This document shows positions 1 through 64,000 of a stretch of 64,000 nucleotides of DNA, piece after piece. The notes beneath the pieces were generated by a model. It was not told the origin of the DNA and searched no databases. It was given only the letters and a program-made list of their open reading frames with translations. The translations under genes were made by a program, and so were the position numbers. Numbering within the stretch: position 1 is the first letter of the stretch; every line of letters begins with the position of its first letter. The DNA comes from Tolypothrix brevis GSE-NOS-MK-07-07A (GTDB lineage Bacteria > Cyanobacteriota > Cyanobacteriia > Cyanobacteriales > Nostocaceae): contig JAHHIJ010000024.1 of NCBI GenBank assembly GCA_019358985.1, positions 35,659-99,658 on the forward strand, written 5' to 3'.

Positions 1-2
1 CT

Positions 3-737
3 GCCATCCGTAAGTTATACCAAGAACATCCCAGTGTAGTATTATTAGACCCCAGCGTTTCCCCACTTGAAGAGGACAGCTTGCGCTTTCTTTCTGAGTT
101 GAAAGACCGCAAACCCCCAATCCCAGTGATAGTATTTACAGAACTTAGCGATTTTAGCCATCGATTACAAGTTGCTCGTCACGGTGGACATACATTTTTA
201 CAAAAACCCTTATCCATTGCAGAGATACTAGAGGCAGTGACACAAGTCTTGCAACATGCACCTGATGCAGATGCTCATGTCTTAGCTTTAGACGACGATC
301 CGAAAATAGGTGCGCTATTGCAAGTATTGCTAACTCCTTGGGGAATCAAGGTAACAACCGTCAACGATCCACAATGTTTTTGGCAAACTCTGGAATCTAT
401 AAAGCCAGATTTTCTGATTTTGGACGTGGAAATGCCCGATGTCAATGGTATGGAAATTTGCCAGGTAGTACGCAACGATCCGCGTTGGAGTGAATTGCCG
501 ATTTTATTTTTGACAGTTCATAGCGATGCTAATATTATTAATCAGGTGTTTGCAGTCGGTGCAGATGACTTTGTAAGCAAGCCAATTGTCGGACCAGAAC
601 TTGTCACTCGCATCATCAACCGTCTGGAAAGGGTTAAATTACGGCAGCGTCTTGCCCAAACCCACCAAGCTAAAGCTCCTGCTAGCAAGAATGACATAAC
701 CCAATACGGTTCAGTTAAGCCCAAAATACGAGCGTAA
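3..737 (+). CDS. Response regulator with two receiver domains (5' end outside window)
   Basis: The frame is open from the left edge, so this is the C-terminal part of a longer protein. Two receiver domains follow each other. The first keeps the phospho-acceptor region (VVLLDPS, codons 12-18), the hydroxyl residue (VFTE) and the lysine (LQKP). The second has the acidic cluster LDDDP, the acceptor Asp in LILDVEMPD (base 423), a Thr in FLTVHS and the Lys in SKPIVG. A short polar tail ends the protein and no output domain follows. In cyanobacteria such tandem-receiver proteins often carry an upstream winged-helix or kinase part; that is inference here because it lies outside the window. A TTG at 81 is only an internal codon. 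A hairpin terminator lies about 200 bp downstream. Confidence 0.85.
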   Translation, partial: AIRKLYQEHPSVVLLDPSVSPLEEDSLRFLSELKDRKPPIPVIVFTELSDFSHRLQVARHGGHTFLQKPLSIAEILEAVTQVLQHAPDADAHVLALDDDPKIGALLQVLLTPWGIKVTTVNDPQCFWQTLESIKPDFLILDVEMPDVNGMEICQVVRNDPRWSELPILFLTVHSDANIINQVFAVGADDFVSKPIVGPELVTRIINRLERVKLRQRLAQTHQAKAPASKNDITQYGSVKPKIRA

Positions 738-930
738 AAAGAGGTAGATCGCAGGAAATGGCATATTATTTAATTTTTGTTCCTTACCTCTTACAACTTT
801 ATTTTTGAAGCTTTATTTAGCGCAGCTTCAGAAATAATTGGTATAACATTTTAAAAAACAGTGTCACTTTACACCATTTGAAAATTAAATTTTCTTTATA
901 ATATTTATTAGGTTCTACCTGGGAATTACG

Positions 931-957
931 AAGTGGCTTTATTTTGCCACTTCTTTT
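931..957 (+). terminator. Rho-independent-type terminator
   Basis: Seven-base stem AAGTGGC/GCCACTT with an 8-base loop is followed by CTTTTTAT. It suits termination of the response regulator transcript. Confidence 0.6.
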
Positions 958-970
958 TATGAACAGGACT

Positions 971-1078
971 TACAGCAAATTTCAGATAGATGAGGTACAT
1001 GCGTAAAACCCAAAACCCTATAGAGACGTAGCACTGCTACGTCTCTACGTGTATTTCATAACAAAGCAATCTGCTGTA
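971..1078 (+). repeat. MITE-like element, TIR TACAGCARATT (family 2)
   Basis: A 108-bp element starts TACAGCAAATT and ends AATCTGCTGTA. Its centre (1021-1048) is the palindrome GTAGAGACG-type with core TAGCACTGCTA. Related copies, sharing TAAAACCCAAAACCC next to the palindrome, lie at 40443-40551 (inverted) and 48888-48986. No coding capacity. Together with the next entry and the terminator it fills the 466-bp gap between genes. Confidence 0.7.
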
Positions 1079-1123
1079 TACCATGTCCGTTTAATTAATA
1101 GCAAGAAAAACCTACCTACCGTC

Positions 1124-1152
1124 GTAGAGACGTTCCGTCGGAACGTCTTTAC
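1124..1152. repeat. Dispersed palindrome, TTCCG core
   Basis: GTAGAGACG arms surround a TTCCGTCGGAA core; the right arm carries CTTTAC instead of CTCTAC, the same variant as in the array at 36039. The 40 bases before it, from about 1081, resemble the inverted sequence at 48830-48880. Confidence 0.6.
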
Positions 1153-1203
1153 ACTGCCCTCTTCGTTTCAAAGAGGGGTTGGGGGAGAGTGCTTCTGACT
1201 TTA

Positions 1204-2289
1204 TCAGTCACTAGTCATCTCATCTCGCAATCTTGAGCGATCAGTAATTTCTCCTTCATGCGATCGCGCTTCTAGCCAAGTTTCCCAAGATAAGGCTTTC
1301 TGTCTTTCCACATGATTGATAAACTGCATAATGGATTGATCTGCCTTAATCGGGGTTCTCATCTCAAACTTTATTGTTTGGAAAATCTTCATATCACCTT
1401 TGGCAAAGTAGTTGCCTACCATCTTCGTCAGTGATAGGACAACTTTGTTAAACAACCAACCGAAAAGACCTTTGCGTTTTTTCGTAATGAACAAAGTTTG
1501 ACCTTCAGCTTTTCCTCCTTCGGTCATCCGCAGGGTAAACATGATGTGGAAGTGCAAAAAGTCGGGTCCAACTGTAACTGTACCCGTGCTACCATACCAA
1601 TAACACATACTGTAGGTAACGGCGTTTTTGTAGAAAGGACGAATTAACTTGATAAAAAACGAATCGTCACCACCGCGTGTAGTATTGCTAAAGGCGATCG
1701 CATTCTCATTCAGTTCGTCTTTGTGAAAGACAATTTCTAACGGCAAATTGTGAACTGTATTGAAGTATTGAGCGTCAATTGCATTAATCATCACCACATT
1801 GGGATGACAGTTTTTGATGAAGCGAGAACCTAAAGCGCTGTAACATTCTTCATCTTCCAATTCTGGCACAAAGGGTAACGGTTGGTGTGGAGTTTCCCCA
1901 GCCCAAACCCAAATCATCCCATATTTCTCTCCCGTGTGCCAAGATTTCAACTTCATCGGCAGCGGTTCCCCCAAACAGGGGATATCAACACAAACCCCAT
2001 CAGCATCAAACTTCCAGTTGTGGAAAAAACAGCGCAATTCATTACCCTCAACTTTGCCTTCTGCTAAATGGGCACCCATATGGGGACAGTAGGCATCAAA
2101 GGTAATTACTCTTTTATCTTGCCCTCGGTAAATAACTAATTCGCGACCGAGAACAGTGACAGATTTTACCTCTCCCTTCCTTAAATTGCGCGAGGGTAAT
2201 ACCCAATACCACCCCTCGATAAAGCGCTGTGGGTTATTGAAAGTCTTTTTTTGGCTTCTTGCGCTAAAAATCTGCGAGTTGATATTCAT
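1204..2289 (-). CDS. Rieske [2Fe-2S] aromatic ring-hydroxylating oxygenase-like protein
   Basis: 361 residues. The N-terminal Rieske domain is complete, with cluster ligands C68-x-H70 (CPHMGAHL) and C87-x2-H90 (CFFHNW). The remainder matches the catalytic domain of Rieske non-heme iron oxygenases, the group that includes chlorophyll-catabolic and ring-hydroxylating enzymes. The iron site normally reads D-x2-H-x4-H. Here residues 172-180 are DAQYFNTVH, so the first histidine is Tyr175 (TAC) while H180 is kept. Electron donor and substrate cannot be named. The gene stands alone between repeat-rich spacers. Assignment to the superfamily is firm, but catalytic competence is uncertain because of the Tyr. 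Confidence 0.85.
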   Translation of the reverse strand: MNINSQIFSARSQKKTFNNPQRFIEGWYWVLPSRNLRKGEVKSVTVLGRELVIYRGQDKRVITFDAYCPHMGAHLAEGKVEGNELRCFFHNWKFDADGVCVDIPCLGEPLPMKLKSWHTGEKYGMIWVWAGETPHQPLPFVPELEDEECYSALGSRFIKNCHPNVVMINAIDAQYFNTVHNLPLEIVFHKDELNENAIAFSNTTRGGDDSFFIKLIRPFYKNAVTYSMCYWYGSTGTVTVGPDFLHFHIMFTLRMTEGGKAEGQTLFITKKRKGLFGWLFNKVVLSLTKMVGNYFAKGDMKIFQTIKFEMRTPIKADQSIMQFINHVERQKALSWETWLEARSHEGEITDRSRLRDEMTSD

Positions 2290-2538
2290 GTTGAGGTTTT
2301 CGCTTCTGGTGAAGCAGCTGATTATATAATTCCTAATTTAGTAGTCCTCAAAATGTTGCGATCGCAAAGCCACTCTAAAACAGTATCGCAGGTTTTGCTT
2401 TGTGAGTATTTTTTTCCAACCCCCATTCGGCTGGAAACTGTTGCTGCTCTTGAATAGGGGAATTAGCGAACCACATTCGTCTCTCTGCATCTGTCAGGTT
2501 TTCTTCACAAATTTCTGTCAAATCGCATCCCCATACAA

Positions 2539-2630
2539 TAGACATCTCCAGAAAACAATGTAGAGACTATTCTGTGCTACGTCTCTACAAGGGTTTGGGG
2601 CAACGCATAGTTCAATTCGGTCGATGTCTA
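2539..2630 (+). repeat. MITE-like element, TIR TAGACATCTCC (family 1)
   Basis: A 92-bp element begins TAGACATCTCC and ends GATGTCTA. It contains an imperfect GTAGAGAC...GTCTCTAC palindrome (2560-2588) followed by AAGGGTTTGGGGCAACGCAT. The same layout recurs at 30319-30410 and 60978-61067, and in degraded form at 6866, 28084 and 31575. Confidence 0.7.
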
Positions 2631-2702
2631 ATGCAATTGTGACTCGATGCAATGCGATTGCTTGTCAGATTGCCGATACTTATATTGCAAAATGACAAAC
2701 TA

Positions 2703-2733
2703 GATCCCCGACTTCTTGGAGAAGTCGGGGATC
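2703..2733. repeat. Hairpin repeat CCCCGACTTCTTGGAGAAGTCGGGG type
   Basis: Perfect inverted repeat with arms GATCCCCGACTTCT and AGAAGTCGGGGATC just downstream of the copper ATPase gene. A second copy with AGCTCC ends lies upstream of the same gene at 5371-5403. Without a T-run it is not a classical terminator. Confidence 0.75.
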
Positions 2734-2762
2734 TGACCACTCGTAGCTGGACGCCTTTTTTG

Positions 2763-5072
2763 TTAATTATGAAAATTCCGCAAACGTAAAGCATTAGTCA
2801 CCACAAAAACAGAACTAAAAGCCATTGCACCCCCAGCAATCATTGGGTTGAGCAACCATCCAAAGATAGGATAGAAAACGCCGGCAGCGATAGGAATACC
2901 CGCGACGTTGTAGATAAAAGCAAAGAAGAGATTTTGCCGGATGTTGCCGATGGTAGCACGACTCAATTTAATCGCCGTGACAATGCCTTGCAAATCTCCC
3001 GAAATTAAAGTAATGTCAGAAGATGCGATCGCTATATCTGTTCCCGTCCCAATCGCAAACCCCACATCAGCCTGTGCTAATGCTGGCGCATCATTGATAC
3101 CATCACCCACCATCGCAACGAGAGATTTTGGATTGACATTTCTCCTCGTCCCCCTGCCCCCCTTGTCCCCCTCTCCCCCTCTCCCCCTCTCTCCTTGCAA
3201 TGACTTAATCACCGCTACTTTTTCATCGGGTCGGACTTCGGCAAAGATATTAGTAATATTAACTTGAGAAGCGATCGCTTCTGCGGTTTGTCGATTATCT
3301 CCGGTAAGCATCACCACTTCTAAACCGATCTTTTGTAGTGTTTTCACCGCTTCTTGTGATGAAGGTTTTAAGGCATCAGCAATGCCCATCAACCCTTCTA
3401 TTTTCCCATCAACAGCAATCCAGACAACTGTTTTACCAGCCGCTTCCCAGACGGGTTTCAACTGCTGAAAATAACTTGTATTAATACTTAATTCTTCCAA
3501 CCAGCGCTGTGTACCAATTTGTACTAGCTGATTTCCCACAACACCTTGAACACCACTACCGGCAATAGCTTGAAAATTCTGGGCTTCGGGAAAATTGACT
3601 TGTTGCGATCGCGTATAATTCACAATAGCTTCAGCTAAAGGATGCTCAGAATTACGTTCCACTGCTGCGACTAACTGCAAAAGCTTCATTTCATTATTAT
3701 TCGCAGTCCCATTAACAGTTACAAAGTCGGTAACAGTCGGTTTCCCCTCAGTCAAAGTCCCCGTTTTATCCAGCACAATCGTTTTAATTTTGTGCGCCAT
3801 TTCTAAGCTAGTTGCATTCTTAATTAAGATGCCATTTTCTGCACCTTTCCCAGTTCCCACCATCACAGAAGTTGGTGTAGCTAAACCCAAAGCACAAGGA
3901 CAAGCGATAATTAACACACCAACGGTAGTAATTAAAGATAAACTCAAATTTCGTGTGACACTAAACCAAATAATGAAAGTAAAAATAGCAATAGTAATTA
4001 CTGCTGGCACAAACCACCCAGTTACTTGATCTGCTAATTTTTGAATTGGTGCGCTACTTCCTTGTGCTTGTTGTACCAGTTGAACAATTTGTGCCAAAAA
4101 CGTATCTTTGCCGATTCGTGTTGCTTTGAATTTAAAGCGACCTGTTTTATTAATTGTAGCTCCAATTACTTCATCACCTGGTAGTTTTTTATTAGGTAAA
4201 CTTTCACCAGTTACCATCGATTCATCGACTGTAGAATTGCCTTCAATCACTTCACCATCAACCGGAATTTTTTCGCCGGGACGCACTAAAATGACATCAT
4301 CAATTCTTACTTCTTGAATGGGGATATCAATTTCCTTGCCGTTGCGAATTACTCTCGCATCTCTAGCTTGCAAGCCGATAAGTTGACGAATTGCTTCAGA
4401 AGTTTGTCCCCTAGCGCGACTTTCTAACAAATTTCCTAAAGATATTAAGGTAATAACTACCGCTGCTGTTTCATAGTAAACCTCTGGCATCAAGCCTTGA
4501 TTCACAAAAAAGTGAGGAAAAATAGTAGCAAACAAAGAATAGAAATAAGCTGCACTTGTACCCAAAACAATTAGCGTGTCCATCGTCGCGGAACGATTTT
4601 TTAAAGCTTTCCAGGTATTGATATAGAACTTGTAACCGCACCAAAATTGTACAGGTGTAGTTACAATTAATTGGAACCAAGGATTATGCAACCACGCAGG
4701 AATGAAAGGTAAATGCAAGCCAATCATCATTGGCAGTGAACCAATTACCAGTACAATACTAATTACTGCTGCAACTGCTAGCTTAATTTTCAAGTTGCGT
4801 AATTCGGCAAGACGAATAGCTTTTTGGGTATCATCTTCCCCACTCATCATGCCTTCATCTTCTAGAGAATAAGCCGAGTATCCCGCTGACTCCACAGCTT
4901 CTTGAATTTGCTTTAAATTAGCTTTGCGGGGATTATATTTAACTACAGCTTGTTCTGCACCAAAGTTTACGTTACATTCAGTTACACCTGTAACGGAAAT
5001 AATCGTTTTTTCGATTCTTTTAGCGCAAGAAGCACAACTCATGCCTCTAAGTTTGAGTGTGAGAGTATCCAT
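2763..5072 (-). CDS. Copper-type heavy-metal P1B ATPase
   Basis: ATP-driven transport of Cu(I)/Ag(I)-type ions across a membrane. With the start at 5072 ([10 protein letters not shown]) it has 769 residues. In order: one HMA metal-binding domain with GMSCASC (C13, C16), eight predicted membrane helices, the phosphatase loop TGES, the CPC transport motif (IACPCALG, about 391), the phosphorylation site DKTGTLT (about 435), SEHP of the nucleotide-binding domain, and GDGINDAP. A frame extension 12 codons upstream looks like spacer sequence and was not used. An in-frame Gly/Arg-rich stretch of about 22 residues (bases 3127-3197) precedes GDGINDAP and looks like an inserted low-complexity repeat. 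The gene is divergent from a MerR regulator. CPC plus CxxC favours copper over zinc or cadmium, but the exact ion is inferred. Confidence 0.93.
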
Positions 5073-5323
5073 ATTCAACAATTCCAAATCCAAAATGCCT
5101 AAGTACAAAATTTCATTAATTTGTAGCGAATTCTCTGCGCTCCTTTGCGTTTACCTTTGCGAATCTTTGCGTTTAAATTTCAATTCTCAATTCGCCACGA
5201 TTTTACGCAAAGCTGTACTAAGAACCCTTGGATAGACGTAGCAATGCTACGTCTTTTCCACGCCTATGTCTAGTACGTTAAACTAGATTAAAGTACCCTA
5301 CGAATGTCAGCTTGACTAAAACT

Positions 5324-5355
5324 ATTGTAAAATCTCTAGTTAGGTGGAGAGTCAA
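5324..5355 (-). promoter_or_regulatory. MerR-type promoter of the P-ATPase gene
   Basis: Read on the minus strand: TTGACT (-35), then TACAAT (-10) separated by 20 bp. The spacer carries CTCT...AGAG half sites (TTGACTCT...CTAGAGA). An over-long 19-20 bp spacer with this dyad is the hallmark of promoters twisted open by metal-responsive MerR activators. The site faces the ATPase gene, leaving a leader of about 250 bases that contains a dispersed palindrome (5234-5254). Confidence 0.65.
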
Positions 5356-5370
5356 GCAATTCTCAAAAAA

Positions 5371-5403
5371 AGCTCCCCGACTTCTTGGAGAAGTCGGGGA
5401 GCT
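5371..5403. repeat. Hairpin repeat, second copy
   Basis: A 33-bp perfect inverted repeat with AGCTCCCCGACTTCT arms, same family as 2703-2733. It lies between the MerR-type promoter and the merR-family gene. Confidence 0.75.
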
Positions 5404-5479
5404 GACGAAGGTGAATTTTTTTATCAGATTTGAACTTGATTTTTATCTATCTGTAGTGTGATAAGTTGAGAAATCCACC

Positions 5480-5893
5480 ATGTTAACTAAAGATAATCAA
5501 CTGTTGTTAATTGGTCAGGTAACAGACAAAAGCGAAGTTCCCATTAGGACGATTCGCTATTACGAAAGTCTCGGTTTACTCAAGCCATCAGGACGAACCG
5601 AGGGAAACTTTCGGCAATTTACCGCAGATGTACTTACGCGGTTGTCATTTATAAAACGCGCTCAAAAGTTGGGGCTGAGTTTGGAAGAAATTGGCGAGAT
5701 ATTGCAAGTATACGATAGCGGGAAACCAGCGTGCGATCGCATTCATGAAAAGCTAGAAGATAAAATACTAGAGATTGACCACCAGATAGAACAATTGTTA
5801 ACCTTGCGAAGCGAATTAAAAGGAGTACTATCAGGATGGGAAAGTTTGCCAATCAAGTCAGAAGATACAATTTGTCCTTTGATTGGCAAGTGA
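5480..5893 (+). CDS. MerR-family metal-responsive transcriptional regulator
   Basis: 137 residues. The N-terminal winged helix-turn-helix (about residues 8-75) has the family signature TIRYYESLGLL, followed by the long dimerisation helix (about 85-120). Two cysteines that could bind metal are visible, one in KPACDRI and one in the C-terminal TICPLIGK, as in metal sensors such as CueR, ZntR and PbrR. MerR regulators distort over-spaced promoters when metal binds. The divergent P-ATPase gene behind a 20-bp-spaced promoter is the obvious target. Which metal is sensed is not decided by sequence alone. Confidence 0.88.
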   Translation: MLTKDNQLLLIGQVTDKSEVPIRTIRYYESLGLLKPSGRTEGNFRQFTADVLTRLSFIKRAQKLGLSLEEIGEILQVYDSGKPACDRIHEKLEDKILEIDHQIEQLLTLRSELKGVLSGWESLPIKSEDTICPLIGK

Positions 5894-5905
5894 AAATCTC
5901 AAATA

Positions 5906-6661
5906 TTAAATAATTCTGTTTAATTTGCGCTTTAATGTCAAACCTGCACCTAAAGCACCAAAACCTAATAAACCAAAAGTGAAACTAGGTTCAGGAACAG
6001 TCGCAATGCTTAATCTATTAATTCCAAAAGGACGATTTGACACAGAACTGCTAAAAGCCAGCCGCTTAATATTAGCAATATCGCTGCTAACACCAAGAAA
6101 AACAGCAGAATTATCCAACGCTAAAGAGGAAGTTGCATCTAAAGAAAAAGTCCCCAATTCTTGATTTGCTTCATCAAAAGCTGAAACAAATGCTTTATAT
6201 GGATTTAGTTCAAAAGCTACAGCTAGTTGAGTACCAGCGCTTTTGACAGGTTTGTCAAAGGTAATACTTAAAGGACTCGAATTTCCATCTAGGGGAGGAT
6301 TGAATTTAGCGCCTGACAACAGGATATAATCACCAATAGCAAAATCACTTGCTATACCAGGTGCAGGTAAAGTATGAAAAACAAATGGTGCGCTAATACC
6401 CGGTTGAGGAAGCGGAATATCTACATTTAAATTTAAACCGCGTTGAGATTTTGTTGAAAAAGAATTTGGTAAAATATTGAAAGGATTCGTTTCACCTAAA
6501 TTAGACCAATCTACTTGATCGTTACCTTTTAAAGCAGTCCTATCAGTAACAAATGTCAGGGCTTTAACTGGTAGTGGGAAAACAGCAACTAAAGCTGTAA
6601 ATGCAGCGATTATAGTCGCAGACAAACCTTTATTTGAAAAGTTGATTAATTTGGTTTCCAT
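5906..6661 (-). CDS. PEP-CTERM sorting-domain exported protein
   Basis: 251 residues. An N-terminal hydrophobic signal (about residues 13-35, ending near VKA) precedes a beta-rich middle part without recognisable catalytic motifs. The C-terminus has VPEPSFTFGLLGFGALG followed by a hydrophobic helix and basic residues (LKRKLNR), the PEP-CTERM tripartite tail recognised by exosortase-type systems. It is therefore probably exported and processed. The gene is convergent with merR, with 12 bp between stop codons. Function of the mature protein is unknown. Confidence 0.85.
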   Translation of the reverse strand: METKLINFSNKGLSATIIAAFTALVAVFPLPVKALTFVTDRTALKGNDQVDWSNLGETNPFNILPNSFSTKSQRGLNLNVDIPLPQPGISAPFVFHTLPAPGIASDFAIGDYILLSGAKFNPPLDGNSSPLSITFDKPVKSAGTQLAVAFELNPYKAFVSAFDEANQELGTFSLDATSSLALDNSAVFLGVSSDIANIKRLAFSSSVSNRPFGINRLSIATVPEPSFTFGLLGFGALGAGLTLKRKLNRII

Positions 6662-6865
6662 ATTAAGTCTTTGCTAAATCCTTTTTCAAAAGTAAAAGAT
6701 GTATAAAGACATTACTACACTTGTCACTTGAGGGAAATATGTGTTAAAAAGCTTCTTGATAACTTTACTAAGACTTCATAAATAATTCGTCTTCCCAAAA
6801 TGAGAACAGACTTATTACATTACATATGTGCGTAAAAATCAACGTAGAAAGACATAGCAGTGCAA

Positions 6866-6990
6866 TAGGCATAGGAGTTAAAACAATGTAGAGACGCGAA
6901 ATTTCGCGTCTCTACATTCTTTGTGGACAACGCATAGTTTATTTTCCCAAATGTCTAATGTAGAAAGACGTAGCAGTGCTACGTCTCTAG
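6866..6990 (+). repeat. Degraded family-1 element plus adjoining palindrome
   Basis: 6866-6957 resembles the family-1 element (central palindrome 6888-6915 with core CGAAATTTCG, then CAACGCATAGTT and terminal ATGTCTA) but its left end is eroded. A separate palindrome with core TAGCAGTGCTA follows at 6961-6990. With AT-rich DNA they fill the spacer before dnaN; no gene is seen there. Confidence 0.6.
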
Positions 6991-7116
6991 AAGGGTTTAG
7001 AAAACTGATTCGGTTTGTTTACGTTTTATTTTTTAAGAGCGATCGCACACTTTCCCAAAGGTGACATTCTTCGCAACAATGGTGCTAACATATTTGTTCA
7101 CCAGTTAGACCTGACC

Positions 7117-8283
7117 ATGAAATTAGTTTGCTCCCAAAGCGATCTCAGTACCAACCTCTCAATTGTTAGTCGTGCAGTTCCATCACGTCCAACTCATCCG
7201 GTACTTGCTAACATCTTACTGCAAGCGGATGCTCAAACTAACTCGGTAAGTTTAACAGCCTTCGATCTCAGCTTGGGTATCCGCACAACCTTTAGCGCTG
7301 AAGTTATTCAATCCGGAGCGATCGCACTTCCTGCTAGACTACTCGTAGATATTACCTCGCGCCTTCCCGAAGGCGAAATCACCCTAGAAGATGAATCTGC
7401 AAATACTGCCGAAGCCCCAGGGGGTGAAGGTATAATTGTTACACTCACACCCAAAAGTGGACGTTATCAGCTTCGAGCAATGGGTGCCGAAGAGTATCCA
7501 GAATTACCTATAATCGAAAATATTGAAGCAATTCATCTGACCACCTCTGCATTAATTGAAGGATTGCGCGGTTGTTTATTTGCCACCAGTAGCGATGAAA
7601 CTAAGCAAGTGCTTACGGGCGTCCATTTAACACTTAAACAAGACGCGCTGGAATTTGCAGCTACAGATGGACATCGTTTAGCAGTTGTCGAAACACTCAA
7701 CGAAAGTGCGATCGCTAGCAGTGAAAATCAACTAGAAGTAACAGTACCAAATAGAGCCATGCGGGAACTAGAGCGGATGTTGGCTCATAGTTCCTCTGAA
7801 GAAGAAACTGTAGCCTTATACTTCGATCAAGGTCAAATTGTCTTTCAATGGCAAAATCAACGCTTAACAAGCCGAATTTTAGAAGGACAATATCCCGCTT
7901 ATCGGTTACTTATTCCTCGTCAATTTGAGCGACAATTAACGCTCGATCGCAAACAATTAGTTAGCACCTTAGAACGAATTGGTGTCTTAGCCGATCAAAA
8001 AAATAATATTGTCAAAATCAGCATGGACGGTGATGCTGGGGAAATTACCTTATCTGTAGAATCTCAAGATGTGGGTAGCGCTATTGAGTCGATGCCGGCA
8101 CAAATATCAGGGGAAGATATAGATATTGCCTTTAACGTCAAATATTTAATGGAAGGCTTAAAAGCATTGCCATCTCAAGAAATTCAAATGCAGCTAAATG
8201 GAAATCTCACTCCAGTGATTTTTACACCATTAAGCGGTTTAAAGATGACTTATTTAGCAATGCCGGTGCAATTGAGAAGCTAA
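7117..8283 (+). CDS. dnaN: DNA polymerase III beta subunit (sliding clamp)
   Basis: 388 residues from ATG 7117 (MKLVCSQSDLSTNLSIVSRAV). It forms the ring clamp that tethers DNA polymerase III to DNA. Three clamp folds are recognisable, with family landmarks VSRAVPSRPTHPVLANI, EEYPELP, ATDGHRLA, FPAYR-like QYPAYR, and the C-terminal PVIFTPLSGLKMTYLAMPVQL. The open frame continues 34 codons upstream through sequence with a HIP1 site, but the conserved N-terminus starts at 7117. The gene stands alone and replication-origin features such as clustered DnaA boxes were not recognised nearby. Confidence 0.97.
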   Translation: MKLVCSQSDLSTNLSIVSRAVPSRPTHPVLANILLQADAQTNSVSLTAFDLSLGIRTTFSAEVIQSGAIALPARLLVDITSRLPEGEITLEDESANTAEAPGGEGIIVTLTPKSGRYQLRAMGAEEYPELPIIENIEAIHLTTSALIEGLRGCLFATSSDETKQVLTGVHLTLKQDALEFAATDGHRLAVVETLNESAIASSENQLEVTVPNRAMRELERMLAHSSSEEETVALYFDQGQIVFQWQNQRLTSRILEGQYPAYRLLIPRQFERQLTLDRKQLVSTLERIGVLADQKNNIVKISMDGDAGEITLSVESQDVGSAIESMPAQISGEDIDIAFNVKYLMEGLKALPSQEIQMQLNGNLTPVIFTPLSGLKMTYLAMPVQLRS

Positions 8284-8284
8284 A

Positions 8285-8370
8285 GAAGGATGAAGTATGA
8301 AATATGAAGTATGAAATAAGACTCATTTTCTTTTCTTCTTTCATCCTTTATCCTTTACCCTTCATACTTT
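8285..8370. repeat. Imperfect inverted low-complexity repeat
   Basis: AAGTATGAA motifs repeated on the left (8291-8320) are mirrored by TTCATCCTTT/TTCATACTT on the right (8339-8370). It lies between the convergent ends of dnaN and the histidine kinase gene and overlaps the kinase stop by a few bases. It could fold into a bidirectional terminator. Confidence 0.45.
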
Positions 8371-11118
8371 ACATGTAATCGGGATTTGAATCCAAAATTC
8401 GGTACCTGACTTTGGTTGCGAATTACATTTGAAGACACCACCATGCTTGTTTACCACAATTTGGTAACTAATTGATAGACCTAAGCCAGTACCTTTTCCC
8501 ACTGGCTTTGTGGTAAAAAACGGATCAAATATTCGCGTTTTGATGTCTTCGGGCATTCCGGAACCATTATCTTTGATGCGAATCACCACTTGATCGTTGT
8601 TTATAACTTCGGTACTAATGCGAATTTGGGAGCGATCGCTTATAATTCCAGGGCTTTTTTCCAGTGATTCTTCTAAAGCATCAATGGCATTGCTTAAAAC
8701 ATTCATAAACACCTGATTTAATTGTCCGGCATAGCATTCTATTAAAGGTAGGTTGTCGTACTCTTTAATTACCTCAATACCGCGACTGTTTGGTGCTGGT
8801 TTCAAACGATGCTGTAAAATGAGTAACGTGCTATCAATACCTTCGTGAATGTCAACTTTTTTCATCTGGGCTTCGTCAAGCCTGGAGAAACTCCGTAAAG
8901 ACAGGACAATCTGACGAATGCGATCGGTTCCTACTTTCAACGACGACAGTATTTTGGGCAAATCTTCGGCAATAAATTCTAAGTCTATATCTTCTGAGCG
9001 ATCGCAAATCTCAGGGCTAGGGTTAGGATACTCTTGTTGATAAAGAGCTAACGTACTAAGTAAACCGTTAGCGTATTCAGAGACAGGGCTAAGATTGGCA
9101 TAGATAAAGTTTATGGGGTTGTTAATTTCGTGTGCCACACCAGCCACCAATTGTCCTAAACTGGACATTTTCTCAGTTTGGATTAATTGGGTTTGAGTTT
9201 GTTGTAATTCTTCTAGCGCTTGAGCGAGTTGTTCTGCTTGATGCTTGGTTTGGGCAAGCAATTCAGCTTGCTGGAGCGCTACCCCAAGTTGCACCGCAAT
9301 TTGACTGAAGAAATTAACTTCAATATCATGCCATTCGCGAGATCCAGAGTGTTGATAAGTTGCTAACAAACCCCAAAGTTTTTGTCCGACAAAGATGGGA
9401 GCAAGCACAAAAGCGTGAATCTGAAACTGCTCTAGATTGTCGATATGACACTGAGTAAACCCCATCTTGTAGATGTCATTTACTGCAAATGTTTCATCGT
9501 TGCGGTAGCGTCCTCCCTGTGTAGCTTGTAAGTAAGTGTCGTTCCAAACAGTATTAAGACCTAGTTTGTACTCATCATTCAAGCAGTTGGGACTAGCAGC
9601 TTCAAAATTACCGACAAATTCACCACCCCAATCAGAATCAAAGCGATAAACAGAAACACGATCAGTTTTTAATAGTTGACAAACCTCTTTAGCAGTTGTT
9701 TGAAAAATGGTATCGGTGTCAAGAGACTCACGAATTTTGGCAATGACTCCAAACACAGCTTGTTGCTGTTGACTTGTCCGTCGCAGTTCAACGGTGCGCT
9801 TTTTAACTTGATTTTCTAAGTCGGTATTAAAGGTTTGTACTTGTTGGTATAATTCATATTGCTCACATGCCGAGGAAAAATGTTTACCGATTTCTTCAGC
9901 TAGTTGAATCTCTTCAAACGTCCATTCCTGAGCCTGTGCCTGTTTAAATTCACGCCAAATATCAAATGATAGACGGGGTTGGAGTTGCCGCTTGTCACCA
10001 TCACATTGACCTGCCCACAGAGTTTCTGTGTCTATTTCATCTCTAAAAATACTTAAATAACCGAGTAATTGCTGACGATAATGAAGCGGAATCATCAAGA
10101 TGCTGCGAATTTTGGTTGATTGAAAAGCAGCTTGTAAAGTTCGTAAATTTGGAGTTTTATATATATCTGAAATAGCCCAAATATCATAATATTTACCAGA
10201 CTTGTAGTGTTCCTGCCAAACGTTATACTGCTCCATCAATGGATATATTGTTTGTTCTGATATTGCAGGTTGTTTTCCACTAATATAAAGTTTGACAGCA
10301 TCGCTTCCAGGTATTAAACATTCCGCGAAACTTCTGAAGCTGCGATTTTGATAATTAAAAGCTTCATTTCTAATACAAAGTCTGCCACCAGAACCGCCAA
10401 AAGCAACAATAGCTGCTTCTAAAGCTGGCTGTAATACAATTGTCGGCAGTGAATGTAATAAAGTCGCAATGCGGCTAACGATCGCTTCTCGTTCAGCTTT
10501 TTCACGAGCTTGAGTTAAAAGTGTACTGTGTGCGATCGCTATCTCTAACTGATCTACCACAATCTGTAACATTTCCAGTTCATCTTCCCCAACAGAACGC
10601 GGTTGCGAGTGGTGAGATACCAACAGTCCCCAGAGTTTTTCGTCTACCAGAATCGGCACTACTAGAGATGACTGTACACCCATTGCGGTCAAATATTCAA
10701 CATGACAAGAGTCTACAGGACGATAACGAAAATCTTCAGATATTATTTCTTTGGTTTGGCTGTCATACACAGGACTTTGACCAATTTTGGCTTCGTCCAC
10801 ATTTACAAGCGATCGCACTCGTGATTTAATAAATAATTCCCGTGCATGAGGTGGAATATCCGAAGCCGGAAAATTAAGCCCTAACAAAGATGGTAAGGAG
10901 CGATCGTTTATAGATTCACCAATGACTTGACCGCTATTATCGACATTAAATTTATAAATCATCACTCGATCTGTGCCGAGAAACCAACGCACCTCTCCCA
11001 CTGTTGCTATGAGAATATCTTGCAGTTCTAGCGTCAGACGAATACGATTTGTGATGCGATGCAGCAAATTTTCTTGATTTCGACTTATCCGCAAGTCTTC
11101 TTCTCTGGTAAAGGTCAT
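8362..11118 (-). CDS. Multi-GAF (phytochrome/cyanobacteriochrome-like) sensor histidine kinase
   Basis: 918 residues from MTFTREEDL (11118). Domain order: phytochrome-like GAF with SDIPPHARELF and DSCHVEYLTAMGVQSSL (Cys-His pair, the usual bilin attachment position); a second divergent GAF; a third GAF with QCHIDNLEQFQIHAFV, which again has a Cys-His; a coiled-coil linker; the dimerisation domain with phospho-acceptor His in GVAHEINNPINF; then an ATPase domain with N-box NVLSNAIDALEE, DNGSGMP and GKGTGLGLSI. It probably senses light through one or two bilins, or redox/ligands if bilins are absent, and phosphorylates an unseen response regulator. An upstream in-frame extension (to 11208) would add one hydrophobic segment; I consider it unlikely. 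Confidence 0.88.
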   Translation of the reverse strand: MTFTREEDLRISRNQENLLHRITNRIRLTLELQDILIATVGEVRWFLGTDRVMIYKFNVDNSGQVIGESINDRSLPSLLGLNFPASDIPPHARELFIKSRVRSLVNVDEAKIGQSPVYDSQTKEIISEDFRYRPVDSCHVEYLTAMGVQSSLVVPILVDEKLWGLLVSHHSQPRSVGEDELEMLQIVVDQLEIAIAHSTLLTQAREKAEREAIVSRIATLLHSLPTIVLQPALEAAIVAFGGSGGRLCIRNEAFNYQNRSFRSFAECLIPGSDAVKLYISGKQPAISEQTIYPLMEQYNVWQEHYKSGKYYDIWAISDIYKTPNLRTLQAAFQSTKIRSILMIPLHYRQQLLGYLSIFRDEIDTETLWAGQCDGDKRQLQPRLSFDIWREFKQAQAQEWTFEEIQLAEEIGKHFSSACEQYELYQQVQTFNTDLENQVKKRTVELRRTSQQQQAVFGVIAKIRESLDTDTIFQTTAKEVCQLLKTDRVSVYRFDSDWGGEFVGNFEAASPNCLNDEYKLGLNTVWNDTYLQATQGGRYRNDETFAVNDIYKMGFTQCHIDNLEQFQIHAFVLAPIFVGQKLWGLLATYQHSGSREWHDIEVNFFSQIAVQLGVALQQAELLAQTKHQAEQLAQALEELQQTQTQLIQTEKMSSLGQLVAGVAHEINNPINFIYANLSPVSEYANGLLSTLALYQQEYPNPSPEICDRSEDIDLEFIAEDLPKILSSLKVGTDRIRQIVLSLRSFSRLDEAQMKKVDIHEGIDSTLLILQHRLKPAPNSRGIEVIKEYDNLPLIECYAGQLNQVFMNVLSNAIDALEESLEKSPGIISDRSQIRISTEVINNDQVVIRIKDNGSGMPEDIKTRIFDPFFTTKPVGKGTGLGLSISYQIVVNKHGGVFKCNSQPKSGTEFWIQIPITCKV

Positions 11119-11312
11119 TGCTTTTAGTAAAATTACTAAGATAATTGCTAGAAAATATATATAAGTATTGTCTTCTTTCATCAGTGATTTAGTCGTCAGC
11201 AAAATCACTGATTATATTTATATAAATCTGATTAATTGCTAATATTCACAAGACAACATCCTATCAATTATTATATATAACAATCCTAAATAAGAGCGTA
11301 AAAATTGAAATT

Positions 11313-11376
11313 GTAGAGACGCGAAATTTCGCGTCTCTACATCTGCGTAGAGACGTTCGATCCGGAACGTCTCTAC
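11313..11376. repeat. Two adjacent GTAGAGACG palindromes
   Basis: 11313-11340 has core CGAAATTTCG and 11347-11376 has core TTCGATCCGGAA. They sit side by side directly against the arsA-like stop codon, showing two core classes in tandem. Confidence 0.7.
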
Positions 11377-12567
11377 CTAACTAATTTTCCCAGCGTCAGC
11401 AAAGCGAATTTTTAGATAATCATCTTCCATCTTTGCACCAGATGGTTGCAATGCTGCTAAAGCTTGCGGCAATACTAAATTACGGCGATGATTGCCAATT
11501 GTAATGTTTAATTCGTCTCCACTTTTACTAAGTTGAACCTGGTTTTTGGGAATCCCAGGCAAATAAAGTTCCAAACTGTATTGATTATTATCCTGCACGA
11601 TTCTAATTGTCGTTTCTTTGTAATAAACTTGAGTTGGATCTTCATCTTTATATAGCGTTTCCTTCAATCTTTCTAACGCTGCTATACCGCAAAGTTCTTC
11701 AGAAAAAAGCGGTGCTTCTTTCACAGGCAGAGGAAGGAAGTTATCATGAATTTCTTGACGATATTGCTGCTGATTTTCTTTCCAACGTTGGAAAAATGGA
11801 TCTTGTACTTCGTCGGGAATGATGCGATTAGCTATAATTAAATCCGTTGCCACATTATACAAACTTAAATAAGCATGAGCGCGAAGAGACTCTTTAATCA
11901 CCATTTTTTCTGGGTTGGTAATCAGCCGCACAGAGGTTTGAGTATTATCAGTTAATACTTTTTCTAAAGCTTCAATTTGCTCATAAAATTCATATGGGGC
12001 ATCCATTACCTCTTTATCTGGCAAAGAAAAACCCGCGATTGGTCTAAAAAAAGGTTCAACTAAAGGTCTAAGTGCCACAGAGATGTTTTGAAACGGTTTG
12101 TAAAATCGGCGCATATACCAGCCACTGATTTCTGGTAAACTCAACAGACGCAATGCTGTACCAGTAGGGGCTGAGTCAATAATCAAAACATCATACTCAC
12201 CTTCATCATAGTGGCGTTTCATCCTTACCAAACCAAAAATCTCATCCATGCCTGGTAAAATTGCCAATTCTTGGGCTTGTATCCCATCCAAACCCCGTGC
12301 TTGCAAAACTTGGGTTATGTAGCGTTTGACGGCGCCCCAGTTGGACTCTAATTCTAACAGCGCATCGAGTTCCGCACCCCACAAATTTGGGCGAATTTGT
12401 CGTGCTGCATGTCCTAGCTCTAAATCAAAACTGTCCGCTAAGGAATGTGCCGGATCTGTACTTAAAACAAGTGTGCGATAGCCTAGTTCTGCACAACGCA
12501 GTCCTGTAGCTGCGGCAACGGAGGTTTTACCTACACCACCTTTGCCTGTCATCAAAATTACACGCAT
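11377..12567 (-). CDS. ArsA/Get3-family ATPase with C-terminal Hsp20-like domain
   Basis: 396 residues. The N-terminus has the deviant Walker [16 protein letters not shown] of the ArsA/Get3/MinD group, then [12 protein letters not shown] (switch region) and a Walker B-type [16 protein letters not shown]. The C-terminal 85 residues (from about [17 protein letters not shown]) form an alpha-crystallin/Hsp20-like beta domain, common in bacterial members. The family includes the arsenite pump ATPase and the tail-anchored-protein chaperone Get3. No arsenic genes are nearby, so a protein-targeting or chaperone role is as likely. Start and length are typical of cyanobacterial homologues. Confidence 0.9.
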
Positions 12568-12609
12568 GGATTCACTGTCCTAGCTGAGGATTTTTTACAT
12601 TTATTTACA

Positions 12610-12999
12610 TTATCGACTTTTTAACGGAAATAAATGCTGCTTTAGCACGTCTAAACGCGAACAATTCCAATAATCAATGTGAGAAATAATCAGATTATCA
12701 GAGTTGAGGCGTAACTCACTCCAGCCAGGGATAGAGATGTGTGGTTTCCAGGGTAGAGGTGTATTCCAGTTGAGTGTCCACTTAGTTTTAATTGTGTCTC
12801 TTTCTTTTTGAATATCGTGTAAATCCATTTTTGGATTTAAAAAGAAAGTCTTGATGAATTTAATCATCAGTTTGTATCGTTTAACCCCACGAAATTTGTT
12901 AAGCGGATCTTGAAAATAAACATCTTCAGCGTAAATGCTGTAAGTTTGATTTACGGGAAATCTTTGATAGTCTTCTTTGAGAATTTGAATAATATCCAT
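12610..12999 (-). CDS. DUF2358-type protein
   Basis: 129 residues, soluble, rich in aromatic residues. YAEDVYFQDPLNKFRGVKRY is the typical core of DUF2358, a small family with an NTF2-like cone fold found in cyanobacteria and plastids; its function is unknown. It lies 42 bp downstream of the ArsA-like gene on the same strand and 18 bp from the next upstream gene, so a short operon is likely. No catalytic residues can be proposed. Confidence 0.75.
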   Translation of the reverse strand: MDIIQILKEDYQRFPVNQTYSIYAEDVYFQDPLNKFRGVKRYKLMIKFIKTFFLNPKMDLHDIQKERDTIKTKWTLNWNTPLPWKPHISIPGWSELRLNSDNLIISHIDYWNCSRLDVLKQHLFPLKSR

Positions 13000-13017
13000 T
13001 TTGAATGCGTGATTTTT

Positions 13018-13587
13018 TTATGGTTTTACTTCGTTCCAAAGACGTTCTAACTGACGTTGCCAAGCTGCGATAACTTCTGCTTGCGCTTCTGAAGTTTGTT
13101 CTATTTCACCTAACAATCCTTCAGCGTAAAAGCGTTCTAAAGTTTGCATAGTAGCTTGTAGAGATTGTCCTTGCTGTTTTGCTGCGAGGATAATTTGTTG
13201 AATGCGGCTTTCAATTAGCCGATTGAAGATATCATCTAAACCAGCTTCATATAAAGATACTAATCTGGCGATCGCACTCTTTAAATCCGCACTCACCAAG
13301 GTGCTACCATTATGATGAAATACTCCCCAGACTACACCTTCATACACGGCATAGCGTACTTCTTGAGTCTCATCAAAATTCGCCTCTAACAACTGTTCTA
13401 ATAAAGGTTGAGCTTCTTGTATTGGTACAATTGGCAGCAACACTCGCAACCATGTATTATCTTCGCTAACTAGCACCAATAGCCGAAAACCAGAAGTTTC
13501 TACTTGCCAAGATGCCGGTGCGATCGCTACAACAGCTGCTTCACCAAATAACTCTGCCAGCGTTACCGCTATTTCATCAAATTTCAT
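13018..13587 (-). CDS. Conserved cyanobacterial protein of unknown function
   Basis: 189 residues. An N-terminal alternating beta region (residues 1-95, for example FRLLVLVSEDNTWLRVLLPIV) resembles small chaperone-like or YbjN-like folds. It is followed by two long helices rich in Gln and Glu (QQIILAAKQQGQSLQATMQTLERFY). No signal peptide or membrane segment. The gene precedes the DUF2358 gene with 18 bp between them. I do not recognise the family with certainty. Confidence 0.65.
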   Translation of the reverse strand: MKFDEIAVTLAELFGEAAVVAIAPASWQVETSGFRLLVLVSEDNTWLRVLLPIVPIQEAQPLLEQLLEANFDETQEVRYAVYEGVVWGVFHHNGSTLVSADLKSAIARLVSLYEAGLDDIFNRLIESRIQQIILAAKQQGQSLQATMQTLERFYAEGLLGEIEQTSEAQAEVIAAWQRQLERLWNEVKP

Positions 13588-13669
13588 AGTTTTTTCTCAT
13601 CTTCAGCCTCTAGGGTAGCGTTTTGCGGTTACATAGGCGATCGCCTAAAGGCTAAAAAACTATCAAAAT

Positions 13670-14491
13670 CTATCCATCAGTCTGCTGTACTGCTTGCTGA
13701 ACTACTTCTAAAGGTAAATCTAACAATTGAGCGATGGCATCTTCACTCAACCCAAACTCTACCATTCGCGGTATTGTTTCTAACTTGTTTTGCTGCTTAC
13801 CTTGTGTTAAACCTTCTTCCAAGCCTTGCTGCTTACCTTCTTCTAAGGCTTCCTGATAAACTTTGGTTTGTTTTAATTCACTTAAACCTAACATTGCTTC
13901 AATCTCCTCGCGGCTTTTTTGTGGTAATTTGTAAACGATGATTGTCTCAATTAAGTTGATGAGGTCACGCTTACCAACTTCATCAGTTAACTGTTGTTTT
14001 GCTTGGTCGATTAAACGTCTTGCTAATTGCGGTGCGGTTTCTTCAGCCTCAATAACAAGTTTAACAACACCAACCCCAAGGGAGGTTTCTGCAACTTCAC
14101 CTAACTCATCTAAATAAATGCGTCTTACTCGATTTATAGCTAACATTTCACTAAATTGTGAAGTTTGTTGTCTTTCTATACTGCGAGTGGGATAAATAAC
14201 TACAACTTGCCAAGGTGATACAGGTTTGTATTGCCGCAAGTAGAGAAATAATTCAGCAAATAAGCGATAATATAGATCCTCATCGGCTTGAAACTGAACT
14301 TCAACCACATAGAAGGGTTTTTCTGGGTTGCTGGTTGGTAAGAATAAACCGTCAAGTCGAAAGGCAAGTTGTTTGACTTCGCAAGAGGTAAATTCATAGC
14401 CAACTGCTTCCGCTGGGGATTTGTTAATTAGTTCAAAGAAGATGCTAGGAAATGTCTGAAATAAGCTATAGAAAATGCTGTCTGTTTTCAC
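13670..14491 (-). CDS. DUF2887 / Rpn-like PD-(D/E)XK nuclease-family protein
   Basis: 273 residues from a GTG at 14491 (VKTDSIFYSLFQTFPSIFFELI). Relatives usually start at this KTDSIFY, so the 14-codon upstream extension was not used. The core has LDGLF, YVVEVQFQAD (the D...ExQ of PD-(D/E)XK nucleases) and YYRLFAELFLYLRQY. The C-terminus ends in a low-complexity EEGKQQGLEEGLTQGKQQ stretch and a short helix, as in Rpn/YhgA-like proteins linked to recombination. Such genes are numerous and mobile in cyanobacteria. No partner gene is visible. Confidence 0.8.
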   Translation of the reverse strand: MKTDSIFYSLFQTFPSIFFELINKSPAEAVGYEFTSCEVKQLAFRLDGLFLPTSNPEKPFYVVEVQFQADEDLYYRLFAELFLYLRQYKPVSPWQVVVIYPTRSIERQQTSQFSEMLAINRVRRIYLDELGEVAETSLGVGVVKLVIEAEETAPQLARRLIDQAKQQLTDEVGKRDLINLIETIIVYKLPQKSREEIEAMLGLSELKQTKVYQEALEEGKQQGLEEGLTQGKQQNKLETIPRMVEFGLSEDAIAQLLDLPLEVVQQAVQQTDG

Positions 14492-14726
14492 TGTGATTTC
14501 GCGTACCGAAAGCTGCTGATGATAGCTTACCAAAAAGGTTTTGTTTCAAGAGCGATCGCCACCTAGTATACTTAAGGCAGCTACATAAAAGAGCGATCGC
14601 TTCATTTACTCCACTCCTGCTCTTTGACAGACAAAGTTTTATCGAGTTCCTAAGTCGTCAGGTAACTCTAGATTATGCCACAATAGCGAAACAGAAGCGA
14701 TCGCATACATGGAAGGAGTTTTCATT

Positions 14727-17279
14727 GTGGAGTCCCGATATAACCCAGCAGAAATTGAGGCAAAATGGCAAAAAACATGGACTGAATCAGGCTTAGACAA
14801 AACACCTACAAACAGCGACAAGCCAAAATTCTACGCTTTATCCATGTTTCCCTATCCATCGGGCAGCCTACACATGGGTCACGTCCGTAATTATACGATT
14901 ACTGATGTGATTGCCCGCCTCAAACGGATGGAAGGTTATCGGGTACTGCAGCCGATGGGATGGGATGCATTCGGCTTACCAGCAGAAAACGCCGCCATTG
15001 ATCGAGGTGTTCCACCGGCAAAGTGGACGTATCAAAATATTCCTCAGATGCGGCAGCAATTGCAGCGTCTGGGTTTGTCAATCGACTGGGAACGGGAAGT
15101 AGCTACATGTTCCCCTGATTATTATAAGTGGACGCAGTGGATTTTCTTGCAATTTCTCTCTTCGGGGTTAGCTTACCAAAAAGAAGCTGCTGTTAACTGG
15201 GACCCAATTGACCAAACTGTACTGGCAAACGAGCAAGTTGATAGCCAAGGACGTTCTTGGCGTAGCGGTGCCATAGTCGAGCGCAAGTTGCTGCGGCAAT
15301 GGTTTTTGAAGATTACCGACTACGCCGAAGAATTGTTAAATGATTTAGATAAATTACCAGGCTGGCCCGATCGCGTCAAGTTGATGCAGGTAAACTGGAT
15401 TGGTAAATCCACAGGTGCGTATTTGGAATTTCCCATCGTCGGGATGGATGAGAAAATCGGCGTTTACACCACCCGTCCGGATACAGTTTATGGCGTTACT
15501 TACGTAGTTTTAGCACCGGAACATCCTTTAACCAAGCAGGTTACAACCCCAGAACAGCAAGCAGCGGTGTCAGCGTTTGTTAAAGAAGTTACCAACCAAA
15601 CTGAGTTGGAACGCACTGCGGAAGATAAGCCGAAACGGGGTATACCCACTGGTGGTAAGGCAATTAACCCGTTTACTGGGGAAGAAATTCCGATTTGGAT
15701 TGCCGATTATGTACTGTATGAATATGGTACTGGGGCGGTGATGGGTGTACCGGCACACGATGTCCGCGATTTCAAGTTTGCTAAAGAACAGAATTTGCCC
15801 ATCAAAGTGGTTATTATACCAGAAGATGGCGAACAAGAAACATCACAAGCATATACAGAACCAGGAATTATGATTAATTCTGGTGACTTTGATGGTATGG
15901 CATCTGGTGAAGGCAAGAGTGCGATCGTAAAATACTCCGAAAAACAAGGTTTTGGGAAAGCGCGGGTACAATATCGCTTGCGGGATTGGTTGATTTCCCG
16001 GCAGCGTTACTGGGGGGCGCCAATACCAGTAATTCACTGTCCTAATTGTGGGACGGTGCCAGTACCAGACGAAGATTTACCAGTGCAGTTGCCGGAAGAT
16101 GTAGAATTTAGTGGGCGTGGTGGTTCACCCTTAGCACAGTTGGAATCTTTTGTCAATGTGCCTTGTCCGAGTTGCGGCACTCCCGCAAAGCGAGAAACTG
16201 ACACGCTGGATACTTTTATTGATTCTTCGTGGTATTTCTTGCGGTATCCTGATGCGAAGAATCAACAGCAGGTTTTCGATCCAGCGAAGACGAATGATTG
16301 GATGCCTGTAGATCAGTACGTGGGTGGTATTGAACACGCGATTTTGCATTTATTATATTCGCGGTTCTTTACTAAGGTATTGCGGGACAGAGGATTGTTA
16401 AATTTTGATGAGCCTTTCCAACGTTTGTTGACTCAAGGTATGGTGCAGGGTTTAACTTACAAAAATCCGATCACTGGGAAGTATATCCCATCGGCACAAG
16501 TTGACCCCGCAAATCCGAGAGATCCAGAAACCGGGGAAACGTTACAAATCTTCTACGAAAAGATGTCTAAATCGAAATATAATGGCATCGATCCTGAGCA
16601 AGTTTTAGCGAAGTATGGTGCGGATACTGCACGCATGTTTATTTTGTTTAAAGCACCGCCAGAAAAAGATTTGGAATGGGAAGATGCTGATGTTGAAGGT
16701 CAATTTCGGTTCTTGAATCGAGTTTGGCGTTTAGTGACATCTGTTGATAATAGGGATGCGATGAATCGCATCACTACGGGGGAATTAAATAAGGCTGAGA
16801 AGGAATTGCGACGGGCAATTCATACTGCTATTAAGGAAGTGACGGAAGATTTGCAGGGGGATTATCAATTTAATACTGCTATTTCCGAATTGATGAAGTT
16901 GAGTAATGCTCTTGCTGATGCTAGCTGCAAAGATTCACCAATTTTTGTTGAAGGGATTCAAACTTTGGTCATGTTGCTGGCACCTTTCGCACCACATATT
17001 AGTGAAGAATTGTGGCATTTGTTGGGCAATAGTGATTCAGTTCACACTCAAACTTGGCTAAAATTTGACCCTGCTGCTTTGGTTGCTGATGAAATTACTT
17101 TGGTGATTCAAATTATGGGCAAAACTCGCGGGTCAATTCAAGTGCCGGCGCAAGCTGATAAAGTAGCTTTGGAAAAGTACGCTCGTGAATCGGAAGTTGC
17201 CCAGCGTTACATTGAGGGTAGGGAAATTAAAAAGGTGATTGTGGTGCCTGGGAAGTTGGTAAACTTCGTCATCGGGTAA
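14727..17279 (+). CDS. leuS: Leucyl-tRNA synthetase
   Basis: 850 residues. It charges tRNA-Leu with leucine. Class I signatures are complete: HMGH in [12 protein letters not shown] (HIGH motif), the CP1 editing domain with [20 protein letters not shown] and [12 protein letters not shown], a zinc-type [18 protein letters not shown] segment, and [12 protein letters not shown] 14727 ([15 protein letters not shown]) is chosen because AAGGAG lies 8 bases before it and homologues begin with xSRYNP; the ATG at 14709 would bury that ribosome-binding site inside the gene. Stands alone on this strand. Confidence 0.97.
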
Positions 17280-17325
17280 ATTTCAAGATAACGATTTTGA
17301 TTAAGCATCTAAGGACATTGTACCA

Positions 17326-17652
17326 ATGACTAACTCACAACCAGAAGATTTAACAACACGAGTAGCGACAATCGAAGAACAGTTAGAGCAAGTGCTTGAA
17401 AGTCTTGATTTAATCGGAACTATTCAAAACGGTGTTCGTGTTGAAGTTCGCGCTACCTCACAATCAACGGCAAGGTTAGAGCGCACAGTAAGACAACTTG
17501 CCGAGATATCAGCGAGAACACAATCAGCAGTCGTGCGACAGCAAGAAACCATTAACCAACAGCAAGAAACCATGAACCAACAGCAAGAAAACATCGAACG
17601 AATTTTAACTTATTTAGAAAATCCGAATCGTGGTGATACGATGCCCAATTAA
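17326..17652 (+). CDS. Small coiled-coil protein of unknown function
   Basis: 108 residues, no signal or membrane segment. After VATIEEQLEQVLESLDLIG, most of the protein is predicted coiled coil, ending with a nearly perfect seven-residue Gln-rich repeat (QQETINQ QQETMNQ QQENIER), which suggests recent expansion. It follows leuS by 46 bp on the same strand and could be cotranscribed. Proteins of this type are common in filamentous cyanobacteria without known function. Confidence 0.7.
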   Translation: MTNSQPEDLTTRVATIEEQLEQVLESLDLIGTIQNGVRVEVRATSQSTARLERTVRQLAEISARTQSAVVRQQETINQQQETMNQQQENIERILTYLENPNRGDTMPN

Positions 17653-17690
17653 ACTAAAAATAAACTGATCATTTTATACAAACACGAACA

Positions 17691-17721
17691 AGCGCTTGAG
17701 AGTTTTGCTCACTCAAGCGCT
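17691..17721 (+). terminator. Hairpin, possible terminator
   Basis: Ten-base arms AGCGCTTGAG/CTCAAGCGCT with an 11-base loop sit 38 bp after the coiled-coil gene. There is only a short pyrimidine run afterwards. The rest of the spacer up to 18047 shows no gene. Confidence 0.5.
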
Positions 17722-18047
17722 CTTCCGTATAACTGTATACCAACCCACTCGTTTGATGCAACATTTGGAACTAGCAATATCCCTTAATTAGAGAAGATTG
17801 CAAAGATAACATGTAGCAAACATATTATGAAGTGGTATCACTCCTTGCAATATCAAGAATATCTCTTCTGCCCTCAAGACGGGATTCTGGTGAGTGACAC
17901 TTTGTTAACTGACACTTGTTTATCTCACATAACTTATGATTGATGGTGATAAACAAGACTAAGCTTAACTGTTGATAATTTAGGGGATAAGTATAAAAAC
18001 ATAGTCAGTATTTAATTTGATGGTTGGCGATCGCACATCGACAATCA

Positions 18048-18926
18048 TCAACAACGTGCAGAACGCGGTAGCATGAATTTCTCACCCTCTGCCGCAAAGT
18101 TGCCCCGAACCATCAGCAGAGAATCTCCATCAAGAATGTGAGACAATGCTTGCACATCGGCTTTTAGGCGATCTGGGCTGAAATAGATCGCAACTTCCTG
18201 AATGCGTACATTAATTCTTTCGAGAATCTCAGCTAAAGTACAGATTTTCGTCCCAACCACATCGAAAAGCTGAAGTTTTGTATCTTTTATTTCCATACAA
18301 ATGATAACATCCAAGTCTGGCGCATAGCATAGAGGGTTTTTTCCCTCATTGACGCAGAATACAGCCTTTTCATTAACTATTCCGACGATATTCGACACAG
18401 GTTCGCGTGTTTCCAAAAGTCTGTGTAGCAATTTAACATCATTAGTATCTGAAGTATCAATTAATCTGAAGCCTTGACTACCTACTGAGTCACATTTTGC
18501 GATGAAAATGTGTTCTCCAACAACCCGAAAGCCAAAAGGTTGATATAACTCTGGTTGTGCTGTTGTGAGAACAAGGGTATCGTAACGGCATTGGCAATAA
18601 TCAAGCACTTCTTCCATAATTTCACGGTAATAACCGCGCCGGCGAAATTCCGGATGGGTACATACTGCGTGGATTCCCCCAACTGTGATATTTTGTCCCA
18701 TAAGTTGCATGGGAATTTCCAGCACTCCCACATGGCTAATTGCAACATTATCATGCAAGCGGATGAAGGGAGTAGAAGCAGATTCCCACGAGGCACCGAG
18801 CATTCTACCGACTTGCGCTGCGTCGCTAATTTTGATTTGGGGGAAGACAATTTCCAATAAGTCGAAAAGGCGATCGCTTAATTTTGGATCTTCAGCAAAT
18901 GACTTTTGAAAGCGATACTGATTCAT
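18048..18926 (-). CDS. GNAT-family N-acetyltransferase
   Basis: 292 residues from ATG 18926 (MNQYRFQKSFAED). Residues about 30-150 are a GNAT domain: GGIHAVCTHPEFRRRGYYREIMEEVLDY carries the acetyl-CoA loop R-x-x-G-x (RRRGYY), followed by VLTTAQPELYQPFGFRVVGEH. The C-terminal half (about 150-292) is a separate beta-containing region that loosely recalls the Eis-type second GNAT and sterol-carrier parts but is shorter. Substrate unknown. An in-frame upstream ATG at 18965 is possible; the chosen one gives the usual family N-terminus. Confidence 0.8.
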   Translation of the reverse strand: MNQYRFQKSFAEDPKLSDRLFDLLEIVFPQIKISDAAQVGRMLGASWESASTPFIRLHDNVAISHVGVLEIPMQLMGQNITVGGIHAVCTHPEFRRRGYYREIMEEVLDYCQCRYDTLVLTTAQPELYQPFGFRVVGEHIFIAKCDSVGSQGFRLIDTSDTNDVKLLHRLLETREPVSNIVGIVNEKAVFCVNEGKNPLCYAPDLDVIICMEIKDTKLQLFDVVGTKICTLAEILERINVRIQEVAIYFSPDRLKADVQALSHILDGDSLLMVRGNFAAEGEKFMLPRSARC

Positions 18927-19412
18927 AAGGGACTTACCAATGAATGTACTACATACACTACACATTAAATTTTACATATTCCAGGATAAAAAGCAATCAA
19001 TAACTCCACTAGTAGCGAGACGGAGCTTGTAACAACTAAGTCTTACGTGTTTGACTAGATCGTTGAGACACAGGGTGATACCTACTGCTGGATACTTCCC
19101 CAGTTTGGAGTTTTATTTTTGAGAAAATGAAGATTAGACTTAGATTAAATAAAAGTTATATTAACTTCAAATGAAGATTTAATTTACTTTTAATAAAGAA
19201 TTAAAACCTTGATAAACTAACTTTTTTTACTTGTAAAACAGAAAATTTTAGCTACAGTTACAGTTAGTAAGTGAACAGGAATTAGAAATGCTGTGTCTTC
19301 AGACGAGTGACCTTTAGAATTTTCTTTTTCCAAAAAATATACATCACAGAAATGAGAAACAATAATGCTCTCTGAATGTGAAATTCATTAAATAACAATG
19401 AGGAAAACTTGC
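18927..19412. other. AT-rich divergent spacer
   Basis: About 485 bases between the GNAT gene and the dynamin pair contain no open frame or palindrome that I can support. They must hold the promoters of both divergent units; no clear sigma70-type pair stands out. Confidence 0.4.
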
Positions 19413-21479
19413 ATGAAAAATCAACATTTTTCGGTTAATTTAGAGGCGACTGAAGTTCGTTCGTGGTTTGCTGATCAGCTTAATAAAATGGCTCAAACTT
19501 TAACCCAATCAGAAAAAAAAGCAAAAGGAGAAGGAGCATCAGGAGAGTTAGCATTATTTTCCCTTATAGATAACTTAAACAGGGAAATCGAGAAATTACG
19601 AAATGCAAAATTTCGCTTCTTAATCATTGGTGACTTTAATCGTGGAAAGAGTAGTATTTTAAATGTTTTATTTGGGCAAGAGTTACTCCCAATGGGAGTG
19701 TCAGCTACGACAGCTATTCCTACTTTTGTTCGATACGGTGAACGGCAAAAGGTCTTAGTTCACAAAAAAGATGGTACAGAAGAAAATCTCAGCTTAGAGG
19801 AATACAAAAAGAAATATACGCTTAATTCAAAGGATGTAAAAGATAAAATTAAGCGTCTTTATAACTCAGTAGGGGATTGGCTAAATCCTTTAGATTATGC
19901 TGATTTTCATTATCCAGTCGAATTGTTATCGAGAGGAGTAGAATTTATTGATACAGCAGGGCTGAATCACACGGCAGAAGAAGATAAAAAAACTTTGGCG
20001 TATATTCCCCAGTGTCACGCCATTCTCTTTGTCTTAAGTGCAGAGCAACAATTGACTGCTACGGAAAAAGATTACTTAGAAAAATTTATCAAGGATAAAG
20101 TCGAAACCGTATTCTTTTTAGTCAATAAATGGGAACTGGTAAAAGAATCAGACAAGGAAGAAATACATGATGTCTTTGTTGAAGAATTATCTAAATGTTT
20201 GGGAATAGAAGAAAACAAGGTGGAAAAAATGTGGGGAAATACAATATTTGATGTATATGCCCAAACAGCTTTAAGTAAATTAACAAAAAAAGAACCTCTT
20301 GATGGTACTGGGTTTATAGAATTCAGCAACAGACTTGATGAATTTCTGATTCACGAGCGATTAATTGCTGAACTATTTTCATCTGTTCAGACAGCCACAT
20401 CTGTTACAAATCAAGTAGATAAAACAGTTGACGAGAGATCACTCGTTCTTAATGAAACAGTAAAATCTTTAGAAGAAAAAATCAAAAAAGTCAATCCTCA
20501 TATTGATGTGATGAAGAGGATTGTAAAAGGTTTGGAAACTCAGACTGAAAGTCAAAAAAAAGCTTGTATTAAAGAAATTGAGGGAGAGTACCAAAGTTAC
20601 TTTGCCCAAATACTCAGCAAAATTGAAAATGATTTTCAAATGCCCTCAGTAGATGGTTTGAAAGACAATCAGAAAGAGGAGTATCTAAAAAATTTAGACA
20701 AGCAATTCCAAGAATATCAACAAGAGAAGCTCAAAGGATGGAAAAAAATAAGTGAAGGTATAGTAAAAAATACATATCTTGATTTAACAACATTATTTAA
20801 TCAAGATAATAAAGAATACGAGGAAAAAAGAGAGGAGATTAAGGAAATTCTTAGCGAAAAAGACCTTAGTGTTCAGAATCCAACACAGTCGTTAACCTAT
20901 CAAACTAGCTTTACGGTAGAAACTTCTTTTAAAGTAATCGATGGTAGTGCAACTGGCAAAATGATTTTGGCTGGGGGAGGCGCTACAGTGGGTACAATAG
21001 CATCAGGAATTGGAGTAGCAACGCTAGCAAATCTTGCTGGCGGACATATACTACTAGGAACAATTGGAGCAGGTTTGGCTTTAACTCCAGTAGGATGGGG
21101 TTTAATAGGTCTTAGTCTCCTAGGAGGAGGAGTTGCGGCTAGGTGGGGAGGAAGTTCAGAAAAAGAAAAATTTAAAAAAGGAATGCAGAAACAGCTAACA
21201 CAAGAATTCCAAAAACTGCTTGAACCTGATAAGGTATCGGGTATTAAAGAGAGTGTTGGGGCGTTATTTGTTCACTTTGAGAACCGTGCTAAAGATATGA
21301 AAGATGATGTTCAATCTTTACAGACTTCTCTTAAAAATTTGTTGGAATCAAAAAGGACAAAAGAAGTTGACTATGAAGCGGAAGCACAACGTTTACAAGC
21401 TTTAAAAGCAAATATTTCTGCTCAATGGGAAGGCATCAACGCCAAATATACGGAGATAGCTTCTGCTAAATCAAAATAA
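19413..21479 (+). CDS. Dynamin-like GTPase (first of a pair)
   Basis: 688 residues from ATG 19413, chosen because GAGGA (19400) sits at ribosome-binding distance; the ATG at 19398 lacks one. The GTPase domain has G1 GDFNRGKSS (about residue 73), a G2 Thr in VSATTAIPT, G3 DTAG (about 180) and G4 NKWE. Long coiled-coil stalk helices follow (about 320-500), then a hydrophobic Gly-rich paddle of about 55 residues (MILAGGGATVGTIASGIGVA onward) and a terminal helix, as in bacterial dynamin-like proteins that bind and remodel membranes. Base composition is more AT-rich than flanking genes. A second dynamin-like gene follows; such proteins often act as hetero-pairs. Confidence 0.88.
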   Translation: MKNQHFSVNLEATEVRSWFADQLNKMAQTLTQSEKKAKGEGASGELALFSLIDNLNREIEKLRNAKFRFLIIGDFNRGKSSILNVLFGQELLPMGVSATTAIPTFVRYGERQKVLVHKKDGTEENLSLEEYKKKYTLNSKDVKDKIKRLYNSVGDWLNPLDYADFHYPVELLSRGVEFIDTAGLNHTAEEDKKTLAYIPQCHAILFVLSAEQQLTATEKDYLEKFIKDKVETVFFLVNKWELVKESDKEEIHDVFVEELSKCLGIEENKVEKMWGNTIFDVYAQTALSKLTKKEPLDGTGFIEFSNRLDEFLIHERLIAELFSSVQTATSVTNQVDKTVDERSLVLNETVKSLEEKIKKVNPHIDVMKRIVKGLETQTESQKKACIKEIEGEYQSYFAQILSKIENDFQMPSVDGLKDNQKEEYLKNLDKQFQEYQQEKLKGWKKISEGIVKNTYLDLTTLFNQDNKEYEEKREEIKEILSEKDLSVQNPTQSLTYQTSFTVETSFKVIDGSATGKMILAGGGATVGTIASGIGVATLANLAGGHILLGTIGAGLALTPVGWGLIGLSLLGGGVAARWGGSSEKEKFKKGMQKQLTQEFQKLLEPDKVSGIKESVGALFVHFENRAKDMKDDVQSLQTSLKNLLESKRTKEVDYEAEAQRLQALKANISAQWEGINAKYTEIASAKSK

Positions 21480-21511
21480 CGTAAACATCTTATCTTTTTT
21501 ACTTGCGTGAG

Positions 21512-21556
21512 CGTAGTTTACTAAAATGATTATTATTTAGTAGGCTACGTTTTTCC
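21512..21556 (+). terminator. Terminator between the dynamin genes
   Basis: Stem CGTAGTTTACTAAA/TTTAGTAGGCTACG, loop of 10 bases, then TTTTT. It implies that the second dynamin gene is only partly cotranscribed or has its own promoter. Confidence 0.65.
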
Positions 21557-21591
21557 ATATTAATCCTTATTTTATTGAACTTTTCATAAAA

Positions 21592-23247
21592 ATGAAATCC
21601 TCTATTTTTATTTCAGAATCTCTCAAAGCCGCTTGTCAATTTCTTGATGCACAAGAACATCAACAAACTATAAACGATGTAGAATTAGTCTGTCAACAAT
21701 TAGTTAATCCTAACTTTGGAATAGCTGTGCTTGCACCCTTTAACTTTGGCAAATCCACCCTAATTAATGCTCTATTAGGTAAAGAAATAATGCCTGTTAA
21801 AATGGTCAGGACTACTGGAACAGTGATTAGAATTAAATACGGAAAAATCCTAACTACTATTATTACCTTAAAGTCTGGGGAAGTAATTAGGAGTAACGAT
21901 ACAGAAATCCTCAAAGAATTTGCTGTACTGAATCGAAAAGGACAACGACGAGAAGACGTTAGCTCTGTAGAAGTCTTTTATCCTCATTCCTTGCTAAAAA
22001 ATGGAATAGAACTTTTAGATTTACCTGGAACAAATGATAGAGAAGAACAAGATGCTTTAGTTCGTGACCAATTATTACAGGTTGATTTAGTTATTCAAAT
22101 ATTAAATGCTAGACAACCTTTTACTATGGGTGAACAAGAAACTTTACGTCAATGGCTAGTTGATAGGGGAATCAAAACAGTTATTTTTGTCCTAAATCGC
22201 ATGAATGAATTAGAAACAAAAAATGACAAAAATGAAGTTTATAACGATATTCTTTTGACAACTAATTTTTTTAAATCTGATTTACCTAAAGGTGTTAAAA
22301 ACCTATACCGTGTTGATGCACTTCCCGCTTTAAATGCAAAACAAAAAAGAAAAACTGGAGAAATGTTTAAAAGCGGTATTACTAATTTTGAAGTGAATTT
22401 ATTTACTATAATCTCACTACACCGAAAAAAAACTAATAAAACTAGGTTGGTTCGTGTAATTGCCATAGCGACTAAAGTAAAATCTATTTTACAAAAACAA
22501 GCCGATGACTTGACTGTAGAAATTAAGAATGCTGAAAATATCAGAAATATTGCTATTGAAAAAGGAAAGAAACGAGAAACGTCACTGAGAGAAGAATTAA
22601 AAAAAAGAGTAGAAACTTATCGAAATTGGCTATCCCTAAACACCCTCGTGGCGAGTTATCAAATAGATGCAGCAAAAGCTTTAGAAAAAAATCAATTTGA
22701 GAACTGGAAAAATAGCAAATTTCAATCAACCACTTTTGGTTATACTCAAACCATACAAGAATGGGTTAATCAGTCTTGTAAAGAGTTTCATAAAAGCAAG
22801 CCTAGTAGTATTAATACATCATTTCCTAGTTATCCCAATACCTCATTACCTGAGCGTCAAAATAGAAATGCTGGACAGTGGATTGGTGACATTTTTAATG
22901 GCGGAGCAAATCGAAAAAAATTAGATCAAGAATATGAAAATGAAAAGTGGCAAGCCTATAAAGTTGCTGTCTATAATTATTTGTACAAATTTAGTAAAAA
23001 TGCCTTAATATCTATAAATGAATATGAAAAAACTGTTGCTCCATTAATTACTTTTTCTATACCACCAGAATCTCGTGAAGTTGTTCGCAAACGTAATGAT
23101 TTAAGTTCTATTAATTCTGCACTGGAAACAATTCAAAATATAGAACTACAAAAAGCCAAAATGGATAAATATAAATTGAAAGGCTTAGAACGTCTTAAAG
23201 TCTTTTTCCTATTTTGGAAGAATTGGATATTGCATTCTTTTAGATGA
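21592..23247 (+). CDS. Dynamin-like GTPase (second of a pair)
   Basis: 551 residues. The GTPase domain has G1 APFNFGKST (residues 48-56, first Gly replaced by Ala), TTGT (G2), G3 DLPGTND (143-149) and G4 NRMNE. A charged helical region follows. There is no long hydrophobic paddle like that of the partner; only the C-terminus (LKVFFLFWKNWILHSF) is hydrophobic enough to touch membrane. It starts 112 bp after the first gene, beyond a terminator. Strong AT bias and Lys/Asn richness match the first gene, suggesting that they moved together. A membrane-surveillance or membrane-repair role is a family-level guess. Confidence 0.82.
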   Translation: MKSSIFISESLKAACQFLDAQEHQQTINDVELVCQQLVNPNFGIAVLAPFNFGKSTLINALLGKEIMPVKMVRTTGTVIRIKYGKILTTIITLKSGEVIRSNDTEILKEFAVLNRKGQRREDVSSVEVFYPHSLLKNGIELLDLPGTNDREEQDALVRDQLLQVDLVIQILNARQPFTMGEQETLRQWLVDRGIKTVIFVLNRMNELETKNDKNEVYNDILLTTNFFKSDLPKGVKNLYRVDALPALNAKQKRKTGEMFKSGITNFEVNLFTIISLHRKKTNKTRLVRVIAIATKVKSILQKQADDLTVEIKNAENIRNIAIEKGKKRETSLREELKKRVETYRNWLSLNTLVASYQIDAAKALEKNQFENWKNSKFQSTTFGYTQTIQEWVNQSCKEFHKSKPSSINTSFPSYPNTSLPERQNRNAGQWIGDIFNGGANRKKLDQEYENEKWQAYKVAVYNYLYKFSKNALISINEYEKTVAPLITFSIPPESREVVRKRNDLSSINSALETIQNIELQKAKMDKYKLKGLERLKVFFLFWKNWILHSFR

Positions 23248-23446
23248 AACAAAATTCGATTGTCAAACATTGTCATGAATTATTAACTTGTGTAAGTTCA
23301 AGTTTGATTCTAGAATTTACTTATTTCCACTTATTGGGGTAGGGTAAACGCACCTTAATGTAATAAAAAAATGATTCACTACGTAATTGACGCTTTCCTC
23401 CCGTGCCTAAATGCGACGGTTTTCCAAATATTTCGAGATAGTTTTT

Positions 23447-24481
23447 ATGAAAATTTTTGTTCCGGGACGCTTGTGTTTATTCGGTGAACACACTGATTGG
23501 GCTGGAGGTTATCGCCGTATCAATCCGCAACTGAAAGCCGGCTACACGCTGCTTGTAGGCACGAATCAAGGACTTTATGCCGAAGTGAAGTCTCACCCAG
23601 ATTGGCTAGTGCTACGCACATCTACCGAGAAAACGCTAATGCCGATGTCCAAGCTGGCTTTGCTGACTGAAGCGAAAAACGGCGGTTTTTTCAGTTATAC
23701 TGCTGGCGTTGCCTACCAATTTATGACACACTTTCATGTGGGTGGATTAGAAATTGACAATTATTTTACAGATTTGCCGATAAAAAAAGGATTATCTTCA
23801 AGTGCGGCAATTTGCGTATTGGTGGCTAGGGCGTTTAATCAAGTGTATAACTTAAAAATGACGCAGCGGGGTGAAATGGAGTTTGCTTATTTGGGGGAAA
23901 TTACGACACCTTCGCGTTGTGGAAGGATGGATCAAGCTTGTGCTTATGGCGATCGCCCAATTACAATGATATTTGATGGCACTGATACTGATATCATTGA
24001 GCTTAATACTCCCCAGGATTTATTTTTTGTCATTGTAGACCTCGGTGCTGCTAAAAATACCCAAGAAATTCTTAGCAATTTGAATGAGTGTTATCCCTTC
24101 GCCACAACCGAAGTACAAGTAAATGTGCAAAAATATCTCGGTGAAATTAGTTATCAAATTACCTCTTCAGCAATTGATGCTTTGCAAAAAGGTGATGCTG
24201 AACAAATTGGTTTTTTGATGAAACAAGCACAAGCTGAATTTGACAAGCATCTCATACCTGCTTGTCCCCAACAATTGACGGCATTTGTCTTGCACCAACT
24301 TCTTAATTATCAACCAATTCAACCTTACATTTATGGTGGTAAGGGTGTTGGTTCACAAGGCGATGGTACTGCACAATTTGTTGTCAAAGATAAAGAAAGT
24401 CAACAAAAAGTTATAGAAATTATTGAATATAACTTTCCTCAAATGCAATGTTTGCCACTGACTATTTATGCAAAAAAATAA
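23447..24481 (+). CDS. GHMP-family sugar kinase (galactokinase-like)
   Basis: 344 residues from ATG 23447 (MKIFVPGRLCLFGEHTDWAGG). Motif 1 is the galactokinase-type GRLCLFGEHTDW; motif 2, the ATP loop, is KKGLSSSAAICVL; motif 3 is near PYIYGGKGVGSQGDGT. CGRMDQACAYGD is the galactokinase-like loop with the catalytic Asp. It should phosphorylate a sugar at the anomeric carbon. The next gene, overlapping by 14 bp, encodes a nucleotidyltransferase, so the pair would turn a free sugar into an NDP-sugar (salvage). The sugar cannot be named. Confidence 0.85.
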   Translation: MKIFVPGRLCLFGEHTDWAGGYRRINPQLKAGYTLLVGTNQGLYAEVKSHPDWLVLRTSTEKTLMPMSKLALLTEAKNGGFFSYTAGVAYQFMTHFHVGGLEIDNYFTDLPIKKGLSSSAAICVLVARAFNQVYNLKMTQRGEMEFAYLGEITTPSRCGRMDQACAYGDRPITMIFDGTDTDIIELNTPQDLFFVIVDLGAAKNTQEILSNLNECYPFATTEVQVNVQKYLGEISYQITSSAIDALQKGDAEQIGFLMKQAQAEFDKHLIPACPQQLTAFVLHQLLNYQPIQPYIYGGKGVGSQGDGTAQFVVKDKESQQKVIEIIEYNFPQMQCLPLTIYAKK

Positions 24482-25355
24482 AGTTAGAAAAGCTGTAATT
24501 CCAGCGGCTGGTTTTGGGACTCGTTTATTTCCAGCTACCAAAGTTGTGAAAAAAGAACTTTTTCCAATTATTGATAAAGATGGTAGGGCAAAACCTGTCA
24601 TTTTAGCGATTATTGAAGAAGCTATTACTGCGGGAATTGAAGAAGTTGCAATTGTGGTGCAACCAGAGGATAAAAAAACTTTTAAAACTTTATTTAAAAG
24701 ACCACCCAAAGCAGAATTGTTTGAAAAGCTCTCACCACAAAATCAGGAATACAGCAAATATTTAGTAGATTTGGGTGATAGAATTACTATTCTAATTCAA
24801 GATAAACAAGAAGGCTATGGTCATGCAGTATATTCTGCAAAAGATTGGGTTAAAGATGAGCCGTTTCTGTTAATGTTAGGCGACCACATTTATGCATCTG
24901 ATATTGGCAAATCTTGTGCGCGTCAAGTTTTAGAAGTTTACGAACAAGTCAATCATAATGTGGTAGGATTGACGACAATGCCAGCAGAGTTATTGCAGAA
25001 ACTTGGCTGTGTTACAGGGGTTTGGGAAGAGGAAAATACGATACTTTCGGTTACACAAATATCTGAAAAACCCAGTATTGACTATGCACGTCAGCATTTG
25101 CATGTGGAAGGGATGCCAGACGATCAGTTTTTATGTATATTTGGGTTGTATGCACTCACACCGACAATTTTTGATTGTTTAGCGGAAGATATTAAAAATA
25201 ATGTGCGGTTAAAGGGTGAGTTTCAGTTAACAACTTGTTTGGATAAATTGCGACAGAAAGAGAAGATGTCAGGTTATGTTGTTAATGGGAAGTGTTTTGA
25301 TACTGGGTTGCCAGATGCTTATTTGCAAACGATGATTGATTTTCGGAATTTATAG
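24468..25355 (+). CDS. GalU-like sugar-1-phosphate nucleotidyltransferase
   Basis: 295 residues. The N-terminal pyrophosphorylase loop is AVIPAAGFGTRLFPATKVVKKELFPI, with the catalytic Lys pattern of UTP-glucose-1-phosphate uridylyltransferases, followed by VIEEA-like IIEEAITAGIEEV, QEGYGHAV (nucleotide pocket), LMLGDH and the metal-binding FDTGLPDAYLQ. The start codon lies inside the end of the kinase gene (14-bp overlap), which indicates translational coupling. Compared with housekeeping GalU, the loop after KKELFPIIDK contains DGRAKPVILA, so the substrate may differ from glucose-1-phosphate. Confidence 0.88.
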   Translation: MQKNKVRKAVIPAAGFGTRLFPATKVVKKELFPIIDKDGRAKPVILAIIEEAITAGIEEVAIVVQPEDKKTFKTLFKRPPKAELFEKLSPQNQEYSKYLVDLGDRITILIQDKQEGYGHAVYSAKDWVKDEPFLLMLGDHIYASDIGKSCARQVLEVYEQVNHNVVGLTTMPAELLQKLGCVTGVWEEENTILSVTQISEKPSIDYARQHLHVEGMPDDQFLCIFGLYALTPTIFDCLAEDIKNNVRLKGEFQLTTCLDKLRQKEKMSGYVVNGKCFDTGLPDAYLQTMIDFRNL

Positions 25356-25383
25356 CTTTGATCCCAAATATCATATTATTGCC

Positions 25384-25962
25384 ATGACTGCAATTACCAT
25401 CAATTTTAATAATATCGTCAAACTTAGCGACGACCAATTTTACCAACTGTGTCGGGATAATCCCGATGTCAAATTTGAACGTAATGCTTTTGGAGAAATA
25501 ATTGTAATGCCACCAACGGGGGGAGAAACTGGGAAACGTAATGCATCGATTATTGCGGATTTTGTAATTTGGAACCGTCAAACAAAACTCGGAGAGGTAT
25601 TCGACTCGTCCACCTGTTTCAAACTCCCCAATGGTTTTGACCGCTCCCCCGATGTATCCTGGATACAATTAGAAAGATGGAACGCACTTAAACCAGAACA
25701 ACGCGAGAAATTTCCGACCATCGCTCCAGATTTTGTCTTGGAGTTAATGTCCCCATCCGATAGTTTGAGGGAAACACAAGACAAAATGCAAGAATATATG
25801 AATGCAGGTGTAAAATTGGGTTGGCTAATTGATAGAAAAACACGTCGCGTTGAAATTTATCGACAAGGGCAATCAAAAGAAGTATTAGAGTCCCCCACAA
25901 GCTTATCTGGGGAAGATATATTACCAGGGTTTGTTTTGGATTTGCAGATAATATGGGGTTAA
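25384..25962 (+). CDS. Uma2-family (DUF820) putative endonuclease
   Basis: 192 residues from ATG 25384 (MTAITINFNN). PD-(D/E)XK-like core: GEIIVMPPTGGETGKRN, DRSPDVSWIQLERW, PDFVLELMSPSD and GWLIDRKTRRVEIY, the usual Uma2 series with the E-x-(S/P)-P-S-D block. The family has dozens of copies in filamentous cyanobacteria; cellular function is unsettled. It starts 28 bp after the nucleotidyltransferase gene. Confidence 0.88.
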   Translation: MTAITINFNNIVKLSDDQFYQLCRDNPDVKFERNAFGEIIVMPPTGGETGKRNASIIADFVIWNRQTKLGEVFDSSTCFKLPNGFDRSPDVSWIQLERWNALKPEQREKFPTIAPDFVLELMSPSDSLRETQDKMQEYMNAGVKLGWLIDRKTRRVEIYRQGQSKEVLESPTSLSGEDILPGFVLDLQIIWG

Positions 25963-26129
25963 TTCCAATTCCAGACAAAGGTTTAGTAAAAGGTGTGGAA
26001 TATATCTTTAAGAATTTGGGAGAAGAATATATAATTAATTTTGCGTAACTACTTATCTAAATTTTAAAAGAATGATTTATAGTCAGGACATGACGTTTTT
26101 TTAAGCGCTGAAGCGCTTACTACGAAAGA

Positions 26130-26924
26130 TTAATTAACTCTGAGAACTACTGCACGACTGTCTACGTTTAAAACTTGTACTTTTTTGGGGAAGGTGGTCA
26201 TGGGGACTTTCCAATGAGAATGACCGCATATTACTAGTAAGTCAGCTGCTGTTGCTAGTTCGGCACGTATGGATTCGTTCCCCATCAATTTCGCTTCTGC
26301 ATCATTAGGACCTTCATGGAGAATTAAAATATTTGGTAATTCTTTAACGATATCTTGGATGGCTTTTCTAAAGTCTTTTTCTAAGCGACGAAAAGGCTTA
26401 TTTGTTTTGCCAATAATGCCAGAAATGCCAGCGATGCGAATATCATCTACAGAAATAGTATTACCGTCTAAATAGTGTATACCTTGCTCGTTTTGAAATT
26501 CCATTATGTTTTCTGGGGTTTTGCCGAAACTGTCGTGATTTCCTCCGACTCCAACTACCCAACGAAAACGACTGCTAAAAGCTTGCCAAACTTCACGTAC
26601 ATCTCCTACACCACCGCGCTTATCTATTTTGGCGTAAAAGTCCCCTGCTAAAATAATTCCTGTTGTTTTTGGGGGTGGAATTTTTCCCTGTTCAGCTAAT
26701 ATTTCTAGTTCTTCAGCGACAAGATGACCAAGAAGACGTTGATTATTTGGATCTCTACCTTGTAAATCGCTAGTGGCAATTATTGCTTCTAAACCAGGTG
26801 GTAGTGAATCAACTTCTGCTGGTAAAACCGGCAAAACTTTATCAACCATCCCGGCACCACTGGATGCAGCGGTAATGAATGGTATTTGATGAATAGGATG
26901 GTTGGAAATATAGTTTATCTGCAT
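26130..26924 (-). CDS. Calcineurin-like metallophosphoesterase
   Basis: 264 residues. Dimetal-site motifs occur in order: SDLQGRD (about 53, where D-x-H reads D-x-Q), LAGDFYAK, GVGGNHDS, LILHEGPND and VICGHSH. All other metal ligands are present. The Gln in motif 1 may be normal for this subgroup or alter metal binding; I cannot decide. Probable substrates are phosphomonoesters, diesters or protein phosphates. No signal peptide. Stop lies just after a small hairpin (26104-26122, AAGCGCTGAAGCGCTT). Confidence 0.85.
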   Translation of the reverse strand: MQINYISNHPIHQIPFITAASSGAGMVDKVLPVLPAEVDSLPPGLEAIIATSDLQGRDPNNQRLLGHLVAEELEILAEQGKIPPPKTTGIILAGDFYAKIDKRGGVGDVREVWQAFSSRFRWVVGVGGNHDSFGKTPENIMEFQNEQGIHYLDGNTISVDDIRIAGISGIIGKTNKPFRRLEKDFRKAIQDIVKELPNILILHEGPNDAEAKLMGNESIRAELATAADLLVICGHSHWKVPMTTFPKKVQVLNVDSRAVVLRVN

Positions 26925-26986
26925 TTTTTTGATTGATTAAGCTGTTAGCAGTTGAAAGGAAAAATGCTTTCATTCAAAATTAAAAT

Positions 26987-28009
26987 TTATGTGACAGCAG
27001 ACTCTAACATTCGGATTGTCCCAACATTGGCATCTATTTCAACTTCTATACCTACTGGCAAGGTAAATTTATCTTTAATATGACCAATCATTGAACCGTA
27101 CCAAGCCGGAATGCCTAAAGGAAGTATGTGATGTTGCAATACTTGCATTAAAGTAAATGAAGGTTCATCTCCTAAACTACAATTAGTGCATTGTCCAAAG
27201 ATAAAGCCAGCTATTTGATTAAGAATTCCGGCGTTTTTTAATTGAGTTAGCATTCGATCTACACGATAAACATCTTCACCTACTTCTTCAACAAATAAAA
27301 TACTTTTATTCCACGAAGGTAAATAAGGCGACCCAACCATTGCAGATAGTACCGATAAGTTACCACCAACTAGTTTACCTCTAGCTTTTCCTGGCGTTAT
27401 GACCTGCATTTTTCCTTCTTCAGTATCCAAATTTTTCATTGTTACAGCTTCACCGTTAAATAGGATGCGCTTGACGTAATTCACGGCAAATTCGTTCCAG
27501 GTAGATGTAGCAACAGGACCGTGAAATGTCACAATTTTACTGCGGGCGTTAATTGCTAACAATAGCGATGTAATATCACTGTACCCCATCAGGATTTTCG
27601 GATTGGAGCCGATGCGGATGTAGTCAAGTAGAGGTAAAATACGATTGCAACCCCAACCACCGCGCATGGCAATAATCGCTTTGACAGATTTATCTGCAAA
27701 CATGGTGTTGACATCAATTGCGCGATCGCTATCTTTACCTGCTAAATACCCATAACGATCTAAAATATGCTTTCCTAACTTGACTTTTAACCCTAACTGT
27801 GATTGTATGGCAAGTTTTGCTTCCTCGACATCTTTAAGCTCAACGATACCCGCAGGACTAATTAATCCTACGGTATCACCCACTTGCAGGCGGGGTGGTT
27901 TAATGATGGTGTTAGGCGCGATCTTACCTTGGGCTATAAGCGCTTGCATCGGGGTAGCTAAGGCAGCTAGCCCAAAGGTTGTGATAAATTGGCGGCGATT
28001 TATGCTCAT
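26987..28009 (-). CDS. Tat-exported LD-carboxypeptidase (peptidase S66)
   Basis: 340 residues from ATG 28009 (MSINRRQFITTFGLAALATPM). The twin-arginine signal RRQF plus hydrophobic core indicates export folded through Tat. The S66 family hydrolyses the L-Lys/meso-DAP-D-Ala bond of murein tetrapeptides in cell-wall recycling. Visible family blocks are GDTVGLISPAG, AMRGGWGCNRILPLLDY, LMGYSDITSLLLAI with the nucleophilic Ser, LFVEEVGEDVYRVDRML with the catalytic Glu, and the C-terminal MIGHIKDKFTLPVGIEVEID with His. An upstream in-frame Met would place ten residues before the Tat motif and was not used. Divergent from the Lin0512 gene. Confidence 0.9.
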   Translation of the reverse strand: MSINRRQFITTFGLAALATPMQALIAQGKIAPNTIIKPPRLQVGDTVGLISPAGIVELKDVEEAKLAIQSQLGLKVKLGKHILDRYGYLAGKDSDRAIDVNTMFADKSVKAIIAMRGGWGCNRILPLLDYIRIGSNPKILMGYSDITSLLLAINARSKIVTFHGPVATSTWNEFAVNYVKRILFNGEAVTMKNLDTEEGKMQVITPGKARGKLVGGNLSVLSAMVGSPYLPSWNKSILFVEEVGEDVYRVDRMLTQLKNAGILNQIAGFIFGQCTNCSLGDEPSFTLMQVLQHHILPLGIPAWYGSMIGHIKDKFTLPVGIEVEIDANVGTIRMLESAVT

Positions 28010-28083
28010 GATGGCAGCTATAGTAACATTTGCCACCAATATTCGGTTGATGCAAATTCATGCATTACGCGGAAACATTTCAA

Positions 28084-28152
28084 TGGACATCTGGTAAAAA
28101 AGATGTAGAGACGTACATGCGATGTAGAGACGTAGCATTGCTACGTCTCTAC
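28084..28152 (+). repeat. Eroded family-1 element with doubled palindrome start
   Basis: TGGACATCTGG at 28084 is a mutated left end. GTAGAGACGTA appears once as a half site and again as the full palindrome with core TAGCATTGCTA (28124-28152), followed by AAGGGTTTCCGGCAACGGAT. The right end is not recognisable. Confidence 0.55.
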
Positions 28153-28222
28153 AAGGGTTTCCGGCAACGGATAATTAATTTTTACATGCAGGCAAGTAAA
28201 TTTTTCATAACTTGAGGTAACT

Positions 28223-28588
28223 GTGGCACGTAAACGCTTGATTATTGAGATGGGGATGGGGATAGATCAACATGGACAAGAACCGACAGTAGCAGCGGCA
28301 AGAGCTGTGAGAAATGCGATCGCTCACAATGCTTTGCCTGGTGTTTGGGAAGTTGCTGGTTTAAACGATCCAGATGAAATGATTGTGGAAGTACAAGTAG
28401 CAGTCCCCTACCCCGAACAAGTGCGAGAAGCAGAAGTACTAGCTGTACTCCCCTTTGGTCGCAAAACTCTCACCGTGGAGTCTGGGGGTATGATTGTCCA
28501 AGGACGGGCAATTCCTTCACTCAACGATAAAAATGACGAAATGTTGATCGCTGTGGCATCTGTGACAGTTTTAATTGACACTGAGTAG
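28223..28588 (+). CDS. Lin0512-family protein
   Basis: 121 residues starting at GTG 28223; GAGGTAAC ends 3 bases before it. The sequence MARKRLIIEMGMGIDQHGQEPTVAAARAVRNAIAHNALPG is the Lin0512 family pattern, with a His in the GxDxHGQ block and a central PEQVREAEVLAVLPFG. Proteins of this family are small, soluble, often oligomeric and uncharacterised. No operon partner is evident. Confidence 0.85.
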   Translation: MARKRLIIEMGMGIDQHGQEPTVAAARAVRNAIAHNALPGVWEVAGLNDPDEMIVEVQVAVPYPEQVREAEVLAVLPFGRKTLTVESGGMIVQGRAIPSLNDKNDEMLIAVASVTVLIDTE

Positions 28589-28620
28589 AGAAAAGAATAA
28601 AGGGCTTTCTTGATTTATGA

Positions 28621-28869
28621 GTGTCGTCTCCAGTAGTTAGTTTCGAGAACCCAACAGAACATTTGAATCCAAATTACTATAATTTAAATTTATACACAGA
28701 TATATCTATAACTTGTCCTCAAACAATCGAAGAAGGAAAAGAGTTTTTTGCAGCGGTTAATTGGCTGATAGAACCTAATTTATTACAACGCGGTATTCGT
28801 CAACATAATGAGTCTGGTTTTACACAGCTTACTCTAGAAACACTTAACACTAACCTTATCCTTTTTTGA
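28621..28869 (+). CDS. Possible small protein
   Basis: 82 codons from GTG 28621. The peptide (SFENPTEHLNPNYYNLNLYTD...) is not recognised and has no domain, signal or membrane segment. The base composition is not distinctive, although Tyr/Asn richness and a lack of rare codons make it plausible. It could equally be a chance frame in the spacer before glutamate dehydrogenase. Confidence 0.3.
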   Translation: MSSPVVSFENPTEHLNPNYYNLNLYTDISITCPQTIEEGKEFFAAVNWLIEPNLLQRGIRQHNESGFTQLTLETLNTNLILF

Positions 28870-28907
28870 TTATTCATATTCTGAAAGTTAAAACTGTATG
28901 AAAAACT

Positions 28908-28921
28908 GTAACGAAAGTTAC
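28908..28921 (+). promoter_or_regulatory. Candidate NtcA site upstream of glutamate dehydrogenase
   Basis: GTAACGAAAGTTAC is a perfect palindrome and matches GTA-N8-TAC, the consensus of the cyanobacterial nitrogen regulator NtcA. It lies 91 bp before the start codon. A TAN3T box (TAAGCT, 28952) is 30 bp downstream, longer than the 20-24 bp usual for activation. Confidence 0.4.
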
Positions 28922-29011
28922 AAATTTTCTACTTTATCTCGAAAAAAAGGATAAGCTATCCATATCATATATATCCGGTTCGCGTGGATACCGCGATTGG
29001 GAGAAGATTTT

Positions 29012-30301
29012 ATGGTTACAACATCTCTGCCACCGCTGGAAACTGCTTCCCCAGCGCATATTTGCCCATTTGACCAAGCCTGTAGTTACTTAGAGGCAGC
29101 AGCAAAAGAATTAAATTTAGATCCAGGTCTATTGGAAATACTTAGCCACCCGCGTAAAGTAGTAACAGTTTCCATTCCTGTAAAACGGGATAATGGTGAA
29201 GTGCAAGTTCTTGCAGGACATCGGGTACAGCACTGCGATATTTTGGGACCTTATAAAGGTGGCATTCGCTACCATCCAGCGGTGACATTGCGGGAGGTGT
29301 CAGCACTAGCAATGTTAATGACTTGGAAATGTGCGTTGCTAGGTATTCCCTACGGTGGTGCAAAGGGAGGTATTGCGATAGATCCAAAACGTTACAGCGT
29401 CGGTGAATTAGAGCGAATTACCAGACGTTACATGAGCGAGTTGATTAAAGATATCGGTCCGAGTGTAGATATACCTGCACCAGACATGGGTACTTCATCT
29501 CGTGAGATGGCTTGGATGATGGATACCTACTCTGTAAATGTTGGTCATGCTGTACCTGGGGTTGTGACTGGTAAACCGCTTTCTATTGGGGGTTCGCGGG
29601 GACGGGAAATGGCAACCGGACGCGGTGTAATGATTATTATACGTGAGGCGTTAAGCGATCGCTCGAAATCCCTGGCAGGAATGCGGATAGTAATTCAAGG
29701 TTTTGGTAATGTCGGTAGTGCAGCGGCTTTATTGCTACATGAAGCGGGAGCGAAAGTTATCGCCGTTTCCACAGGTTCAGGAGGAGTTTTTTGGGAAACT
29801 GGTCTTGATATCCCTGCATTGAAAGCTTATGCGGCACAGAACCGTAAAAGTATTGTTGGTTTCCCGCAAGCGTCAGCAATTACCAATGACGAGTTGCTAA
29901 CTTTACCCTGTGATGTCTTAATTCCAGCGGCTTTGGAAAATCAAATCACTGAAAAAAATGTGAATCAAATCCAAGCGCAAATTGTTGCAGAAGCGGCTAA
30001 TGGTCCTGTGACGCTTGAGGCGAGCCAGTCTTTAGAAGCGCGGGGTGTAACCGTCTTACCGGATATTTTAGCAAATGCGGGCGGTGTTGTGGTGAGTTAT
30101 TTGGAGTGGGTACAAGGTCTTTCTTACCTATTTTGGGATGAGGAACGCGTCAATCGGGAAATGGAACAGTTGATGGTGCAAGCTTACGTAAGAGTGATGC
30201 AACAATCCCAGGTACGGCAAATTTCTCTAAGGTCAGCAGCTTATACTTTAGGGGTTGGTCGTGTAGCGCAAGCGCTGAGTGACAGAGGACTTTATCCTTA
30301 A
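29012..30301 (+). CDS. gdhA: Glu/Leu/Phe/Val-type dehydrogenase (glutamate dehydrogenase)
   Basis: 429 residues from ATG 29012; GGGAGAAG is 5 bases upstream, while the TTG at 28997 has none. It reductively aminates 2-oxoglutarate, or the reverse, using NAD(P)H. The catalytic glycine-rich segment GGAKGGI has the substrate Lys; GPYKGGIRYHP binds substrate; the Rossmann fold has QGFGNVGSAAA. The overall length and PDMGT...TGKPLSIGGSRGR block fit the hexameric bacterial class. Glutamate rather than another amino acid is inferred from family resemblance. An NtcA-like palindrome lies upstream. Confidence 0.92.
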   Translation: MVTTSLPPLETASPAHICPFDQACSYLEAAAKELNLDPGLLEILSHPRKVVTVSIPVKRDNGEVQVLAGHRVQHCDILGPYKGGIRYHPAVTLREVSALAMLMTWKCALLGIPYGGAKGGIAIDPKRYSVGELERITRRYMSELIKDIGPSVDIPAPDMGTSSREMAWMMDTYSVNVGHAVPGVVTGKPLSIGGSRGREMATGRGVMIIIREALSDRSKSLAGMRIVIQGFGNVGSAAALLLHEAGAKVIAVSTGSGGVFWETGLDIPALKAYAAQNRKSIVGFPQASAITNDELLTLPCDVLIPAALENQITEKNVNQIQAQIVAEAANGPVTLEASQSLEARGVTVLPDILANAGGVVVSYLEWVQGLSYLFWDEERVNREMEQLMVQAYVRVMQQSQVRQISLRSAAYTLGVGRVAQALSDRGLYP

Positions 30302-30318
30302 ATTCAACATCTCTACAA

Positions 30319-30410
30319 TAGACATCTCCATAAATTAAATATGCATTACCCATAACCCTTGTAGAGACGTAGCAATGCTACGTCTCTACATTCTTTTTCG
30401 GAGATGTCTA
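30319..30410 (-). repeat. MITE-like element, TIR TAGACATCTCC (family 1), best preserved
   Basis: 92 bp, with TAGACATCTCC at the left and GGAGATGTCTA at the right, an exact inverted pair. The internal palindrome (30361-30389, core TAGCAATGCTA) and the adjoining ATGCATTACCCATAACCCTT are in the opposite orientation to the copy at 2539. Confidence 0.75.
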
Positions 30411-30542
30411 ATAGACAAACGTGGTGAACATTAACCCTCTTTTGTCACTCTCGCAGGAGTATAATTAAGGGTGATCGCGAAAAGTTACGCAGAGAGTATG
30501 GTTGAGCCTCGCCGAAGCGCGCCCACAGTAAGATAAAGTTTT

Positions 30543-30590
30543 CATGAAGCAACGCCAAAATTCTCATGAAGCAACGCCAAAATTCTCATG
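30543..30590 (+). repeat. 22-bp direct repeat at a gene start
   Basis: Two exact units of CATGAAGCAACGCCAAAATT plus CT, then a third CATG. The ATG of that third CATG is the start of the following small gene. Because 22 is not a multiple of three, the three ATGs are in different frames. Confidence 0.75.
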
Positions 30591-30797
30591 GTATGTAATC
30601 ATCAAGTTAATAATGAATTGGGCGTTGATGATACGGTGGAAAGTAAAAACAGTACTACCCAAAATAATGAAAACCCAGTTGTATATGAAGTTATAGCTGC
30701 AATATTTGCAATAATAGCAACTTTTTCGTTCATTAAAGCAGTTAATAAGACAACAAACAATACTTTAGAAAAGGCAGAGGGTAGAAGGAACAATTAG
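30588..30797 (+). CDS. Small single-span membrane protein
   Basis: 69 residues. Polar N-terminal part (about 30 residues, Asn/Thr/Glu-rich), one hydrophobic helix VYEVIAAIFAIIATFSFIKAV (about residues 32-52), and a short basic tail. Not recognised. Its start codon belongs to a 22-bp direct repeat. A second small membrane protein follows 225 bp downstream on the same strand. Confidence 0.5.
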   Translation: MVCNHQVNNELGVDDTVESKNSTTQNNENPVVYEVIAAIFAIIATFSFIKAVNKTTNNTLEKAEGRRNN

Positions 30798-31021
30798 TGG
30801 AGGATTCAGACTGCCCTTCCTTTGTTTTGGCGGGGGTCTTAAACCCTTGCTCCCTCCGGTTGCAAGAAGCACGGAGGCAGATTCCCTTCTGCCCTCTAGC
30901 TTGAAAGAGCAGGGGAAACAGGGTGAGAAAACTTTCATACATGGTAGTGAAAAAAATTTTTCATTGGGAATGCCTCCGTACTTCTGCCTTCTTGATAAAG
31001 AGAATTTATATAAATAAGGTT

Positions 31022-31270
31022 ATGGGAATTTACATATTTATAACTATAGCTAGTGCTGTGGTGTCAGTAGTGTCGGGAAATAAAGCACGTGAAATTAGAA
31101 ATAATCAAAATAAGAAGGAAATAAAAGAACGGGATGAAATTAGAAATAATCAAAATAAGAAGGAAATAAAAGAACGGGATGAAAAAGAGTTTAGAAAAAG
31201 AGTGATAATAGCTATTCTTGGTGGTCTGTTTGCTATTGCGGCTGCATTAATAGGACTTTTAAAGTCATAA
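31022..31270 (+). CDS. Small two-span membrane protein with duplicated charged linker
   Basis: 82 residues from ATG 31022 (MGIYIFITIASAVVS); the frame is open to 30923, but the upstream part reads like spacer. A first helix is at residues 2-16 and a second near the C-terminus (VIIAILGGLFAIAAALIGLL). Between them is a highly charged linker made of two identical 15-residue units (EIRNNQNKKEIKERD). Looks like a small coiled-coil membrane protein; no family recognised. Confidence 0.5.
   Translation: MGIYIFITIASAVVSVVSGNKAREIRNNQNKKEIKERDEIRNNQNKKEIKERDEKEFRKRVIIAILGGLFAIAAALIGLLKS
31091..31180 (+). repeat. Perfect 45-bp tandem duplication inside a gene
   Basis: Bases 31091-31135 and 31136-31180 are identical by eye. 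The unit is a multiple of three and adds exactly 15 residues, so the duplication is recent and in frame. Confidence 0.85.
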
Positions 31271-31574
31271 CTTCTGATTTTTTACGCACAAAGTAACTAC
31301 TTTTGCGATTCGGCAATCAGCCGCACGCAATTTAAAATTTAGTAATAACCTGAGTTCGGGTTAAGCAAATTGAGGCAGAAGCCAATCGAGACGGAGATTT
31401 GGTTTCTTAGGGGTAAAAGTAGCAAGCGTGTCATGAGCCGCCACGCAATGCTTGAAAGTACTACTCTGTAAGGGTTACAAAAATAAAACTGCTCTTTAAC
31501 CCAAAAATCGCCGTTCTACGGAACGCTACGCGAACGGTATGGTGGGGGACTCCTCTTTTGCGACCAGTTGAAAA

Positions 31575-31652
31575 AGACCTAGAGACGCTCTTTGTATCGC
31601 CGTCTCTACAAGGGTTGTGGATAACGCATATTTCATTTACAACAGATGTCTA
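31575..31652 (+). repeat. Eroded family-1 element giving the stop codon of the next gene
   Basis: Imperfect palindrome TAGAGACG...CGTCTCTAC (31579-31608), then AAGGGTTGTGGATAACGCAT and terminal AGATGTCTA. The last three bases CTA (31650-31652) are the complement of the TAG stop of the kinase gene. The rest of 31271-31574 shows only a short inverted repeat (31511-31537, CCGTTC...GAACGG). Confidence 0.55.
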
Positions 31653-33803
31653 TTTCGTCATGTTTAAGCCTTCACGAGGAAGCCCAAGTTCAACGGCTTT
31701 CTCACTAGAAATGCGTGCTTCTTGAGTTCTTCCCAATTTCTCTAAGGCATATGCTCGGTTAGCCCAGACATAAGGATCTTTCGGTTGAAGCTCTTTGGCT
31801 CTATCAAAAGCAACCAAAGCCTCATCGTAGCGGTTTAGCTCTAACAATACCGCACCTTTGTTCACCCAAGCATCAAATGAGTCATATCTGCGTTCAATTG
31901 CTTTTTCAAAGGATTTTAAAGCTTCGTTATAGTCTTTCATATATTGTGCCAGCAAACTTCCTCGCGTAAACCATACTTGATAATCTAGCGGACGAATTTC
32001 AGTAGCTCGATTAAAAGCGAAAAGTGCTTCTTGAGGTTTTCCTAAACCACTAAGGGCATTACCTTTACCAACTAAAGCTTCATAAAAATTATTGTCAATT
32101 TTTAGTGCCTTTTCAAAAGAATCAAGCGCTTCTGGAAGACGGTTTAATTTTAGTAAGACAGATCCTCTGTCTGTCCAAGCAACCACATCGTTCGGCTTTG
32201 TTCTAAGAAGATCATCGTAAGATAACACTGCCTCTTCATAGGATGTCTTTGCAGCTTGTGCTCCTTTCAAAAGTTCTGTTACCAAACCTATTTGCTGCCA
32301 AACACTTGGTTCACCAGGATTGATTTGCTTGAGTTTTTCAAGGGAATCGTTTGCTTCTTTATACTTCTTCAAGCCAATATAAGCTAATCCCTTTCCACTC
32401 CAAGCTTCCGGATTATTTTGGTTAATTGAAAGTACGTTTTCATGTACTTCTAAAGCTTCTTGATATCTGCGTAACTTATATAGCGCTTTACCTTTGTTAT
32501 TTAAAGTTTTTGGATCGCTAGGTTCAAAAAATAGCGACTTATTATAAGATTCTAAAGCTTGCAAATCGCGACCTATACTTAAAAAAGCATCACCTCTTCC
32601 TTTCCAAGCTGCGGCAGAGTTGGGATTTATGTCTATCAGGTTTTTAAATTGTTCCAGAGCTTTCTCTGGTTGACGTATATCAAGTAAACGATTACCTTCA
32701 TAAGAATAATATAAGGGTCTAATAAATGGATGAATAAATTCTATCAATAATACGATCGCACTTAATGCACTCACTACAATTGCAATCTTCCCCAATTTTG
32801 ACTCTGACAAACTAGCTAGTCTTGTCTTCTGATGAGATGTTGGTGGTTGTCTAGTATTTAAAATATTATTAGGAAGATTACTTTGACTGACAGTTGCAAA
32901 TTCAGGTATGTTGAAAGGATTAATTGTATTTACATTATTATAAGCTTCGTATAAACTACGTATAAAATCCTCTTCGTTGATTGCTCTGAAGTCACTCAAA
33001 TCATCGAGAACATCTTCTACCGACTGATAACGTTGTTCCGGATTACGGTAGACCATTTTTGTTAAAATGGCAGAGAAAGATTCATCAATATCAAGTCCAT
33101 CAGTCCAGATAATATTGTCTTTTGTATCCCGTTTTAAATTTTTGGGTGGTATTTTAGTTAAAAGTTGGATTGCCGTAATACCCAAACCGTATATGTCACT
33201 GTAAAAACCTGGTCTTCCTGCCATTTGTTCTGGAGGAGCATATCCACTAGTTCCAATCATTGTCTGGGTATGCTGTTCGTGAAAAGATGAGTAGTTAATA
33301 TCTAATTGTTTGACTGCACCAAAGTCAATTAAGACAAACTTCTTGTCCTCCTCTCTTCTCATCACATTCGGTGGTTTGATATCACGATGAATCACATTTA
33401 TTTGATGCAGATATTTTAAAATAGAGAGAATTTCTCGTAAAAAATTAATAACTCTTGCCTGTGTCCATTGCTGACCAATTAGATTTTGCAGAGGTTCACC
33501 ATCTATATATTCTTGAACTAAGTAATAATGTGTTTGTCCATTTTGTACGTCTTCAAAATAATTAAAATATTTTGGTATCTGTTGCTTTTGTTGCAGATAT
33601 TTCAAAATAGCAACTTCTCTTTTAAATAAGAGTTTTGCTGTTTCAATAATATCCGAGTTTTGTGGGTAGAGTTGTTTCACCACGCAAGGACAGTTAGACG
33701 ACATGGTATCTTCAGCAAGAGATGTTATACCAAAGCCTCCTCTTGCTAATTCTCTGATAATTTTGTAGCGTCCAACTAATAATACTTCCTTCTGTTTCGC
33801 CAT
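31650..33803 (-). CDS. Serine/threonine protein kinase with TPR repeats
   Basis: 717 residues. N-terminal Hanks-type kinase: glycine loop ARGGFGITSLAED, catalytic Lys in CVVKQLYP, HRDIKPPNVM (usually KPxN), DFGAVKQ, and GTSGYAPPEQMAGRPGFYSDIYGLG. One membrane helix (IAIVVSALSAIVLLIEFI, about 340-358) is followed by about nine TPR motifs (about 385-700), probably outside the cytoplasm. This kinase-TPR architecture is typical of large filamentous cyanobacteria. It is divergent from the two-partner secretion cluster, so it might respond to it, but that is inference. Its stop codon comes from the end of a repeat element. Confidence 0.9.
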   Translation of the reverse strand: MAKQKEVLLVGRYKIIRELARGGFGITSLAEDTMSSNCPCVVKQLYPQNSDIIETAKLLFKREVAILKYLQQKQQIPKYFNYFEDVQNGQTHYYLVQEYIDGEPLQNLIGQQWTQARVINFLREILSILKYLHQINVIHRDIKPPNVMRREEDKKFVLIDFGAVKQLDINYSSFHEQHTQTMIGTSGYAPPEQMAGRPGFYSDIYGLGITAIQLLTKIPPKNLKRDTKDNIIWTDGLDIDESFSAILTKMVYRNPEQRYQSVEDVLDDLSDFRAINEEDFIRSLYEAYNNVNTINPFNIPEFATVSQSNLPNNILNTRQPPTSHQKTRLASLSESKLGKIAIVVSALSAIVLLIEFIHPFIRPLYYSYEGNRLLDIRQPEKALEQFKNLIDINPNSAAAWKGRGDAFLSIGRDLQALESYNKSLFFEPSDPKTLNNKGKALYKLRRYQEALEVHENVLSINQNNPEAWSGKGLAYIGLKKYKEANDSLEKLKQINPGEPSVWQQIGLVTELLKGAQAAKTSYEEAVLSYDDLLRTKPNDVVAWTDRGSVLLKLNRLPEALDSFEKALKIDNNFYEALVGKGNALSGLGKPQEALFAFNRATEIRPLDYQVWFTRGSLLAQYMKDYNEALKSFEKAIERRYDSFDAWVNKGAVLLELNRYDEALVAFDRAKELQPKDPYVWANRAYALEKLGRTQEARISSEKAVELGLPREGLNMTK

Positions 33804-34184
33804 TTTTAGTTAACTTAGTTTTTTATGCTCAAGCGATATCCTTTAACTAAGCATTTTCCGAGCCATTAATCGTATAATTTTGTTCTCCTCTTTCCTTTTT
33901 GTACACAGAAATCAATTTATTTATATAACCCGAATCCAAATCTATGTTAAGTGACGACTATATATCATTTTTCAGCTTAACAATTAATTTTTAGTTTTAA
34001 CTTACAAATAATCAAATACACTTCTACGTTCTTCCCCTGAATACTTAGTTAATTTTTATTATGATTCTAGTGACTAGAAATAACAATATGTGGTAAATAA
34101 ACTTTAACTAAAATTAATCATAGCCCGTTCATTTTTATACAGCGCCTTGAATAATAAAACTTTTGCTGAGGAGTACATAATACT
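33804..34184. other. Divergent spacer between kinase-TPR gene and tpsB
   Basis: 381 AT-rich bases without genes or the dispersed palindromes that crowd other spacers. It must carry promoters for both directions. GAGGAG-like GAGGAGT lies 12 bases upstream of the tpsB ATG. Confidence 0.4.
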
Positions 34185-36005
34185 ATGATTCGGGGCAAAC
34201 ATAACAGGGGCTTAAACAATCTAACAGCTTTGTTGATCGTGCAGGCGTTAATCACCTTCTGTAGTCACAAAGCCTTAGCTGAAAGCTTGCCTAATGAACT
34301 TCTTGAGGCTGAAATACCTTTTCAGGAATTTTTGACTCCTGATTATAACAGTACAGCATCGCCGATTATTTTATCTCAAGTTCCCAATCCTGTTCCACCA
34401 ATACCATCACCTCCAGAGCCAATTCCGACTCCCCAGCCATTACCAGAAACTCCTATCGAGGAAACTCCAGCCAAACCTCCTTCATCTGAACCACGCCCAG
34501 AGATTCCTGGAAGTATCACAGTTAAAAGCTTTGAGTTTGAAGGTAACACAGCATTTAATGATGAAAAGTTAAGAAAAGTTACAGAGGAATTTACCAATAC
34601 ACCGATTACTTTTGCGAGATTATTACAAGTTGAAGCTGTAATTACAAAGCTCTACACGGATGCTGGGTACATCAATTCTGGTGCTTTGATTCCAGCCGAC
34701 CAAGCCTTTTCTAGAGAGGGTGCGGTAGTCAAAGTTGAGGTTGTTGAAGGTGGAATAGAAGACATTAAGGTAACAGGTAATCGCCGGTTGAACTCAGAGT
34801 ACATCCGCAGTCGGATTAGACTTGGTGTTTCTAAACCTTTGAATCGAAATCGCTTGTTGAAAGCGCTGCAAGTATTGCAAACTAACCCCTTGATTAAAAA
34901 TATTTCGGTTGAACTGTCTGTAGGATCGCGTCCGGAACAGAGTTTACTGGAAGTCAAGGTAGTAGAAGCAGACTCATTTAGAACAGAATTTTTTGTTGAT
35001 AATGGTCGTGTTCCTAGTGTAGGTAGTTTTCGTAGAGGTGTGCGGCTCAACCAAGGCAATTTATTTGGGTTTGGCGATCGCGCGACGGCACAATATACTA
35101 ATACCGATGGTAGTAACACTTTAGATTTGAGTTACTCAGTACCACTCAATCCTCGCAATGGTACACTTACTTTATCAGGGGGATTTGCAGACACTAACGT
35201 CATTGAACCACCTTTCGATCGCATTAACATCGTCGGTGACTATTTTTACGTAGATTTGAGTTATCGCCAGCCGATAATTGAAACTGCTAGCCAAGAATTA
35301 GCATTAGGTCTAACTTTATCTCGACAGGAAAGCCAGACCCAAATTTTAGGAGATAACTTTCAGCTTTCTCCTGGAGCTAACGATGATGGGGCAACTCGCT
35401 TATCAGTGTTGCGGTTCTTTCAGGAATATACACAACGCACTCCCCAGCAAGTTGTAGCCCTTCGTTCTCAATTTAATCTTGGGATAGGGTTGTTTGATTC
35501 TACTGTCAACAGCCAACCACCTGATAGTCGGTATTTCTCCTGGAGGGGACAAGGACAGTATGTGCGACTTTTAGCACCAGACACCTTGTTTGTATTTCGT
35601 TCTGACGCACAGTTTGCAACGAGATCCCTTGTACCTTTAGAGCAATTTAGCATTGGAGGATTGCAAAGCGTCCGGGGTTATCGTCAGGATCAGTATTTGG
35701 TTGATAATGGCTTTTTTGCTTCAGCGGAATTTAGATTACCGATTCTGCGGGTAAATCAGATAAACGGAGTTTTGCAAATAGTCCCCTTTATCGATTTTGG
35801 CATTGGTTGGAATAATTCACGCAATCCCAATGGCAATCCGAATCCGAACACTTTGGTGGGTACGGGGGTAGGTTTGCTTCTTCAAATGGGCAATCATCTC
35901 AATGCGCGTCTTGATTATGGTTTTCCCTTAGTTGAGGTTAATTCAGGCGATCGCACTTTGCAAGAGCAAGGTTTGTATTTTTCAATTAATTACAGTCCTT
36001 TTTAG
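34185..36005 (+). CDS. TpsB/FhaC-family two-partner secretion outer-membrane transporter
   Basis: 606 residues. Signal peptide (about 1-32, ending HKALAE), then a Pro-rich linker (VPPIPSPPEPIPTPQPLPE), two POTRA domains (about 105-270, GSITVKSFEFEGNTAFNDE... and VEGGIEDIKVTGNRRL), and a 16-strand barrel ending in a typical aromatic C-terminus (LYFSINYSPF). The conserved FhaC/ShlB motif VRGY appears in QSVRGYRQDQYL. It moves TpsA exoproteins across the outer membrane. Two TpsA genes follow downstream on the same strand, separated from it by the hairpin array. Confidence 0.92.
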   Translation: MIRGKHNRGLNNLTALLIVQALITFCSHKALAESLPNELLEAEIPFQEFLTPDYNSTASPIILSQVPNPVPPIPSPPEPIPTPQPLPETPIEETPAKPPSSEPRPEIPGSITVKSFEFEGNTAFNDEKLRKVTEEFTNTPITFARLLQVEAVITKLYTDAGYINSGALIPADQAFSREGAVVKVEVVEGGIEDIKVTGNRRLNSEYIRSRIRLGVSKPLNRNRLLKALQVLQTNPLIKNISVELSVGSRPEQSLLEVKVVEADSFRTEFFVDNGRVPSVGSFRRGVRLNQGNLFGFGDRATAQYTNTDGSNTLDLSYSVPLNPRNGTLTLSGGFADTNVIEPPFDRINIVGDYFYVDLSYRQPIIETASQELALGLTLSRQESQTQILGDNFQLSPGANDDGATRLSVLRFFQEYTQRTPQQVVALRSQFNLGIGLFDSTVNSQPPDSRYFSWRGQGQYVRLLAPDTLFVFRSDAQFATRSLVPLEQFSIGGLQSVRGYRQDQYLVDNGFFASAEFRLPILRVNQINGVLQIVPFIDFGIGWNNSRNPNGNPNPNTLVGTGVGLLLQMGNHLNARLDYGFPLVEVNSGDRTLQEQGLYFSINYSPF

Positions 36006-36038
36006 GCGTGGGTAAATAAATGAAAATCCTAATTTTTT

Positions 36039-36400
36039 GTAGAGACGTTCCGCCGGAACGTCTTTACCAACGATTGTAGAGACGTTCCGCCGGAACGTCT
36101 TTACCAACGATTGTAGAGACGTTCCGCCGGAACGTCTTTACCAACGATTGTAGAGACGTTCCGCCGGAACGTCTTTACCAACGATTGTAGAGACGTTCCG
36201 CCGGAACGTCTTTACCAGGGATTGTAGAGACGTTCCACCGGAACGTCTTTACCAACGATTGTAGAGACGTTCCACCGGAACGTCTTTACCAACGATTGTA
36301 GAGACGTTCCACCGGAACGTCTTTACCAACGATTGTAGAGACGTTCCGCCGGAACGTCTTTACCAACGATTGTAGAGACGTTCCGCCGGAACGTCTTTAC
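36039..36400. repeat. Ten-copy tandem array of a 29-bp palindrome (37-bp period)
   Basis: Units start at 36039 and then every 37 bases up to 36372. Each has arms GTAGAGACG and CGTCTTTAC around core TTCCGCCGGAA, joined by the 8-base linker CAACGATT. Copies 6, 7 and 8 carry an A in place of G in the core (TTCCACCGGAA), and copy 5 has the linker CAGGGATT. The array lies in the tpsB-tpsA spacer; any readthrough RNA would fold into ten hairpins. There are no unique spacers, so it is not a CRISPR array. Confidence 0.92.
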
Positions 36401-36510
36401 GAGGATTTTTTGGTCAACTGAGGAGTCAAACCTAACCCCCAAAGCACTCCCTACGTACATTACTTCAAACCAACAACACACCTTTTTAAAATTTATTACC
36501 AAAAAAGATT

Positions 36511-39500
36511 ATGAAACTTAATTGGAAAACGCTTTTTCTCTTGACTACATGTTGCACTCTGGGTTTGATGACCAGCGTTAGAGCGCAAGTTTCCCCTGAT
36601 GGAACATTATCTACCACTGTTACCAACCCGGATAACTTAAATTTCACCATCAATGATGGGAATCGAGTTGGAGGAAACCTTTTTCACAGCTTCAGAGAAT
36701 TTTCTGTCCCCAATGGTGGTTCGGCTGTTTTCCAAAATGCTTTGGATGTGCAGAATATTATCAGCCGTGTTACCGGAGGTTCTTTATCTCAAATTAATGG
36801 TTTAATTCAGGCTCAAGGTAGCGCTAACTTATTTTTACTCAATCCGGCTGGTATTTCCTTTGGACAAAATGCTCGTTTAAGTATTGGTGGTTCATTTTTT
36901 GCCACCACAGCTGATAGTTTATTGTTTGGTGACGGGATTGAATTTAGTGCCACCAATCCCCAAGCACCATTATTAACCGTAAATATTCCCATTGGTTTGC
37001 GATTTCGAGATAATCCGGGAAATATTACTAATCAATCTGTAGTGCAGGAGAACAATTCTCCTGTAGGACTTCAGGTAAATCCAGGAAACTCCTTGGCGCT
37101 GGTGGGTGGTAACGTCAGTTTAGAACAGGGTGGAAGACTGACAGCAGCAGGAGGAAGAATTGAGTTAGGAGGTTTGGCAGGAGCGGGAACTGTCGGATTA
37201 CAGACTACTGGAAATACCTTTACGTTGAACTTCCCTGCTAATGGTTTGTCAAATGTCAGTTTACTTGATGATGCACGAGTAGCCGTGCGGAGCAATGGGG
37301 GAGGAGAGATTGCAGTTAACACTAATATTTTTACAGCAACCAATGGTGGACGATTGGTAGGGGGTTTTGAAGGTATCGCAACAAGCGCAACAAGAAACGG
37401 AGGCGATATTACTGTCAATTCCAATGAGTTTAACATTTCTGGTGTTGGGCAGAGTGGAAGTGGGGCTCAAATCGCTCAACAAGTAGTAGATGGTGCTTCT
37501 GGCAATGCTGGTAATATCGTTGTCAATACCAAATCCTTTAATGCTTCTTCAGGGGCGCAGTTGCAAAATACTGTACTGTCTAGAGGAACAGGAAATGCAG
37601 GAAACATCTCTATCACTAGTAATTTACTATCCTTAACAAACGCTGTAATAAATTCCAGTACCTCCGGACAAGGGAATGCAGGCGATATATCACTACAAGT
37701 TGGTGACGCGATCGCTTTAAGTGACTCTAGTTTAATTACCGCCAATGTACAGACGGGAGGTTCAGGCACAGGTGGCGATATCGACATTCGTGGGCGATCG
37801 CTTACCCTCACAGGTGGTTCGCAAATCCAAGCTGGTCTTTTTCGTCAAGTAGACGATATTCCTGGCGGTATTGGTACAGGAGGAAGTATCAAGATTAATG
37901 CCACGGATTTTATCGATATTTCTGGTTTCAATCCTGTTTCGCAACTCCAGAGTGGAATATTTGCTCCCGCCGAAACAGGCTCAACAGGACCTGGGGGTAG
38001 TATAAATATTACTACTGGTGCTTTTCGTTTAACAAACTTTGGAATTGTAATTGCTGGAACTGCGAATGGTAATAACGGAGGCGATATTACCATAAATGCC
38101 AAGACCTTTGAAGCAACAAATGGACAAGTTCAAACAATTCTTATTGGACAGGCAGAAGCTGATGGATTATTCAGTGCTGGTGATATTCAGTTAAATGTCA
38201 CAGATTCTGTGAGTCTCAAAGATGGTTCTATAATAAATTCCAGCACCTCTGGCAGAGGAAATGCAGGCAATATATCACTACAAGTTGGTGACGCGATCGC
38301 TTTAACTAATGGTGCCCAAATAAATTCCAGCACCTCCGGAATAGGAGATGCAGGCGATATATCACTACAAGTTGGTGACGCGATCGCTTTAAGTGACTCT
38401 AGTTTTATCATCACCAATGTACAGGCAGGAGGTTCAGGCATAGGTGGCGATATCGATATTCGGGGGCGATCGCTTACCCTCACAGGTGGTTCGCAAATCC
38501 AAGCTGGTCTTTTTCGTCAAGTAGACGATATTCCTGGTGGTATTGGTACAGGAGGAAGTATCAAGATTAATGCCACAGATTTTGTTGATATTTCTGGTTT
38601 CAATCCTGTTTCACGACTCCAAAGTGGAATATTTGCTCCCGCCGAAACAGGCTCAACGGGACCTGGGGGTAGTATAGATATTACTACTGGTGCTTTTCGT
38701 TTAACAAACTTTGGAATTATAACTGCTAGAACTGCGAATGGTAATAACGGAGGCAATATTACCATAAATGCCAAGACCTTTGATGCAACAAATGGACAAG
38801 TTCAAACAATTCTTTCTGGACAGGCAGAAGCTGGTAGATTATTCAGTGCTGGTGATATTCAGTTAAATGTCACTGATTCTCTGAGTCTCAAAGATGGTTC
38901 TCTAATAGATTCCAGCACCTCCGGAATAGGGAATGCAGGCAACGTCACGATTAATGCCTCTGATATTTCATTGAATGGGGCTGGTAGTGCTATTTCTAGT
39001 TCTGTAGAAGTTGGAGCTACTGGTAAAGGTGGTGATATCAATATCCAAACAAGAACCCTGTCTTTAACTAATGGTGCTGAAATATTAGCCCTAACTCGTG
39101 GAGATGGTATTGCAGGAAACATTCAAGTTAATGCCACAGATTCTATTTTTCTAAATGGCGTTGCTCCCATAGTACTTCCCGATGCCAGGGCTGGTGGCTT
39201 TTCTAGCGGTTTGTTCTCTAGCTCTGAAGATACAAGTAGCGGTGCTGGAGGTCAAATTTTGGTGGAAACACCTAATTTAAGAATATTAGATGGAGGCGTT
39301 ATCAGCGCTAGAAGCAGAAGCGCGGCGAATGCCGGCAACATTACAGTTAATTCTCAAAACGTAGAATTGAGAGGTGGTGGTCAAATTCTGGCTACAGCTT
39401 TCAATGGAGGCAATGCAGGTAATATTGATGTGACTGCGGATAACATAACAATTTCCGGTGCTGATCCCACTTTAAATACTCGATTTAACCAAGTAGCTCA

Positions 39501-40383
39501 ACAGTTTAGTCGGGATATAGCCGAACGAGCTATTGACCCCGTACAACCAGAAAGTGGAATATTTGTCAATAGCACGGGTACAGGACAAGGCGGTAATCTA
39601 TCCATTACAGGAAATAGCTTAACCCTCGATCGCGGAATTATCAACGCCTCAACTCAATCAGGTAATGGTGGTGATATTACACTGAACTTACGAAACTTTA
39701 TCCGGTTGCGTAACGAAAGCCTCATTTCTGCTAACGCACGCGGTGAACAAGGTGGAAACGGCGGTAGCATCACAATCAACACGCCTTTCATTGTCGCTTT
39801 TCCCCAAAATAATGACATTATCGCTAACGCTGTTAGTGGTGACGGTGGACGAGTATCAATCAACCGTAGCGCTAATCTATTTGGGATAGCCCCACGACGT
39901 CGAGCAGATGTTCCAGGTTTAAATCCGAGAAATCTACCCACAAGTGACATCACTGCCTTTTCAGAGCAAAATTTAAACTTTGGTGACAACGTACAAGTTA
40001 ATTCTCCAGATGTTGACCCCAGTCGCGGGTTAGTTGAACTACCAGAAGCTGTCACCGATCGCACACAACAAATTGCTCAAAATCCTTGTAGACAAGGTTT
40101 CGGCAATGAATTTGTTGTCACCGGACGCGGTGGTTTCCCAACAACTCCCAATGAAACTCTCAGCAGTGATAATGTTCGCGTTGATTTGCTACAACCTGTT
40201 GCCAGTTCCGGCAATTCTCGTAGTGTAACTAAAAAACCCGTAACCACTGTTACTGCCAGACGCGTACCTGCCCAAGGATGGATATTCAACGACAAAGGTC
40301 AAGTAGTTCTCACAGCATACGATCCCACCAACACAGGTTCTCAACGTTCTTTTCGCACTGCCGCTGCTTGCCCTGCCCGTTAA
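36511..40383 (+). CDS. TpsA-type two-partner secretion exoprotein (copy 1)
   Basis: 1290 residues. Signal peptide (LFLLTTCCTLGLMTSVRAQ), then the TPS secretion domain (about 26-280) with NPDNLNFTINDGNRVGGNLFHSF and NLFLLNPAGISFG (the NPNGI-like motif). A long beta-helix of imperfect Gly/Asn/Ile repeats follows (GNAGNISITSNLLSL and similar), then a Cys-containing C-terminal region (QNPCRQGFGNEFVVTGRGG, PAQGWIFNDKGQVV) shared with copy 2. It is expected to be secreted through TpsB and displayed or released as a large filament. A 672-bp segment is duplicated in frame in its centre. Function (adhesin, aggregation or other) is not determined by sequence. Confidence 0.9.
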   Translation: MKLNWKTLFLLTTCCTLGLMTSVRAQVSPDGTLSTTVTNPDNLNFTINDGNRVGGNLFHSFREFSVPNGGSAVFQNALDVQNIISRVTGGSLSQINGLIQAQGSANLFLLNPAGISFGQNARLSIGGSFFATTADSLLFGDGIEFSATNPQAPLLTVNIPIGLRFRDNPGNITNQSVVQENNSPVGLQVNPGNSLALVGGNVSLEQGGRLTAAGGRIELGGLAGAGTVGLQTTGNTFTLNFPANGLSNVSLLDDARVAVRSNGGGEIAVNTNIFTATNGGRLVGGFEGIATSATRNGGDITVNSNEFNISGVGQSGSGAQIAQQVVDGASGNAGNIVVNTKSFNASSGAQLQNTVLSRGTGNAGNISITSNLLSLTNAVINSSTSGQGNAGDISLQVGDAIALSDSSLITANVQTGGSGTGGDIDIRGRSLTLTGGSQIQAGLFRQVDDIPGGIGTGGSIKINATDFIDISGFNPVSQLQSGIFAPAETGSTGPGGSINITTGAFRLTNFGIVIAGTANGNNGGDITINAKTFEATNGQVQTILIGQAEADGLFSAGDIQLNVTDSVSLKDGSIINSSTSGRGNAGNISLQVGDAIALTNGAQINSSTSGIGDAGDISLQVGDAIALSDSSFIITNVQAGGSGIGGDIDIRGRSLTLTGGSQIQAGLFRQVDDIPGGIGTGGSIKINATDFVDISGFNPVSRLQSGIFAPAETGSTGPGGSIDITTGAFRLTNFGIITARTANGNNGGNITINAKTFDATNGQVQTILSGQAEAGRLFSAGDIQLNVTDSLSLKDGSLIDSSTSGIGNAGNVTINASDISLNGAGSAISSSVEVGATGKGGDINIQTRTLSLTNGAEILALTRGDGIAGNIQVNATDSIFLNGVAPIVLPDARAGGFSSGLFSSSEDTSSGAGGQILVETPNLRILDGGVISARSRSAANAGNITVNSQNVELRGGGQILATAFNGGNAGNIDVTADNITISGADPTLNTRFNQVAQQFSRDIAERAIDPVQPESGIFVNSTGTGQGGNLSITGNSLTLDRGIINASTQSGNGGDITLNLRNFIRLRNESLISANARGEQGGNGGSITINTPFIVAFPQNNDIIANAVSGDGGRVSINRSANLFGIAPRRRADVPGLNPRNLPTSDITAFSEQNLNFGDNVQVNSPDVDPSRGLVELPEAVTDRTQQIAQNPCRQGFGNEFVVTGRGGFPTTPNETLSSDNVRVDLLQPVASSGNSRSVTKKPVTTVTARRVPAQGWIFNDKGQVVLTAYDPTNTGSQRSFRTAAACPAR
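37681..38945 (+). repeat. 672-bp in-frame internal duplication in tpsA copy 1
   Basis: The segment starting GGCGATATATCACTACAAGT at 37681 reappears at 38353 and stays nearly identical to about 38945. The unit of 224 codons keeps the beta-helix register. Differences are scattered single bases. Confidence 0.8.
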
Positions 40384-40442
40384 ATTTGTAGTAGGCACTT
40401 CAGTGCCTAAAATAAGCGCTCTTTGCGCTTACTACGAGTTTA

Positions 40443-40551
40443 TACAGCAGCCTATCACTCTAATCGAATATATATAAAGACGTAGCAGTGCTACGTCTCT
40501 ACAGGGTTTTGGGTTTTACCCATGTACTTCATCTACCGGAAATTTGCTGTA
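40443..40551 (-). repeat. MITE-like element, family 2, inverted copy
   Basis: 109 bp with TACAGCAG at the left and AAATTTGCTGTA at the right. It contains the palindrome with core TAGCAGTGCTA, then GGGTTTTGGGTTTTA, the complement of the family's AAAACCCAAAACCC. A separate hairpin TAGGCACTTCAGTGCCTA precedes it at 40391-40408. Confidence 0.65.
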
Positions 40552-40554
40552 TTG

Positions 40555-40745
40555 ATGTTTTTCGTGTAACAATTTAGTCCGCGCAGGCGGACTTTGTTTG
40601 TGTAGCCGCGATTTTAATCGTCGGGACTACGAGTTTATATATGTTTTTCGTGTAACAATTTAGTCCGCGCAGGCGGACTTTGTTTGTGTAGCCGCGATTT
40701 TAATCGTCGGGACTACCAGTTTATATATGTTTTTCGTGTAACAAT
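40555..40745 (+). repeat. 86-bp tandem repeat, two copies plus start of a third
   Basis: Copies begin at 40555, 40641 and 40727 (ATGTTTTTCGTGTAACAAT). Each full unit contains AGTCCGCGCAGGCGGACT and GCGATTTTAATCGTCGGGAC. A related sequence in inverted orientation, split by extra bases, lies at 41218-41322, on the other side of the spacer between the two tpsA genes. Confidence 0.8.
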
Positions 40746-40765
40746 ACGCTTGGTGTTAAGGCAAG

Positions 40766-40830
40766 AGACGCGATAAATCGCCGTCTTTACAATAAAAAGT
40801 CCTTTGTAGAGACGGCGATTTATCGCGTCT
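40766..40830. repeat. Long inverted repeat with 21-bp perfect arms
   Basis: Arms AGACGCGATAAATCGCCGTC plus T (40766-40786) and its exact complement (40810-40830) enclose 23 bases. Each arm is itself a member of the dispersed palindrome family with core GCGATTTATCGC. Confidence 0.75.
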
Positions 40831-40934
40831 TTGTGATGTATAATTTTCATCAAAAAATCTTATCCGAACCGTATTGGGAGTTGGGGGTGAGGTTTTGTAC
40901 TTTATCCACCTAGTAACTCCCTAAAGTCGAATTT

Positions 40935-41215
40935 AATAAGCAAAAGCAGCTTTGACTTTCTCAAAAGCAGCTTTGACTTTCTCATTTGAGTGTTTTCCGC
41001 AAGCAAAATAAGCTTTGACTTACTCAAAAGCAGCTTTGACTTACTCATTTCGGTGTTTTCCGCAAGCAAAATAAGCTTTGACTTACTCAAAAGCAGCTTT
41101 GACTTACTCAAAATAAGCTTTGACTTACTCATTTGGGTGTTTTCCGCAAGCAAAAGCAGCTTTGACTTACTCAAAATAAGCTTTGACTGACTCATTTGGG
41201 TGTTTTCCGCAAAAA
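40935..41215. repeat. Mixed tandem array of AAGCAGCTTTGACTTACTC units
   Basis: About ten units of 17-21 bp (AAGCAGCTTTGACTTACTCA or AATAAGCTTTGACTTACTCA) are interrupted four times by TTTGGGTGTTTTCCGCAAGC-type segments. The periodicity opens frames on both strands (66 and 97 codons), but the encoded repeats have no start signals and I treat them as non-coding. Confidence 0.75.
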
Positions 41216-41470
41216 GCCCCGACGATTAAAATCGCACGCCAGGTGCTTCAACGCGCTTAACCCGCGCAACGCACTGGCTTGGCTACACAAACAAAGTCCG
41301 GATGGTGCGCGGACTAATCTGGAAATAGGGTTTCAAATTTAATTTGGCGAGAGTAATAAAAGAGCCTTAAAAAGGCACTGCTGCTGCTTGCCCAGCGCGT
41401 TAACATTTTTTGACAATTTTATTGACAAAAAAAATGTAATATGATCTCTGACATAAAAAGGTCATATTCT

Positions 41471-44400
41471 ATGGAACGGAGTTGGAAAAGGCTCTTTCTG
41501 TTAACTACATGTTGCACTCTGGGTTTGATGACCACCGCTAGAGCGCAAGTTTCCCCTGATGGAACATTATCTACGACTGTTACCAACCCAGATAACTTAA
41601 ATTTCACCATCAATGATGGGAATCGCGTTGGAGGAAACCTTTTTCACAGCTTCAGAGAATTTTCTGTCCCCAATGGTGGTTCGGCTGTTTTCCAAAATGC
41701 TGCGGATGTGCAGAATATTATCAGCCGTGTGACGGGAGGTTCTTTATCTCAAATTAATGGTTTAATTCAAGCTCAAGGTAGCGCTAACTTATTTTTACTC
41801 AATCCGGCTGGTATTTCCTTTGGACAAAATGCTCGTTTAAGTATTGGTGGTTCATTTTTTGCCACCACAGCTGATAGTTTATTATTTGGTGACGGGATTG
41901 AGTTTAGTGCCACGAATCCGCAAGCACCATTATTAACCGTAAATATTCCCATTGGCTTGCGATTTCGGGATAATCCGGGAAATATTACTAATCAATCTGT
42001 GGTGCAGGATAACACTAATTCTCCTGTAGGTCTTCAGGTAAATCCAGGAAACTCCTTGGCGCTGGTAGGTGGTAACGTCAGTTTAGAACAAGGTGGAAGA
42101 CTGACAGCAGCAGGAGGAAGAATTGAGTTAGGAGGTTTGGCAGGAGCGGGAACTGTCGGATTAGAGACGAATGGCAATACCTTTAGGTTGAACTTCCCTG
42201 CAAATGGTTTGTCAAATGTCAGTTTACTTGATGATGCACGAGTAGCCGTGCGGAGCAATGGGGGAGGAGACATTGCAGTTAACACGAATATCTTTACAGC
42301 AACCAATGGTGGACGATTGGTAGGTGGTATTGAAGGTATCGCAACAAGAAACGGAGGCGATATTACTGTCAATTCCAATGAGTTTAACATCTCTGGTGTG
42401 GGTCTGCAAAGTGGACTTGGAGCTCAAATCGCTCAACAAGTAGTAGATGGTGCTTCTGGCAATGCGGGTAATATTTTCGTCAAGACCAAATCCTTTAATG
42501 CTTCATCAGGGGCGCAGTTGCAAAATACTGTACTGTCTAGAGGAACAGGGAATGCAGGAAACATCTCTATCACTAGTAATTCACTGTCCCTTACAAACGC
42601 TCAAATAGATGCCAGTGTACTGTCAGAAGCTAACGGTAATGCGGGCAACATTTTCATCAACGCTGGCTCTATCTTCACTGATGACGCTTTATTAAGAGCG
42701 AGAAATGAAGGTAATGGATCTGCCGGCAATATATCATTACAAGTTGGTGATGCGATCGCTTTAACAAATGGTACTCAAATCAGTTCCAGCATCTCTGGCA
42801 CAGGAAATGCTGGTAACATAACTGTTCAAGCTAGTGGCACTGTTAGGATTGCTGGTCGCGATTCAGACGGAAATCGTAGTGGTATTTTTAGCGATGTGCT
42901 GTCAGGAGCCAGTGGGAATGCGGGCAACATTTTCATCAACGCTGGCTCTATCTTCACTGATGATGCTTTATTAAGAGCGAGAAATCAAGGTAATGGATCT
43001 GCCGGCAATATATCATTACAAGTTGGTGATGCGATCGCTTTAACAAATGGTACTCAAATCAGTTCCAGCATCTCTGGCACAGGAAATGCTGGTGATGTGA
43101 CACTTCGGGCAGAAAATGGAGATATTTCCTTTGCTGGCGGAAGTGACATCTTCAGTACGGTGGAGTCTGGAGGAATGGGCAATGCTGGGAAAATTGATAT
43201 TATCACCAGAAATCTTTCCCTAACTGATGGTGCCCAACTGCAAACTTTAGTTCGCGCCGGACAACAGGGTGATGCTGGTAACATAACTGTTCAAGCTAGT
43301 GGCACTGTTAGGATTGCTGGTCGCGATTCAGACGGAAATCGTAGTGGTATTTTTAGCGAAGTGGAGTCAGGAGCCAGTGGGAATGCGGGCAACATTTTCA
43401 TCAACGCTGGCTCTATCTTCACTGATGATGCTTTATTAAGAGCGAGAAATCAAGGTAATGGATCTGCCGGCAATATATCATTACAAGTTGGTGATGCGAT
43501 CGCTTTAACAAATGGTACTCAAATCAGTTCCAGCATCTCTGGCACAGGAAATGCAGGCAACGTGACGCTTCGGGCAGAAAATGGAGATATTTCCCTTGCT
43601 GGAGATAGTGACATCTTTAATACAGTGGGGTCTGGAGGAACGGGCAATGCAGGTGATGTGACGCTTCGGGCAGAAAATGGAGATATTTCCTTTGCTGGCG
43701 GAAGTGACATCTTCAGTACGGTGGGGTCTGGAGGAATGGGCAATGCTGGGAAAATCGATATTATCACCAGAAATCTTTCCCTAACTGATGGTGCCCAACT
43801 GCAAACTTTAGTTCGCGCTGGACAACAGAGTAATGCTGGTAACATTACCGTTCAAGCTAGTGGCACTGTTAGGATTGCTGGTCGTCAACCAGATGGAATT
43901 CGTAGTGGTATTTTTAGCGAAGTGGAGTCAGAAGCCAGCGGTAATGCAGGCAATATTACCATCAACGCTAATTCTATCTTCACTGATGACGCTTTATTAA
44001 GAGCGAGAAATGAAGGTAATGGATCTGCCGGCAATATATCATTACAAGTTGGTGATGCGATCGCTTTAACAAATGGTACTCAAATCAGTTCCAGTATCTT
44101 TGGCACAGGAAATGCAGGCAACGTAACGCTTAGGGCAGAAAATGGAGATATTTCCCTTGCTGGGGGGAGTGACATCTTCAGTACAGTGGGGTCTGGAGGA
44201 ACGGGCAATGCTGGTGGCATTGACATTACTACAGGAACACTTTCTCTGAAAAATGGAGCTTCTCTAAGTGTTATTACATCTGGCATGGGAGATGCAGGCA
44301 TCGTCAAAATTCAAGCTAGCGATATCTCTTTTGACGGAGTAGGAAGTACTGGATTTTCTTCTGGAATCTTCAGCACCGTGCAAGGGGATGCTGTAGGTAA

Positions 44401-45685
44401 CGCTGGTGGCATTGACATTAGCACAGGAACACTTTCTCTCTTCAATGGCGCAATTATAAATGCCAGCACTTTTGCCACAGGAGACGCAGGCATCGTCAAA
44501 ATCCAAGCTAGCGATAGTATCTTTGCTTCGGGGGTAGGAAGCAATACAGTTACCAGTGGCATCCGAAGTAATGTGCAACAAAACGCCATCGGCAATGCAG
44601 GTGGTATTGAAATCTCTACAAAAAACTTATTTTTCAGCAATGGCGCTCAAATAATTGCCAATACTTTAAGTAATGGGAATGCAGGCAACGTGACGATTAG
44701 TGCAAGCGATCGCGTATCTTTTGCTGGAGTTAATAGCGGTATCTTTGCTAACACTGCTTCTGACTCTACAGGTAATGGGGGAAATATCACCATTCAACCT
44801 TTGCAAAATAGCTTCCCAACAATTGCGATTAGTGATGGTGGTGAGGTAACGGTAGATAGTCAGGGACAGGGACAGGGTGGTAATTTATCCATTACAGGAA
44901 ATAACTTAACCCTCGATCGCGGAATTATCAACGCCTCAACTCAATCAGCTGACGGTGGTAACATCAATTTGAACTTACGAAACTTTATCCGGTTGCGTAA
45001 CGAAAGCCTGATCTCTGCTAACGCACGCGGTGAACAAAGTGGAGACGGCGGTAACATCACAATCAATACACCTTTTATTGTCGCTTTTCCCCAGAATAAT
45101 GACATTACCGCTAACGCTGTTAGTGGTGATGGTGGACGAGTATCAATCAACCGTAGCGCTATTCTATTTGGGATAGCCCCACTCCGTCGAGCAGATTTAC
45201 AAAGGTTGCTTGGTGACAACAATCTAGATCCCAGACGATTGCCCACAAGTGACATCACTGCCTTTTCAGAGCAAAATTCCAACTTTCCTGACAACGTACA
45301 AGTGACTTCCCCAGATATTGACCCCAGTCGCGGGTTAGTTGAACTACCAGAAACAGTCACAGATACCACACAACAAGTTGCTCAAAATCCTTGTAGACAA
45401 GGTTTAGGCAATGAATTTGTTGTCACTGGACGCGGTGGTTTACCAACAACTCCTAATGAAATTCTCAGCAGTAACAATGTTCGCGTTGATTTGCTACAAC
45501 CTGTTGCCAGTTCCGGCAATTCTGGTAGTGTAACTAAAAAACCCGTAACCACAGTTACTGCCAGACGCGTACCTGCCCAAGGATGGATATTTAACGATAA
45601 AGGTCAGGTAGTTCTCACAGCATACGATCCTACCAATACAGGTTCTCAACGTCCTTTTAGTACGGCTGGTTGTCCAGCGCGTTAA
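41471..45685 (+). CDS. TpsA-type two-partner secretion exoprotein (copy 2)
   Basis: 1404 residues from ATG 41471 (MERSWKRLFLLTTCC), aligned with the start of copy 1. Signal peptide and TPS domain are almost identical to copy 1 for about 330 residues, including long identical DNA. The central beta-helix is different: it is built from an in-frame module (GNAGNIFINAGSIFTDDALL ... GNISLQVGDAIALTNGTQIS) that recurs about four times (near 42641, 42920, 43385, 43946; spacings 279, 465 and 561 bp, all multiples of three). The C-terminal 250 residues again match copy 1. Expected substrate of the same TpsB pore. Confidence 0.9.
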   Translation: MERSWKRLFLLTTCCTLGLMTTARAQVSPDGTLSTTVTNPDNLNFTINDGNRVGGNLFHSFREFSVPNGGSAVFQNAADVQNIISRVTGGSLSQINGLIQAQGSANLFLLNPAGISFGQNARLSIGGSFFATTADSLLFGDGIEFSATNPQAPLLTVNIPIGLRFRDNPGNITNQSVVQDNTNSPVGLQVNPGNSLALVGGNVSLEQGGRLTAAGGRIELGGLAGAGTVGLETNGNTFRLNFPANGLSNVSLLDDARVAVRSNGGGDIAVNTNIFTATNGGRLVGGIEGIATRNGGDITVNSNEFNISGVGLQSGLGAQIAQQVVDGASGNAGNIFVKTKSFNASSGAQLQNTVLSRGTGNAGNISITSNSLSLTNAQIDASVLSEANGNAGNIFINAGSIFTDDALLRARNEGNGSAGNISLQVGDAIALTNGTQISSSISGTGNAGNITVQASGTVRIAGRDSDGNRSGIFSDVLSGASGNAGNIFINAGSIFTDDALLRARNQGNGSAGNISLQVGDAIALTNGTQISSSISGTGNAGDVTLRAENGDISFAGGSDIFSTVESGGMGNAGKIDIITRNLSLTDGAQLQTLVRAGQQGDAGNITVQASGTVRIAGRDSDGNRSGIFSEVESGASGNAGNIFINAGSIFTDDALLRARNQGNGSAGNISLQVGDAIALTNGTQISSSISGTGNAGNVTLRAENGDISLAGDSDIFNTVGSGGTGNAGDVTLRAENGDISFAGGSDIFSTVGSGGMGNAGKIDIITRNLSLTDGAQLQTLVRAGQQSNAGNITVQASGTVRIAGRQPDGIRSGIFSEVESEASGNAGNITINANSIFTDDALLRARNEGNGSAGNISLQVGDAIALTNGTQISSSIFGTGNAGNVTLRAENGDISLAGGSDIFSTVGSGGTGNAGGIDITTGTLSLKNGASLSVITSGMGDAGIVKIQASDISFDGVGSTGFSSGIFSTVQGDAVGNAGGIDISTGTLSLFNGAIINASTFATGDAGIVKIQASDSIFASGVGSNTVTSGIRSNVQQNAIGNAGGIEISTKNLFFSNGAQIIANTLSNGNAGNVTISASDRVSFAGVNSGIFANTASDSTGNGGNITIQPLQNSFPTIAISDGGEVTVDSQGQGQGGNLSITGNNLTLDRGIINASTQSADGGNINLNLRNFIRLRNESLISANARGEQSGDGGNITINTPFIVAFPQNNDITANAVSGDGGRVSINRSAILFGIAPLRRADLQRLLGDNNLDPRRLPTSDITAFSEQNSNFPDNVQVTSPDIDPSRGLVELPETVTDTTQQVAQNPCRQGLGNEFVVTGRGGLPTTPNEILSSNNVRVDLLQPVASSGNSGSVTKKPVTTVTARRVPAQGWIFNDKGQVVLTAYDPTNTGSQRPFSTAGCPAR

Positions 45686-45719
45686 TTTTTTCTATATAAC
45701 TTGACAGGAGGATTAAAAC

Positions 45720-48635
45720 GTGTATAAAAAACAGTCTGGATTGAGTGGAAAATTGAAGGGTTTTATCCAAAAAATATATAAGAGGATATTTGGAAACTCG
45801 TCAAACCCCTCTCGTAGGGAAGTGGGGAAAGGGAGGTTAGGCTCTAAGGGTTTTAAAGTCTTAGGTAAGACTTTGCGAAAATCCTCTAAAAAGCGATCGC
45901 TCTTTCTCATAGCTTTATTATTTATTCTATCAGCTGCAATCTCACCTGCGATTGCCAAAATTCCTGCATCAACTTTTGTTGTCCAAAGTCCGCAAAATGC
46001 CGAACAGCAAGCTAACAAAGCTATTCAATTATATCGTGAGGGAAAATTCATAGAAGCGGCAGCAGCATGGAAATTAACAGCTAATGTTTTTCTGGCTCAA
46101 GGTGATAGATTAAATCAAGCAATGGCTTTGAGTAATTTATCTTTGACTTATCAACAATTAGGACAATGGGAACAAGGCAAAGATGCGATCGCTCAAAGTT
46201 TACAAATTCTCAAAACCCAGCCAGAAAATAAAGAAAAGCTTCAAATCCAAGCTCAAACTTCAGACGTTTTCGGTTCTTTGCAAAGGGAAATAGGACAATC
46301 GGCAAATGCTCTCAACACTTGGCAAGAAGCTGCGAATATTTATGGCAAAATTAATCAACCTTTAAAAGTTGCCCAAAGTAAGATAAATCAAACTCAAGCA
46401 ATGCAAGATTTGGGACTTTATCCCCGTGCTTGCAAAACTTTATTAGAAGTATTGAATAAAGAAATTGAAGGGGTAAAAAGTTGTCAAGAATTAGGTCAAT
46501 TAAGTTTAGATAAATTAACTCGAAAGCTGAAAAAAGTTGAAAATGAATCTCCTAATTTAACTGTAGCAGTGGGATTAAGAAGCCTTGGGGAACTGGTACG
46601 ATTAGTAGATCAGCCAGAGCAGTCAGAAATCATCTTGGCAACAAGTTTAAATATAGCTCAAAAATTGAATTCTCCTCAAGACATAGCTGCTACTTATTTA
46701 AGTATAGGCAACACTGCACGAGACATAGCTGATCTGGAAAAAAACAGGCTTGTCGGTAGAAGATTGGATTATGAAAAAAAAGCATCAGACGCTTATAGCG
46801 AGGTGATAAGGCTATCTCCATCAATAATGACGCAACAGCAAGCAAAATTAAATAAACTAAGTTTGTTGCTGCAAATTGACGAGATTCCAGCAGCAGAAGA
46901 ATTATGGCGATCGCTTAATTCTCAATTGAGTAATTTATCCCCCAGTCGTACCGGAATATATCAGCAAATTAATTTTGCTCAAAGCTTTATTAACTCAGCT
47001 CAAACAAAAAAATTGACGTTGGGTTCTAATCCGCAATTACCAACTTTTAACGACATTGATAAAATCTTAGCTAGAGCTACAGAACAAGCCAGAAGTTTGG
47101 GAGACAAACGAGCTGAAGCTTATGCATTAGGAAATCGTGGTGGACTGTATGAACTGACTGAAACAACACCACAGACACAAGCGGAAAAATTTACTCAAGA
47201 AGCTTTGAGTATAGTTTCAACTTTTGAAGCACCAGACATAGCTTACCAGTATTTCTGGCAGTTGGGAAGAATACGTAATAATCAAGGAGATATAGAAGAT
47301 GCGATCGCAGCTTACACCAAAGCTTATAATGCTCTTCAATCATTACGCGGTGACTTAGTTGCCAACAATGCAGAACTACAGTTTTCTTTTCGCGATCGTG
47401 TCGAACCAATTTACCGAGAGTTAGTTGATTTAGACTTACAATATGTTGCTAGTTTGAATAAAGAAGTAAAAAATGACAAAAAAAGTCAAAAATTGCTAAC
47501 TCAAGCTCGTGATGTAATTGAATCTCTGCAAGTAGCTGAACTGAACAACTTTTTCCGAGAAGCTTGTGTAGAAGCAAATGCCAAACAGATTGATCAAGTA
47601 GACAAAACAGCAGCGGTTATTTATCCAATAATTTTAGGCGATCGCTTAGAGGTTATTCTCAGTTTACCTAATCAACCTTTAAGCGTTCATACAAAACAGA
47701 TTTCTCAACAAAATTTTGAGCAAACTATAGAAAAGGTGCAGGGTTCTTTGAAAACTCCTAAGAGTATACCAGAGGACTTTTTACCAGAATATCAAAAGTT
47801 ATATGACTGGCTGATTCAACCCTTAGAAAAGGAATTAGCAACAAGTAAAGTCAGTAACTTAGTTTTTGTCCTGAATGGTGAGTTGCGGAATATCCCAATG
47901 TCGATCCTTCATGATGGCAAGAATTATCTCATAGAAAAGTATCCGATTGCTATAAGTTCTGGTTTGCAACTAATTGAACCAAAAGCGTTAGCTGAGATTA
48001 ATTTAAGAGCATTAACAGCGGGACTAAGTGAAGTTAATAAGGAGGTTCCCGGAGGATTTAAACAATTACCTAACGTGGAAAAGGAACTGGAAGAGATTAA
48101 AAAATCTGGAATTTCATCTCGAAAAATCATCAACGCTCAATTCACTACCAAAGAATTCAAAAAAGAGATTGGTGGTGCTGGTTTTCCTATAGTTCATTTA
48201 GCTACTCATGGTGAGTTTAGTTCTAAAGCTGAAGACACCTTTATTCTTGCCTGGGATAACCGGATTAATGTTATCGACTTTGGTAACTTATTAAGAAACA
48301 GCACATTTAATCAAGGTATACCAATCGAATTATTGGTTCTCTCAGCCTGCGAGACAGCTCGTGGAGACGAACGCGCTGCTTTAGGGTTGGCTGGGGTAGC
48401 AGTGCGTGCTGGTGCTAGAAGTACTTTAGCAACACTTTGGTTAGTAGAAGATAAAAGTACTGCTCAAATCATGGGTGAATTATATCGTCAGTTAAAGCAA
48501 GCTAAAGAAAAGAAAATAAATAGAGCGCAAGTACTGCAAAATTCACAACTAAGTCTGCTAAAAGATTTGAAAGAGATGAAATACCATCATCCTCATTACT
48601 GGGCGCCTTTTGTTCTGGTAGGAAATTGGCAATAG
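45720..48635 (+). CDS. Exported TPR-CHAT protein (caspase-like peptidase domain)
   Basis: 971 residues from GTG 45720, supported by AGGAGG 8 bases upstream. A basic N-terminus precedes a hydrophobic segment (about 58-80, SLFLIALLFILSAAISPAIAK), so the protein is probably exported or anchored. TPR-like helical repeats follow (about 95-560). The C-terminal CHAT domain (about 660-971) has the catalytic pair His830 (HLATHGEF) and Cys877 (LSACETARGDERAAL), like caspases and separase. It starts 34 bp after tpsA copy 2 and is probably cotranscribed. CHAT proteins are known partners of two-partner secretion genes in cyanobacteria, but the substrate is unknown; TpsA processing is a hypothesis. Confidence 0.9.
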   Translation: MYKKQSGLSGKLKGFIQKIYKRIFGNSSNPSRREVGKGRLGSKGFKVLGKTLRKSSKKRSLFLIALLFILSAAISPAIAKIPASTFVVQSPQNAEQQANKAIQLYREGKFIEAAAAWKLTANVFLAQGDRLNQAMALSNLSLTYQQLGQWEQGKDAIAQSLQILKTQPENKEKLQIQAQTSDVFGSLQREIGQSANALNTWQEAANIYGKINQPLKVAQSKINQTQAMQDLGLYPRACKTLLEVLNKEIEGVKSCQELGQLSLDKLTRKLKKVENESPNLTVAVGLRSLGELVRLVDQPEQSEIILATSLNIAQKLNSPQDIAATYLSIGNTARDIADLEKNRLVGRRLDYEKKASDAYSEVIRLSPSIMTQQQAKLNKLSLLLQIDEIPAAEELWRSLNSQLSNLSPSRTGIYQQINFAQSFINSAQTKKLTLGSNPQLPTFNDIDKILARATEQARSLGDKRAEAYALGNRGGLYELTETTPQTQAEKFTQEALSIVSTFEAPDIAYQYFWQLGRIRNNQGDIEDAIAAYTKAYNALQSLRGDLVANNAELQFSFRDRVEPIYRELVDLDLQYVASLNKEVKNDKKSQKLLTQARDVIESLQVAELNNFFREACVEANAKQIDQVDKTAAVIYPIILGDRLEVILSLPNQPLSVHTKQISQQNFEQTIEKVQGSLKTPKSIPEDFLPEYQKLYDWLIQPLEKELATSKVSNLVFVLNGELRNIPMSILHDGKNYLIEKYPIAISSGLQLIEPKALAEINLRALTAGLSEVNKEVPGGFKQLPNVEKELEEIKKSGISSRKIINAQFTTKEFKKEIGGAGFPIVHLATHGEFSSKAEDTFILAWDNRINVIDFGNLLRNSTFNQGIPIELLVLSACETARGDERAALGLAGVAVRAGARSTLATLWLVEDKSTAQIMGELYRQLKQAKEKKINRAQVLQNSQLSLLKDLKEMKYHHPHYWAPFVLVGNWQ

Positions 48636-48694
48636 TTGCACTGAATGTTTTTGAATTCGTCGTGTTATATCATGACAGGTTTATCACACATACT

Positions 48695-48826
48695 GTAGAG
48701 ACGTTCCGGTGGAACGTCTTTACTTGTCTGTCAATATAAAAATGATGGACTGTAATGTGAGCGTCTCGCTCACGCGGGCAAGATGCCCGCACTACCAAAA
48801 ACCCCTCAAAACAAAATTGACAGACC
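48695..48826. repeat. Palindrome plus TCTGTCAAT-bounded element
   Basis: 48695-48723 is a GTAGAGACG palindrome with core TTCCGGTGGAA. 48727-48826 starts TCTGTCAAT and ends ATTGACAGA and contains two hairpins, GTGAGCG...CGCTCAC and GCGGGCAAGATGCCCGC. Sequence 48830-48880 is the inverted relative of 1081-1123. Confidence 0.55.
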
Positions 48827-48887
48827 ACTACGACGGTAGATAGGTTTTTGTTACTGTTAATTAAACAGACATAATATTACAGCAGAT

Positions 48888-48986
48888 TTCAGGTTTAGGA
48901 GGTATAGGCGTAAAACCCAAAACCCGCTCACAGACGTAGCAGTGCTACATCTCTACGTGTATTTAATAACAACGCAATCTGCTGTA
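48888..48986 (+). repeat. MITE-like element, family 2
   Basis: 99 bp, TACAGCAGATT at the left and AATCTGCTGTA at the right (11-bp exact inverted ends). Shares TAAAACCCAAAACCC and the palindrome with core TAGCAGTGCTA with 971-1078. Confidence 0.75.
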
Positions 48987-48994
48987 AATAAAAG

Positions 48995-49639
48995 TTAAAT
49001 TTCCTTCTCCTGGGAAACCGAATCAAAAATTTGTTGTGCAGTGAGGTTTAATTGTGGGAAGGTGGGGGATTTAATTAAATCATTCCCTCGGAACATTTTT
49101 TTTACATATTCCCCATCAATTAGCTCGCATACAAAGATAGTGGGTTGTTTAGGATAGCCGATAAAATCACGTCCTCCCAAAGCAGCATAATCTACAATCC
49201 AGTATTCTGGGATGCCCATAGCTTCATAATCACGAAGTTTGTCGTAGTAGTCGTCTTGCCAGTTGGTGCTAACAACTTCTACTATTAGTTTGACAGAAGT
49301 AGTGTTTTGAATAATTGATTCAGTTTCCCAGCGCGTTTCAGTCTTGATAGTTTCTTCATTCAAAATAATAATGTCAGGTTCGTAACCCGATTTGTCACGG
49401 TGCGGTTTAACAATTGATTCTCTGGGAATAAACCAAATATCGCGATTACCCATTTTTCTAATGATTATTCCTAACTCTAAGATGAGAAAGCCTGTTAATT
49501 TTGAATGTTTCCCTCTAGGTTTCGGCATCTCGACTATTACCCCATCATGCAATTCGTAGCGAACTTCCGAGTTTTCTGGATACCATTCGATAAACTCATC
49601 AAAGGTGTATAATTTTGGTTCGGTTTGGGCTTGGGTCAT
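48995..49639 (-). CDS. Uma2-family putative endonuclease
   Basis: 214 residues from ATG 49639 (MTQAQTEPKLYTFDEFIEW). Core blocks: EVRYELHDGVIVEMPKPRGKHS, SGYEPDIIILNEE, KLIVEVVSTNWQDDYYDKLRDYEAMGIPEYWIVDY and GRDFIGYPKQPTIFVCEL, the DUF820/Uma2 series with the D...E-x-V core of PD-(D/E)XK nucleases. The second Uma2 gene in the window; not closely similar to the one at 25384. Standalone, preceded by a small hairpin. Confidence 0.88.
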   Translation of the reverse strand: MTQAQTEPKLYTFDEFIEWYPENSEVRYELHDGVIVEMPKPRGKHSKLTGFLILELGIIIRKMGNRDIWFIPRESIVKPHRDKSGYEPDIIILNEETIKTETRWETESIIQNTTSVKLIVEVVSTNWQDDYYDKLRDYEAMGIPEYWIVDYAALGGRDFIGYPKQPTIFVCELIDGEYVKKMFRGNDLIKSPTFPQLNLTAQQIFDSVSQEKEI

Positions 49640-49681
49640 AGTTAGAATCTCCACATATTTGAAATCAGCAATATTCAAAAA

Positions 49682-49704
49682 GGGATAGGCAAGATGCCTA
49701 TCCC
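49682..49704. repeat. Small hairpin GGGATAGGC...GCCTATCCC
   Basis: Perfect 10-base arms around a short loop, located 43 bp upstream of the Uma2 start. Confidence 0.55.
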
Positions 49705-49765
49705 ACAATAGTTATATACATTTTTCAAATTGGCGATACTTACTTGTCGGCTTCACATAGCCAAC

Positions 49766-50356
49766 TTAAAAATTAGGTGGTAGAAGTACTTTGTCAACTT
49801 CAATGATCACACCATTGCTAGCGACGGTAGAAGGATATTTACCAATCGCTTCATTTAACTTGGCTGTACCTGTTGTATCGTCAACAACAATTTTGACCTG
49901 CTGACCTTCAAGAGTCTTGACTGCACCACTATCGACGTTTTTTTCGGTGATAATACCGTCAACCAAATGATATTTCAAGACTTTCACTCGGTTTTCTGGC
50001 TGGCTATATCTTTTGAAGACATCTTTAGGGACTGCGTTAAAGGCTTTATCGGTTGGGGCAAAAATTGTAAATTTACCTTTACCTTCCTTGAGAGTATCTA
50101 AAAGACCAGCTTGCTTTAATTCATCCACAAGATTGGCAAATTTACTATCCTGTGTCAGCGTTTGGGCAATGTCTTTATTGGAATTGCGATAGGGGACGCT
50201 GCCGTAAGTAGAAGGCTGAAAGAGAGCGTAACGTGGATAAAATTTAGCTAAGACAGGAAAACTAATGAGGGTAGTAACACCAGCAATCCCGACAAAGCAA
50301 GTCAACTTTTTGATCCAATTTTTGCTAATTAGGGGGTTTGGATTTTTATTAAGCAT
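49766..50356 (-). CDS. Fasciclin (FAS1) domain exported protein
   Basis: 196 residues. Signal or anchor helix at about 19-38 (FVGIAGVTTLISFPVLA). A single FAS1 domain covers about residues 60-196, with the H1 block FTIFAPTDKAFNAVPKDV and the H2-like SNGVIIEVDKVLLPP. FAS1 proteins mediate cell-surface or matrix adhesion. The region between signal and domain is short and basic. Standalone gene. Confidence 0.88.
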   Translation of the reverse strand: MLNKNPNPLISKNWIKKLTCFVGIAGVTTLISFPVLAKFYPRYALFQPSTYGSVPYRNSNKDIAQTLTQDSKFANLVDELKQAGLLDTLKEGKGKFTIFAPTDKAFNAVPKDVFKRYSQPENRVKVLKYHLVDGIITEKNVDSGAVKTLEGQQVKIVVDDTTGTAKLNEAIGKYPSTVASNGVIIEVDKVLLPPNF

Positions 50357-50998
50357 AAGGGTAGGTGAGTTCGATCTAGACTGTATAAGAAAAAAGCGAT
50401 CGCTAACTCTTACAACTAGTATATCTTGAGAATGCGATTGGTTGATAAACGCAAAAATCAGGGTTTTATGATTTAGTATTTGCGTTTTATAAGCATTCTC
50501 AACCGATGCAAAAGCTTCTATACTGGCTATGAAAGCAAGAATCCTAATTTAGGATACAAGCTAATGCTTTCACTTTTCCTACAAATCGCTAATTTTCTTA
50601 TTTTTACTTAATGCGATCGCTTGTTTCGCTAAAATACTGATCAGTCTGGAAATCGTCTCTGTACTTGTGTAGCCTTTATATGGACGCGATTATTCGCGTC
50701 TGTACAGTAGGGAAGGGTGCATTATCTGGTACATAGTATATAATCTGGGTTGTGAGTTGAAAGCTTGTCTTTGAACTCCACCCTTTTATCAGTCTTAGGA
50801 CTTACGCACGAATAATCGGATCACGAACCGCAGAAGACACAGAGGTAACAAAGGAATAAGAGTTTGTTGCCGTTTTTGCGTAAGTCCTATATATTAATGT
50901 TTGCGGATTTAACAGTAATGCACAACATCCGCATTGCTTGGGTACCAAACCCGACTAAAATAAATACGCAACTCGCACTTCAACAGGAGTAAATAGTT
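50357..50998. other. 642-bp spacer
   Basis: No supportable gene. It holds GATTGCG/HIP1-rich sequence, a hairpin GACGCGATTATTCGCGTC (50683-50700), an inverted pair TCCTAATTTAGGA (50549-50561), and the TIR-bounded element listed separately. Confidence 0.5.
50796..50889. mobile_element. MITE-like element, TIR TAGGACTTACGCA
   Basis: 94 bp bounded by exact 13-bp inverted repeats TAGGACTTACGCA (50796-50808) and TGCGTAAGTCCTA (50877-50889). The interior is unique. The same terminal sequence occurs at 63875-63887, where the element, if complete, would run past the window end. No palindrome of the GTAGAGACG type inside. Confidence 0.75.
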
Positions 50999-51661
50999 GT
51001 GCAGTCAGATTTGTTAGGTTTAGAAATTACAAAAGGGGAACTTAGACGTTTGACTGGATTTGATCCAGATGATGTCTTTCGACCTTCTATTATCAAAGAT
51101 AAAGAAAAACGATGGGGATTTTTCTTCAATGAAATGCTTGTTGCTTTAGCGTTGACCCCGATAATTGTCGGGTTTATTTATGCATTTATCATTTTGCCAA
51201 CAATCGGTTCTTCGATTTTAATCGGAATCAGCTTACTAACTATTGTACCAATTGCTGTGCTACTTGGGCGTTGGTTATGGCGACGAAAAACCTGCCCCCA
51301 AGCACTGACAATACTTTTAGATGAAACTGATAAATATCATGGAGTTATTCAAGCAATAGATATTAACGATCAACTGACAACATCGGGAAACGAAAGTACT
51401 ATCAATGATAGGGACAATGTGATTGCGGCTTTGCAACTTATTAGAGAAGATTTAGTTCGCGCTATGAAAACAGAGCGTATTTTGCGAGATAATAAAAAAT
51501 TACTCGCAAGTAACCAAGAATTATTTGTGAATAATTTAGCGAATCTGCAAGCTTTACAAGTTAGTAGTCAAGCAGGCGAATACGCTCAACTTCTCAATGA
51601 ATCATTGCAGATTGCTGTTGAGGTACAAGCCGAGATAAGAAAGTTACATTCTTCTAGTTGA
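50999..51661 (+). CDS. Conserved two-span membrane protein
   Basis: 220 residues, GTG start with AGGAG 9 bases upstream. N-terminal cytoplasmic part (about 45 residues), two adjacent membrane helices (LVALALTPIIVGFIYAFIILP and SSILIGISLLTIVPIAVLL), then RWLWRRK and a helical soluble domain with coiled-coil character. No known domain recognised. The stop codon is 5 bp before the next start, so the two are cotranscribed. Confidence 0.75.
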   Translation: MQSDLLGLEITKGELRRLTGFDPDDVFRPSIIKDKEKRWGFFFNEMLVALALTPIIVGFIYAFIILPTIGSSILIGISLLTIVPIAVLLGRWLWRRKTCPQALTILLDETDKYHGVIQAIDINDQLTTSGNESTINDRDNVIAALQLIREDLVRAMKTERILRDNKKLLASNQELFVNNLANLQALQVSSQAGEYAQLLNESLQIAVEVQAEIRKLHSSS

Positions 51662-51666
51662 TTTTA

Positions 51667-53013
51667 ATGAGCAAAAAACCAAAAATAATTGTTTTGGATG
51701 ATGATCCTACAGGTTCTCAAACTGTCCACAGTTGCTTGCTGTTGATGCGCTGGGATGTGGAAACTTTACGCACGGGTTTACAGGATGATTCCCCAATTTT
51801 CTTTGTACTAACTAATACAAGGTCACTACCTCCAGAATCAGCCGCATCCGTAACTAAAGAAGTTTGCCATAACCTCAAATTAGCTTTAAAAGCGGAAGAA
51901 ATTAACGATTTTCTGATTGTAAGTCGTTCTGATTCGACTTTACGCGGACATTACCCCATTGAAACTGATGTTATTGCTGCTGAACTCGGTCCATTTGATG
52001 CTCATTTTCTCGTACCTGCATTTTTTGTTGGCGAAGCCTCTCGAAGAGAAGGAGGACGGATCACTCGCGATAGTATACATTACTTAATTATCGACGGGGT
52101 ACCTACCCCAGTACATGAAACTGAATTTGCTCGTGATTCGGTTTTTGGTTATCATTACAGTTACTTACCTAAGTATGTAGAAGAAAAAACTCAAGGACGT
52201 ATTAAAGCTGATGCGGTAGAAAGATTTTTACTGTCCGATATTCGTGCTGGTAGTTTGGAAAAACTGATGAACCTCAGGGATAATCAGTGCGCTGTGGTTG
52301 ACGGTGAAACTCAAGCTGATTTAAATCGCTTTGCTTTATATGTGCTGAGTGCAGCGAGTCAAGGGAAACGCTTTTTATTTCGCAGTGCTGCGAGTATTTT
52401 AACTGCTTTGGCGGCATTACCAACCCAAGCGATCGCACCCGAAAATATGGCTTCTTATGTCCGCTCAGGTAAACCGGGTGCAGTTATTGTCGGTTCTCAT
52501 GTCAAAAAAACTACTCAGCAGTTAGAAAAATTATTACAAGCTGACGGTACAGCAGGAATCGAAGTCAATGTACAGCGATTGCTCGATGAGCCAAATCAAT
52601 CTGCTACACTGCTAAGGGAGATTTTGGAAAGTACCCAGGCAGCACACAACGCGGGAAAAACACCAGTAGTTTATACTAGTCGTCAGGAACTTTCTTTCAA
52701 AGATGTAAAAACACGGTTGGACTTTGGAGAAAAAGTTTCCGGCTTATTAATGGATATTGTCCGGGGTTTACCATCTGATATAGGATTTTTAATTAGTAAG
52801 GGCGGTATTACCTCAAATGATGTCTTAAGTAATGGTCTAGCTTTGACAAAAGCGCGTTTACTCGGTCAAATTTTAGCTGGTTGTTCGATGGTGATTACTG
52901 CCAACGATCATCCCCAGTTCCCTAACTTGCCAGTGGTGCTATTTCCCGGTAATGTCGGTGATGCTGATGCTTTGGCTACTGTATATCGAACATTAACTAA
53001 AAATACTGGGTGA
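51667..53013 (+). CDS. Four-carbon acid sugar kinase-family protein
   Basis: 448 residues from ATG 51667 (MSKKPKIIVLDDDPTGSQ). The family (DUF1537, OtnK/DtnK type) phosphorylates four-carbon sugar acids such as threonate or erythronate. N-terminal DDDPTGSQTVHSC, SRSDSTLRGHYP and DSIHYLIIDG substrate motifs and C-terminal nucleotide motifs GGITSNDV and VLFPGNVGDADAL are all present. After HFLVPAFF, the sequence VGEASRREGGRI replaces the usual EGGR, because the DNA at 52030-52055 carries an in-frame GGCGAAGCCTCTCGAAGAG-type repeat. Activity in vivo is unproven. Confidence 0.85.
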   Translation: MSKKPKIIVLDDDPTGSQTVHSCLLLMRWDVETLRTGLQDDSPIFFVLTNTRSLPPESAASVTKEVCHNLKLALKAEEINDFLIVSRSDSTLRGHYPIETDVIAAELGPFDAHFLVPAFFVGEASRREGGRITRDSIHYLIIDGVPTPVHETEFARDSVFGYHYSYLPKYVEEKTQGRIKADAVERFLLSDIRAGSLEKLMNLRDNQCAVVDGETQADLNRFALYVLSAASQGKRFLFRSAASILTALAALPTQAIAPENMASYVRSGKPGAVIVGSHVKKTTQQLEKLLQADGTAGIEVNVQRLLDEPNQSATLLREILESTQAAHNAGKTPVVYTSRQELSFKDVKTRLDFGEKVSGLLMDIVRGLPSDIGFLISKGGITSNDVLSNGLALTKARLLGQILAGCSMVITANDHPQFPNLPVVLFPGNVGDADALATVYRTLTKNTG

Positions 53014-53085
53014 GGATGTTGTTGCCTACAACGAATCTAATATTAATAATTGCTCAGTCCATTCGCTTGTTTTGGCTGGTGTCAC

Positions 53086-54090
53086 ATGACTGGTGATTAT
53101 GCTATTTCCGATTTAAATTCTGCCGATAATAACGCAGAGTCAATGTCTAACTTTTTTGATGTAGAAGCAAATTCTACCCCAGGTGATACAGAGTCAAATT
53201 CTGTCCTTCCCGATCAAGAAGTAGATTCTGTCCTCGTTTATTTAAAGTCGAATTCTGAACCTACCGAAGGTGAGATAAATTCGGCTTTAGAGGAGGATGT
53301 AGAACCAAATGCCGACGCTGATGTAGATTTAACTGAGTTGCCGTTGTTAGATAACACGGTGGATAATAATGTCCAAGTTCAGTGGAAAAGTGAGTCAGGA
53401 AGGCTGTTGTTAATTTTACCAACAGAAACCCAAGTGCCTCCTTCAGAAGTCAGCTGGTCGGAAATTTGGCAACAAATGAAACTGCGGTTAAAAGGTGGCG
53501 ATCGCTTTCGTTTACCGAACACACCAGTGCATTTAGTCGCACGCGATCGCTTGTTGGATACCAGACAACTCCAAGAACTTGCCGAATCTTTAAATGAAGT
53601 CGAACTTCAGTTAAAATCAGTATCTACCAGCCGTCGGCAAACAGCGATCGCTGCCGTATCATCTGGCTATTCTGTAGAACAAGTACAAGCTGAGTCTACT
53701 CTCAATTTAGCCTCTACAACAGCCGTACAACCCCTAGCAGATGCCCTTTATCTGCAAATGACGGTGCGCTCTGGACTCGAAATTCGTCACCCAGGTAGTG
53801 TAATTATCTTGGGAGATTTAAATCCAGGTGGTATTGTAGTCGCAGATGGAGATATTTTAGTTTGGGGTCGTCTACGTGGAATTGCTCACGCAGGTGCTAG
53901 CGGCAATCGCGAGTGTCTAATTATGGCTGTACAAATGGAACCTACCCAATTGCGGATTGCCGATGCTCTGGCTAGGGCACCCGAAAAATCCCCGATGCAA
54001 TTTTACCCTGAAGTGGCACATATCACCCCTGAAGGAATTCGCATTTCTAAAGCAAGTGATTTTTCCCGCTCGCAATTAAGTAAGATTTAA
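53086..54090 (+). CDS. minC: Septum site-determining protein MinC
   Basis: 334 residues from ATG 53086 (MTGDYAISDL). Inhibits FtsZ assembly away from midcell together with MinD. A long acidic N-terminal extension of about 95 residues (ED-rich, LPDQEVDSVLVY...) precedes the MinC N domain. The C-terminal beta-helix domain is typical: SGLEIRHPGSVIILGDLNPGGIVVADGDILVWGRLRGIAHAG, the MinD-binding RSGQ-like region being RSGLEI. First gene of minCDE. Confidence 0.93.
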   Translation: MTGDYAISDLNSADNNAESMSNFFDVEANSTPGDTESNSVLPDQEVDSVLVYLKSNSEPTEGEINSALEEDVEPNADADVDLTELPLLDNTVDNNVQVQWKSESGRLLLILPTETQVPPSEVSWSEIWQQMKLRLKGGDRFRLPNTPVHLVARDRLLDTRQLQELAESLNEVELQLKSVSTSRRQTAIAAVSSGYSVEQVQAESTLNLASTTAVQPLADALYLQMTVRSGLEIRHPGSVIILGDLNPGGIVVADGDILVWGRLRGIAHAGASGNRECLIMAVQMEPTQLRIADALARAPEKSPMQFYPEVAHITPEGIRISKASDFSRSQLSKI

Positions 54091-54191
54091 GGGAAAAGGG
54101 GAAAAAAGTGGAATTTATAGCCAAGCTATGGAGTTAAGTCGTATGCTATCTAATCAAATTCAGTCTATAAATCAATCACTAAAATAATAAA

Positions 54192-54250
54192 ACCTTTCCC
54201 CCTTCCCCCTTCCCCTTTCCCCTTTCCCCTTTCCCCTTTCCCCCTCCTCT
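54192..54250. repeat. Polypyrimidine tract between minC and minD
   Basis: About 60 bases of CCCCTTT repeats (plus strand pyrimidines) fill the space before minD. The complementary G-rich strand resembles the tract inserted in the copper ATPase gene. Confidence 0.7.
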
Positions 54251-54255
54251 CAATC

Positions 54256-55062
54256 ATGACTCGCATTATTGTTACAACTTCCGGTAAAGGAGGTGTGGGT
54301 AAAACCACAGTTTCCGCAAATTTGGGTATGACTTTAGCCAAAATGGGGCGTCAAGTAGCCTTAGTTGATGCAGATTTTGGTTTGAGAAATTTAGATTTGT
54401 TGCTAGGACTAGAAAACCGCATTGTTTATACAGCCGTGGAAGTTCTAGCCAGAGAGTGTCGTTTAGAACAAGCTTTAGTTAAAGATAAGCGGCAGCCAAA
54501 TTTGGTACTTTTGCCTGCGGCACAAAACCGCAGTAAAGATACCATCACTCCCGATCAGATGAAGTTATTAGTGAATGCACTGGCACAGAAGTATCAGTAT
54601 GTATTAATTGATAGTCCGGCAGGAATTGAAATGGGGTTTAAGAATGCGATCGCCCCAGCCAAAGAAGCTTTAATTGTAACTACCCCGGAAATTGCTTCGG
54701 TTCGCGATGCCGATCGCGTAGTCGGGTTACTAGAAGCACAAGGCATTAAGCGAATTCATTTAATAATTAACCGCATCAGACCCGCAATGGTTCGGGCAAA
54801 TGATATGATGTCAGTTCAAGATGTTCAAGAACTTCTGGCAATTCCCTTGATTGGCGTAATACCCGACGACGAACGCGTGATTGTTTCAACCAATCGCGGT
54901 GAACCTTTGGTATTAAGCGAAACTCCCTCTTTAGCTGCCACAGCTTTTGACAACATTGCTCGGAGATTGGAAGGGGAAACAGTTGAATTTCTTGAGCTTG
55001 ACTCATCCTCAGATAATATCTTCACTCGCTTGAGAAGATTACTTTGGACAAAGATTGTTTAA
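54256..55062 (+). CDS. minD: Septum site-determining ATPase MinD
   Basis: 268 residues. Deviant Walker [36 protein letters not shown] (switch I), LIDSPAGIEMGF (Walker B) and a C-terminal amphipathic membrane-targeting helix (IFTRLRRLLWTKIV). ATP-dependent membrane binding recruits MinC and is reversed by MinE. Lies 165 bp after minC and 27 bp before minE. Confidence 0.95.
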   Translation: MTRIIVTTSGKGGVGKTTVSANLGMTLAKMGRQVALVDADFGLRNLDLLLGLENRIVYTAVEVLARECRLEQALVKDKRQPNLVLLPAAQNRSKDTITPDQMKLLVNALAQKYQYVLIDSPAGIEMGFKNAIAPAKEALIVTTPEIASVRDADRVVGLLEAQGIKRIHLIINRIRPAMVRANDMMSVQDVQELLAIPLIGVIPDDERVIVSTNRGEPLVLSETPSLAATAFDNIARRLEGETVEFLELDSSSDNIFTRLRRLLWTKIV

Positions 55063-55089
55063 TTTCCAGTCTTCGCACACTTAGTCGCA

Positions 55090-55389
55090 ATGATTCTTGA
55101 ATTTCTCGAAAGACTTTTTTCTCGCACTTCTGACACCAGTCGCACTCAAGTTAAACGTCGCTTGCAACTGGTGATTGCTCATGATCGCGCTGATTTAGAT
55201 CCTCAGACGTTGGAAAAAATGCGGCAAGAAATCTTAGCAATAGTTTGTCGCTATGTAGAAGTTGAAATGGACGGTTTGGAGTTTTCCCTCGAAAGCAACG
55301 AACGAACGACAGCCTTAATTGCTAATTTACCCATCCGCAGAATTAAAGAACCTGTACTAACAAGTGAAAATATTGAAAAACCTCAGTAA
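55090..55389 (+). CDS. minE: Cell division topological specificity factor MinE
   Basis: 99 residues. N-terminal membrane-targeting and anti-MinCD helix ([38 protein letters not shown]) and C-terminal dimerisation beta-domain ([21 protein letters not shown]). Stimulates MinD ATPase and sets its pattern on the membrane. Last gene of minCDE. Confidence 0.94.
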
Positions 55390-55473
55390 TTTTATTGCTA
55401 TAGTTTGAACAACTAAAAACATCGAAACCGTCCTAGAGACGTTCCGGCGGAACGTCTCTACAATTGTTAATTA

Positions 55474-55586
55474 GGCGTTGCTGATTAGATGTATGAAAAT
55501 GATTCTGCGCTCTGGTCAAAACCCTTGATTAGACGTAGCATTGCTACGTCTCTACATGCGGATTCATACCTGAATTCAGCAACGCC
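55474..55586. repeat. MITE-like element, TIR GGCGTTGCTGAWT (family 3)
   Basis: 113 bp. Left end GGCGTTGCTGATT, right end GAATTCAGCAACGCC; the flanks GTTAATTA extend the inverted match. It contains the palindrome with core TAGCATTGCTA (55530-55555). A separate palindrome with core TTCCGGCGGAA precedes it (55433-55461). Confidence 0.65.
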
Positions 55587-55587
55587 G

Positions 55588-56205
55588 TTAATTAACATCA
55601 GTTCTCAAAACAAGATTATACTTTTCCAACAATTCCCAAGGAACATCCGGAAGATTAAGAAGTATATCATTCCATTGACTATGAGCTTGTAAAGTCTCCA
55701 CAACTATCGAAAATGGCTCAGAGAAAATGTTCTCAAAGTCTGCTTCTTGTGGAAATTGAATTTTATAAGCTAATTTTTCTTTTGGAGGGACAAATTGAGC
55801 ATCAATATTATTACGATTTCCTCTTGCATCAACACGATACCAACCTATTTGAGGCAAGTAGACTGCATTGAAACCATGTAAGGTATAAGGTTCACCATTA
55901 TCGTTAATGCTCAATCTTTGATAGCAAAATCCTGCGGGAATGCTATTAGCTCTTAGTAGTGCTGCTAGCAAATGACTCTTGGCAAAGCAATAACCTGTTT
56001 TGTATTTGAGTACATCTGAAGCTCGACAGGTTACAGGATTCATTTGATAGTCGTAGCTATGATAAATTTCATCCCTTACCCACTCAAAACAAGCTTTGGC
56101 GATCGCTTCCGATGTTTCATATTTTAATGCAATCTTTTTCCCAAGTTCCACAATTGTCGGATGTTGCCAATCAATAACTTCACTTACTTTGAGATATTCT
56201 TCCAT
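55588..56205 (-). CDS. Transglutaminase-like (cysteine peptidase fold) protein
   Basis: 205 residues. The transglutaminase core triad is visible: Cys in GYCFAKSHLLAALLRA, His in YTLHGFNAVYL and Asp in GWYRVDARGN. No signal peptide, so cytoplasmic. Bacterial members act as peptidases, amidases or cross-linking enzymes; substrate unknown. Its stop codon lies immediately beside the family-3 repeat element. Confidence 0.87.
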   Translation of the reverse strand: MEEYLKVSEVIDWQHPTIVELGKKIALKYETSEAIAKACFEWVRDEIYHSYDYQMNPVTCRASDVLKYKTGYCFAKSHLLAALLRANSIPAGFCYQRLSINDNGEPYTLHGFNAVYLPQIGWYRVDARGNRNNIDAQFVPPKEKLAYKIQFPQEADFENIFSEPFSIVVETLQAHSQWNDILLNLPDVPWELLEKYNLVLRTDVN

Positions 56206-56351
56206 GTTGCTCGTTTCCGGAAATTAATTTCCACTTTCTATGTCTATTATGCCCTCAGGCTGGAAGCCTGGGGCTATACAAACAAGGAACACCTGCGTGG
56301 GCTAAATTAGGCACATGTTTATACAGTAATGGTATAACCACTATTAACTAA

Positions 56352-57293
56352 CTATTTTTCGTGTTGTTCGTAAGCAGCGACAATTCGCTGAACTAAAGCA
56401 TGACGCACGACATCTTTTTGAGAAAATTCACAAAAGGAAATGCCTTGAACATTTCTTAAAATGTGCAACGCTACCGATAACCCAGATTCTTGGTGAGGTA
56501 ACAAATCGGTTTGTGTTATGTCACCTGTAATCACCATCCGAGAATGAAAGCCCAAACGAGTCAAAACCATCTTCATTTGAGCAGGTGTGGTATTTTGAGC
56601 TTCGTCTACAATGATAAAAGCGTTATTGAGAGTGCGTCCCCGCATGTAGGCTAGGGGTGCAACTTCGATTACACCGCGTTCCATCAAATTCGGTACTTTT
56701 TCGGGGTCGATAAATTCATTGATGGCGTCGTAGAGTGGACGGAGATAAGGATTTACTTTTTGTTGTAAGTCTCCAGGCAAAAAGCCGAGTTTTTCACCAG
56801 CTTCGACGGCAGGACGAGTTAAAATAAGCTTTTCAAATTCGTTGGCAAGAAGTGCTTGCACCGCAACGACAACAGCGAGGTAAGTCTTACCAGTACCAGC
56901 AGGACCGACGCAGAATGTCAAGTCTCGCTGACGTAGAGCGTTAATGTACTGTCGCTGTCGAAAAGTTTTGGCACGGATTTCTTCTCCTTTGCGAGTTCTG
57001 GCAAGAACATCTCGCTGCAACTCGTGTAACTCTTCTTCGCGATCGCCATCCAAAGCCTGACGAGCTGTTAAAATATCGGCGCTAGTGATGGTATTGCCTT
57101 GAGTCCACAAATCTTCGAGCGATCGCACTAATCGACTAGCTAAATCAATTTGTTTTTCTGTACCAGCAATGTGTAATTCCTGTCCCCGTAGCACCAGGTT
57201 AGCTCCTGTTTGCCTGGATATGGTTTTGAGATTTTCTTCATGTTGTCCCGCTAACGCTAGCGCGCTCTCGATATTTGGCAGTTGAATTGGCAA
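56352..57293 (-). CDS. PhoH-family ATPase
   Basis: 313 residues. N-terminal KH-like region (about 15-70, NLVLRGQELHIAGTEKQIDLASRLV), then the PhoH P-loop domain with Walker A CVGPAGTGKTYLAV and Walker B FIIVDEAQNTTP, and conserved LTRPAVEAGEKLGFLPGDL and GDITQTDLP-like motifs. PhoH-like proteins are RNA-associated NTPases tied to RNA maturation with YbeY. Length and arrangement are typical. Leftmost core gene before the accessory region. Confidence 0.93.
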   Translation of the reverse strand: MPIQLPNIESALALAGQHEENLKTISRQTGANLVLRGQELHIAGTEKQIDLASRLVRSLEDLWTQGNTITSADILTARQALDGDREEELHELQRDVLARTRKGEEIRAKTFRQRQYINALRQRDLTFCVGPAGTGKTYLAVVVAVQALLANEFEKLILTRPAVEAGEKLGFLPGDLQQKVNPYLRPLYDAINEFIDPEKVPNLMERGVIEVAPLAYMRGRTLNNAFIIVDEAQNTTPAQMKMVLTRLGFHSRMVITGDITQTDLLPHQESGLSVALHILRNVQGISFCEFSQKDVVRHALVQRIVAAYEQHEK

Positions 57294-57384
57294 GGCACTT
57301 ACCTACTTATTTGTTAATGTGTGAGGAATTGTTCTTTAATTTCTGAAGTCCCGGAAGTTTCTATGATTCCTTCTTTTTACAAAA

Positions 57385-57477
57385 TTATTTCATATCGACG
57401 GGAACTTCAAAGTTCTCCATCTCTTGACCTATTATGCGAATTGTAGCCTTAGCTTCTGCTGGTTGTGCCTCTGACAT
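57385..57477 (-). CDS. Possible 30-residue peptide
   Basis: Frame MSEAQPAEAKATIRIIGQEM... ending VPVDMK. It is well formed (acidic/hydrophilic start, beta-like end) but has only a weak upstream GAGG and no recognised family. It could be the start of a decayed gene. Confidence 0.3.
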   Translation of the reverse strand: MSEAQPAEAKATIRIIGQEMENFEVPVDMK

Positions 57478-57696
57478 TTTTCCCAGCCTCAGATATATTT
57501 TATTTTATGATTGTAGTCCCAGGGATGCCTTAAAATCTAGCATCAACATTGAATACAGATACTATTACAGCAGTCACATCCAGTTCTGATTCAAAGGTAC
57601 GCAATTTATTTAACCTTAAATTGCACCCTACTACCTTTTTCTTATTTGGTGAAAAAGGCTAAAATAGAATTGGAAAATAATCAAGTGCAAACTTGA

Positions 57697-57912
57697 CCCA
57701 TTGCGATCGCATATCAAAAGCTCAAAGCAGAAATTTCCCGAAGCTTAAAAATGCCGCAGTCCAACGTTTCCCGTCTGGAAAGAGAGTCTGATATGTTATT
57801 GTCTACTTTGCGGAATTATATTGATGCTATAGGTGGCAATCTAAGCATTTCAGTGGAATTTCCGAATAAACCTCCCGTTCGCTTAAATCTTTTAAGTGAC
57901 CTTGTGGAGTAG
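57697..57912 (+). pseudogene. C-terminal remnant of an XRE-type antitoxin
   Basis: The frame from about 57697 to the stop at 57912 encodes KMPQSNVSRLERESDMLLST, then LRNYIDAIGGNLSISVEFPN and PPVRLNLLSDLVE. This is the second half of the helix-turn-helix and C-terminal domain of HigA/XRE antitoxins found with RelE/HigB-type toxins. The N-terminal half is missing (in-frame stop at 57694) and no toxin gene is visible. An internal ATG (57751) could still start a 53-residue peptide. Confidence 0.6.
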
Positions 57913-58106
57913 ATAAATTTTTCCCTGGCGATCGCGTTTTTCGTGTTTGCGATCGCATTAAATTTGGTTAGTGAGAAAACTGCGATCGCATCTCAAAATC
58001 TCTGACAATTTTACGTCCTTCTCAAACCGCAAATTTGTAATGCGATCGCATAGTTAAAATTAAGGATTATTATTCACTTCCGGCTCCAAACCATAGCGAC
58101 GTAAAA

Positions 58107-59168
58107 TCAATTTACCTTGAGAAATAGTATTAGATAAATTTGTACCTCAGTAGGATGCGGAGCGCGTTTCGCGTAACGCACTCCTGCTTCTTCTAGAACG
58201 TAAACAGTACCCGCAGGAACTGCATAACGTCCTCTAGAAAGCAATTTAGTGTCACCTTTCCCTCCCAACCGATAACGAAAGGGTATTGGACGATCAGTGA
58301 AAAGTGCTTCTACTTTCCAAACTGTACCTTCGTTGATTTCTTCATCTTGATTCTTAGCTGTTTGCAAACAAACAGGTACTCGCTTTGATAAACGATTGGA
58401 ACCCCAAACCGCAGGTGTAATTAAAGCAAAGCTAGTTTTTACAGGTTCAAAGAGCAAATTAGCGATCGCACTACAAATAGGTTCGCATCGCACATCAACC
58501 ATATGTCCCTCACCACCAAAGCGATACCAACCGGGTTTGAGTTCGGTATTGGAGAGATAAACTAAACAAGTTCCAGCATCCATCTGCACTGAGTTTTCTA
58601 GAAACAAACTCCCTTGCTCTTGATAATTTCTAATCGTATGTCGTTCGTTTTCTTCCAAATGTGGATGCAAATGTGATAAAAATTTCCAAGGATTTCTCTG
58701 GATTTCTTCGGGATTATCCCAGTTATTAATCCCTAACCAGGTATTACTCTCGTATTTATCGGTGGGACTTTTACCTTCTCTATTTAACCATGCTTGTTTT
58801 TCTTTGTCCCAACTCAAGCGATCGACAATTTTCCCATCTTTAACTAAATAATTCTTTGGAGTTGGTACATAAAAATTTTGTTCGGTTGATGTTAGCTCAT
58901 CTACATTCCCCCAAAATGGTCCCGCTAGCATCAAATCGCGGATATCTGCGTCTTTTTTGGAAGCTGCAAATAAACCCGATAAAGTTGCAGCACTGGGAGG
59001 AAAATGAGTACCAGAACGTCCGACTAAATTCTCTGGTGATAGGAATCTTCCCGCACTTCCGTAGAGTAAACCCAAGGGTTCAATGATGATTAAATGGGTA
59101 AAAGGAGGAGGATATTTTTCTTTCGTTGTATTTTCTGACACATTATCTGTAGTTTCTACTGCTGACAT
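58107..59168 (-). CDS. cmr3: Type III-B CRISPR protein Cmr3, altered C-terminus
   Basis: 353 residues. Cmr3 (Cas5-like RAMP) caps the 5' handle of crRNA in the Cmr complex. Family landmarks: HLIIIEPLGLLYGSAGRFLSPE, HFPPSAATLSGLFAA, LAGPFWG, YVPTPKNYLV, HTIRNYQEQGSLFLENSVQM and LSRGRYAVPAGTVYVLEE. After that the last 27 residues (AGVRYAKRAPHPTE...) are encoded by a dispersed repeat plus a shifted frame. The likely original tail, NLSNTISQGKLILRRYGLEP, is readable in another frame to a stop at 58060. Starts 13 bp inside the end of cmr2. No cmr1, cmr4, cmr5 or cmr6 follows. Confidence 0.85.
   Translation of the reverse strand: MSAVETTDNVSENTTKEKYPPPFTHLIIIEPLGLLYGSAGRFLSPENLVGRSGTHFPPSAATLSGLFAASKKDADIRDLMLAGPFWGNVDELTSTEQNFYVPTPKNYLVKDGKIVDRLSWDKEKQAWLNREGKSPTDKYESNTWLGINNWDNPEEIQRNPWKFLSHLHPHLEENERHTIRNYQEQGSLFLENSVQMDAGTCLVYLSNTELKPGWYRFGGEGHMVDVRCEPICSAIANLLFEPVKTSFALITPAVWGSNRLSKRVPVCLQTAKNQDEEINEGTVWKVEALFTDRPIPFRYRLGGKGDTKLLSRGRYAVPAGTVYVLEEAGVRYAKRAPHPTEVQIYLILFLKVN
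58152..58185. repeat. Dispersed repeat inserted in the 3' end of cmr3
   Basis: AGGATGCGGAGCGCG / GCGTAACGCACTCCT, a quasi-palindromic GC-rich sequence of a type seen scattered in cyanobacterial spacers. It interrupts the Cmr3 reading frame. Confidence 0.55.
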
Positions 59169-60844
59169 AGGTGAAATCCTACTTTCGCAAGGTTAATAAT
59201 CCAATTAGTTAAAGCTTTGTTGACTTTGTTTTGGTCGATTTCTTGAGAATTTTCCAGGAAATAACTTTTATCTTCGCCTAAAATTCCCGCATCAATCTTG
59301 ATTAAATCTGCTTTTTCTGGATGTAATTGCTTATTTTTATCTTTGATTACATCAAGATGCTTGGGAAAATATATTTCCACTAAACCCAATACCACATCCA
59401 AACCATCATCATCGAAAGCATGACGGGATTCTAAGACTGCGACATCGTTATATATGTGCGTCCAGTTTTGTTTCCCCTCTCTATCCCGATAACTCGACAA
59501 CAAACCAGCTTCTAACAACCACCAGGGACACACCCATTCTAAGTGATTACCGTTATTAAATAAAATGCGGAAAGCAATCCTGTCTCGTCCATTACTTTTT
59601 GCTGATTTTTCAGCATCTCCACAATGTTGCAATACATCCCGTTGCGGAATACCCGGAAAAGCCCAAACAAAACCAACACTAACAGTAATCTTCTTTTGTT
59701 CGTTTTTATTGACTTTATTTTCGTGCCAAATAGACGTTTTAAACTCGCTAAACCAATCAACATAATACCTTGGTTCTAATTTATCTCCGGAATCATCTTT
59801 ATCATAAAATACACCTAAAAAATCATCACCCCCTGCATAAATAACCCGACCCATTTTAAATGGTTTATTTTTGAACCATTTACCCCAATCTCGCATTTCT
59901 TTACTAAAAGCATGAGTTTTTTCTGGGTATTTTTTCAGATAATCACCAGCTTTATCACCATCCCCTTGGAACCAACCTTGAAAACCTCTATCTTGTTGCG
60001 TTTCACTATCAATTTTGTTCTTGTATTTATGTCGATTTAAATCTTTAAAAGATGACGGATGTAAATCTTTTGATATTTGTTTAATTTCTTCAATGAGCGC
60101 TTCAATATTTGCACCATCTTTGCCGAAAGTAAATTTAAAATGTTCAATTAAATTTTGAGAAACGCTTTCATAGGTAATCATTCGCTTGATTAACTCAGGA
60201 ATGCTGAGTTCTTCCTTTGGGTCGATAAATGATTCTCCTAATTTATCGCTGAGTGCTTTGTACAAAGCTGTGACATCTTGCTTTTCTTGCTGGTAGTCGT
60301 ATTTACGAGCATCTACAATTTGACCCAGTTTTGGATATGCGATCGCATCCGCACCAGAAAGGGTAGAACTCTCACCTTGCCAGTTTATCCCAGTCCAATC
60401 ACGTCCGCGTTTTTTCTCATTAAACTTTTCTCGAACATCACTTATAGTATCACCTGGATTACCTTGAACCCAGAAAAATTCCCATGCATATTTCGTCCAC
60501 AAACCCCAACTTCTTCTCCAAGATGTGTAATCACCTTCGACATTTTCCTCAATCCATTCACGACAGGTTTCCGTAACACATTCCCAAGCTTTATTTAGTG
60601 CATACTCTGCTTTTTTTTCTGGAAAATCACCCTCAATAATAATTTGATTGGGCATTCCTTGAGTGATATTTGGTAAAGCTGGAGAAATAACTTCACAACC
60701 ATATTGTTTTGCAGCGTTACAAATCACCCAAGATAAATATGAAAGTAGATAAGAACTTCCATACAAATCTCGCAATTTCCGCGATTTCTCGATAAACCCC
60801 TGCACAGGTGAAAAGGTGATTACAGTGTAGATTTTGTTTGTCAT
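59156..60844 (-). CDS. cmr2: Type III-B CRISPR Cas10/Cmr2 protein, short form
   Basis: 562 residues from ATG 60844 (MTNKIYTVITFSPVQGFIEKS). Cas10 is the large subunit that makes cyclic oligoadenylate in type III systems. The Cmr2 N-terminal motif SPVQGFIEKSRKLRDLYGSSYLLS, the GDGDKAGDYLK segment (about 294) and the cyclase motif YAGGDDFLGVF (GGDD at about 338) are intact. No N-terminal HD nuclease motif is present, and the protein is shorter than typical 800-1000-residue Cmr2. It overlaps cmr3 by 13 bp. The upstream Csx3-like fragment is on the same strand. Confidence 0.88.
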   Translation of the reverse strand: MTNKIYTVITFSPVQGFIEKSRKLRDLYGSSYLLSYLSWVICNAAKQYGCEVISPALPNITQGMPNQIIIEGDFPEKKAEYALNKAWECVTETCREWIEENVEGDYTSWRRSWGLWTKYAWEFFWVQGNPGDTISDVREKFNEKKRGRDWTGINWQGESSTLSGADAIAYPKLGQIVDARKYDYQQEKQDVTALYKALSDKLGESFIDPKEELSIPELIKRMITYESVSQNLIEHFKFTFGKDGANIEALIEEIKQISKDLHPSSFKDLNRHKYKNKIDSETQQDRGFQGWFQGDGDKAGDYLKKYPEKTHAFSKEMRDWGKWFKNKPFKMGRVIYAGGDDFLGVFYDKDDSGDKLEPRYYVDWFSEFKTSIWHENKVNKNEQKKITVSVGFVWAFPGIPQRDVLQHCGDAEKSAKSNGRDRIAFRILFNNGNHLEWVCPWWLLEAGLLSSYRDREGKQNWTHIYNDVAVLESRHAFDDDGLDVVLGLVEIYFPKHLDVIKDKNKQLHPEKADLIKIDAGILGEDKSYFLENSQEIDQNKVNKALTNWIINLAKVGFHLCQQ

Positions 60845-60977
60845 AGACAATAGGCGATTGCGCCATAACTATTTTACTGATTGGCTCTAATGATCCTGAA
60901 TTCAGTTCATTAATTTATACATTAATACGAAGGCTAAAGCTTCTATGCTTTGCTTATTAGGCTATTTCGGTAATTAT

Positions 60978-61067
60978 TAAACATCTCCGAAAATGAACTA
61001 TGCGTTGTCCACAACCCTTGTATAGACGAAGAATTTCGCGTCTCTACATTTTTTCCGGAGATGTCTA
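60978..61067 (-). repeat. MITE-like element, family 1
   Basis: 90 bp, TAAACATCTCCGAAAA at the left and CCGGAGATGTCTA at the right, with an imperfect internal palindrome (core GAAGAATTTCGCG) and ATGCGTTGTCCACAACCCTT in the reversed orientation. It separates cmr2 from the Csx3-like fragment. Confidence 0.7.
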
Positions 61068-61106
61068 TTTGGATTCTCTTCGATTTCACATTTCTTCAAG
61101 ATTTTC

Positions 61107-61475
61107 TTAACACTTCGTCAAATGAATCAACACCTCAGCTAATGCTTGCACCATCGGACGAGTTGCTAGATTTTCTCCCCGCTTCAAACTATGCACGCTA
61201 CCTGTGAGTAAAGGTGCTTTTTCGAGCAATTCGCTTGTTTTCTCTTGCCAACCATCAGCAAACAAAACTTCATCTTCCACAGCATCTAACTGACTGTGAA
61301 TCTTTCCAATGATTTTTAGCCCTAGTAGTTGACAAAAGTCTTCCCACTCTGCAAATTTATTTACATCTCCCGACAAAATAACTGCGTGGGTTGCTGGCTG
61401 CATAATTGTCTTATTTTCTGGTGAAGTTTTGCCGCCAACATCAATAATATTTATTAACTGGGTTTCAACAACCAT
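61107..61475 (-). pseudogene. Csx3-like C-terminal fragment abutting the CRISPR array
   Basis: 122 codons. The peptide LINIIDVGGKTSPENKTIMQ, ATHAVILSGDVNKFAEWEDF and TGSVHSLKRGENLATRPMVQ resembles, as I recall it, the C-terminal extension of larger cyanobacterial Csx3-type (cyclic-oligoadenylate ring nuclease) proteins; the identification needs a profile search. The N-terminal part is absent. The first five codons (MVVET) are read from the complement of CRISPR repeat 1, so the coding sequence stops being native at the repeat border. An internal ATG at 61403 would give 98 residues. Confidence 0.5.
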
Positions 61476-61640
61476 CCCGGCTAGGGGTGGGTTGAAAGTT
61501 AGCGAAGTTAAGTTTCAGCGCATATCTGATAAGTTTCAACAACCATCCCGGCTAGGGGTGGGTTGAAAGAACAGTTTGCTCCCGCTCTCCAACCAGGGTT
61601 CGAGTTTCAACAACCATCCCGGCTAGGGGTGGGTTGAAAG
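61462..61640 (+). CRISPR. CRISPR array, three 37-nt repeats, type V-K-like repeat
   Basis: Identical repeats at 61462-61498, 61533-61569 and 61604-61640: 5' part GTTTCAACAACCATCCCGGC, 3' part TAGGGGTGGGTTGAAAG. Two spacers of 34 nt (61499-61532 and 61570-61603). This repeat is the kind I know from cyanobacterial type V-K CASTs, where the spacer follows GTTGAAAG. No cas12k, tracrRNA, cas1, cas2 or cas6 was found nearby. Read on the plus strand, the array points to the transposon end and tRNA-Pro. Confidence 0.95.
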
Positions 61641-61670
61641 TATTATTTTAGTTTTCATCATTACAATTTT

Positions 61671-61704
61671 GTGAAGAGGGTTGAAAGGCGCACTTCGTTC
61701 GGGA
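61671..61704 (+). ncRNA. Delocalised homing crRNA: half repeat plus 17-nt tRNA-Pro guide
   Basis: 61671-61687 keeps only the 3' half of the repeat in degenerate form (GAAGAGGGTTGAAAG). The next 17 bases, GCGCACTTCGTTCGGGA (61688-61704), are identical to tRNA-Pro bases at 61939-61923 on the minus strand; position 18 mismatches. The target is preceded by GGTA, matching the GTN PAM of Cas12k. A truncated repeat with a short tRNA-matching guide outside the array is the known homing-guide design of type V-K CASTs. Confidence 0.85.
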
Positions 61705-61774
61705 TTTATCCTGAATATTTGCAGTTATATTAGAGTTTGGTGAAGGTTAAGCTTGAACCAGCCCCATAAAAAAG

Positions 61775-61886
61775 TCGGCGACATTAATTTGTTAACGACT
61801 ATCACAGCAAGTTCGACGACATTAATCTGTTAACAACGACATTAATTCGTTAATAACGACATTTAATTAGTTATTCGACATGTACA
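61775..61886 (-). mobile_element. Left end of a type V-K CRISPR-associated transposon (remnant)
   Basis: The end reads TGTACA at 61881-61886 and, inward, four copies of a CGACATTAATYTGTTAACRA-type motif at 61779, 61817, 61837 and 61857 (the last three spaced exactly 20 bp). A TGTACA terminus with tandem TnsB-type sites is the CAST end structure. It stops one base before the tRNA-Pro discriminator position, 53 bp from the PAM. The opposite end was not found by eye, and no tnsB, tnsC, tniQ or cas12k lies in the window. Confidence 0.8.
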
Positions 61887-61887
61887 A

Positions 61888-61961
61888 TCGGGATGACTGG
61901 ATTCGAACCAGCGGCCCCTTCGTCCCGAACGAAGTGCGCTACCAAGCTGCGCTACATCCCG
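61888..61961 (-). tRNA. tRNA-Pro (anticodon CGG)
   Basis: 74 nt. Acceptor arm CGGGATG pairs with CATCCCG, followed by discriminator A; D arm TAGCGCAGCTTGGTAGCGCA; anticodon stem CTTCG/CGAAG with loop TTCGGGA, so the anticodon is CGG; T arm contains GGTTCGAATCC. CCA is not encoded. It is the target site of the neighbouring homing guide. It is flanked by a CAST end at its 3' side and a tyrosine-recombinase gene beyond its 5' side. Confidence 0.95.
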
Positions 61962-62032
61962 CCACAAGAATGGCATATCATACACAGCATAACATGACGG
62001 GTAACAATTAACCACGTTCCTCCGCTCCTCCT

Positions 62033-62060
62033 GTAGAGAGCCGAAATTTCGCCTCTCTAC
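62033..62060. repeat. Palindrome variant GTAGAGAGC core CGAAATTTCG
   Basis: Arms GTAGAGAG/CTCTCTAC instead of GTAGAGACG, upstream of the integrase promoter region. Confidence 0.55.
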
Positions 62061-62158
62061 AACTTCCAATTTGTCTGGAGCTTGCTACCATAAACGAATG
62101 TATATCTCCATAAAAGCGGATTGTGACTGTTAAACGAGTCCGGTTGCGAGTAAATGCT

Positions 62159-62224
62159 ATAATGCTCATTATACGGTTTATATAACCGTTCTATAACCAA
62201 CTTTGAGCATTATTTGAGCATTAT
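62159..62224 (+). promoter_or_regulatory. Operator-like repeats over the integrase start
   Basis: ATAATGCTCA (62159-62168) and two direct copies of its complement TGAGCATTAT (62204-62213 and 62215-62224). The last covers the start codon. Between them is the palindrome ACGGTTTATATAACCGT (62173-62189). Suggests autoregulation or recombinase binding. Confidence 0.5.
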
Positions 62225-63650
62225 GGCAAACAGCGATAAAGTACCCAACAGTAGGGCATCCAAGGGTACTGTGAGCATCAGGTTAGACAGTGGGAGTGTG
62301 AAAGCTTGCTTCCCTAGAACGCACTTCGCAGATGAAAAACAACTTAAGCTAGCAACAGGTATCCCTAACGATGCTAACTGGGAAGCGACAGCTAACAAGC
62401 TACAACGACGGTTACAGCTAGAGTTAGAAGAAGGCAAGCTTGCTACTGCTGACGGTAGCTTCAATGTAGAGCGCTACCGTGAGATTCTAGAGGAGTACGG
62501 GTTAAGGGCAAAGTTAAGGGTAGTTAAGTCAGTTACTACGTCTGACGGGCAATTACCCCCCAAGCCAGAGTTAAGTATCTTGGAAGTCTGGGATATGTAC
62601 TGTGAGCATATCAAGCCTAGACTCGCAATAACTACTTATGAAACTATTTACACGGGAGATTACAGACGTTACCTTTGTTCCGCTATTAATCAAGTAGGAG
62701 AAGATTCTCTATCAATTAGAAATTGGTTAGTTACTAATCGCGATCCTCATAATGCCAAAAAAATATTAAGTCTTTTAGGTAAGGCTTTTGCTTTATCAAT
62801 TCGTCAAGGTAGATTTTTCGGTCAAAATCCTTTTGAGGGATTAAGTGAAGAAATACAAGACAAAAAGCGAATTAAAGAAATTAATCAAAATGACTACGAT
62901 GAAGATAAGCAAGTAGAAAATAAAAATTTAGCTTTTACTTGGGATGAAGCTGAAACTATAATGGAATTTCTGAGAAATTCAAATAACGCAAAGTTTAGTC
63001 ACTGGTATCATTTTATAAGTTTCAAATTTTTAACAGGGTGTAGGCAAGGTGAGGCTATTGCTTTATGGTGGTGCGATATCAATTGGGAGAGAGAACATAT
63101 TTTAATCAGACGTTCATACAGTAGTAGGTTAAAAAAATTTAAACCTACCAAAAACGAAACAACGCGAATTTTTCCTATGCCTAAAAACGGTAGACTTTGG
63201 AATTTATTAAAAGAATTACCTTTGGGTAATCACAATGAAGTTGTTTTTAAGAATCGAGAGAATAGCACAATTCATCATTGTTCCTTTGGGGATAACTGGA
63301 AGGGAACGACGGCTCTTAGGAAAAATAAAACCTATAATTATCCCGGAATATGCCAGACATTAGTAAATGAGGGTAAATTATCCAAATATCTACCCTCATA
63401 CAACACACGACATACTTTCATTACTCATCAAATTTACGACTTGGGGCGTGATAAAGACATTGTTAATGCTTGGTGTGAGCATAGCGAGAAAATATCGGTT
63501 AAATACTATCGAAACACTGCTAACATAGCAACACAAATTAACCCTGAGTTCCCAGCTAATGACCTATCTAGCCAAAAGTCAAAAGTAGAGGCATTAGAAG
63601 AGCAAATAGAGCAAATGAAGGCAATGATTGAAAAGTTAACCAACAAGTAG
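62223..63650 (+). CDS. Tyrosine recombinase / site-specific integrase
   Basis: 475 residues from ATG 62223 (MANSDKVPNSRASKGTVSI). N-terminal arm-binding-like region (to about 125), core-binding domain (about 125-230), catalytic domain with Arg in FLTGCRQGEAIAL, box II YNTRHTFITH, EHSEKISVKYYRN with the His and probable nucleophilic Tyr, and a C-terminal coiled coil (VEALEEQIEQMKAMIEKL). Such integrases drive phages or islands into tRNA genes. It lies 260 bp from tRNA-Pro on that gene's 5' side. Element partners are outside the window. AT-rich codon use and operator-like repeats fit mobile origin. Confidence 0.9.
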   Translation: MANSDKVPNSRASKGTVSIRLDSGSVKACFPRTHFADEKQLKLATGIPNDANWEATANKLQRRLQLELEEGKLATADGSFNVERYREILEEYGLRAKLRVVKSVTTSDGQLPPKPELSILEVWDMYCEHIKPRLAITTYETIYTGDYRRYLCSAINQVGEDSLSIRNWLVTNRDPHNAKKILSLLGKAFALSIRQGRFFGQNPFEGLSEEIQDKKRIKEINQNDYDEDKQVENKNLAFTWDEAETIMEFLRNSNNAKFSHWYHFISFKFLTGCRQGEAIALWWCDINWEREHILIRRSYSSRLKKFKPTKNETTRIFPMPKNGRLWNLLKELPLGNHNEVVFKNRENSTIHHCSFGDNWKGTTALRKNKTYNYPGICQTLVNEGKLSKYLPSYNTRHTFITHQIYDLGRDKDIVNAWCEHSEKISVKYYRNTANIATQINPEFPANDLSSQKSKVEALEEQIEQMKAMIEKLTNK

Positions 63651-63680
63651 TAAGCTAAAATCACGAAAGTAATTTCATTG

Positions 63681-63712
63681 ATACCCCTACAACGTTGTAG
63701 GGGTATTTTTTG
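63681..63712 (+). terminator. Strong Rho-independent terminator of the integrase gene
   Basis: Perfect 13-bp inverted repeat ATACCCCTACAAC/GTTGTAGGGGTAT followed by TTTTTT. Confidence 0.85.
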
Positions 63713-64000
63713 TGTGTTTGAGTAAATCACTTAAAGTGATTTGAAAATACTAAACAACTAACTCAATTACTTACTTACTTACTTTTTTAACTAGGTTATT
63801 ACTTACTAAGGTTTTACTTTAAGTGATTACTTTAAGTAAAAATTTTATAAACAAACTAAGCTAACTAAAGTTATTAGGACTTACGCATTGACAAAGTTGT
63901 CAAAAGGTGAAGTGAGTGAAAACAGGGAAATTTTCGGGCGATCGCTAATTGACAGGGGTATTGAAAGACGGATAATACCTATGTTGTCTTGATGATCTAG
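63713..64000. other. AT-rich region with palindromic operator-like sites
   Basis: No gene supported. AAATCACTT-A-AAGTGATTT (63724-63742) is a palindrome; ACTTTAAGT occurs twice near 63817-63837 in related context (AAGTGATTACTTTAAGTAAA). TTACTTACTTACTTAC lies near 63769. TAGGACTTACGCA at 63875-63887 is a transposable-element end, directly followed by the palindrome TTGACAAAGTTGTCAA (63888-63903). Confidence 0.5.

Follow-up and report, generated by a model that had tools for sequence, protein, structure and literature searches.

A probable left-end remnant of a type V-K CAST retains its homing guide beside tRNA-Pro in Tolypothrix brevis

The window analysed in this study, a stretch of 64,000 nucleotides from Tolypothrix brevis GSE-NOS-MK-07-07A (contig C65, positions 35659-99658, its right edge coinciding with the contig end), contains a single tRNA gene detected by ARAGORN, tRNA-Pro(CGG), and next to it a succession of features comprising a small CRISPR array, a truncated repeat, a 17-nt spacer and a DNA end with tandem sites (Table 1, where positions are those of the window). 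An earlier note on this DNA had described the 17 bases behind the degenerate half repeat as identical to the tRNA gene and the corresponding protospacer as preceded by GTA, and both descriptions hold, with the spacer and its target forming an exact inverted pair of 100% complementarity and GTA being read directly in front of the protospacer. Guide and tRNA run in the same sense. Since a crRNA derived from this guide would share that sense, it would not be expected to pair with the transcript of the tRNA gene, and we have thus rejected the idea that the neighbouring type III system uses this guide to target tRNA-Pro at the level of RNA. On the 5' side of the tRNA resides a gene of the Phage_integrase family (62214-63650), which found no match in 13 loci (L082-L094) when searched by tblastn at an E-value of 1e-5.

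Table 1. Features of the tRNA-Pro locus and of the adjoining genes.
Feature	Position	Strand	Remark
phoH	56352-57293
cmr3	58107..59168	-
cmr2/cas10b of type III-B operon	59156..60850	-	PADLOC Cas10b E 1e-189; Pfam
csx3 C-terminal fragment	61107..61475	-	from about residue 214 of 332; PADLOC Csx3-AAA E 1.2e-34, profile 189-286/286
csx3/first-repeat junction	61461..61462	.	homology breakpoints in relatives
Residual CRISPR array	61462..61640	+	3 repeats of 37 nt and 2 spacers of 34 nt
Array repeats	61462-61498, 61533-61569, 61604-61640	+	perfect copies; Rfam CRISPR-DR15
Truncated repeat R* (GAGGGTTGAAAG)	61676..61687	+	name R* as used in PMC9938897
Anchor (homing) spacer	61688..61704	+	17 nt
CAST left end (LE)	61705..61880	+	likely terminus 61880; sequence inward from the tRNA: TGTCGAATAACTAATT
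Four repeats resembling TnsB sites	61780..61873	+	GACATTAATnTGTTAA starting at 61780, 61818 and 61838, variant GACATTTAATTAGTTA at 61858; predicted to bind TnsB
7-bp stretch from likely terminus to tRNA 3' end	61881..61887	.	contains TGTACA; varies among relatives
Anchor protospacer GCGCACTTCGTTCGGGA inside tRNA-Pro	61923..61939	-	GTA PAM at 61940-61942
tRNA-Pro(CGG), attachment-site gene	61888..61961	-	directed toward the element; ARAGORN; Rfam RF00005, 64.7 bits

The 20-bp tandem sites that the earlier note had recognized near the end are present as three copies and a variant, and a search of both strands of the window allowing two mismatches detected no further end sites of this kind. In their sequence, they appear homologous to the TnsB-type sites of intact V-K elements, and the end as a whole resembles both ends of the intact CAST of a relative (G009), whose left terminus reads TGTCGAATAAC and whose right terminus reads TGTCGCATAAC, each located beside a run of T. 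In one relative (G005), no end-like sequence is found in the 360 bases behind tRNA-Pro. The position of the terminus, which had been placed at the hexamer TGTACA, is shifted by comparison with relatives by 6 bp inward. In an alignment of the window with loci L022, L025 and L082, identity extends up to ...TTATTCGACA at 61880 and is lost from 61881 onward, and the bases that separate the terminus from the tRNA differ from locus to locus. Because identity stops at this position and the bases beyond it vary, the element most likely terminates with TTCGACA at 61880, which puts 59 bp between the PAM and the terminus, and the TGTACA outside (61881-61886) would constitute variable filler. The previously proposed spacing of 53 bp is thus correct as the distance from the PAM to the end of TGTACA at 61886, whereas the distance to the terminus likely amounts to 59 bp. 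On its own, the hexamer is weak evidence, since it occurs 11 times across the window. At the same tRNA, other relatives carry a different type of end whose terminus resembles TGTACA (as for example L026, L035 and L036), and the hexamer in the window could be what is left of an earlier insertion. Elsewhere in the window, two copies of TGTACA, at 37746 and 38418, have nearly identical surroundings and lie within a long ORF (36511-40383) that contains near-identical internal repeats.

The described arrangement recurs in other organisms. A pattern scan of a genome collection for R* and its guide identified 21 other stretches, all from cyanobacteria and two from one Mastigocoleus genome, with a tRNA-Pro target a few hundred base pairs from the guide in 20 of them and no such target within the stretch examined in L031. 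By tblastn, a match to cas12k was obtained in 12 of the 21 guide-bearing stretches; among the nine others, L021, L025, L029 and L038 span at most about 1.1 kb upstream and are thus uninformative, and L019, L027, L030, L035 and L036 cover 2.4-7.3 kb. A whole element at the same tRNA-Pro is present in Scytonema hyalinum WJT4-NPBG1 (G009; L086/L098 and L022), where the left end, R* with the guide, the array and cas12k are accompanied by cargo, genes for TniQ, a TnsC/TniB-type protein and a Mu/rve-type TnsB, and a right end whose terminus is of the same type as the left one. Its Cas12k comprises 658 residues (NCBIfam) and its TnsB 579, with the types of TniQ, TnsC and TnsB assigned by Pfam, and TTTTT flanks the element on both sides, a 5-bp sequence that as T homopolymer is weak as a target duplication. 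This element has the repeat, R*, guide and tRNA target in common with the window and is 84% identical to it over the 536 bp between array and tRNA, but it differs in possessing cas12k, cargo, tniQ, tnsC, tnsB and a right end. The interval between its cas12k and array (L086) contains the motif AACCCTC, which is complementary to GAGGGTT of R* and not to GGTGGGTT of the full repeat, as if the putative tracrRNA were a better fit to the homing guide than to the array. In Hassallia byssoidea VB512170 (G002; L025/L082), left end and guide are nearly identical to those of the window, although it lacks one of the 20-bp sites, its array has six repeats compared to three, and the filler in front of the tRNA differs; its contig stops just past the array.

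Among characterized systems, AcCAST and ShCAST are experimentally shown, functional elements that home by a delocalised short guide, a property that is likewise found at the window locus, which in contrast is a relic. The repeat of AcCAST is presumably the same 37-mer as that of the window. A published survey of AnCAST and 118 cyanobacterial CAST systems describes V-K left ends as having the tRNA directed toward the end and an array close by, R* as measuring about 12 nt and the anchor spacer usually 17 nt with a match usually to a tRNA, and targets as having a GTN PAM at a distance of 46-82 nt from the left end, with one exception of 147 (PMC9938897). The window resembles these elements in the order of tRNA and left end, R*, the 17-nt spacer, the GTN PAM and the 37-nt repeats, and its GTA together with the 59 bp to the terminus (53 to TGTACA) lies within the range stated there. 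It departs from these elements in that cas12k, the regulator, tnsB-tnsC-tniQ, the right end and the tracrRNA were not found and in that the array abuts a truncated csx3. The interpretation of the locus as the left end of a V-K CAST with its own tRNA-targeting short guide is thus borne out by a layout that fits the published description (PMC9938897) and by its recurrence in 20 of the 21 stretches.

The earlier note had proposed a search of the genome for cas12k, tnsB, tnsC, tniQ and the right end, and no such set was found in the T. brevis assembly, a draft of 74 contigs that is 99.75% complete, with protein and right-end queries taken from the intact relative G009. For cas12k, the search yielded one match, which is located on contig C13 and split between frames, and none upstream of the array in the window. 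The best match to TnsB reached 24 bits over 46 residues (contig C36), TnsC found no match with the G009 query, in a search that was run without a control, and TniQ was detected only as a 46-residue fragment on contig C62. In the whole genome, the query for a right end of this type retrieved only the left end itself, with the next best match at an E-value of 0.04, and the window contains no second cluster of end sites. The same query also failed to report the differently typed ends on C62 and might thus overlook a right end that has diverged, and gaps in the draft assembly could contain a transposase. A BLAST search of the window for a tracrRNA homologue gave no convincing match (best E-value 0.02). 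Among plasmids, 182 records match, but for none of them does the match extend over 80% of the query length; in the best 10 of these 182, the match is confined to the tRNA in nine and comprises 107 bp of the array in one, a Calothrix plasmid. Because cas12k, tracrRNA, a transposase gene and a right end were not found together with the left end, the locus is a remnant and not a working element. With one end found and neither a transposase nor a tracrRNA detected, the remaining module is not expected to move by itself.

On the side opposite to the tRNA, the array adjoins a broken csx3-cmr locus. The 5' two thirds of csx3 are missing and its C-terminal third abuts the first repeat. The type III-B operon is incomplete, with cmr2 and cmr3 as the only representatives of cmr2-cmr6 besides the csx3 fragment, and no operon genes were found in the window between cmr3 and phoH. 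The homology of the window to G002 and G009 on its right-hand side begins at 61462, and the csx3 homology of seven relatives stops at 61460-61467, at the boundary of the first repeat or slightly inside it. In relatives, csx3 exists in one piece, with 332 residues in L043 and matches of 328-332 residues in all five of L110-L114. The full-length gene is followed by cmr2 and cmr3 in L110, L111, L112 and L114 and by fragments of cmr2 only in L113; L110 and L111 contain additional genes downstream of cmr3, which from the gene order we read as cmr4-cmr6. Elsewhere in the T. brevis genome, the search for the missing 5' part of csx3 retrieved only two frames of 43-46% identity. A deletion that fused csx3 to the array is the simplest reading of this junction. 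The region of csx3, cmr and phoH has probably undergone rearrangement, since phoH and a transglutaminase gene sit on separate contigs in four genomes of the same genus. Insertion of a transposon as general cause of array truncation was considered and rejected, as csx3 is found at this place in the window and the neighbourhood of a tRNA-Phe in L035. For neither of the two 34-nt spacers was a target found among phages and plasmids (distant mode, E 1).

In light of these features, we consider the locus to be, with high probability, the surviving left end of a V-K CAST, whose R* and guide likely aimed the insertion and which likely lost its effector, its transposases and its right end, with a deletion joining csx3 to the array. 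That the guide directed the insertion preserved here, as the earlier note had proposed, is a well-supported part of what we infer. By analogy to known systems, a crRNA consisting of R* and the anchor spacer would pair with a tracrRNA in Cas12k and bind the tRNA-Pro gene, TniQ and TnsC would recruit TnsB, and the latter would join the ends just past the 3' end of the tRNA, which would thus stay intact. At a later stage, the middle of the element would have been lost and the array joined to csx3, a step for which absence is observed in the draft assembly and from which we infer the deletion.

Alternatively, the junction between csx3 and the array could be an assembly error that conceals an intact CAST at tRNA-Pro. 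We regard this as improbable, although assemblies often break at CRISPR repeats, the contig of L082 from Hassallia stops near its array and the junction is absent among the matches listed in 98 other genomes. An erroneous connection is countered by the fact that the csx3 homology of seven relatives reaches the repeat, and the missing parts are not simply misplaced, since neither TnsC nor an in-frame full-length cas12k was matched in the genome and TnsB only with 24 bits. Very unlikely is also a still functional element, whose cas12k, tracrRNA and Tns genes would either lie in an assembly gap or act in trans from the CAST on contig C13. The draft status of the assembly and the presence of this other V-K locus, which comprises cas12k, an array and a guide, leave some room for it, but the C13 cas12k is split between frames, the repeat and R* of that locus differ from those of the window, TnsC was not matched and TnsB only with 24 bits, and a right end of this type was not found. 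Additionally, the tracr region of C13 contains a 14-nt complement to the R* of that locus but none of at least 8 nt to the R* of the window, a contrast that is only suggestive since the R* of the intact relative likewise lacks a complement of at least 8 nt in its own tracr region.

An equally slim chance is accorded to an assignment of the array to the type III-B csx3-cmr system, which would restrict the CAST-derived part to R*, the guide and the end. Such affiliation would be in line with the direct adjacency of the array to csx3-cmr2-cmr3 and with a repeat that belongs to a general Rfam CRISPR family. It conflicts with the identical repeat located between cas12k and the guide in the CAST loci L022, L028 and L032, with the truncation of csx3 at the array, with the colinearity of array, R* and left end with L082 and L086, and with the absence of any copy of the 37-nt repeat, at up to 8 mismatches, in the five csx3 loci L110-L114 (20 kb each). 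A chance match of unrelated sequence to the tRNA gene, finally, has a negligible probability given an exact inverted match of 17 nt compared to a maximum of 11 nt for other 248-bp segments of the window (992 comparisons) and the recurrence of the arrangement in 20 of the 21 other stretches. We have also considered the cmr genes as CAST cargo; the same five csx3 relatives (20 kb each) are devoid of an array of this repeat, and the cmr genes may have been either cargo or a chromosomal neighbour.

The reading of the locus as a decayed V-K CAST places it in a series of states found in related organisms. In a comparison of the tRNA-Pro locus in ten genomes, G009 contains an intact element and three loci have kept the exact guide and lost the effector at the site, which are the window, G001, where no cas12k match is found genome-wide, and G038, where a cas12k match of 120 residues is left at the site and another cas12k is located elsewhere. 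The guide contains two mismatches in G036 and is broken in G008, which retains a 35-residue match to TnsB, and stubs of the left end are found in G004 and G006, the latter with two additional matches to cas12k (19 and 55 residues). The other two of the ten are G005, without an end in 360 bases, and G002, whose contig stops too early for an assignment. In a survey of 217 genomes of the family with a pattern of R* and guide (26 bases, up to 2 mismatches), 49 sites were found in 46 genomes, 35 of them exact and 14 with one or two mismatches, and a reversed control pattern gave no hit in the same genomes. Five of the 14 mismatched sites (G101, G123, G037, G212 and G214) differ only in the nine bases of R*, and in the other nine the guide is affected. 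A strong cas12k match, defined as at least about 385 bits so that weaker pieces may lie near other sites, is found within 5 kb of 18 of the 35 exact sites compared to none of the 14 mismatched ones (Fisher p 0.0006, in a sample of related genomes with some interfering contig ends and the window locus among the 35). The remaining 17 exact sites are without such a match in this distance, and in three of the 18 cases the neighbouring cas12k is itself damaged (G188, G193 and G213). Decay of such elements is thus common in the family.

Two of the surveyed genomes, G214 (L151/L152) and G123 (L153/L154), carry two sites with R* and guide in the same orientation at a distance of 29-30 kb. The distal site, with exact guide, a mutated R* and a piece of a left end, is followed by right-end-like sequence and matches to tnsB-tnsC-tniQ and, further on, by cas12k and the exact site beside tRNA-Pro. 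A matching 5-bp duplication was not found in these tandem elements. It appears that a newer element is here accompanied by an older one that decays behind it, and that tRNA-Pro was occupied more than once. In two loci of the earlier scan, L036 and L019, Tn7-like ends finishing with TGTACA are found in or beside a repeat of the tRNA-Pro CAST, just upstream of the array, which would be in line with the insertion of a different element into it.

Since the combined layout of guide and target has already been published, the locus adds a further, decayed example and not a new principle. The cited survey reports 12 degenerated Cas12k proteins (PMC9938897), and no description of orphan left-end modules was found in the literature searched. 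The value of the locus lies in illustrating a phase that RNA-guided transposons pass through, in which an exact guide and several end sites outlive effector and transposase. Orphan left-end modules at tRNA-Pro could be kept for target immunity, with their TnsB sites marking the tRNA gene as occupied and repelling incoming CASTs with the same type of end in the manner of a domesticated vaccination scar, a proposal we consider distinctly unlikely and whose strong form is mildly disfavoured by the tandem sites in G214 and G123. With the survey of the family at hand, the turnover at the homing site and a possible effect of leftover ends on immunity are directly testable.

Short dispersed repeats are located in the window at around 55434-55590, 60975-61070 and 63875-63978, the first of which gives about two dozen matches within the T. 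brevis genome, whereas the other two recur in relatives. Beyond the window, this genome contains further CAST-like loci. On contig C13 (L015, 9943-13541), a second V-K CAST relic resides beside tRNA-Ala(CGC), which comprises a MerR-type regulator, cas12k in two frames, an array and R*, with a guide that matches the tRNA at 16 of 17 positions and a pair of TGTACA-type termini separated by about 95 bp. On contig C62 (L156, 97001-107982), a stretch of 609 bp (9998-10606) is enclosed by inverted ends TGTACATTCGC...GCGAATGTACA, which are like those of some V-K elements, contains a C-terminal fragment of TniQ and is flanked by 5-bp sequences that differ from each other; it is possibly a miniature non-autonomous derivative of a CAST.
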